From IMG/VR virus record IMGVR_UViG_3300020160_000788, positions 1 through 22,641 of that record: a stretch of DNA of 22,641 nt, one strand, 5' to 3'. Below the pieces are notes generated by a model. It ran no database searches, was not told where the DNA came from, and saw only the letters and a list, made by a program, of their open reading frames with translations. Both the position numbers and the translations under genes were made by a program. The first letter of the stretch is position 1, and every line of letters starts with the position of its first letter. Of the stretch, positions 1-22,641 are shown piece after piece. This stretch comes from a virus.

Positions 1-192
1 AGCCTTGTATATATTAGTGCCGCCAAAGTTGAGAAATGCTCCAGGAGTGGTAGCACTAGGAATATCCGTAGGACCTGATATAATGTTGACATTGTGTCCT
101 TTCTTTCGTAACATAGCAGGAAGATGCGTCTTCCATTGAGCCGTGTAGCGTGTCTCTACAGGCTCAAGGTCTACCAAATAAACAGTTGCCAT
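1..192 (-). CDS. Partial conserved phage protein, possibly glycosyltransferase-like
   Basis: This open frame begins with ATG at 192 and runs off the left edge, giving the first 64 residues only. It starts with a beta-strand-like stretch (VYLVDLEP), followed by a helix and a second strand (HNVNIISGP), and then 'TTPGAFLNFGGTNIYKA'. The start pattern fits a Rossmann-type fold such as that of GT-B glycosyltransferases, and I associate similar N-termini with uncharacterised marine T4-like phage proteins. That is memory, not a search. The start overlaps the TAA of the upstream 72-aa gene (TAATG), so the two are translationally coupled. No catalytic motif is visible in the part present, so the enzyme class is a guess. 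Confidence 0.6.
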   Translation of the reverse strand, partial: MATVYLVDLEPVETRYTAQWKTHLPAMLRKKGHNVNIISGPTDIPSATTPGAFLNFGGTNIYKA

Positions 193-410
193 TACTGACG
201 ACCATTCCTATAGTTGCTATTGCCGCGTGGCTTATTGCCTTGATACTCTTTGCGTTCGTAGTTACGAGGACGCTTACTGTATTCGTAGTCTCTCCAAACT
301 TTAGATCCCTTATTATAAAGATCTGCCTCGTTAAACGGCGCCATATTCAACCTGCAAAAATTTAGCAGGGCCTCTAGATCGTCAAAAATCTGAACGACTT
401 CTCTTTTCAT
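192..410 (-). CDS. Small conserved phage protein with basic Arg/Asn/Tyr-rich tail (72 aa)
   Basis: This is a short protein in two parts. Residues 1-45 look folded and mixed helical (FDDLEALLNFCRLN, then FNEADLYN). Residues 45-72 are low-complexity, rich in Arg, Asn, Tyr and Gly, and strongly basic, which suggests nucleic-acid contact or disorder. An AGGAAA ribosome binding site lies about 8 bases before the ATG. The stop overlaps the next gene by one base (TAATG). I recognise the type as common in marine T4-like phages but know no function for it. Confidence 0.65.
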   Translation of the reverse strand: MKREVVQIFDDLEALLNFCRLNMAPFNEADLYNKGSKVWRDYEYSKRPRNYERKEYQGNKPRGNSNYRNGRQ

Positions 411-428
411 CTTAGTATTTCCTAAAGA

Positions 429-824
429 TTAATATTTAATAAATGAACCATTTTCTCCGTCTTCGGAGACCTCAATCCAAATCTCTCGACTTGGATACTT
501 TAGTGCAATGATGTTATACAAATCGTCTGACATCATTTCACAACTTTTATAATCAAGGCTTAGAACGGCACCTTGACCATTATACAACGACTCGAGCCAT
601 CGTTTGAACTGGATGAACTCGATGTCCCTATCATTGTGGAGCACACTGATCCACACCCTGAAATGAAAGATGTGACGGTGAGGATTAGCAAGGAACGATA
701 CATCGTACTCATCTCCTGTGGCTAAATTAGGATCTGTGGCCGCCGCTGGATAGCAGTGGATACCTTCTTTGCGTAAGGTAACCCAGATCATTTTGTTTGG
801 TCTGTGATCTTGTCTAATAATCAT
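429..824 (-). CDS. T-fold protein resembling QueD / 6-pyruvoyltetrahydropterin synthase (131 aa)
   Basis: The order of motifs follows the QueD/PTPS T-fold family. There is an early His-Cys (H23, C24), then a His-rich strand (HRHIFHF, residues 49-55) in the place of the zinc-binding LHGH strand, then a D/E-F-x-x-F-K segment (residues 66-74) matching VDFxxLK, then LDYK (90-93) at the place of the catalytic LDH, and a terminal strand ending in acidic VSEDGEN (119-125) where QueD has its substrate-binding Glu. The length, about 120-130 aa, fits. The catalytic His after Asp is replaced by Tyr and the zinc ligands are not perfect, so activity may differ. The gene overlaps the upstream 182-aa gene by 4 bases and sits two genes from a TGT/DpdA-like protein, which makes a 7-deazaguanine link attractive. 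The fold assignment is inferred from pattern only. Confidence 0.6.
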   Translation of the reverse strand: MIIRQDHRPNKMIWVTLRKEGIHCYPAAATDPNLATGDEYDVSFLANPHRHIFHFRVWISVLHNDRDIEFIQFKRWLESLYNGQGAVLSLDYKSCEMMSDDLYNIIALKYPSREIWIEVSEDGENGSFIKY

Positions 825-1369
825 TTTAAAATAATATCGTTTTTATATTGATTCCAGTCTGTAAACTTACTACGATCCTGAAGTGCGTGTAGACTGTGGG
901 ACCACACACCTGGATTAGTTGCTTTAAAATCTTTGTCATCTATTTTAAGCATTGTGTTATAGTTCCATAGTTTAATATATGGAATAGGAACACGGATTTG
1001 AGGGATAAAGTTGTTATAGTCGTTTAACCCGCCATCATTGAACTCTTCAACAGCACTTAGCGGAATATCTAAACTACATAGATAGTCACGATCTAAAAAA
1101 TACGTAATCATATCTTCCCAACTTTTCCAACCTACATAATCATTAAATGCAGGATTAAAACTATGATTGGCACCAAAGAAAATATGTTTAATATGTTTAC
1201 TAGTATCTGTATAAGAATTCTCATCATTTAACAAATGCTCAATAACTTGTTCGTTATGAACTCCTGTTACAAATAAAGTACGCATGCCAAACGCAGGAGT
1301 ATGCTCAACTTCATTACCGATGAAGAAGTTTACCGCTTCACTAACGCCGTCTGTGTAATCACGTTTCAT
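821..1369 (-). CDS. Conserved phage protein of unknown function (182 aa)
   Basis: A soluble, acidic-aromatic protein with no signal peptide or membrane segment. It has a strand-like FVTGVHN near residue 33, HIFFGANHSFNP around residues 62-73, and a C-terminal part rich in aromatic residues (LWNYNTMLKIDDKDF). There is no radical-SAM CxxxCxxC cluster, so it is not an intact QueE despite its setting. ATGA-type 4-base overlaps join it to the TGT-like gene upstream and to the T-fold gene downstream, so the three genes form one translational unit and probably act together. I do not recognise the family; a role in the same modification pathway is inference from position. Confidence 0.7.
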   Translation of the reverse strand: MKRDYTDGVSEAVNFFIGNEVEHTPAFGMRTLFVTGVHNEQVIEHLLNDENSYTDTSKHIKHIFFGANHSFNPAFNDYVGWKSWEDMITYFLDRDYLCSLDIPLSAVEEFNDGGLNDYNNFIPQIRVPIPYIKLWNYNTMLKIDDKDFKATNPGVWSHSLHALQDRSKFTDWNQYKNDIILK

Positions 1370-2898
1370 TCAAATAAACTCGGGTTAAGTACAATTTCTT
1401 TAGGTTCAACTTTGATTTTCTTTTCTGGTTCTAAGTTAGCTTCGATCTCAAAGTGTATGTCCGCATGTGTTTGTGCGTTTACTGTCTTTTTACCTGTTGC
1501 ACCTCTAGTACCAATAATACTCATCCAGTATCTACTGTATTCTTCTACAACAGCATCAGCAATACCTCTATCACTAGTTGAAAATATTGCTTCTACTATG
1601 TCCTTATAATACACTCTATCGAAGCGTTCGTCAACTAACATGGACGGCAATTTGCCCAAATCATATTGTCGATTGGCTTCTTGTACCGCATTAAGATGCA
1701 TCCAAACATTATGTCCCATCATTAGAGCATAACTAAAACTATCCCAACTAGTACGACCCTCTTTACCATTCTTATTTAGGTCGCCTGGCGCATAGATACA
1801 AATATCTTTCATCTGCATTTGATCAATGATTGGACTTGACTCAAAACGTTCAAATATTTTATCTTGTAATACTGCATCTTTGAACAGTCTAGTATCTGTA
1901 GAATACTTTTTATCGTCGGCACTTGCTTGCATACGATAAACCCATTTGGTACGATCTTCAGTTTCTGTGTTAATATAAATCTGTCCATTAGCAGTTGCTA
2001 AGAAGGGACTTGCACAGTCAAAGCTAATAGTAAACTGACTATTATGGTGTTTACGTACAGCACGTTGGATGTCAGTTAACAGCACAGCCCATTCTAACTT
2101 GCTAGTTCCTAAAAAGTGCATCCAATCTTGTTGTCCTTTTTCTAATAGGCCATCAAACCGCAATGCTACTAGACGTTTAAGTACAAGATGAATATCACAC
2201 ATATTCTGTCCACCCATACCCCAACCGTTAAATGCACGGTCGCCATATATCTTTGGATCTGAATATTTCTTCATGTGCTGATACCAACCTTCAGCATCAG
2301 CATGATTTTCACCTTGAAGAACATTTAAGAATTTACAGTTTCCATTCCGATTGTTAATAAAGTATTCATTATTAATAAATGTACCTTGTACTGCTTCGTT
2401 GTATGTACTAATACCAGTTGCCGCCCGTCCGGCAGGACTACGAGCTACCCACGCTGGAATATCAAGACCCATACCATAGTCCATTAGACTATCCATCCAA
2501 GTAAGGACTTGTTTACGCTTTAATGCGGCTTTTGGACAGTTAGGATCCTTCCAGTCAGCAGGCCAAACACCTTTACCAATCTGGAATCCGCCTGAGTCGC
2601 CTAATACCCACGAAGTATTTCGATCTCGATTGCGGAACATGTCTTCGGTTTCGTCTGGCTTGTTAAGATCTAAGTTAGCATGACCTGCTGAATACAGGCA
2701 ATGATCAAAGTAAAATTGACCCTTGTCTGGATTAAGATAGTTAAGACTTTCTACACCATTACTAAGACTAGATGGAATACGTGCAGGATCTACATAATTA
2801 CCATAACGTTGTTTGCCTATAAATGTACTATAGAATCCCGACGTTGCTGGCAAGAAATAAGCGTAATCACTTTGTGTTGCTGTTAGATTTTTATTCAT
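1366..2898 (-). CDS. TGT/DpdA-like guanine transglycosylase (candidate DNA 7-deazaguanine insertase)
   Basis: TRNA-guanine transglycosylases swap a guanine base for a 7-deazaguanine. Their landmarks appear here in order: D101 followed by SGGFQ (102-106), an Asp (D146) in a 'GLDIP' strand, the LQG segment with Q195, the GMGG turn (227-230), and FDC (D294), which matches the nucleophilic Asp of the DCVxPTR strand. GHNVWMHL (H396) matches the last helix His of TGT. The CxCxxC zinc cysteines of bacterial TGT are missing; only single Cys residues (C295, C367) occur nearby. At 510 aa it is longer than bacterial TGT (about 375). Loss of the tRNA-enzyme zinc site together with retention of the base-exchange site is what I would expect from a DpdA-type DNA enzyme. 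It overlaps its neighbours on both sides by 4 bases. A tRNA substrate cannot be excluded. Confidence 0.75.
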   Translation of the reverse strand: MNKNLTATQSDYAYFLPATSGFYSTFIGKQRYGNYVDPARIPSSLSNGVESLNYLNPDKGQFYFDHCLYSAGHANLDLNKPDETEDMFRNRDRNTSWVLGDSGGFQIGKGVWPADWKDPNCPKAALKRKQVLTWMDSLMDYGMGLDIPAWVARSPAGRAATGISTYNEAVQGTFINNEYFINNRNGNCKFLNVLQGENHADAEGWYQHMKKYSDPKIYGDRAFNGWGMGGQNMCDIHLVLKRLVALRFDGLLEKGQQDWMHFLGTSKLEWAVLLTDIQRAVRKHHNSQFTISFDCASPFLATANGQIYINTETEDRTKWVYRMQASADDKKYSTDTRLFKDAVLQDKIFERFESSPIIDQMQMKDICIYAPGDLNKNGKEGRTSWDSFSYALMMGHNVWMHLNAVQEANRQYDLGKLPSMLVDERFDRVYYKDIVEAIFSTSDRGIADAVVEEYSRYWMSIIGTRGATGKKTVNAQTHADIHFEIEANLEPEKKIKVEPKEIVLNPSLFE

Positions 2899-3245
2899 AT
2901 TAAGTGTTGTGCTAATACCATACAGCTAATCCATACCCATATAGTGTTAAATCCTACGAGAGTTGGTAATAGTTTCTTTTCGCTAGCCCATATAAGTGTT
3001 AGGCTTGTTGCTAGAGTAAAGAAATATAACCACCAAATTTGTATTCCAAATATCAAGCCAGGAATAATGATACAGGCCTTCGCCGCCCAACTAGCAAACT
3101 CTACAGTATTGTAGTCAGTCCAGTATTCCTTTGTAAACCACATGCCATAACATTCTTTTATTTTAGTAAATCCTATGTGACGATAAACTGCGCCACACAG
3201 GACTAAGAATGCTAAACATCCAGATAATATCTGTACACTATTCAT
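2895..3245 (-). CDS. Small multi-pass membrane protein (116 aa)
   Basis: Hydrophobic stretches at about residues 4-22, 55-78, 78-88 and 95-113 suggest three or four membrane segments. A soluble loop rich in Trp and Tyr (MWFTKEYWTDYN) lies between the first and second. There is no cleavable signal peptide or catalytic motif. The start codon overlaps the stop of the clamp gene (TAATG) and the end overlaps the TGT-like start by 4 bases, so it is expressed from the clamp promoter. Function unknown; it could be an inner-membrane protein of the infected cell. Confidence 0.7.
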   Translation of the reverse strand: MNSVQILSGCLAFLVLCGAVYRHIGFTKIKECYGMWFTKEYWTDYNTVEFASWAAKACIIIPGLIFGIQIWWLYFFTLATSLTLIWASEKKLLPTLVGFNTIWVWISCMVLAQHLI

Positions 3246-3979
3246 TATTTAGATTGTGCTGGCAAAATGTAGTTATATTCTGTAACACCAGAGTCAACGG
3301 TAATCTGCATAGCGCCTGCATCGCTGATCTTCATAGTAACATTACCAGAAAGATTTAAGATGCTAATAACTTGTTGTACAGGCCATGCCCATGTGTGCTT
3401 TAACTTACCAGTAACATTTGCTTGGAATACAAAGCTACCTGCGTGAGTACTTGCATCACCAAAGAAGAATACTAAGTTTCCATCTTCTGTGCGAACTTGA
3501 AAAACTGTTTCTTCTGTATGTACCGCAGATTGCAACTTCAAACGTTGAATAGCAGTAACACTTGGTTCAAAACTTACGTCCCAACTAGCACCTTTAAATT
3601 TAACAGTCTTTAACTTTTCGTTAATGATGTCAGCATTCATAAAGCGATAGTCGTTTTGGAAATCGCCTGCTTGATTTTCAAAGTGTAACCCTACAGGAAT
3701 TTCTTCACCATTGCGTTGTGCTTTAGTAACGTCAATTTTTGCATTTTCTTTGTACTCTGGATTCTTCAAGTGAAGATTTAACTTATCTAAGTTAGGCATA
3801 CCAAAGGTGCCTTCAAATACATCAACTGCTTTATGAGCACTAGCAGTTACAATAACTGAACGGTCTTCAGCCATTGATTCGATTGTTGTCGTAGTTTTAT
3901 CGCCTGTGACTTTTACCAGTGGTAAAAAGCCTAGTGAATGTGTATGTGCTACGATGTCTGTTAAAATGTCCTTAATCAT
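3245..3979 (-). CDS. 45: DNA polymerase sliding clamp, T4 gp45 type
   Basis: The protein is 244 aa, near T4 gp45 (228 aa), and made almost wholly of alternating strands and short helices without catalytic motifs, as expected for a ring-forming processivity factor. Recognisable parts include FEGTFGMPNLDKLNLHL (55-71), NDYRFMN, and the end, ISDAGAMQITVDSG then YNYILPA, which I know from marine T4-like clamps. In T4 this protein tethers gp43 to DNA and also activates late transcription together with gp33 and gp55. It lies directly downstream of the polymerase gene but has its own strong promoter and an AAGGAG site 6 bases before ATG. The clamp-loader genes 44/62 and regA, which sit between 43 and 45 in T4, are absent here. 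Confidence 0.82.
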   Translation of the reverse strand: MIKDILTDIVAHTHSLGFLPLVKVTGDKTTTTIESMAEDRSVIVTASAHKAVDVFEGTFGMPNLDKLNLHLKNPEYKENAKIDVTKAQRNGEEIPVGLHFENQAGDFQNDYRFMNADIINEKLKTVKFKGASWDVSFEPSVTAIQRLKLQSAVHTEETVFQVRTEDGNLVFFFGDASTHAGSFVFQANVTGKLKHTWAWPVQQVISILNLSGNVTMKISDAGAMQITVDSGVTEYNYILPAQSK

Positions 3980-3997
3980 ATGATTCTCCTTATGTGT

Positions 3998-4026
3998 ATT
4001 GTATAGTGATTAATATGTTTTGTCAA
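3998..4026 (-). promoter_or_regulatory. Sigma70-type promoter for the clamp operon
   Basis: Reading the minus strand, TTGACA (4026-4021) is separated by exactly 17 bases from TACAAT (4003-3998). An AAGGAG ribosome binding site follows at 3991-3986 and the clamp ATG at 3979. It lies in the 51-base gap between polymerase and clamp, so clamp, membrane protein and TGT-like genes can be made by host RNA polymerase independently of gene 43. Confidence 0.85.
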
Positions 4027-4030
4027 CCTT

Positions 4031-6700
4031 TTAAAACTCAAAGAGTTGATTAAAAGTGTTCTTTTCTTCTGTACTCTTAATGTCCCAACCCAAAACACCA
4101 ATAAGGTTTTCTAGTTTGTTATCAATAATAGTCTGTTCCATTTCTGCGTCGTCAAATGGCAATTCCATAAACCATTTGGGCAACCGTAGTTCGTCTACTG
4201 GATAGGCGACTGATGTAAAGCCAATTGGGTTTGGCTTTAGTTTACAGACAATGACTTTCTGTCCGTCTGTAATTTGCATAGAATACTTGTCACCGTTCAT
4301 GCGGCGTAGAGTATTCCAGTTGATGCTTGCACGGACATGTCCGGGCATATTAGCTTTACCTGCTTTGGCTTCTTTGGCCTGATACTCAGTAATGTTGTTA
4401 GCACGTTTGGGACTACCTTTTTCCCAACCAGGTCTAGCTTTAAACTCACTGCGGAATCTAGTAATATGAGCTAGTACTGCTTCTTCAGACCCAACAGTTA
4501 ATACACGTTCTAAGATGTCACTTAAGAAGTTCTGAATAAATTCAGGAGTGTCACTGCGTTTCAGATCTAAACCCATAGCTTTGATCTTGCCAGGCTTGCC
4601 ATCTACGTCACTACGCTTGCCTTCTTTATCAAAGTAAAGAACTGCATAACGCTTCTTAGTAATGAACAAGCCTTTAATGGCAACAATCTCACGACCTGCT
4701 TTAATAACTTCACCTCGACTATTAGGACAATGAAACGCATCAAGCATGAAACTTGGAAATGTTTTATTAACTTCATCACCGACTTGGTCGTATAAAGCAA
4801 TAACATTTTCTTTAGTCCATGGAATATGCCCAGCATCAATGTCTTTCTTTAATGTGGTGTATCCGGAAAAATAGCAGGAGTCTGTATCACCGTAGATAAT
4901 AGCTTTGCCACGATAGTCAAAATCACCTGTAATAATTTCGTTTACTTTACCAGCCATATGTTTAACAATCTGTCGTCCTGTTAAGGTAGTTGACTGCCCA
5001 ATTCGCTTGTCAAAGAATCTGCAACCAGCGTTAAGGATAGCACCATATAGACTATTTAGGTTAATCTTCTTAACTAGCTGTCTTTTATCCCAATATTCTT
5101 CTTCAACTTTGTTTTCTGCTTTGATGCAGTCTTTTAGTTTGGCCTGCATCTCTTTACGTTCAGCATACCAACGCTTTAATAAGCCAGGAATGATACCTTC
5201 CTTCTCGTAGGTAAAGATTGTACCATTAGCACTAATCATCCAAGGTTGGTTGCTGTCAAAGATTAACTTGTAGACTTCTGCCGCAGAGTGTTCAGTACTA
5301 TTGCCATCTTCCCAGTCAACAGTAATAGTTTTATCAATACGCTGTTCCATCACATACTGATATTCTAAACTTCCAAACATACCTTCCCAGCTTGCGGCAA
5401 ACGACTTCTTCTTAAGTGTCATTTGTTCGTGGATAAAGTTATCTGTTTCAGTCTGACGTAACTGTCCGACAATAGTTTCTGGACCCATATTCAATGCACG
5501 AATCGCAGATGGGTACAGTGAGTTAATGTCTAGTGAACCAATCCATTCGTGAATACCTTCTTTAGGGTATGCAACATAAGCACCTGCCGCACTGTTGTCT
5601 GCATCTTCATCACGCTTTTGTCTATTAGGGACTTGGAATCCTCTGCGATGACATTCGTTAATAATTGCCTGCTCAGTTACAGCAACAGCACCCATTGTAG
5701 TCTGTAGTAGTACAGTACATTCGTGTGCTAGTGTGTTAGCAAGGTCAATAAACTTTAGCTTGTCATCTAGTTTGTTTAACAACAAGGTGTCTTGTCTGTT
5801 ATAGATAATAAACTTGTGAAAGTCATTGTTGTATAACTGATCAAGTGTGCCTTCGTAGACAGTTTTGTTTTCGCCTACTTCCATTTCGCCAATAGCATCT
5901 AGTCGATACGTGTGACGTTCTTCGTATGTGTACTTACGATATAGTTCAAGACTGTCTAAGTGTACACGACCGTGAAAGTCATAGGTAACAGCCTGTTTTC
6001 CATATTTTTCATATTCACGCTTCTTGGGCAATTGTCCCCATAGACAGAAACGTTTAGTATCTTCTTTACTTAACACACGAGTAACACGATTAACAGTATA
6101 GGGTACGTCATAGCCTTCACTGTTCCAACCAGATATAATATCAGCATCTTGGATTAGATCCAAGAACGTTTCCAACATGTCACCTTCGTTGTCAAACAAG
6201 TGAGTATCTGGAATATCGGAAACTAGTTTAACAGCATCTTCCATCTTCATGCCTTTAGGAGGCATTGCCAATGTAATAAGTTTCTTCATCCACTTTAGGT
6301 AAACAGTGATGGCAGTGATTGGCATGAAAGCATCTTCTGGAGTGCTATAGCCACGTTCTGGATCAAAGTCTACCTCGATGTCGAAGAAGCAGATGTTTAG
6401 TTTAGGTGCGTCTTGATTTAAATAGTTTTCAGATAAGTGTACAAAGATCGGATTGATATCGCTTTCGTACAGTTCTTTATTTGAAGCAATAGAAACTTCT
6501 TTACGGAAGTCTTTAGTGTTCTTGCATACTACCTTAGCGAGTGGCTCACCGTAAATACTTGTGAACTTGCCACGCTGATCTGGATAGTAAAATGTGTAGC
6601 GTACAGGATGTTCTTTATAGACCCGTTCGCCTTTATCGTTTCTTTCGACAACTTTAATAGTGTCGTTCTCTCTGTCAAAGAGAGCATCTACATAGCTCAT
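4031..6700 (-). CDS. 43: Family B DNA polymerase, T4 gp43 type
   Basis: This is the replicative polymerase with 3'-5' proofreading, 889 aa from the chosen start (T4 gp43 is 898). The exonuclease motifs are FFDIEVD (Exo I, residues 105-111), ISGWNSEGYDVPY (Exo II, about 189-201) and YNRQD (Exo III, about 300-304). The polymerase motifs are SLDINSLYPS (motif A, D391), KKINLNSLYG (motif B, 544-553) and YGDTDS (motif C, 603-608, with D605 and D607). All catalytic residues are present. I chose the ATG at 6700 because AAGGAG (6710-6705) sits 4 bases upstream and translation there gives MSYVDALFDR. An in-frame TTG at 6730 would extend it by 10 residues, but across the ribosome binding site and repeat. 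Its leader carries a paired repeat that could be a translational operator, as T4 gp43 represses its own mRNA. Confidence 0.97.
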   Translation of the reverse strand: MSYVDALFDRENDTIKVVERNDKGERVYKEHPVRYTFYYPDQRGKFTSIYGEPLAKVVCKNTKDFRKEVSIASNKELYESDINPIFVHLSENYLNQDAPKLNICFFDIEVDFDPERGYSTPEDAFMPITAITVYLKWMKKLITLAMPPKGMKMEDAVKLVSDIPDTHLFDNEGDMLETFLDLIQDADIISGWNSEGYDVPYTVNRVTRVLSKEDTKRFCLWGQLPKKREYEKYGKQAVTYDFHGRVHLDSLELYRKYTYEERHTYRLDAIGEMEVGENKTVYEGTLDQLYNNDFHKFIIYNRQDTLLLNKLDDKLKFIDLANTLAHECTVLLQTTMGAVAVTEQAIINECHRRGFQVPNRQKRDEDADNSAAGAYVAYPKEGIHEWIGSLDINSLYPSAIRALNMGPETIVGQLRQTETDNFIHEQMTLKKKSFAASWEGMFGSLEYQYVMEQRIDKTITVDWEDGNSTEHSAAEVYKLIFDSNQPWMISANGTIFTYEKEGIIPGLLKRWYAERKEMQAKLKDCIKAENKVEEEYWDKRQLVKKINLNSLYGAILNAGCRFFDKRIGQSTTLTGRQIVKHMAGKVNEIITGDFDYRGKAIIYGDTDSCYFSGYTTLKKDIDAGHIPWTKENVIALYDQVGDEVNKTFPSFMLDAFHCPNSRGEVIKAGREIVAIKGLFITKKRYAVLYFDKEGKRSDVDGKPGKIKAMGLDLKRSDTPEFIQNFLSDILERVLTVGSEEAVLAHITRFRSEFKARPGWEKGSPKRANNITEYQAKEAKAGKANMPGHVRASINWNTLRRMNGDKYSMQITDGQKVIVCKLKPNPIGFTSVAYPVDELRLPKWFMELPFDDAEMEQTIIDNKLENLIGVLGWDIKSTEEKNTFNQLFEF

Positions 6701-6712
6701 ATTTCTCCTTAT

Positions 6713-6757
6713 GTCATTTAGGGCTGACAAATACCAACGTAGTCATTTATGGCTGAC
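6713..6757 (-). repeat. Tandem imperfect-palindrome repeat in the polymerase leader
   Basis: Two 16-base copies, GTCAGCC(A/C)TAAATGAC, lie at 6757-6742 and 6728-6713 on the minus strand, differing at one base, with a 29-base period. Each copy has inverted ends, GTCA and TGAC. The second copy ends two bases before the AAGGAG ribosome binding site of gene 43. Placement and symmetry suggest a binding site for a regulator on DNA or mRNA. T4 gp43 is known to bind a hairpin at its own ribosome binding site, which makes autoregulation the first idea to test. Confidence 0.6.
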
Positions 6758-6769
6758 TAAACCTTTCTA

Positions 6770-7063
6770 TTAATTACTTAGCATCCTTACTAACCCGATT
6801 GTATCAATAGTGGTCAGCAAGATATAGTTAGCCAGCATGCCAAAGCTCTTACGAGTCCAGCTAGCCCATGCATACATAGCACAGCCACTAATCCAGATAG
6901 GATATAATACAAGAAGAGGAGGGGTAGGTACGGTTGCTGCCATGGTGATTGAGCAACCAATACTAATAGCCCAAGCGAGCAACTCAACGCAAAAACGTAG
7001 AGGATGACTATGCCAGTCATCTCTAATCCATTGTATAGTTGGCCCAAATATTGTAGCAATCAT
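6770..7063 (-). CDS. Small membrane protein conserved in marine T4-like phages (97 aa)
   Basis: Hydrophobic segments at roughly residues 24-45, 49-68 and 77-95 suggest three membrane spans. A short polar N-terminus (WIRDDWHSHP) precedes the first and a basic WTRKS loop lies before the last. The ATG at 7063 overlaps the stop of the DsbA-like gene by 4 bases. An overlapping alternative frame starting with TTG at 7059 is also hydrophobic, but it has a weaker start and ends early, so I take this one. I recall similar proteins near replication genes of cyanophages. Function unknown. Confidence 0.72.
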   Translation of the reverse strand: MIATIFGPTIQWIRDDWHSHPLRFCVELLAWAISIGCSITMAATVPTPPLLVLYPIWISGCAMYAWASWTRKSFGMLANYILLTTIDTIGLVRMLSN

Positions 7064-7320
7064 TTATCCTTGCCTACAGTCACAATCAGTGTTTCAAGAT
7101 CGTCGAAGTCGCTGAATACGTCATTCCAGTTACCTTTGTGGGCAATGCTAATAGCTTTATTGATTAGTGAGGGTTTGATTTCTAACTCTTCGGCAACTGC
7201 TTTAACAGTTTCTTTGAGTCCTTCTGACAAGCTGTCCAGTTCATATTTGATCTGTACGCCTTCGTTGATGAGTCTTTCTAGTTTGGCCTTTTCTTCTGGC
7301 CCATAGGTACGTGCGCCCAT
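7060..7320 (-). CDS. DsbA-like double-strand DNA-binding protein (86 aa)
   Basis: A small charged helical protein. It has an N-terminal YGPEEKAKLERLINEGVQI helix, a second helix ending in VKAVAEELEIKPSLINKAISIAHKG (residues 40-64) that looks like a compact DNA-binding bundle, and an acidic tail. Length and layout match T4 DsbA (89 aa), which binds DNA and influences late transcription; the family name comes from this resemblance, not a search. AAGGAG lies 5 bases before ATG, downstream of a perfect host-type promoter, so it should be strongly expressed early. It overlaps the membrane-protein gene by 4 bases. Confidence 0.65.
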   Translation of the reverse strand: MGARTYGPEEKAKLERLINEGVQIKYELDSLSEGLKETVKAVAEELEIKPSLINKAISIAHKGNWNDVFSDFDDLETLIVTVGKDK

Positions 7321-7342
7321 AACTTCTCCTTAGTAATGCCTT

Positions 7343-7372
7343 ATTATATAGCCTTGTGTTGACAATGTCAAC
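7343..7372 (-). promoter_or_regulatory. Perfect consensus promoter with operator-like palindrome
   Basis: On the minus strand TTGACA (7371-7366), 17 bases and TATAAT (7348-7343) match the sigma70 consensus exactly. The -35 box is embedded in a perfect 15-base palindrome, GTTGACA-T-TGTCAAC (7372-7358). It drives the DsbA-like gene and probably genes downstream. A palindrome covering the -35 box is a typical repressor or activator site, so this promoter may be switched off at a later phase. Confidence 0.85.
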
Positions 7373-7378
7373 TATATT

Positions 7379-7693
7379 TTATCCAATGTTTGGATCAATG
7401 CCTCTTGAACGGACGCCACCTTTTTTACGTTGTGCGGCAAGTTCTTCTAGACCATGTCTAATCTGCTCAACGTTCATTGCTAGCTCTGAAAAGTTTTTGG
7501 AAATTGTTTCCCATTCTAAGGGACTAGCGTGTTCTGCTCTTTTGGCAAGATCCTTTAACTGGCCTGCCGCACGTAGCATACGAAACTGTAGCTTACCTGG
7601 GTTGGCTCCCTGATGACTATGCACTAATGGATTCATTGGTTCACTAGGATCAAAGTCGATAGGTGCTTCTGTTAATAGTTCGTTTATTTTCAT
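7379..7693 (-). CDS. Putative packaged virion protein with capsid-targeting-like N-terminus (104 aa)
   Basis: It begins MKINELLTE followed by A, which fits the T4 prohead protease pattern (L/I-x-E before A/G/S) and resembles the T4 capsid-targeting peptide MKTYQEFIAE-A. The rest is mostly helical: residues 35-90 contain long amphipathic helices (LRAAGQLKDLAKRAEHA, ISKNFSELAMNVEQIRHGLEELAAQ), and a basic KKGGVRSRG tail follows. No enzyme motif is seen. It overlaps the upstream 125-aa gene by 4 bases and lies downstream of a late-type promoter. Role as an internal head protein is inference. Confidence 0.72.
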   Translation of the reverse strand: MKINELLTEAPIDFDPSEPMNPLVHSHQGANPGKLQFRMLRAAGQLKDLAKRAEHASPLEWETISKNFSELAMNVEQIRHGLEELAAQRKKGGVRSRGIDPNIG

Positions 7694-8067
7694 ATGCCGT
7701 ATTTGTTTCGTTTAGGTTTAGCCACCGCGCTAACTGTGTTGATGGTATCTAGTTCTTTACTTTTCATATCACCGTGATTAAGGTCTTTATAGCTTGCACC
7801 TACTGCCTTGGCCGCAAGTTTAAACATATCCTGTTCCTCTTGTGTATATGGATGTACAGTTTTCTTTTTACCAAACCAACTCTTAGCATCTATATCTGGA
7901 GCAGTTTTACCGTCAGTACATGCCATGGCCTGCCCCAACCTAAATGCTACATAATCAGTATTAGCCTTTTCAGCATCTCCGTAGACATTGATACCACGAC
8001 TAGACTGACTCTGTCGCTTAGTCATCTTTGTCTGTTTTTTTTCGGTGATAAAATCTTTTGCTCTCAT
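7690..8067 (-). CDS. Conserved T4-like phage protein with MRAKDFITE N-terminus (125 aa)
   Basis: I start it at the second ATG (8067), because the first (8082) would encode five residues across the late promoter GATAAATA, and because the start MRAKDF matches MRANEF and MRAKEF in two other genes here. The N-terminus MRAKDFITE-K is capsid-targeting-like. The body contains YVAFRLGQAMACTDGKTAPDIDAKSW (about 34-59) and a PYTQEEQDMFKLAAKAVGA helix, ending in basic KPKRNKYGI. I recognise the body as common in marine T4-like phages but know no function. It probably belongs to the virion. Confidence 0.72.
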   Translation of the reverse strand: MRAKDFITEKKQTKMTKRQSQSSRGINVYGDAEKANTDYVAFRLGQAMACTDGKTAPDIDAKSWFGKKKTVHPYTQEEQDMFKLAAKAVGASYKDLNHGDMKSKELDTINTVSAVAKPKRNKYGI

Positions 8068-8072
8068 GCTAG

Positions 8073-8089
8073 TATTTATCATATAAATA
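8073..8089. promoter_or_regulatory. Symmetrical divergent pair of T4-late-type promoters
   Basis: The plus strand reads TATAAATA at 8082-8089, the exact T4 late -10 element, and the minus strand reads GATAAATA at 8080-8073. Together they form the inverted repeat TATTTAT-CAT-ATAAATA. Each element ends exactly 5 bases before an ATG (8095 plus, 8067 minus). T4 late transcripts start a few bases after this box, so both mRNAs would begin at or very near the start codon. Confidence 0.7.
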
Positions 8090-8094
8090 TTTCT

Positions 8095-8766
8095 ATGATA
8101 GTTACTGACAATGCGTTATATTTACACATGCCTAAAACGGGCGGCAATTGGGTTAGAGAAGTGTTGAAATCAATAACAATTGAAGATTTTGGACACAGAC
8201 TACCATCTAACGATTTTCATCGCCCTAACGTATATTTGTTTGTTAGAAACCCATGGCAATGGTATAACAGCTTATATCATTATTTGATCTATGGGTCGGA
8301 AATTTATAATCCAGCAGATAATTTTATTGACCCTTTAATTCGAGCATTTGGGCATACTCCTTCATTTACTGAATTTATAGAAGCGTTATGCTATCCTACA
8401 GATATGTATAAAAAGAAAGTGTCAATACTGTCTAAATCTTCAGACTTGGTACGGAATACTTCGCAAACACCGTTTTGGCAAATGTGGCTAGACTCTAATG
8501 GAAGTTTATATGATGTTGTCAGCAGTAATTTTATTGCTACCGCAACTAGGGTAGGTACTACAGAAAATATTGCAATTGATCTTCGACAGATGTTAGTTGA
8601 GTCAGGAGATTTAACTAGTGAAATTGATAGCCTACTGACTACAACCCAACATAAAAATGTTGAAAACTGTTTAGTTGAATATCAAACACTATATACAGAT
8701 CATTTAAAAAGCGTAGTTGCTAACACTTCAAAAACATTAATTGACCAGTTTAACTACGAATTTTAG
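8095..8766 (+). CDS. Sulfotransferase-family protein (223 aa), the only plus-strand gene
   Basis: LHMPKTGGNWVREVL (residues 10-24) matches the 5'-phosphosulfate loop of PAPS-dependent sulfotransferases (PKxGxxW), and LFVRNPWQWYNSLYHY (48-63) matches the 3'-phosphate-binding segment (R-x-P...S). These enzymes move a sulfuryl group from PAPS to a sugar, lipid or protein acceptor. I chose the ATG at 8095; the frame is open further upstream, but that stretch is antisense to the 125-aa gene and would not add to the motif strand. There is no ribosome binding site, and a late promoter box ends 5 bases before the ATG. The codons are more AT-rich than in neighbouring genes, which suggests recent gain. 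It converges on the desaturase gene and overlaps it by 17 bases. Confidence 0.8.
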   Translation: MIVTDNALYLHMPKTGGNWVREVLKSITIEDFGHRLPSNDFHRPNVYLFVRNPWQWYNSLYHYLIYGSEIYNPADNFIDPLIRAFGHTPSFTEFIEALCYPTDMYKKKVSILSKSSDLVRNTSQTPFWQMWLDSNGSLYDVVSSNFIATATRVGTTENIAIDLRQMLVESGDLTSEIDSLLTTTQHKNVENCLVEYQTLYTDHLKSVVANTSKTLIDQFNYEF

Positions 8767-9454
8767 CTAGCCCCACGTAACTAAACAATTTAAACCACAT
8801 CCACCCAATATCAAATTCAAACCAACGACGGCTTAGTTTAGGGTTAGCAGGATCTAAGTGATGATTGTTGTGTAGTTCTTCACCGCCTATTAGGATACCC
8901 CAAGGTACTACATTATGTGAATGGTCTTTTGTTTCACCGTTACGATAACCCCACCAGTGTCCAATGCCGTTAATAAAACCAGCGGCCCAGAATGGTATCC
9001 ATATCATCTGAACACCCCACACTACAAATCCCCAAGGCCCAAATAATAACAGATCTATGATCAACATTAAAAGAATGCCTAGTTTGTGGTGAGGTGTATA
9101 AAGTTTGCGTTCAATCCAGTCTTTGGGAGTACCCATGCCGTATTTCATAACCATATGAGCATCACTGCCAGCACGATTATAATACTTAACTCCACCGAAT
9201 ACCAAGTTCCATATGCCAAATACATGCGGACTATGTGGATCACCTTCTACGTCTGTATTTTGATGATGCTTACGATGGATAGCTACCCATTGTTTGGTAG
9301 TCATGCCGGTCGTCAGCCATAACCAGAAACGCATAAAATGACTTAGCACAGGATGAAATTCAATCCCCCTATGTGCCTGACATCTATGTAGGTACAGTGT
9401 TACACATACTATTGTGATATGTGTCATCACTAATATTGCTATAATTTCTATCAT
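8750..9454 (-). CDS. Fatty acid desaturase (delta-9 type, membrane di-iron)
   Basis: The three histidine boxes of membrane acyl desaturases are present: HRCQAH (23-28), HRKHH (60-64) and HNNHH (195-199), plus the additional GHWWGYRN His (H166). Hydrophobic segments flank them at about 3-20, 38-50, 125-140 and 143-162. The enzyme introduces a double bond in acyl chains of membrane lipids using O2 and reduced ferredoxin or cytochrome. At 234 aa it is shorter than bacterial DesC (about 270-300) but complete in motifs. A late-type GATAAATA box ends 4 bases before the ATG. It likely raises host membrane fluidity during infection; phage desaturases are known from marine myoviruses. Confidence 0.93.
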   Translation of the reverse strand: MIEIIAILVMTHITIVCVTLYLHRCQAHRGIEFHPVLSHFMRFWLWLTTGMTTKQWVAIHRKHHQNTDVEGDPHSPHVFGIWNLVFGGVKYYNRAGSDAHMVMKYGMGTPKDWIERKLYTPHHKLGILLMLIIDLLLFGPWGFVVWGVQMIWIPFWAAGFINGIGHWWGYRNGETKDHSHNVVPWGILIGGEELHNNHHLDPANPKLSRRWFEFDIGWMWFKLFSYVGLAKIRS

Positions 9455-9458
9455 CTAA

Positions 9459-9466
9459 TATTTATC
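9459..9466 (-). promoter_or_regulatory. T4-late-type promoter box for the desaturase
   Basis: The minus strand reads GATAAATA at 9466-9459, followed by TTAG and the desaturase ATG at 9454. There is no Shine-Dalgarno sequence, so a transcript from here would be leaderless or nearly so, as at the 8073-8089 pair. The box directly follows the T-run that ends the GC-rich element. Confidence 0.6.
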
Positions 9467-9469
9467 CGT

Positions 9470-9569
9470 AAAAAAATGCTCACTTTCAGGATTCCCGGTA
9501 GCGAATCGGGCCGTCCTGCGCCAGCAGCCGGCGCACACTATCGGTAACAAGTACCGGTCCTAAGGTGTG
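9470..9569 (-). ncRNA. GC-rich three-hairpin element, candidate structured RNA
   Basis: The gap between the phosphatase and desaturase genes is about 60% GC by my count over 9478-9570, in an AT-rich genome. It folds into three adjacent hairpins: CACAC 9534-9538 with GTGTG 9565-9569 enclosing CGGTA 9542-9546 with TACCG 9552-9556; CGCC 9519-9522 with GGCG 9530-9533; and CAGGA 9487-9491 with TCCTG 9514-9518 enclosing CCCG 9494-9497 with CGGG 9507-9510. On the minus strand the last hairpin is followed by a run of seven T (9476-9470). I could not fold a tRNA on either strand. It could be a small RNA ending in a terminator, a leader element of the desaturase mRNA, or a foreign remnant. The strand is inferred from the T-run. 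Confidence 0.5.
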
Positions 9570-9573
9570 TTCT

Positions 9574-10335
9574 TTAATGTTTCTTTGCTTTGCCCGCTTT
9601 CATATTAGCCAACCAATGTGCTAGTTGACCTTTGCGGCCACCTTGCTTGGCAGTCTTACGTAGACTACTTACTGATGCTTTGGTATTAATGCCGTGACGT
9701 TTACTGTCGCCTTTGTCTTGCGGATTACGACCATCAGCAAAGTTTTCATCTGTACGCTTATATTCTCTAGCCTCACCTTCAAGACTCACATGCCATGCAT
9801 AAAACTTAGTTTTTTGATATTCATCTTTAAGTTCTACAAATGATTCTAAGTTAGGAACCGCGTCATCGTACATAATAGCTTTAGTATAGTTGCCCTTATC
9901 TAGCAAGTTACGTATAATAATCTTTTTCTTTTCTTCCGTTTGAATCTTACCTTGCATGTTGCCTGCACGATAAACATGAACTTTTGCCATGTCTACACCA
10001 TATTTTCGGAATGTATCTAAGAACAGTTCACGGTCATCAAAGTCAGCACGGGCAGTAACCATAACAACTTTATTGCCTGTAGCAATGTCTTGTTTGAGTT
10101 GGTTCATCATAGGAATGATTGGTTTACTTTTGTGAAAAAAGTCGTGTGCGTTACGAAAGTTCTCAAAGTCAAACTGCTCGCCTGGCTGTAGTTTGTAGTG
10201 TGTAAACTCGTGACTGTTAAGTTCTTTAGTCACTTGTCCGTCTTTAACTACGTGGACTTTAGTCTGTGTATGAACCAGCGTGTCATCTATGTCAAAGATA
10301 ACTAGTTTCTTTGGCTGGAACTCTTTTGCTCTCAT
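9574..10335 (-). CDS. HAD-superfamily phosphatase with phage-specific basic tail (253 aa)
   Basis: HAD motif I is FDIDDTL with nucleophile D15 and D17. Motif II is VMVTAR (T94) and motif IV is YDDAVPNL (D157, D158), with a conserved lysine region (EEKKKIIIRN) between. Such enzymes remove phosphates; polynucleotide 3'-phosphatases such as that of T4 PseT belong here, but the substrate cannot be told. After residue 200 comes a basic segment, KASVSSLRKTAKQGGRKGQLAHWLANMKAGKAKKH, not part of the HAD fold and typical of virion-linked proteins in marine T4-likes. It starts MRAKEF like two capsid-targeting-like genes but lacks the cleavage Glu. It overlaps the upstream stop by one base (TAATG). Confidence 0.85.
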   Translation of the reverse strand: MRAKEFQPKKLVIFDIDDTLVHTQTKVHVVKDGQVTKELNSHEFTHYKLQPGEQFDFENFRNAHDFFHKSKPIIPMMNQLKQDIATGNKVVMVTARADFDDRELFLDTFRKYGVDMAKVHVYRAGNMQGKIQTEEKKKIIIRNLLDKGNYTKAIMYDDAVPNLESFVELKDEYQKTKFYAWHVSLEGEAREYKRTDENFADGRNPQDKGDSKRHGINTKASVSSLRKTAKQGGRKGQLAHWLANMKAGKAKKH

Positions 10336-10901
10336 TAGCAGTTCCAGCGTCTACGTGCTTTACATATTGCTTTGTCTGGAGTCTTGGCACATGAGATATT
10401 GTGCATGTTCATTTGACCCTTTGAGCGAGAACAGTAGCTACTGCGTCTTTTAGATGCCTTGCCACCTTTTTTAAGTTTGCTAGGTTTAGTTGTTACAGCA
10501 GTCTTTAACTTACTACCTGGATTCTCTCTACGATAGGCATTGACAGCCTTTTGACTCATGCCGTCTGTCTTGTCTTGCTTGTTGGCTTTTTGCCAATCTT
10601 CTGTAACAAGTTCTTGTGTAACAGCAAAGACATATAGTTCGTCATCTGTAAGTGTATCTAAATCTTCCCATATCTCTTCAGCATCTACTTGATTGTGGTT
10701 AGCAAGACCTTCGATGATTGACTCAATAAGATCAAACTCTTCAGATAGCTCCAGGCTTTCATTAGGCACACAGTTACGGACCTGTTTGCCATTCTTACCT
10801 TTCTTTGTTCCTGCCGCATGGTAACCTGACCAACAACTAGTATAACCGTTTGAGTCTTTTTGACCTTTCTTAATCTCAGTTATAAATTCATTTGCTCTCA
10901 T
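10335..10901 (-). CDS. DUF6321-like Cys-rich basic protein with capsid-targeting-like N-terminus (188 aa)
   Basis: It starts MRANEFITE-I. An N-terminal basic segment has paired Cys (YTSCWSGYHAAGTKKGKNGKQVRNC, residues 21-45). A middle acidic helical region spans 48-103, and the last 45 residues are Lys/Arg-rich with three Cys (SSYCSRSKGQMN, SCAKTPDKAIC, ending RRRWNC). This C-terminus is what I recall as DUF6321 in marine T4-like phages. A basic, Cys-bearing domain suggests DNA or RNA binding, perhaps with metal. It overlaps the 45-aa membrane ORF upstream by 4 bases. Packaging in the head is inferred from the N-terminus. Confidence 0.75.
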   Translation of the reverse strand: MRANEFITEIKKGQKDSNGYTSCWSGYHAAGTKKGKNGKQVRNCVPNESLELSEEFDLIESIIEGLANHNQVDAEEIWEDLDTLTDDELYVFAVTQELVTEDWQKANKQDKTDGMSQKAVNAYRRENPGSKLKTAVTTKPSKLKKGGKASKRRSSYCSRSKGQMNMHNISCAKTPDKAICKARRRWNC

Positions 10902-11035
10902 AGTTCATTAATCTCATCAAATGTTAAAGGTAGTCCACCCATACCTGCACCAAATAAGGCTAATCCTTTATACAGGGCTGTAAGGGTTGCGAGGACGATC
11001 AGTACCGTCGTCTTCTGGATAGACTGGATATTCAT
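10898..11035 (-). CDS. Small single-span membrane protein (45 aa), overlapping frame
   Basis: From ATG at 11035 the frame encodes a short polar N-terminus, a hydrophobic span (about residues 9-35, TTVLIVLATLTALYKG and LALFGAGMGGLPL) and an acidic tail FDEINEL. Its TGA overlaps the next start by 4 bases, matching the packing of neighbouring genes, and GAGAG lies just upstream. Its first half overlaps another frame starting at 11045, and there it uses GC-ending codons (CAG, ATC, ACG, CTG) unlike the local style, while its second half uses normal phage codons. It may be a genuine small membrane protein, or its second half may be reached by frameshifting from the other frame. Confidence 0.5.
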   Translation of the reverse strand: MNIQSIQKTTVLIVLATLTALYKGLALFGAGMGGLPLTFDEINEL

Positions 11036-11045
11036 TTTCTCTCAT
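10968..11045 (-). CDS. Short Pro/Asp-rich peptide (25 aa), possible upstream frame of the small membrane ORF
   Basis: ATG at 11045 overlaps the Dps stop by 4 bases (ATGA), the junction used throughout this region. The peptide MRENEYPVYPEDDGTDRPRN, then PYSPV, is hydrophilic and uses phage-like codons (GAA, AAT, CCA, ACT, GAT). It ends at TAA (10970-10968) inside the 45-aa ORF, which lies in the +1 frame. Either this is a tiny separate gene, or it is the first part of a frame-shifted protein continuing as LYKGLALFGAGMGG. Sequence error could also explain it. Confidence 0.4.
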   Translation of the reverse strand: MRENEYPVYPEDDGTDRPRNPYSPV

Positions 11046-11476
11046 TTTAGTGTAGAGCGTAGAAACCAGCTGTGTTTACGATGTGCATCTTGACGTTCAG
11101 CTAGGAAGTTTGATAATCCGTACTCTCCAGAGCCATCAGCCATTTTGTAAACCATTGCCATTAGCTGTGCTAGTTTATCACTGTCAGCTAATAGTTCAGC
11201 GGTCATTGCTCTTGGATCAATAACTTGATTTTCATCTTCAACTACTGTTAACATACTAAATCTAGACAAGCTAGCAGGAGTGTATGCACCGCTCTTACGA
11301 ATGTTTTCTGCAAACGCATCTATACTTCCATAAACTTCGTCATAGATTGTTTCAAACAATGTATGGAACTCAAGAAAGTCTGGGCCTTCAGTGTTCCAAT
11401 GAAAGTTCTGTGCCTTTAGTGCAAATGCGTATTCGCTGGCAAATGCTATTTTTAATGCGTTGATTAACTGTTCCAT
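11042..11476 (-). CDS. dps: Dps-like ferritin with intact ferroxidase site
   Basis: The 144-aa protein has the Dps core: KAQNFHWNTEGPDFLEFHTLFETIYDEVYGSIDAFAEN. Residues H26, H38, E42, D53 and E57 match the spacing of the Listeria Dps ferroxidase site (H31, H43, D47, D58, E62), with one Asp replaced by Glu. Dps proteins bind iron at subunit interfaces, oxidise it with peroxide and shield DNA. I chose the ATG at 11476, just after the upstream TAA (TAATATG), rather than the one at 11503, because it removes a 26-base overlap and starts MEQLINALKIAF. The protein lies among virion-type genes, so it may coat or protect phage DNA, or guard the host during infection. Confidence 0.88.
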   Translation of the reverse strand: MEQLINALKIAFASEYAFALKAQNFHWNTEGPDFLEFHTLFETIYDEVYGSIDAFAENIRKSGAYTPASLSRFSMLTVVEDENQVIDPRAMTAELLADSDKLAQLMAMVYKMADGSGEYGLSNFLAERQDAHRKHSWFLRSTLK

Positions 11477-11477
11477 A

Positions 11478-11711
11478 TTACCCACATATCTGTATAACTG
11501 CATAGATACCTGTGACTAACAGGGCCTTAAGAGCCATATCGTCTGCTTCTGCATCTAATCTATCTGTTCTAACTAAGTCTTCCAATAGCTCTTTCGCTTC
11601 ACTTGGGTTTATTTGTCCAGCTTGTAATGCCTGTCCAATCTGATATGCTGTATTAGCACGTTCAGCCGCCCAACCTTTACCTGAGTTAATACATTGCATA
11701 AGTTCGTTCAT
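11478..11711 (-). CDS. Small helical conserved phage protein (77 aa)
   Basis: The protein is mostly helical, with SGKGWAAERANTAYQIGQALQAG (residues 10-32), an acidic middle (PSEAKELLEDLVRTDRLDAEADDM) and a hydrophobic end (ALKALLVTGIYAVIQICG) that could touch a membrane. Its ATG overlaps the lipoprotein stop by one base. I recall similar short proteins in marine T4-likes next to Dps-like genes. Function unknown. Confidence 0.68.
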   Translation of the reverse strand: MNELMQCINSGKGWAAERANTAYQIGQALQAGQINPSEAKELLEDLVRTDRLDAEADDMALKALLVTGIYAVIQICG

Positions 11712-12100
11712 TAGAATCTCCCTAGTACTGCACTAGCCGCACGTTCAGCTTGTGTAGTCATTAACTTTTTCTTAATCTCGCAATAGGCATCTGACCCTTG
11801 CTTTTCACTTGTACTGCGCTTGTAAAAATCATCTACTGTTTCTTGCATTGGCTTGATTAAACGTAATACATCTTTTTGTCTGTCGCCCTTGCTAGTACTA
11901 TATAGTTCAAACCATTGTAGGTTATCTTTAATCTGTTTAACTTGCGGTGCGTGTGGTTGTTTGCAATCTAACTGTGCTACACTTTGACGAACATCAATAA
12001 TCTTAGCTGACTGATTAGGATCCTGGAAACTAGGAATCATTTCCTTAACACTTGCACAGCCAGTTAATGCAACTGCTAATACTAATGCCAGTAGTCTCAT
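11711..12100 (-). CDS. Lipoprotein (129 aa), candidate outer-membrane lysis or envelope protein
   Basis: The N-terminus MRLLALVLAVALTGCAS is a lipoprotein signal with lipobox LTGC (lipidated C15). The rest is helical and polar, with two more Cys (C46, about C107) that could form a disulfide. Export and lipidation point to the periplasmic face of the host envelope. Outer spanins of tailed phages have this layout, but they are usually shorter and paired with an inner-membrane partner, which is not seen beside it. The ATG overlaps the preceding stop (TAATG). Confidence 0.75.
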   Translation of the reverse strand: MRLLALVLAVALTGCASVKEMIPSFQDPNQSAKIIDVRQSVAQLDCKQPHAPQVKQIKDNLQWFELYSTSKGDRQKDVLRLIKPMQETVDDFYKRSTSEKQGSDAYCEIKKKLMTTQAERAASAVLGRF

Positions 12101-13161
12101 TATTCTAAACCCTTCTTAGCTTCTTCTAAGTTTACATAATCTTTAAAACTTAGGCTTTCGTTCTTAGGAGCCCACCATTTGCCAACACCAAATGCTTTGT
12201 CAGCTGAGTCTTTTTGCATACCGAATGAGCGACCACTTGTGTTGTACTTGGTCTTTGCCCATTTGCCACTTTTAGTTTTCTTAACGCCTAAGCTGGCGGC
12301 TTCTTGTTCTTGTCCAGGTTGTACATTATAAAAGAACATACCAGTCATTTTAGGTTTGTCTTGCGGTGCTTGATATTGACCTCTTGGCTCGTCCCAGCCT
12401 TCATCATTAGCGCCGCCGTCTTGTTGATAAGCAATACTATCTCGTTTACCCATACCGCTTACACTTGATGCATAATCTCTATCGTATGCTGTTGAGCTAC
12501 CTGGTTTTCTATACATACCTGCTTCGTCTATTTTGTCACCTAATGGTAAGTACCAAAACCAGTTTTCAAATCCACCCGGGTTAGTGTCATAGTCCATATG
12601 TGCGCTGTTTCTAGCACCGTTACACATTCTTTTAAACTCACTTTCTGCACCGTGTGATTTTGCAATACTTGCAAGCTCATTGTATAACTGTTCCGCACCT
12701 GATTTGTCTTTATGCTTTTCAATACCTGGTGCAAGTTCATTAAACTTGTCACTTAACTCAGCATGTAACTCATCCATTGCACCTTCGGTAACACTTTCAC
12801 CCATACTATCGTTAAACATGTCTGGTTGTAGAATGCCTTTACCAACGTTGTGGTAAGCAGTCATAAATGCATTAAACTTTTCCATCATGTCACGTAGATT
12901 GGCTTCGTCTGCGTTGATTTTAATCTTGTTGACCTGTGCCATTACTTCGTCTTGAATAGTATCAGCAGCCAATAAAAATGCATTAGCATCACCGCCTACT
13001 GAGCCTGCTTCAAAACTTGTAATGACAGATTCTTGTGCAGGTGTATATGGGTTTGTACTTTCTCTAACAATGGATACAAACTTCTTCATATCATTAGCAC
13101 CTTGCACAGGCTTCTTAGTAGTTGCTCCATCAAAGGCCTGTAATATTTTCTTCATATCCAT
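12100..13161 (-). CDS. Putative virion structural protein (353 aa)
   Basis: The N-terminal part (1-110) is helical, with MKKILQAFDG and later MKKFVSIVRESTNPYTP. An internal SVTE-G near residue 122-126 fits the prohead-protease pattern. The second half is rich in Gly, Ser, Asp and Lys with aromatic patches (FENWFWYLPLGDK), then a KKTKSGKWAKTKYNTSGRSFG stretch. Its C-terminus, SFKDYVNLEE-AKKG, resembles the capsid-targeting sequence that other genes here carry at the N-terminus. An AAGGA site lies 9 bases before ATG. I do not recognise the family; cleavage in the head is inferred. Confidence 0.7.
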   Translation of the reverse strand: MDMKKILQAFDGATTKKPVQGANDMKKFVSIVRESTNPYTPAQESVITSFEAGSVGGDANAFLLAADTIQDEVMAQVNKIKINADEANLRDMMEKFNAFMTAYHNVGKGILQPDMFNDSMGESVTEGAMDELHAELSDKFNELAPGIEKHKDKSGAEQLYNELASIAKSHGAESEFKRMCNGARNSAHMDYDTNPGGFENWFWYLPLGDKIDEAGMYRKPGSSTAYDRDYASSVSGMGKRDSIAYQQDGGANDEGWDEPRGQYQAPQDKPKMTGMFFYNVQPGQEQEAASLGVKKTKSGKWAKTKYNTSGRSFGMQKDSADKAFGVGKWWAPKNESLSFKDYVNLEEAKKGLE

Positions 13162-13173
13162 TTTGTCTATTCC

Positions 13174-14238
13174 TTATTTTGCCGCGTTCTTCCACATGGC
13201 GGCTGCGGCAATCTTCTTACCTTTTTCACCACCACCTGCGGCTTTAGCTACTTTGTCAAAACTTTTACCTGGCTTGCCAATGTCTTTACCTGCTTGGGCT
13301 TTTTTAACTAATGTTGACTTAGCACCTTTGCTCATACCTGCACTTGGCTTAGCGGCTTCGTATGCCATTGTAGTACCACATTCTTTTAGACCGTGTACTG
13401 GACACTTCTCACCTTTGTCGGTGTGATTGCATTTGGCATCAGCTTCTTTTAAACGTCCGTCTTTTTCTGCTGACTTTAACATTGCCGCACGATCTGCATA
13501 GCTACCACGCTTAACATCTTTGGCCGCTGTCTTCTCACCCTTAGTAGGATTCTTAACATGCTTTAATGGATCAAACTTTTCAGAAGCTTCTTTAACCTTC
13601 TTATCTGCTTCTGCACCACGACCACTGTAGTTCTTACCAGCTGTGTGTTTAATACCTGTTGCTGTCTTTTCAATAGTGCCACCAGTTGCAGATTTTTTCT
13701 TATCTCCAACTTTCATACCGCTTGTACCTTCTGCATCTTTCTTAGCACTGGCCACTGTTGGGAAACCTTCTTTGAATGGCTTACCTGATTTTGCCGCTGC
13801 CTTGGCACGTGAACCCCAAACTTCATCTTTGTTTGTTTCAACTTTGCCATCGCCATCGTAATCTTTCTTGGCTTTTTTAACAGCACTTTCTAATAGTGCT
13901 TTTAGATGTTGTTCGTAGTTCATAGATTCTTTCATGTTAGGTTCCTCGTCATCAGCTTCTTCTGCGGCACGAGCGGCAGTTTCCATATCTCCAGTAATGT
14001 CATCAACGCTTGACGCAACTGCGCCTTGGCCAAACTTTACTTGATATTCCATATAGTGGTAGATACTGTCTAAGTAATCTGCCGCTTTAGTAATCTTTGC
14101 TTGTACCCAACCTTCTAACTGTTGGTTATTTTGAATCATTTGAAACAGTTTCATAGAGTGCTTGGCAGCTCTATATAGGTCAGCCCTGGCCATTCCGCCT
14201 TCGTCGTCTGGGCCTTGCATTTGTACTTGTGGTTGCAT
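13174..14238 (-). CDS. Lys-rich virion-type protein with DxDGDG motif and Cys/His cluster (354 aa)
   Basis: Residues 15-70 form a folded helical part (LYRAAKHSMKLFQMIQ, LEGWVQAKITKAADYLDSIYHYMEYQ), which I associate with structural proteins of marine T4-likes. Then follow an acidic linker, a DYDGDGKVETNKDE segment (126-139) like a calcium loop, and a long Lys/Ala/Gly-rich tail that is probably disordered. A compact cluster C270, H272, C279, H282, C287 could bind zinc. GGAG lies 6 bases before ATG, and a late promoter box is 19 bases upstream. Such a basic protein probably associates with packaged DNA. Function is inferred from composition and position. Confidence 0.72.
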   Translation of the reverse strand: MQPQVQMQGPDDEGGMARADLYRAAKHSMKLFQMIQNNQQLEGWVQAKITKAADYLDSIYHYMEYQVKFGQGAVASSVDDITGDMETAARAAEEADDEEPNMKESMNYEQHLKALLESAVKKAKKDYDGDGKVETNKDEVWGSRAKAAAKSGKPFKEGFPTVASAKKDAEGTSGMKVGDKKKSATGGTIEKTATGIKHTAGKNYSGRGAEADKKVKEASEKFDPLKHVKNPTKGEKTAAKDVKRGSYADRAAMLKSAEKDGRLKEADAKCNHTDKGEKCPVHGLKECGTTMAYEAAKPSAGMSKGAKSTLVKKAQAGKDIGKPGKSFDKVAKAAGGGEKGKKIAAAAMWKNAAK

Positions 14239-14257
14239 GAGTAACTCCGTTATTTTA

Positions 14258-14265
14258 TATTTATC
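14258..14265 (-). promoter_or_regulatory. T4-late-type promoter box before the 354-aa virion gene
   Basis: The minus strand reads GATAAATA at 14265-14258, overlapping the stop of the 104-aa gene. Unlike the boxes at 8073-8089 and 9459, it leaves a 19-base gap with a good GGAG site (14248-14245) before the ATG at 14238, as in a normal late gene. Confidence 0.65.
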
Positions 14266-14575
14266 GTTTGATACTTCCGCCGGTCATTAAGTTATCGCCA
14301 TCTAAAGCGTTGGTTCCGGGCTTTTGCATCTTGGGTTTTTTGTTCTTGTATACTACGCCTACAGCTACATTACCTGCGCTAGTACCCCCTGCTGTTGCAG
14401 TTTCTGCAACAGCAAGTTCTTTATTCTTGTGTTTAACGTCACCTTGTTTAGCGGCCTTCTTTTTGTCTTTGTGTGCGCCAGCGCCGGTATTGATGGCATT
14501 TTTAGCTACAAAGTTACGTGGCTTGGGTGCTTCTGCTTTTTTAGTTTTACCTTCTAATAGTTCACTTATTCTCAT
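14261..14575 (-). CDS. Lys/Ala-rich putative internal head protein with MRISELLE-G start (104 aa)
   Basis: The N-terminus MRISELLE followed by G fits the prohead-protease cleavage rule (L-x-E before G). The rest is low complexity: basic (NFVAKNAINTGAGAHKDKKKAAKQGDVKHKNKE, residues 21-53), then a Gly/Ala/Thr stretch and a basic end. It has no globular motif, as with T4 internal proteins. It overlaps the 44-aa gene by 4 bases. Confidence 0.72.
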   Translation of the reverse strand: MRISELLEGKTKKAEAPKPRNFVAKNAINTGAGAHKDKKKAAKQGDVKHKNKELAVAETATAGGTSAGNVAVGVVYKNKKPKMQKPGTNALDGDNLMTGGSIKR

Positions 14576-14706
14576 GATGGTTCCTTAGTAGTTTGGGGCG
14601 ACTCTGCTTTTTTAGGTTTAATAGGTTCAATAAACTTTTTAGGTTTCTTGTTGTATTTTTTAGCACGAATGCCTTTCTTGTGTTCAAATAGTTCACGTAA
14701 TGTCAT
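14572..14706 (-). CDS. Very short basic protein with MTLRELFE start (44 aa)
   Basis: ATG at 14706 overlaps the upstream TGA, and its own TGA overlaps the next ATG by 4 bases, so it is locked into the gene chain on both sides. It fills what would otherwise be a 127-base gap. It begins MTLRELFE-H like the longer neighbours and then is strongly basic (KKGIRAKKYNKKPKKF). It looks like a stand-alone capsid-targeting peptide plus DNA-binding tail. Confidence 0.75.
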   Translation of the reverse strand: MTLRELFEHKKGIRAKKYNKKPKKFIEPIKPKKAESPQTTKEPS

Positions 14707-14990
14707 ACAGGAGGTTCTCCTGTGAGATAAGGCAGACTAAACCATAACTTAAACCATTCTTGTGTTCCGGGCTGTATGTTATGCTTCTTCATTAGCTCGC
14801 CCTTACTATTGCCAGTAACACTTATGTTACTACCTTGATTAGCACGATACTCATGTAGTCTAGCCTCTGCACCTAGTCCGCCCATGCCAGATAATATCTT
14901 TAGTTCGTGTATGGGATCGTTAGGCGCAAGATAACAATCATCAGGACTATCCTGATTTAAGTCTTGACTTGTTATCTTATATTGTTTCAT
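14703..14990 (-). CDS. Conserved T4-like phage protein (95 aa)
   Basis: It reads MKQYKITSQDLNQDSPDDCYLAPNDP, then a helix with GMGGLGAEARLHEYRAN, then a C-terminal part (PGTQEWFKLWFSLPYLTGE) that is aromatic and folded. It carries no capsid-targeting-like end. I recall close relatives in cyanophages, without a function. It overlaps both neighbours by 4 bases. Confidence 0.72.
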   Translation of the reverse strand: MKQYKITSQDLNQDSPDDCYLAPNDPIHELKILSGMGGLGAEARLHEYRANQGSNISVTGNSKGELMKKHNIQPGTQEWFKLWFSLPYLTGEPPV

Positions 14991-16189
14991 TTTACTAGTC
15001 TAAATGCTTTGAGATTTTTGCGTGGAGTACCTTTGTTTACATCAACAGTTGAGTTTTGTTTAGTAATGATGCCTACACCTGCCGCATCTTCTTGTGTTTG
15101 CATAGATTCTTTTCTAAATGCTTTGTATGCTAGTAGTTTTTGATATTCATCTGAACGTAGAGGAATATTCTTTTTAAGTTTATGCACTAACATTATAATA
15201 TCGTTAGGCATCTTTTGAGTTGTTAACGACTTTTTCTTTATGTCTAGTTCGCTTAATGAAGCGTCCTCACCTAATCCATATCCATCACGGATAGCCATTA
15301 ATACTTCACTTACGCTAGCTTCTGTGGTTGGCAATGTGTCTTGCTCGCCAATATCTGGCCTGCCACCTTCAAATGTACCTAGTGCATAGGTAAACATACC
15401 GTCACCCTCGTTATCAATCATAACCATGTAATATTGGCTTTCATCTTCTGCACCTTTGGTACTAAACATGAAAGCATCGTCACCTTTACGCTGTACCTTC
15501 CATCCCATGGCCTTCATTGCACTACTAATCTTATTAGCAACTTCGGGCCACGATAATGCATTACCTAATGTTGCTTCTGTCATACCTTCTACAGGCGCCG
15601 CAACTTTTTTCTTTGCTGTTTTCTTTACAGGAGTATTGGAGTACGGTAGTAAGTATTCTGCTACTAGATCAAAGAACGGCTTGCCAGCAACTGGAGTATC
15701 AGCATCTACACCTGCGGCATTAGCAAACGCTTCGCGATCACCTTTAGAGACAGCATCGCGTAATGCAGTAGCTGAACTTAACCGTGGTGTTGGCTTTTGT
15801 TTGATATTTTTAAAGTTATAAAAACCGTGAGCACCTTCTTTACCATTGTACTGTATAATAGTTTTAGTAACCCAATCTTCATCAGTTAAACATAACAAAG
15901 TAACATCACCATGTTTTTCATATACTAGACTTGCCAGTGTTAGCCATGATGTTTCTGCAATAATATGTCCTTCAACTTCTGGCCATATGGCAGTCATTGC
16001 TTCTACCTTAATGCCGTATGGTAATGGATCTTTTGGACCTACTGTGCTTTCGTTTGTGCCTACATACCAAACGGGACTTTTTGAGGCAAGTTCCCATGCG
16101 GCTCTATGTCCCTTGTGCGGAGGATTAAAGCGACCAAATATAATGGCAACTTCCTGTCCCATTCCTTCAAATAGTTGTCTTAGTTTCAT
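14987..16189 (-). CDS. HxGH nucleotidylyltransferase with capsid-targeting-like N-terminus (400 aa)
   Basis: After MKLRQLFE-G comes IIFGRFNPPHKGH (residues 16-28), the phosphate-binding (H/T)xGH motif of nucleotidylyltransferases, and later RLSSATALR (136-144), which matches the ISSTxxR signature. Enzymes with this pair join a nucleotide from ATP or CTP to a phosphate acceptor, such as NMN, phosphopantetheine or glycerol-phosphate. Residues 1-195 hold this domain. Residues 210-400 form a separate part of unknown fold with a strand-rich region (DAFMFSTKGAEDESQYYMVMI) and a basic end. An AAGGA site lies 8 bases before ATG. NMN adenylylation, linked to NAD, is one option but the substrate is not visible. 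Confidence 0.83.
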   Translation of the reverse strand: MKLRQLFEGMGQEVAIIFGRFNPPHKGHRAAWELASKSPVWYVGTNESTVGPKDPLPYGIKVEAMTAIWPEVEGHIIAETSWLTLASLVYEKHGDVTLLCLTDEDWVTKTIIQYNGKEGAHGFYNFKNIKQKPTPRLSSATALRDAVSKGDREAFANAAGVDADTPVAGKPFFDLVAEYLLPYSNTPVKKTAKKKVAAPVEGMTEATLGNALSWPEVANKISSAMKAMGWKVQRKGDDAFMFSTKGAEDESQYYMVMIDNEGDGMFTYALGTFEGGRPDIGEQDTLPTTEASVSEVLMAIRDGYGLGEDASLSELDIKKKSLTTQKMPNDIIMLVHKLKKNIPLRSDEYQKLLAYKAFRKESMQTQEDAAGVGIITKQNSTVDVNKGTPRKNLKAFRLVK

Positions 16190-16198
16190 AATAAGTCC

Positions 16199-17341
16199 TT
16201 AGGTCGGCGTCCAACGCTTGCGAGGTACAAGTTTAACGTGACCTAGCTGTTTATTTTGATCTGCATATCGAACACGACCTTCGCCATTAGTGTCCCATAT
16301 TTCGCCCTGTTCGCCTTCAATCTGATCAATGATGTCGTCCTTCATTGCCTGTATTCTTTTTACCAGTGTAAAGATAGTTGCTAACGCTGTTGGATTAGCC
16401 GCAACAAGCTCATTAATCTTTGCCTGCTTACCTGGACTGGTCTTTGAGGAGGCCAACCAATCTGTAAAATGTTTTGGACTTAGACTGTCTAACTGTTTTG
16501 CTTTGGCAGTTTGATTTACATAAGTGTAGATAATATTCTTTAAGTCGCTTAGTCCCGGAAGTCCCTGTAGGAATCCGTCCATCTGACCACCGTGTGCTTG
16601 TGCAAACTGTTCAATGGCATCAACTGCTGTTGTATCAATCTTAACAGGTTTGCTGTTGTATATTGGACCAAGCACGATTAGTTGTGGATTGCTGTTAAAC
16701 TGACTAAAGTCACTGATAGGCTTTTGACTAGCATCAGGCATACCAAACTCTGGAAAGAACGCATGTCCCACAACCATTACCTGTGCGCCACTGATACGTT
16801 TACCTAATCCGCTATTAGAGCGAACATGATAGCATGTTTGACTTTTATTATTGGGACAAAAGTTATATACACCTTCTTTATCTGCCGGAGGTTGTTGTAG
16901 AAACAAACCATCAGCATAAACAAATCCCACAAAGTCACGTGGAGTAGCTTTGTCAAACAATGGATACAGACTAGAAAACTCGCTAGCAAACTTATCACGT
17001 GCGGCTTTTTCTTCTGGAGTCTTGGGACTTCCTGATTTGTTGGCAATAAAATCTTGTACAGCTTCCGGACTATCTGTTACTGCACCTTTGCTCCAACCGT
17101 TGTGTCCTGCTAGCACTAATGGGCCGTTAGCTTGTTCACGTCCCCAATATATTTGTGGATTGCCGTCCCACTTCATACGAATACTATTAGCGCCTTCTTG
17201 ACTAGCAAAGTCTTTAATATGACTTAGTGCTTCAAGTGTGCCTTTGGTACCGTGGAAGAAAACTAAATCTTCTAAGTGATTGAACGCTCGGCCTAACTGT
17301 TTAGGTGCCTCTGCTTCTTTAAACAGTTGTCTTAATCTCAT
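16199..17341 (-). CDS. KxDG ligase/nucleotidyltransferase-like protein with capsid-targeting-like N-terminus (380 aa)
   Basis: It begins MRLRQLFKE-A. Residues 53-68 (SIRMKWDGNPQIYWGR) carry the KxDG motif of covalent nucleotidyltransferases (K57), with an aromatic pair after it. FVGFVYADGLFL lies where motif III would be, and near the end an EG (354-355) and KLVPRKRW (370-377) resemble motifs IV and V. This fits the uncharacterised phage family I recall as DUF6267. The action could be nucleic-acid end joining or capping; no helical OB-fold is clear. It overlaps the pol-beta-type gene by 4 bases, and the pairing suggests linked work on nucleic-acid ends. Confidence 0.7.
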   Translation of the reverse strand: MRLRQLFKEAEAPKQLGRAFNHLEDLVFFHGTKGTLEALSHIKDFASQEGANSIRMKWDGNPQIYWGREQANGPLVLAGHNGWSKGAVTDSPEAVQDFIANKSGSPKTPEEKAARDKFASEFSSLYPLFDKATPRDFVGFVYADGLFLQQPPADKEGVYNFCPNNKSQTCYHVRSNSGLGKRISGAQVMVVGHAFFPEFGMPDASQKPISDFSQFNSNPQLIVLGPIYNSKPVKIDTTAVDAIEQFAQAHGGQMDGFLQGLPGLSDLKNIIYTYVNQTAKAKQLDSLSPKHFTDWLASSKTSPGKQAKINELVAANPTALATIFTLVKRIQAMKDDIIDQIEGEQGEIWDTNGEGRVRYADQNKQLGHVKLVPRKRWTPT

Positions 17342-18099
17342 AACTGTACCTTATCCAACATATGACGGAACCATTCGTTAGTTCCGATACGATAACTTTC
17401 TTGACGAACTGGTACTTCTTTCCAGTTGGCATCTTGTTTAGCTCTATCTAGTAATGCCGTTGCTTCATCTTTTGGCAAAGCAGCCAATACTGACTCAACA
17501 CTGCCTAAATCTTTAGCACTACCGTTAGGTCCGAACAAGTGTTTAGCAACGTCATCTAAGTTGTCAGCAACTAGTTCACCCTTCTTACCTTCTGGTGTAC
17601 GACTAAACAGTCCCTGCCATGCTGACCACATATAGCCTTTTTGCTTAGCCAGTATGGCCATTATAAGTTGTTTATTAACACCCTTGTAAGGACTATTATC
17701 TGGAATAGCATGTGTATGGAACTTAGATACTTTCTCAGCATTAGCCGATACCATAACGTCTACTTGATGAAACTCTCCACCAACTGGAACATTTACGTGT
17801 ACATTAATACCGCTTTGTGCGGTTTCTAAACCTTTACTACTGATATAATCGTTAAGTGCCTTACGTCCTGCTTTGGCATCTTTGGCTTTGAAATAGTCTA
17901 GTACTGCCTGCTCGTCAACAATAACATCCATATCGCCACTAGTCTTACCTGGCTTAGGTGTTGCGGCGGAACCAACAGGGATAGCAGTAATACCTGTACC
18001 ACCTAGTGTTCCATTGATGGTTTTAAGTATTGCAGGAACATCTTTGTGATCAAATGGAGTTGCATTGGCAAATACGTTGCCACCTTCTAATAAAATCAT
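17338..18099 (-). CDS. Pol-beta-type nucleotidyltransferase (253 aa)
   Basis: GS (43-44) followed by SGDMDVIV (54-61) gives the two metal-binding Asp of the nucleotidyltransferase superfamily (D56, D58), and HQVDVMVS (111-118) gives the third (D114). Such enzymes add a nucleotide to RNA, DNA, protein or an antibiotic. The N-terminus MILLE-GGN is a short form of the protease-site pattern (L-L-E before G). The C-terminus contains KQLIMAILAKQKGYMWSAWQGLF and an end (YRIGTNEWFRHMLDKVQL). It overlaps both neighbours by 4 bases and is followed by the ligase-like gene. Confidence 0.8.
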   Translation of the reverse strand: MILLEGGNVFANATPFDHKDVPAILKTINGTLGGTGITAIPVGSAATPKPGKTSGDMDVIVDEQAVLDYFKAKDAKAGRKALNDYISSKGLETAQSGINVHVNVPVGGEFHQVDVMVSANAEKVSKFHTHAIPDNSPYKGVNKQLIMAILAKQKGYMWSAWQGLFSRTPEGKKGELVADNLDDVAKHLFGPNGSAKDLGSVESVLAALPKDEATALLDRAKQDANWKEVPVRQESYRIGTNEWFRHMLDKVQL

Positions 18100-18440
18100 T
18101 TGTTATCTCCATCATAGTCGCCTTGTTCAATGCGATCTTTCTCTTGACCAAAAATCTTACGGGCAAGTTCGTCGCGATCAACATCAGTGAACACTGACTT
18201 TTCATTATCTGGAATATTAAACTTTTTGCAGTATGCTTCTGCGGCTCGATCTACGCAGGGACGAAACACCCCATCGTGACAGCGGTTACCTGACTTAATA
18301 TGTGCTTTGACCTTGCTGATCATAGGAAAGAACACTTTACGATAGAAATTGTGATCATTATGCATGAAGAAATGCAGATCGTCTGGAAGATCCATTTCTT
18401 CTAAGTTAATCACCGAGTTTGCAACTTCATCCATTCTCAT
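18096..18440 (-). CDS. Conserved T4-like phage protein (114 aa)
   Basis: It begins MRMDEVANSVINLEE-M and continues DLPDDLHFFMHNDHNFYRKVFFPMISKVKAHI (residues 17-48), which I recall from marine T4-like phages. The part with C54, C62 and C71 could bind metal. The end is acidic. It lies 23 bases behind a late-type CATAAATA box with AAGG between, so it heads the transcript that includes the nucleotidyltransferase genes. Function unknown. Confidence 0.72.
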   Translation of the reverse strand: MRMDEVANSVINLEEMDLPDDLHFFMHNDHNFYRKVFFPMISKVKAHIKSGNRCHDGVFRPCVDRAAEAYCKKFNIPDNEKSVFTDVDRDELARKIFGQEKDRIEQGDYDGDNK

Positions 18441-18463
18441 AGCACAGATACCTTATTATAGAG

Positions 18464-18471
18464 TATTTATG
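18464..18471 (-). promoter_or_regulatory. T4-late-type promoter box heading the nucleotidyltransferase run
   Basis: The minus strand reads CATAAATA at 18471-18464, in the 47-base gap between the 215-aa gene and the ATG at 18440. AAGG lies between the box and the ATG. It is the first such box upstream of the run ending at 14261. Confidence 0.55.
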
Positions 18472-18487
18472 CTATTTTGAAGTTAGG

Positions 18488-19135
18488 TTAAATTTCCGTT
18501 GTAGTAACTAGCTGTTCTACTTTACGTATTTTATCAGCTAAAAAGATGTGGCAAAGGCTTAGAGTCTTCTCATCTGCCACGTAAAAGTGCCCGCCAAAGC
18601 GGTATTTGTTGCTAGTAGTCTTGATTTTAGGCAGTTTAACAGCCCATGCTTTAAAGTTATCAGCAGACTCCCATAGCGCATTTACAGTTACCTTATACTT
18701 GTGAGTATATTCTTTTCTTATGATTGCTTTGGGAGTAGTTAACAAAAACTCTTTGATTTTTTGATCTACGGGCTCTGAAGTTTCTTCTACATAGACACTT
18801 GGAATGCTTAACACTTTATGAAAGAAATCAATATCGTTACTATAAAGTGCCAGCGTACTACCTTCAACACGGAGGGTATAGCTAGATAATGTTTCTAAAA
18901 CATCAACTAGATTCATGCCCATAAAAACATCTTCTATAGTAACAGATGTTCTACTCCAAGACCCCATTTGCATACGAGATAGTTTGTTGTTGGCAAACTG
19001 TTCTTTTAAGGATTCTAGTTCTTCAGTGATATTTTTTAGATTGTTACCTCTAAACTTTGATGCTACAGATAGCCGCAGGGCTATCTTGTAGACATATTTG
19101 CCAAAGAACAGCTTAGTAGTTTTCTTCGAAAGCAT
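18488..19135 (-). CDS. Uncharacterised phage protein (215 aa)
   Basis: The start is uncertain: I use ATG 19135, which overlaps the ClpA gene by 23 bases and begins MLSKKTTKLFFGKYVYKIAL; the frame is open to ATG 19168 without a better ribosome site. The protein is basic at the front and has mixed strands and helices. There is LFFGKYVYKIALRLSV (9-24), a helix TEELESLKEQFANNKL, and near the end HFYVADEKTLSLCHIFLADKI. I recognise no domain. The coupling to the unfoldase gene suggests co-expression. Confidence 0.65.
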   Translation of the reverse strand: MLSKKTTKLFFGKYVYKIALRLSVASKFRGNNLKNITEELESLKEQFANNKLSRMQMGSWSRTSVTIEDVFMGMNLVDVLETLSSYTLRVEGSTLALYSNDIDFFHKVLSIPSVYVEETSEPVDQKIKEFLLTTPKAIIRKEYTHKYKVTVNALWESADNFKAWAVKLPKIKTTSNKYRFGGHFYVADEKTLSLCHIFLADKIRKVEQLVTTTEI

Positions 19136-21353
19136 GTTCTTTGACTTTAAGTTTGATGCCACCATCATCTACATCAATCTCAACAGCGCCGCCATCTTTT
19201 AAAGTACCAAACAGCATCTCGCGACTCAACGGACGTTTAACATCTTTGTCAATTACACGTTGTAGCGGTCTTGCACCCATTTTGCTGTCAAAGCCCTTTT
19301 CAACTAAGTAATCAATAGCTTCGTTACTGATAGTAATTTTAATACCTTTGTCTTTAACTAGGTCTTTCAATTCTACTAAGAACTTGCCAACAATCTTGAT
19401 CATTGTTTCTTTGCTTAATTTGCTGAATGTAATGATACCATCTAAACGATTACGGAATTCCGGAGCAAAGAATTTCTTAAGTTCTTTATCTTCGTATTCA
19501 TTCTCTTGACTACCAAAGCCAATAACATTCTTATCAGCATCGGCAGACCCTAAGTTAGTAGTCATAATAAGAACTACGTTACGGCAATCTGCTTCTTTAC
19601 CATTACTTCCAGTAACTTTACCATTGTCCATTAACTGTAACAAGATAGTTGACACATCTGGGTGCGACTTTTCAATCTCGTCTAGCAACAATACACAATG
19701 TGGTTGTTCCTGTAGCTTAGTAATCAATAGTCCAGCATTTTCTTCAAAGCCAACATAGCCAGGAGGGCTACCAATTAATTTACTTACTGAGTGCTTCTCT
19801 TGATATTCACTCATATCAAAGCGGATCATCGGCACGCCTAGTTGTTTTGCCAACTGCTTTGCGGCTTCAGTTTTACCAACACCAGTTGGTCCCATGAATA
19901 CAAACGAACCAATAGGTTTGTTTTCGGCTTTTAGTCCTGCCTGTGCAACTAGAATCTTATCAACGACTTCTGTAATAGCTTCGTCTTGTCCGTAGACTTC
20001 ACCTTTGAGATTCTTTTCAAGGCTTGCAAGATTTTCACTTTCTTTTTCTTTAACTGTTTCTTCAGGAAGATTAGCCATCTTAGCAAGTTCAAACTGGATC
20101 TCAGCTACGTCAACATTTCTGTTATCAACTTGTTTAATATTAAAGCGCGAACAAGCAACATCAATTAAGTCAATGGCCTTGTCAGGTAACTTTCTATCAG
20201 TCAAATACTTAACGCTTAACTTAACTGCTGTTTCAACTGCCGCATCTGAAATAGTAGCATTGTGATGCTTTTCATAATACTTCTTAATACCTTTAAGAAT
20301 TTCAATAGCCATTTCTGGAGTAGGCTCATCAATAGTAATACGTTGGAATCGACGCATCAACGCACGATCCTTTTCGAAGTACTTGCGATATTCTTCCCAA
20401 GTAGTTGATGCTACAACTTTAATGTTGCCTTTGCTCAGTGCAGGCTTCATCATGTTAGCAAGATCGTTACTACTGTTGCTACCACCTGCGCCTGCACCAC
20501 TAATCATGTGTGCTTCATCGATGAACAACACAGTCTTACCTTTAGTACCTAATGCTTTAAGTACAAGTTTAAAACGTTCTTCAAAGTCACCGCGATATTT
20601 ACTACCTGCAAGCATAGCACTGATGTCTAAGTTGTAAACTGTATATTCTTTTAAGAACTCAGGAACTTGACCGTGAATAATATTAAATGCAAGTCCTTCT
20701 GCAATAGCTGTCTTACCAACACCTGGATCGCCAACTAGCAATACATTATTCTTAGTACGACGACCTAGGCCAAGTGCAATTTGTTCGAGCTCTTCAACTC
20801 GACCAATAACAGGATCAATCTTTGCCTTCTTAACTTGATCGTTAAGATTTGTTGTAAATGCTCGTAAAGCCTTTTCGCTTTGTGCATCTACTACTGTATC
20901 TTCTTCCTCTTCGTTGAGTTCGTTATTAACAAAGTCAGCAAACTTATCTCGTTCAATACCGCCCTTGTTGATATAGTAGACAGCATAGCTACGTTTCTCA
21001 CTAAGGATGCTCAAGAATACATCTACTAGTTCAATGCTTTGACGGCCGCTGAATAATACCTGTGTAAATGCACGATTGAGCACACGCTCAACTGTTTGCG
21101 TTTTCTTAGGTTTAAAACCCTTTGGAGCATTTTCAATTTTAATCTCGTCGAGATTATTTTTTAAATAATGCTCTAGATTAGTTTTGATATATGTAGTATC
21201 GGCGCCGAAGTTTGTTAATAGCTCAAAGAACTTTTCTTCGCATAGCATAGCATATACCAAATGCTCTAGAGTTACATATTCATGCGAGAGTTTTTTACAG
21301 TCTTCAACTGCTTTTTCAAATACTACTTGTAATTGATCACTTGGTTCTACCAT
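19113..21353 (-). CDS. clpA: ClpA-type AAA+ unfoldase with ClpP-docking loop
   Basis: A full two-ring unfoldase, 746 aa (E. coli ClpA 758). Residues 1-140 form the Clp N-domain repeat pair. D1 has GDPGVGKT (208-215) and Walker B LFIDEAH (276-282), and D2 has GPTGVGKT (488-495) and Walker B LLLDE (555-559). Between D1 and D2 there is no ClpB-type coiled-coil insertion. VIGFG (610-614) in D2 matches the IGL/IGF loop with which ClpA and ClpX dock onto ClpP, so it should feed proteins to a protease. No ClpP or ClpS gene is in the window, so the host ClpP is the natural partner. It has its own consensus promoter. It may remove host defence proteins or remodel phage ones. Confidence 0.93.
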   Translation of the reverse strand: MVEPSDQLQVVFEKAVEDCKKLSHEYVTLEHLVYAMLCEEKFFELLTNFGADTTYIKTNLEHYLKNNLDEIKIENAPKGFKPKKTQTVERVLNRAFTQVLFSGRQSIELVDVFLSILSEKRSYAVYYINKGGIERDKFADFVNNELNEEEEDTVVDAQSEKALRAFTTNLNDQVKKAKIDPVIGRVEELEQIALGLGRRTKNNVLLVGDPGVGKTAIAEGLAFNIIHGQVPEFLKEYTVYNLDISAMLAGSKYRGDFEERFKLVLKALGTKGKTVLFIDEAHMISGAGAGGSNSSNDLANMMKPALSKGNIKVVASTTWEEYRKYFEKDRALMRRFQRITIDEPTPEMAIEILKGIKKYYEKHHNATISDAAVETAVKLSVKYLTDRKLPDKAIDLIDVACSRFNIKQVDNRNVDVAEIQFELAKMANLPEETVKEKESENLASLEKNLKGEVYGQDEAITEVVDKILVAQAGLKAENKPIGSFVFMGPTGVGKTEAAKQLAKQLGVPMIRFDMSEYQEKHSVSKLIGSPPGYVGFEENAGLLITKLQEQPHCVLLLDEIEKSHPDVSTILLQLMDNGKVTGSNGKEADCRNVVLIMTTNLGSADADKNVIGFGSQENEYEDKELKKFFAPEFRNRLDGIITFSKLSKETMIKIVGKFLVELKDLVKDKGIKITISNEAIDYLVEKGFDSKMGARPLQRVIDKDVKRPLSREMLFGTLKDGGAVEIDVDDGGIKLKVKEHAFEENY

Positions 21354-21380
21354 TACGTTTCCTTGGGTTATGATGAGTTA

Positions 21381-21408
21381 ATTATACACGAAATATTACA
21401 ATTGTCAA
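21381..21408 (-). promoter_or_regulatory. Sigma70-type promoter for the ClpA-type gene
   Basis: The minus strand has TTGACA (21408-21403), 16 bases, and TATAAT (21386-21381). AAGGAAA precedes the ATG at 21353. The -35 box lies over the end of the dnaJ gene and is followed by AATTGT, making a partial palindrome like that at 7358-7372. It allows early expression of the unfoldase without dnaJ. Confidence 0.8.
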
Positions 21409-22235
21409 CCGTACTTGGCTTTTAATTGTCTTAAAGTCTCAGTGTCTTCGTAATCTACGGATTTTGGAACAACAACATCAATTTTAACATATAAATTGCC
21501 ACGTCTGTGTTCATGCATACCAACAGGTAATCCGTATTGCTGACACGACATAGTAGTACCTGGATTGATGCCCACTGGTATCGTAATATCTAATGTTGAA
21601 TCTTCTATAGTTTGAATCTTAATTGATGTTCCGAGCATTGTATCAAACACTGATATCGGAGCAGTAGTAAAAAGATCTGCTCCTCTACGCTCAAACTGTG
21701 GATGCGGAATTTCTTCAATAACGGCAATTAGATCGCCCCTGGGCAATTGTGGATGAGTATCATCACCCATTTCGTGGAATCGAATACTATCCCCCATAGC
21801 TACTCCTCTTGGAATTTTAAGTTGGAGTGCTTGTTCTCTGCCAGACGGCAATCTAATACTACCAACAATATCTTTACCGTGCAGGATGTCTTTAAGAGTC
21901 ATCTGTACAGTAATGTTAATAGATTTATTTTTACGCATCATACCACGTTGCTGGAATCCGCCAAACGGTCCGCCAAACATACCACCAAAAATATCATTCA
22001 TATTTCCGGTATTAAATTGGAAGCCACCCGGTCCTCCAAACTGCGGATGTGGATTATCGTACTCGGCACGTTTTTGGTCGTCACTGAGTGTTGCGTATGC
22101 TTCTTGCAGTTTTTGAAACTGCTGTGTATCACCACCTCTATCTGGATGGTGTACTGCGGCTAGTTTTCTATAGGCTTTTTTAATGTCCTCGGGGCTAGCA
22201 CCTCTAGGAACGCCTAATACATTATAATAGTCCAT
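21405..22235 (-). CDS. dnaJ: DnaJ-type co-chaperone without zinc finger (276 aa)
   Basis: A J-domain occupies residues 1-62, with HPD at 30-32 and the usual helix II/III pattern (IKKAYRKLAAVHHPDRGG). A Gly/Phe region (66-98) follows, with GGPGGFQF and FGGMFGGPFGGF. The C-terminal substrate-binding domains (105-276) contain no CxxCxGxG repeats, so it is a class II (CbpA/DnaJB-like) protein. It stimulates host DnaK. There is no clear Shine-Dalgarno sequence before the ATG, only an A-rich leader. It lies directly upstream of the clpA-type gene, forming a chaperone-unfoldase pair, though clpA also has its own promoter. Confidence 0.93.
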   Translation of the reverse strand: MDYYNVLGVPRGASPEDIKKAYRKLAAVHHPDRGGDTQQFQKLQEAYATLSDDQKRAEYDNPHPQFGGPGGFQFNTGNMNDIFGGMFGGPFGGFQQRGMMRKNKSINITVQMTLKDILHGKDIVGSIRLPSGREQALQLKIPRGVAMGDSIRFHEMGDDTHPQLPRGDLIAVIEEIPHPQFERRGADLFTTAPISVFDTMLGTSIKIQTIEDSTLDITIPVGINPGTTMSCQQYGLPVGMHEHRRGNLYVKIDVVVPKSVDYEDTETLRQLKAKYG

Positions 22236-22253
22236 ATTTTATTTTATTGGTGA

Positions 22254-22288
22254 AAAAAGGTATAGTAATGATTATACTATACCTTTTT
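22254..22288. terminator. Bidirectional intrinsic terminator hairpin
   Basis: A perfect 14-base-pair stem (22254-22267 with 22275-22288) and a 7-base loop. The stem's outer end is a run of A on one side and T on the other, so both strands give a hairpin followed by a T run (six T on the minus strand, 22258-22253). It sits just after the 69-aa gene and separates it from dnaJ. Confidence 0.88.
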
Positions 22289-22307
22289 ACTTATGTCAAG
22301 AGAAATA

Positions 22308-22517
22308 TTATTTCTTGCCGTCTGGAACTTTTTCGCCTTCGACTTTCTTGTGTACTTTGATTTTTTTACAATCTTCAGCTTGCTTATTAGTTTTCTTGTC
22401 CATTACTGGCTTACCAGCTTTATCTACTTTTGGTGTGCATACTTCTTTCATTTCGCCACCTGCGTATACTGTACCAACTAATGCCAAACTTGCGATTAAT
22501 GCATATACTAGTTTCAT
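22308..22517 (-). CDS. Small secreted periplasmic protein (69 aa)
   Basis: It has a signal peptide, MKLVYALIASLALVGTVYA, with a likely cut before GGEMKE. The mature part, about 50 aa, is Lys-rich with two Cys (CTPKVDKAGKP, AEDCKKIKVHKK) that may form a disulfide. An AGGAG site lies before the ATG. It shows no similarity to a lysis protein I know. The export signal means it acts in the periplasm or outside the host. It is ended by the terminator at 22254-22288. Confidence 0.75.
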   Translation of the reverse strand: MKLVYALIASLALVGTVYAGGEMKEVCTPKVDKAGKPVMDKKTNKQAEDCKKIKVHKKVEGEKVPDGKK

Positions 22518-22518
22518 A

Positions 22519-22641
22519 TTATGCTCCTTTCTTAGCTAACATAGCTTGAATTTTTTCTTGAATAATCTTTGCCCAAAATGGCTGTGGAAAATTCCATCCT
22601 ACAAATGCTCCTAGTGCTACCCAAAATAATGTATCTAACAT
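22519..22641 (-). CDS. Small membrane-anchored protein (40 aa), at the window edge
   Basis: The ATG lies exactly at the right edge (22641), so the gene could extend further upstream. The visible 40 residues have one hydrophobic span (LFWVALGAFVGWNF, 5-18) and an amphipathic basic helix (AKIIQEKIQAMLAKKG). The stop is 1 base before the next ATG, so it is coupled to the secreted 69-aa protein. It may be one of the small membrane proteins common in T4-likes. Start and function are uncertain. Confidence 0.6.
   Translation of the reverse strand: MLDTLFWVALGAFVGWNFPQPFWAKIIQEKIQAMLAKKGA

Follow-up and report, generated by a model that had tools for sequence, protein, structure and literature searches.

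A run of overlapping genes beside the DNA polymerase gene of a freshwater phage raises the question of which base, if any, the phage exchanges in its DNA and how that base is supplied. We analysed the whole of the 22,641-base virus record IMGVR_UViG_3300020160_000788 (hereafter the window), a phage fragment in which no tRNA genes were found; it holds the 5′ part of an operon and ends just before the remaining operon genes. The cluster runs along the minus strand from the polymerase gene to the start of a glycosyltransferase gene (Table 1). Stop and start codons overlap by four bases (ATGA) at 2895–2898, 1366–1369 and 821–824, the three junctions around the genes for the 510-aa, 182-aa and 131-aa proteins. 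All three open reading frames are present, and the overlaps bear out the translational coupling proposed in an earlier note on this DNA. That note described a three-gene unit, which holds for the three genes but misses a fourth component, the glycosyltransferase cut by the window edge. Among loci encoding relatives of the 510-aa protein with room on the contig, the downstream genes included that of the 182-aa protein in 59 of 60, that of the 131-aa protein in 42 of 42 and that of the glycosyltransferase in 26 of 26. The 72-aa basic protein is possibly part of the operon as well, with homologues of 76–77 aa at the equivalent position in three related loci.

Table 1. The gene cluster, listed in its order on the minus strand (window coordinates)
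Feature	Position	Strand	Remarks
Family B DNA polymerase	4031–6730	minus	
244-aa protein in clamp position	3245–3979	minus	
116-aa membrane-like protein	between clamp-position gene and 510-aa gene	minus	
510-aa DpdA-type protein	1366–2898	minus	TGT fold, catalytic residues
182-aa protein, probably accessory	821–1369	minus	usually between DpdA and 131-aa genes
131-aa T-fold-like protein, phrog_17812	429–824	minus	phrog_17812, E = 3.5e-31
72-aa basic R/N/G-rich protein	192–410	minus	between 131-aa gene and glycosyltransferase
GT4-type glycosyltransferase, N-terminal 64 aa of ~365 aa	1–192	minus	frame runs off window edge

Elsewhere in the window, the only long gene candidate on the plus strand (7774–8766) had no Pfam match and contains PKTGGNWV, which resembles a sulfotransferase P-loop. 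A fatty-acid desaturase gene, unusual for a phage, lies at 8750–9454 (Pfam E = 1e-13), and a ferritin-like protein of the Dps type is encoded at 11042–11503 (Pfam E = 2e-20). Adjacent genes for a Clp-type AAA ATPase (19113–21353) and DnaJ (21405–22235) make up a phage-encoded chaperone pair.

The 510-aa protein has the fold of a tRNA-guanine transglycosylase (TGT). Its AlphaFold2 model, built from 40 sequences (pLDDT 70, pTM 0.73), had a TGT as its sole significant match when compared with the PDB by Foldseek (E = 5.9e-6), and the best 50 rows returned by VIA-align were all TGTs, with Z scores of about 18–19 over about 300 residues (for instance 18.8 over 307 residues). Structure prediction, which the earlier note had suggested as a check, thus gave the TGT fold. 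A search of the PDB by sequence gave no match, and the 510-aa and 182-aa proteins belonged to no family in Pfam, NCBIfam or PHROGs. The TGT residues that had been read from the sequence are present, and when ten DpdA/TGT-like phage proteins with identities down to 13% were aligned, D101-S-G-G-x-Q106, D146, G196, H261-x-L263-G264 and D294 were invariant. The DSGGFQ motif is matched, D294 aligns with the nucleophile D264 of E. coli TGT, and D101 and D294 together correspond to the catalytic aspartate pair D89/D264 of that enzyme; D101 is the predicted general acid/base and D294 the predicted nucleophile. Two further residues put forward as landmarks are present but less general: Q195 is shared by close relatives, though PA5oct lacks it, and H396 is nearly invariant within its own family only. 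Inspection of the sequence confirmed that the CxCxxC zinc motif is absent. The same motif is missing from the DpdA proteins of nt-1, ACP17, X1 and 9g, so its loss here is not special.

Profile comparison, another of the checks proposed, connected the 510-aa family to phage DpdA proteins. A DpdA2-type profile of six phage TGT-like proteins (nt-1 DpdA2, ACP17, X1, PhiXhv, Motura and GR7B) matched the 510-aa family in hhalign with a score of 121.6 (E = 3.6e-15), compared with 20.5 or less for 40 column-shuffled controls, and this profile alone retrieved the proteins of Phosso, PA5oct and 2.275.O. In a tree, the 510-aa family formed its own clade (support 100/99), apart both from a DpdA2 clade (100/100) and from the zinc-bearing phage group. 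Neither the 510-aa type nor the nt-1 DpdA2 type retrieved the other by tblastn, and no similarity was found to DpdA1 of the phage 9g type (hhalign E = 0.1 over 18 columns). For DpdA3 and DpdA4, reportedly described by Cui et al. 2023, the comparison covered the CP220 genome, which gave no match with the combined profile. Judged by the profile comparison and the tree, the 510-aa protein belongs to a branch of its own among phage DpdA-type transglycosylases, outside both DpdA1 and DpdA2. Relatives occur in at least 367 viral contigs, and distant ones in isolated phages: PA5oct and Paride (35% identity), Vibrio phage 2.275.O (29%) and Sinorhizobium phage Phosso (29.5%). The PA5oct protein, used as a direct query of the viral contigs, retrieved no match. 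A scan of genome contigs found only three relatives in metagenome-assembled genomes, possibly on mis-binned phage contigs; a relative 72% identical to the 510-aa gene lies on a contig binned as Pacearchaeota (L144), which may itself be a mis-binned phage contig.

To place this enzyme in a pathway, we turned to relatives whose contigs extend past the point at which the window stops. In the closest long relatives (G001 and G002, 98% identical), the 510-aa gene is followed downstream by the FolE gene at about 5–6 kb and the QueE gene at about 9 kb. Each of the 17 records tested, which comprised larger relatives and isolate phages, had both genes (the 12 IMG/VR relatives may all be fragments); this supports the view that the DpdA/TGT-fold enzyme belongs to a neighbourhood of 7-deazaguanine genes. 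That the window contains neither FolE nor QueE therefore reflects where the fragment was cut, and for these two steps there is no need to invoke the host-made precursors suggested earlier. Canonical QueD was found in 9 of the 17 records, and most of the remaining eight are incomplete contigs.

QueC followed a different pattern. The 131-aa protein matches phrog_17812, a PHROGs family of unknown function. This family was present in 15 of the same 17 records, and the remaining two were the only ones in which full-length QueC was found. Six further phrog_17812 carriers had QueE and no canonical QueC, so that canonical QueC was found in none of the 21 carriers checked. It was likewise absent from all 80 loci retrieved through the glycosyltransferase (see below). 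A preQ0-type base, as the earlier note had proposed, is not supported by these gene sets, and dDG or dCDG is the more likely base than dPreQ0. G003, X1 and D479 gave weak matches to QueC; these are divergent or partial PP-loop proteins and were not counted as canonical QueC. The one in G003 (L130:334–972) has a C-terminal Cys cluster and is encoded far from the dpdA locus, and the one in Vibrio phage D479 (L131) adjoins an apparent nicotinamide phosphoribosyltransferase gene. Three related loci all carry a phosphoribosyltransferase gene between the glycosyltransferase gene and folE (L133:6230–6736, Pfam E = 3e-11; also L132 and L134), followed in L132 and L133 by a gene for a HIT-domain protein (L133:6729–7097); PA5oct gp163 is a distant phosphoribosyltransferase. 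This enzyme could salvage the guanine released by DpdA.

The 131-aa protein had been described as a QueD-like T-fold protein. In hhalign, its family matched 13 phage QueDs with a score of 36.6 (E = 3e-5), significant in the C-terminal half only, and 100 shuffles of this comparison scored 22.0 or less; a looser alignment spans the entire protein. Invariant residues of the family include H23, H49, H51, H63, R66, E69, S94-C95-E96 and E121, among which H23, H49 and H51 form a putative zinc triad. These features support a putative T-fold assignment. The likeness to QueD/PTPS (PF01242) lies in the putative zinc histidines, the anchoring glutamate and the C-terminal motif, but none of 47 members of the family matched PF01242, and Pfam as a whole gave nothing above noise. 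Moreover, the catalytic Cys and Asp-His, invariant in the 13 phage QueDs, are absent from the 131-aa family, and no fewer than nine records encode the 131-aa protein together with canonical QueD (ACP17, PA5oct, Phosso, phiST, RHph_I1_18 and four related contigs). The protein may thus still be described as T-fold-like, whereas QueD function is not supported, and it is probably not QueD, although it could carry out the QueD step in records that lack a canonical QueD. Since canonical QueC was not found in the phrog_17812 carriers checked, the simplest reading is that the 131-aa protein takes the place of QueC on 7-carboxy-7-deazaguanine (CDG), and the role that best suits its sequence and context would be that of a DpdL-like decarboxylase. 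Cui et al. 2023 reportedly predicted DpdL to be a CDG decarboxylase; the likeness, compared by genomic fit, lies in the expected role after QueE in place of QueC.

Other modules show the same partners around a different transglycosylase. The DpdA2 protein of Vibrio phage nt-1, a phage in whose DNA dPreQ0 has been reported (PMC6884629), and its homologues in ACP17 (gp123) and X1 resemble the 510-aa protein in being TGT-like, in lacking the zinc site and in having identical catalytic motifs. The ACP17 and X1 modules also share the 131-aa protein, the glycosyltransferase, FolE and QueE with the 510-aa type. DpdA2 differs in forming a separate clade that is not directly retrieved by sequence, and nt-1 has QueC, whereas the 510-aa module has none. 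Because the 131-aa gene adjoins the DpdA2 gene in ACP17, X1 and BUCT-ZZ01, the 510-aa type and DpdA2 appear to be interchangeable within one module.

The 182-aa protein is probably accessory. Its AlphaFold2 model (pLDDT 83) had no clear match in the PDB (best Z = 7.0), and in ACP17 its gene adjoins folE. We considered whether it is a truncated QueE, as QueE rows appeared in the fold comparison at Z = 5.4–6.2, but the hhalign comparison with QueE (E = 0.63) spoke against this.

The glycosyltransferase is represented in the window by its N-terminus, in which 57 of 64 residues are identical to those of a full-length relative of about 365 aa (L132). All seven aligned full-length homologues have the EX7E motif, and Pfam PF00534 (glycosyltransferase group 1) matched the members in X1 (E = 8e-12) and ACP17 (E = 2.5e-4); the full-length relative itself had no such match. 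Homologues are encoded beside a DpdA or 131-aa gene in PA5oct (39% identity), Phosso (49%), ACP17 (39%) and X1 (24%). Across 50,697 phage records, the glycosyltransferase was found in 19, which belong to five lineages, each with deazaguanine genes. A search of viral contigs seeded with the glycosyltransferase alone returned the 80 loci mentioned above, 37–44% identical to the ACP17 member. Where at least 4 kb was available on both sides (41 loci), DpdA and the 131-aa gene were present in all 41, FolE in 40, QueE in 35, the 182-aa gene in 28 and QueC in none. In PhiXhv (L147, 118500–126500), which has no 131-aa gene, a distant glycosyltransferase gene and a QueC gene are about 1 kb apart. The closest known enzymes are GT4-type glycosyltransferases, with which the window-type enzyme shares GT-B/GT4 motifs (EX7E), and T4-type DNA glucosylation is a functional analogue in phage DNA modification; the window-type glycosyltransferase differs in its linkage to deazaguanine genes. 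Hydroxymethylcytosine was considered as the acceptor, as some carriers encode a thymidylate-synthase-fold enzyme, but the complete ACP17 and X1 genomes encode none, which makes this acceptor unlikely there. The constant association with the deazaguanine genes hints at a possible glycosylated deazaguanine in phage DNA.

Bringing these observations together, we favour, with some reservation about the scheme as a whole, an operon by which the phage swaps guanine in its DNA for a 7-deazaguanine made without QueC, followed by a probable GT4 step. FolE and QueD, from phage or host, would lead to CPH4, from which QueE would make CDG. The 131-aa protein, as a putative zinc T-fold enzyme, would then convert CDG to 7-deazaguanine (DG), most likely by removing the carboxylate, as proposed for DpdL. 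The 510-aa DpdA would exchange guanine in DNA for the deazaguanine base, with D294 as nucleophile and D101 as acid/base, after which the GT4-type glycosyltransferase would probably act on the modified DNA. DG is the most likely base to be made, and CDG the next. Of this scheme, the TGT fold, the catalytic residues, the gene linkage and the lack of canonical QueC were observed; the base, the decarboxylation, DNA as the substrate, the acceptor of the glycosyltransferase and the protective effect are inferred. Points that speak against the scheme are the weak QueC-like PP-loop proteins of G003 and D479, the combination in PhiXhv of QueC and a distant glycosyltransferase without the 131-aa gene, the T-fold match that is significant in the C-terminal half only, and the eight records in which canonical QueD was not found. 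The more specific outcome, a glycosylated 7-deazaguanine that is supplied by FolE, QueD, QueE and the 131-aa protein, inserted by the new DpdA branch and given a sugar by the GT4-type enzyme, we put forward only tentatively. To our knowledge, no such base has been reported in DNA.

Several other readings share part of this evidence. One unlikely alternative is that dCDG is the final base, with DpdA inserting CDG and the 131-aa protein binding, delivering or protecting CDG without decarboxylation. The presence of QueE without QueC suits it, the retained putative zinc histidines and anchoring glutamate make it plausible that the 131-aa protein binds a deazaguanine, and dCDG is reportedly among the bases described by Cui et al. 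2023; the invariant H63, C95 and E96, however, look catalytic rather than merely binding, to judge from their conservation. We give a lower probability still to the reading in which the 131-aa protein is QueD, the host supplies the precursors and the base that DpdA puts into the DNA is of the preQ0 type. The T-fold likeness and the eight records, mostly incomplete contigs, in which canonical QueD was not found agree with it, and some DpdA phages do rely on host genes (PMC6884629), but the lack of the QueD catalytic residues, the coexistence with canonical QueD in ACP17, PA5oct, Phosso, phiST and RHph_I1_18, the phage-encoded FolE and QueE nearby and the absence of QueC from every glycosyltransferase-retrieved locus all argue against it.

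An RNA substrate for the 510-aa enzyme, whether tRNA as for TGT or another RNA, instead of DNA seems very improbable, even though its fold is that of TGT and DpdA and TGT are homologous. It lacks the zinc site, groups with phage DpdA-type proteins by profile and by a shared HxLG/ISxD signature, is replaced by DpdA2 in the equivalent ACP17 and X1 modules and is encoded beside the DNA polymerase and clamp genes.

Among the closest known systems are those for deazaguanine in Achromobacter phage Motura and in PA5oct (PMC7824862). That jumbo-phage review credits PA5oct, which carries a 510-aa-type gene, with a system for deazaguanine synthesis and incorporation; the general finding is therefore not new. 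The passage on it mentions neither the 131-aa protein nor the absence of QueC nor a glycosyltransferase, and in the open-access literature searched we did not find the module described here, with its separate DpdA branch, its consistent absence of QueC where the 131-aa protein occurs and its linked glycosyltransferase.

Protection from restriction has been established for other DpdA phages (PMC6884629), and the modified DNA proposed here should likewise be shielded. If the scheme is true, hundreds of aquatic phage genomes would encode a DNA-modification operon that does without QueC and combines an unrecognised DpdA branch with a tied glycosyltransferase, a module also present in the growable isolates PA5oct, Paride and ACP17. 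It would add a phage route to restriction resistance and give a function to three gene families that are at present listed as unknown.

Follow-up and report, generated by a model that had tools for sequence, protein, structure and literature searches.

Among the closest described systems is bacteriophage T4, in which the internal proteins IPI-III and Alt carry capsid-targeting sequences; in the accessible parts of the review PMC9026906, tag positions 4, 7, 8 and 10 are said to be established by genetics, and gp24 is given as cleaved in the T4 table. A T4-register rule (hydrophobic residues at 4, 7 and 8, and Glu at 10) matches five of the 278 annotated T4 genes: IPII, IPIII, gp24, Alt and 61.1. 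According to the accessible parts of several virion studies, a cytidylyltransferase homologous to the one considered here was detected in purified virions of the cyanophages S-CREM2, S-SCSM1 and S-SZBM1, was also found in the S-SM1 study and is cited for S-CBWM1; early action of such virion enzymes was proposed by the authors. Polyvalent proteins, likened to polyproteins by their authors (PMC5512222, available in part), form another related system.

We analysed a stretch of DNA of 22,641 nucleotides from an uncultivated T4 relative (positions 1 to 22,641 of the IMG/VR record IMGVR_UViG_3300020160_000788; hereafter the window), for which a sequence-only reading had claimed a shared N-terminal pattern in eight or so genes. 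The pattern is real: the strict form ^M[KR]..[EQD][LF][LFI].?E is matched by the starts of exactly six ORFs, each lying on the minus strand, and that of a seventh gene, of 44 aa, is a close form. We propose, with a probability of about 0.8, that these N-termini are T4-type capsid-targeting sequences, that the prohead protease would remove the tag and cut between modules, and that the mature parts would be packaged and enter the host. The features are as follows (hyphens mark proposed cleavage points).

7379-7693, minus strand: tagged gene, strict pattern match; tag MKINELLTE-A at 7667-7693
7690-8067, minus strand: tagged gene, strict pattern match; tag MRAKDFITE-K at 8041-8067
9574-10335, minus strand: HAD-type gene; start MRAKEFQPKK, tag-like without the Glu
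10335-10901, minus strand: tagged two-module gene, strict pattern match; tag MRANEFITE-I at 10875-10901, CWxGY module, then DUF6321
10599-10610, minus strand: putative internal cleavage site LVTE-DWQK, ahead of the DUF6321 module
14261-14575, minus strand: tagged gene, strict pattern match; tag MRISELLE-G at 14552-14575
14264-14401, minus strand: module resembling at its start the N-arm of the clade's capsid protein
14402-14413, minus strand: putative internal site AVAE-TATAGG
14572-14706, minus strand: 44-aa ORF with BLAST relatives; tag MTLRELFE-H at 14683-14706
14987-16189, minus strand: cytidylyltransferase/NMNAT-like gene (PHROG 3041), strict pattern match; tag MKLRQLFE-G at 16166-16189
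16199-17341, minus strand: DUF6267 gene (PF19782), ligase-like with KxDG, strict pattern match; tag MRLRQLFKE-A at 17315-17341
17338-18099, minus strand: untagged gene, presumably of pol-beta type; start MILLE

The two-module gene 10335-10901 matches Pfam PF19846 (36.6 bits, cutoff 28.5), the DUF6267 gene matches PF19782 (58.1 bits, cutoff 27), and the cytidylyltransferase-like gene matches PHROG 3041 (E 5e-13), with Pfam below cutoff. The 44-aa ORF has close relatives (14 BLAST matches in the first locus set), and the body of gene 7379-7693 is the module fused behind cytidylyltransferase in two relatives (L050 and L048). In DUF6267, residues K57, D59 and G60 of the KxDG motif are invariant in 31 sequences; a Foldseek search returned no match at E<=0.001, and in a VIA search the best Z was 7.0, 48 of the 50 rows listed being ligases, capping enzymes or ligase complexes by title. 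The gene at 17338-18099, which we take to be of pol-beta type from its motif, had no Pfam or PHROG match and was rejected as a tagged member, [LIVMF]xE being present at positions 7-13 in 0/23 distinct N-termini of its relatives. The head-packaged kit of nucleotidyl-transfer enzymes envisaged previously is partly supported: this gene is not supported as a member, and for the cytidylyltransferase, tagged homologs are listed in cyanophage virions. A DNA pattern search of the window's own record gave no match. Gene 7690-8067 has an alternative start five codons upstream. The HAD-type gene, which bears an NFADG module on its C-terminal side, was missing from the earlier list; in the relative L064, MRASDFINE precedes the HAD domain.

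Comparison of N-termini across relatives showed that unrelated bodies stand behind one N-terminal motif. In six tagged, unrelated families, [LIVMF]-x-E was found in 110 of 121 distinct N-termini, while the tag sequence turns over; for comparison, it was found in 31 of 263 N-termini of 22 other families, and 14 of these 31 belong to Clp. The Clp relatives were rejected as tagged, since the site, present in 14/19 N-termini and mostly followed by Lys, is probably one inherited start. The residue after the Glu is A, S or G in at least 75 of the 110 motif-bearing N-termini, which agrees with the proposed T4-type cut at hydrophobic-x-Glu. In a relative of 167 kb (G002), a slightly wider strict pattern occurs in 6/165 called genes, which all lie within the homologous locus (83.9-91.2 kb), vs 0/749 internal Met positions and a mean of 0.04 (maximum 1) for shuffled N-termini. 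The values were 7/416 genes vs 1/1907 internal Met for G001, and 4/136 vs 0/664 for G003; such counts are lowered, since the gene caller sometimes picked later starts (two G003 genes). In the marine relative G010, the tags of which have another form, the window-type pattern was seen in 0/181 genes and at 2/841 internal Met. Broad N-terminal patterns were discarded as too loose (7/181 G010 genes vs a shuffle mean of 5.0).

One could suppose that the starts are similar due to recent duplication and have no function of their own, and some of them are indeed close (MRAKDFITE and MRANEFITE). We find this hardly credible, as far diverged tags (MRYAELVEA, MENFADFITE, MRFNEFRMIKEA) keep the motif, and it is absent from most other families of the same region. 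It is also very improbable that the N-termini form an amphipathic helix binding a membrane or a partner, with no head role: basic and aliphatic residues are abundant in the tags, and a structural model has a helix at residues 2-8 (pLDDT below 50), but such a helix leaves unexplained the fixed Glu followed by A/S/G, the motif at internal boundaries and the detection of tagged cyanophage enzymes in virions. There is good support for head targeting by means of a cleavable tag at the N-terminus, because the motif outlasts tag turnover, tagged cyanophage enzymes are listed in virions, and relatives encode a gp21-type protease and gp23. The latter evidence comes from relatives, not from the window fragment: both proteins are present in four long relatives (G001, G002, G003 and G010), PF03420 and PF07068 being matched by the same 4/10 records, and no match to either being present in the six remaining records, which are shorter.

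The bodies behind the tags are shuffled modules, arranged in varied orders among relatives, and the hydrophobic-x-Glu motif lies at their boundaries. Inside longer proteins, the boundary Glu is part of [LIVM]-x-E in 35/47 cases vs a background of 233/986, and in new loci (30/200 removed for overlap with the first set) in 103/116 vs 765/2801; these counts include related contexts and are not independent. The WSDKYK, DWNKV and NFADG module starts were picked by eye right after Glu, so only the P3 test is informative for these. A tag is present on 161/257 ORFs with internal boundaries vs 75/826 ORFs without modules. It is possible, though unlikely, that tags target the prohead and the internal motifs are uncut remnants of tags left by gene fusion. 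A few contexts before the CWxGY module are tag-like in this sense (SFADYLQM, GFKDYLQQ); most upstream linkers (QESISE, TTQVKE, PYQVKE, SDPLME, KQWLTE) are unlike tags and mutually different, with only P3 and P1 kept and P4 and P2 mixed, which argues against such remnants. By eye, L094, L064 and L077 each show a HELVH-bearing stretch, a possible embedded peptidase of the kind that polyvalent proteins have.

Some small tagged proteins copy the mature N-arm of the capsid protein. The module at 14264-14401 begins TATAGGTSAGNVA, and the N-arm of the clade capsid protein is SATAGATSAGNVA; the capsid cleavage register was read by eye from the conserved RR block, because the MAFFT alignment split the propeptide region. 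T4 61.1 is built likewise, of a tag, a copy of the gp23 mature N-arm (score 82 vs 49 for the best of 2000 shuffles) and a basic tail. Matches to it occur in 1386 of 50,697 phage records; by annotation, some of these are head proteins or carry a major capsid domain, and the weak matches may be capsid genes. For the relative L144, the N-arm similarity score was reached by 2/500 shuffles. S-SZBM1 gp134 was rejected as a mimic, its weak score being reached by 18/2000 shuffles. Perhaps the N-arm copies hold modules on the inner shell. The sequence-only reading had missed both this mimicry and the arrangement of modules separated by sites.

The virion cytidylyltransferases of cultured cyanophages begin MKNFSSFLTE-A (S-CREM2), MKSFLQFLKE-A (S-SCSM1) and MRFRQFIIE-A (S-SZBM1). 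The T4-register rule picked 5/52 virion proteins vs 1/167 others in S-CREM2 (p 0.003) and, pooled over the three phages, 6/130 vs 6/589 (p 0.011), a modest separation; in S-SZBM1 alone it picked 0/30 vs 4/188, at annotated starts, all four being undetected. For S-SCSM1, 48 virion proteins were taken from record notes and product names, where the accessible text of the paper gives 45. Two looser patterns applied to S-CREM2, R1 and R2, gave p 0.06 and 0.04 for all virion proteins, and 0.02 and 0.007 when restricted to the 28 that bear no structural name. Among proteins of the three phages matching modules of tagged window genes, 7 of 8 distinct ones are in virions (p 7e-5). Putative internal sites in cyanophage proteins are SMNE-DWQ in S-CREM2 gp137, EISE-GKK in S-CREM2 gp160, and LFNE-D and QVSE-G in S-SCSM1 gp29. 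Tagged-looking S-SZBM1 gp191 and gp192 and S-SCSM1 gp30 are absent from the virion lists. DUF6267 matches in these phages are untagged and undetected, which fits the tag idea; in the window phage, DUF6267 would be packaged. That the virion enzymes are co-purified contaminants, uninformative on packaging, was raised by the S-CREM2 authors; in the accessible parts of the reports, the S-PM2 virion study lacks the cytidylyltransferase found in the S-SM1 study, and none is named among the 14 virion proteins of S-CREM1. Its recurrence in the other phages named at the outset and the enrichment of tagged proteins among those detected in S-CREM2 make contamination an improbable account. The accessible parts of the literature searched report no cleaved N-terminus for any tagged protein of this set.

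Under the targeting mechanism, a tag of 8-10 residues would bring each protein into the prohead core during head assembly, and a gp21-type prohead protease would cut after [LIVF]-x-E, taking off the tag. Longer precursors would also be cut at this motif where their modules join, so that a single tag could deliver several proteins, among them small basic modules and the ligase-like and NMNAT-like enzymes. Once mature, these parts would stay beside the DNA inside the head and pass into the host when it is infected; analogy with T4 suggests their injection and early action. We infer targeting, cleavage, packaging in this clade and the roles of the parts. More generally, we consider it rather probable that widespread aquatic T4-like phages build head-targeted polyproteins of a tag, interchangeable modules and prohead-protease sites, from which head maturation would free a customisable set for injection, some modules being N-arm mimics. 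This would provide a sequence rule for predicting which phage proteins of unassigned role are carried by the head. It would also offer a mechanism by which the so far unexplained enzymes get into cyanophage virions. If module boundaries are cut, capsid maturation is used for polyprotein processing in these phages, a claim not found in the accessible parts of the literature searched. Existing virion spectra could test the polyprotein reading, and T4 61.1 offers a laboratory-phage handle on the capsid-mimic part.

Compared with known systems, the proposed chains share with polyvalent proteins a shuffled multi-domain structure and packaging, the latter being inferred here. Polyvalent proteins are, in the available text, released by embedded peptidases, whereas the sites in this clade match a separate prohead protease, and its chains mostly open with a capsid tag. 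The cyanophage virion enzymes share the homologous cytidylyltransferase and, in S-CREM2, S-SCSM1 and S-SZBM1, a tag-like start, but a targeting sequence is not described in the accessible parts of those studies. The gp24 propeptide MAKINELLRE-S is nearly the window's MKINELLTE-A, although gp24 itself belongs to the shell and is no internal enzyme. With IPI-III and Alt, the window genes have in common a short N-terminal tag ending in hydrophobic-x-Glu, unrelated bodies, variable basic proteins and, in relatives, gp21-type protease and gp23. They differ in that the tags are of 8-9 residues with a shifted register (0/7 fit the exact ten-residue T4 register and 4/7 its shifted form, while cyanophage and marine tags do fit the exact one), are borne by ligase-like and NMNAT-like enzymes, and precede multi-module chains. 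Capsid targeting itself is already known from T4; the enzyme kit, polyproteins and capsid mimicry would be its extensions.

Judged by sequence, the window, an uncultivated virus record of 22,641 bases, carries T4-like replication genes and homologs of Clp and DnaJ, with a mostly minus-strand gene run between them. The sequence-only reading had counted at least eight genes with a common start pattern; six window genes carry it in strict form and a seventh, very short gene in a close form. The pol-beta-type transferase (17338-18099, starting MILLE-G) drops out of the set, as [LIVMF]xE occurs in 0/23 distinct N-termini of its relatives. In G002, a 167 kb relative, a slightly wider strict pattern was found in 6/165 called genes, every one within the homologous locus, and at 0/749 internal methionines, while shuffled N-termini gave a mean of 0.04 matching genes. 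Thus, chance does not account for the shared pattern. Three other window genes were noted:

8750-9454, minus strand: desaturase-like gene (named by eye), same locus, no tag
11042-11503, minus strand: Dps-like gene (named by eye), same locus, no tag
12100-13089, minus strand: alternative in-frame start would yield tag-like MKKFVSIVRE/S (slash, putative cut after Glu), a form also kept in G002 and in G003, another long relative

Among relatives of the tagged genes, the bodies remain similar and the first ten residues vary, with tags such as MRLRELF, MRAFEFLNEA, MRYAELVEA, MRFNEFRMIKEA and, in marine relatives, MENFADFITE. The conserved part is an aliphatic residue or Phe, then any residue, then Glu, followed most often by Ala, Ser or Gly. 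The comparison of N-termini across relatives, proposed as a check of the sequence-only reading, showed the motif kept in 110/121 distinct N-termini of six tagged families, versus 31/263 in the remaining 22 window families (14 of the 31 supplied by Clp).

Retention of [LIVMF]xE in distinct N-termini, by start of the window gene
7379: 1/3
7690: 6/9
10335: 8/9
14261: 16/17
14987: 36/36
16199: 43/47

By sequence, relatives possess the head-maturation machinery. Among ten records tested, gp21 (PF03420) and gp23 (PF07068) are present in the long relatives G001, G002, G003 and G010, and the other six, all shorter, matched neither profile. Next to gp21 and gp23, in T4 order, lie genes that by place and size would be portal, core and scaffold. 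When the capsid proteins are read by eye at a conserved RR block, the T4 cleavage site, FLTE/A, faces YLSE/S in this clade and FLTE/T in the marine relative. Some small tagged proteins consist of a tag and a copy of the mature N-arm of the capsid protein, as in MKIRDILE/SATAGATSSGNIATVV compared with capsid YLSE/SATAGATSAGNVATLN. The same plan is found in T4 61.1 compared with T4 gp23 (it scores 82, and the highest among 2000 shuffles was 49), and the virion proteins S-CREM2 gp160 and S-SCSM1 gp97 copy the capsid N-arms of their own phages (0/1000 shuffles each).

L182:18966-19130: T4 gene 61.1, 54 aa; capsid-targeting-like start, copy of the gp23 maturation junction, then a basic tail

Genetics of T4 IPIII is reported to implicate residues 4 and 7 in targeting and 8 and 10 in processing (PMC9026906). 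With T4 as the control, a rule testing these positions at annotated starts (T4-register rule) matched 5/278 genes (IPII, IPIII, gp24, Alt and 61.1) and missed IPI, whose tag is longer. Cultured cyanophages add evidence from virions. In S-CREM2, for which 52 virion proteins are listed (PMC10665884, Table 3), the rule was obeyed by 5/52 virion proteins versus 1/167 others.

S-CREM2 virion proteins obeying the rule
SAM hydrolase: MKDFDSFLEE
gp13: MKDLHSFLTE
Kinase: MKRFDAFLTE
gp136: MQTFSMFFSE
Cytidylyltransferase: MKNFSSFLTE/A

A similar stretch, RFASFMAE/A, stands at residues 18-26 of S-CREM2 gp12 (L167:7704-10313, Cas9-annotated, reported in virions), beginning 17 residues downstream of the annotated start. 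The virion NMNAT of S-SCSM1 starts with MKSFLQFLKE/A, and the virion cytidylyltransferase of S-SZBM1 with MRFRQFIIE/A, the shorter form seen in the window. Other results count against this evidence: the tagged-looking S-SCSM1 gp30 and S-SZBM1 gp191 and gp192 are absent from the virion lists, and two further S-SZBM1 genes obey the rule and were undetected in virions. With the three cyanophages pooled, the rule matched 6/130 virion versus 6/589 other proteins (p 0.011), and in S-SZBM1 alone it separated nothing. Contamination was considered possible for virion enzymes by the authors of the S-CREM2 study; a citidylyltransferase was found in the S-SM1 virion, an earlier S-PM2 study having not detected it (PMC3037559). 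In the available parts of these reports, enzymes in cyanophage virions come with no description of a targeting sequence. The proteomes of these three phages comprise 654 proteins, of which 129 are marked virion; among 17 profiles of window genes or modules, five had a match there and 12 had none. Modules of tagged genes gave nine matches to eight proteins, 7/8 of them virion (p 7e-5). The DUF6267 profile matched one protein per phage, all untagged and none virion, and the pol-beta-type profile a single protein, undetected in virions.

The bodies of the tagged proteins are modular. The 7379 body follows cytidylyltransferase in two relative loci, L050 (SLDE/AP) and L048 (SISE/AP); DUF6267 stands behind another module after SVNE/AEAPKQ, and DUF6321 is preceded by PVNE, PIME or LVTE. 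In a first set, Glu directly preceded the module in 47/57 distinct internal contexts, and P3, two residues upstream of that Glu, was LIVMF at 35/47 of them versus 233/986 other Glu of the same ORFs; without two modules whose first residue may itself be Glu, the counts were 16/25 and 14/16. A replication set of 200 further loci, 170 of them kept as non-overlapping, gave 139 new contexts, 116 with Glu before the module and LIVMF at P3 in 103/116 versus 765/2801 (p 6e-42, which is too small because contexts are partly related). For the six modules whose start is fixed by a window tag (7379, 7690, 10335, 14261a, 14987, 16199), the stricter count in this set was Glu in 40/61 and P3 fit in 38/40, the weakest being 14261a (10/23) and 14987 (0/2). 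P3 is chiefly V, I, L or M, and P4 and P2 are mixed. Under a looser pattern allowing any start within the first 30 codons, tags were scored in 161/257 ORFs with an internal boundary versus 75/826 module-less ORFs longer than 150 aa. Relative locus L191 shows the full layout, the tag MKINEILTE leading to modules that follow SVEE, TLTE and PIME. Similar sites precede homologous modules in virion proteins S-CREM2 gp137 (SMNE/DWQ) and gp160 (NLEE/KKN, EISE/GKK) and S-SCSM1 gp29 (LFNE/D, QVSE/G), and none was seen there in S-SZBM1 gp192 (undetected; MRAE/G) or gp139 (virion).

A DUF6267 model built from 31 sequences had a mean pLDDT of 88, with residues 1-17 under 50, as would be expected for a removable tag. 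Foldseek returned no significant match for it. A second aligner listed mostly RNA/DNA ligases (best Z 7.0, below its trust level of Z 8), and as the KxDG motif is invariant, these two observations favour, without proving, a ligase-type enzyme.

Long tagged chains in which putative cleavage sites flank a HELVH segment, zinc-peptidase-like as judged by eye:
L094:12812-14065
L064:12035-13882
L077:12467-14161

Polyvalent packaged proteins have been described with built-in peptidases (PMC5512222). Among the open-licence papers listed, titles, abstracts and the parts available held no claim of head-targeted polyproteins or cyanophage tags. Capsid targeting of T4 internal proteins is already known, as is the use of the signal to locate ip genes in T-even phages (PMC9026906, PMC12373910). 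None of the seven window tags fits the exact T4 register, and 4/7 fit when it is shifted by one; the T4 gp24 start, MAKINELLRE/S, resembles the MKINELLTE/A of the window.
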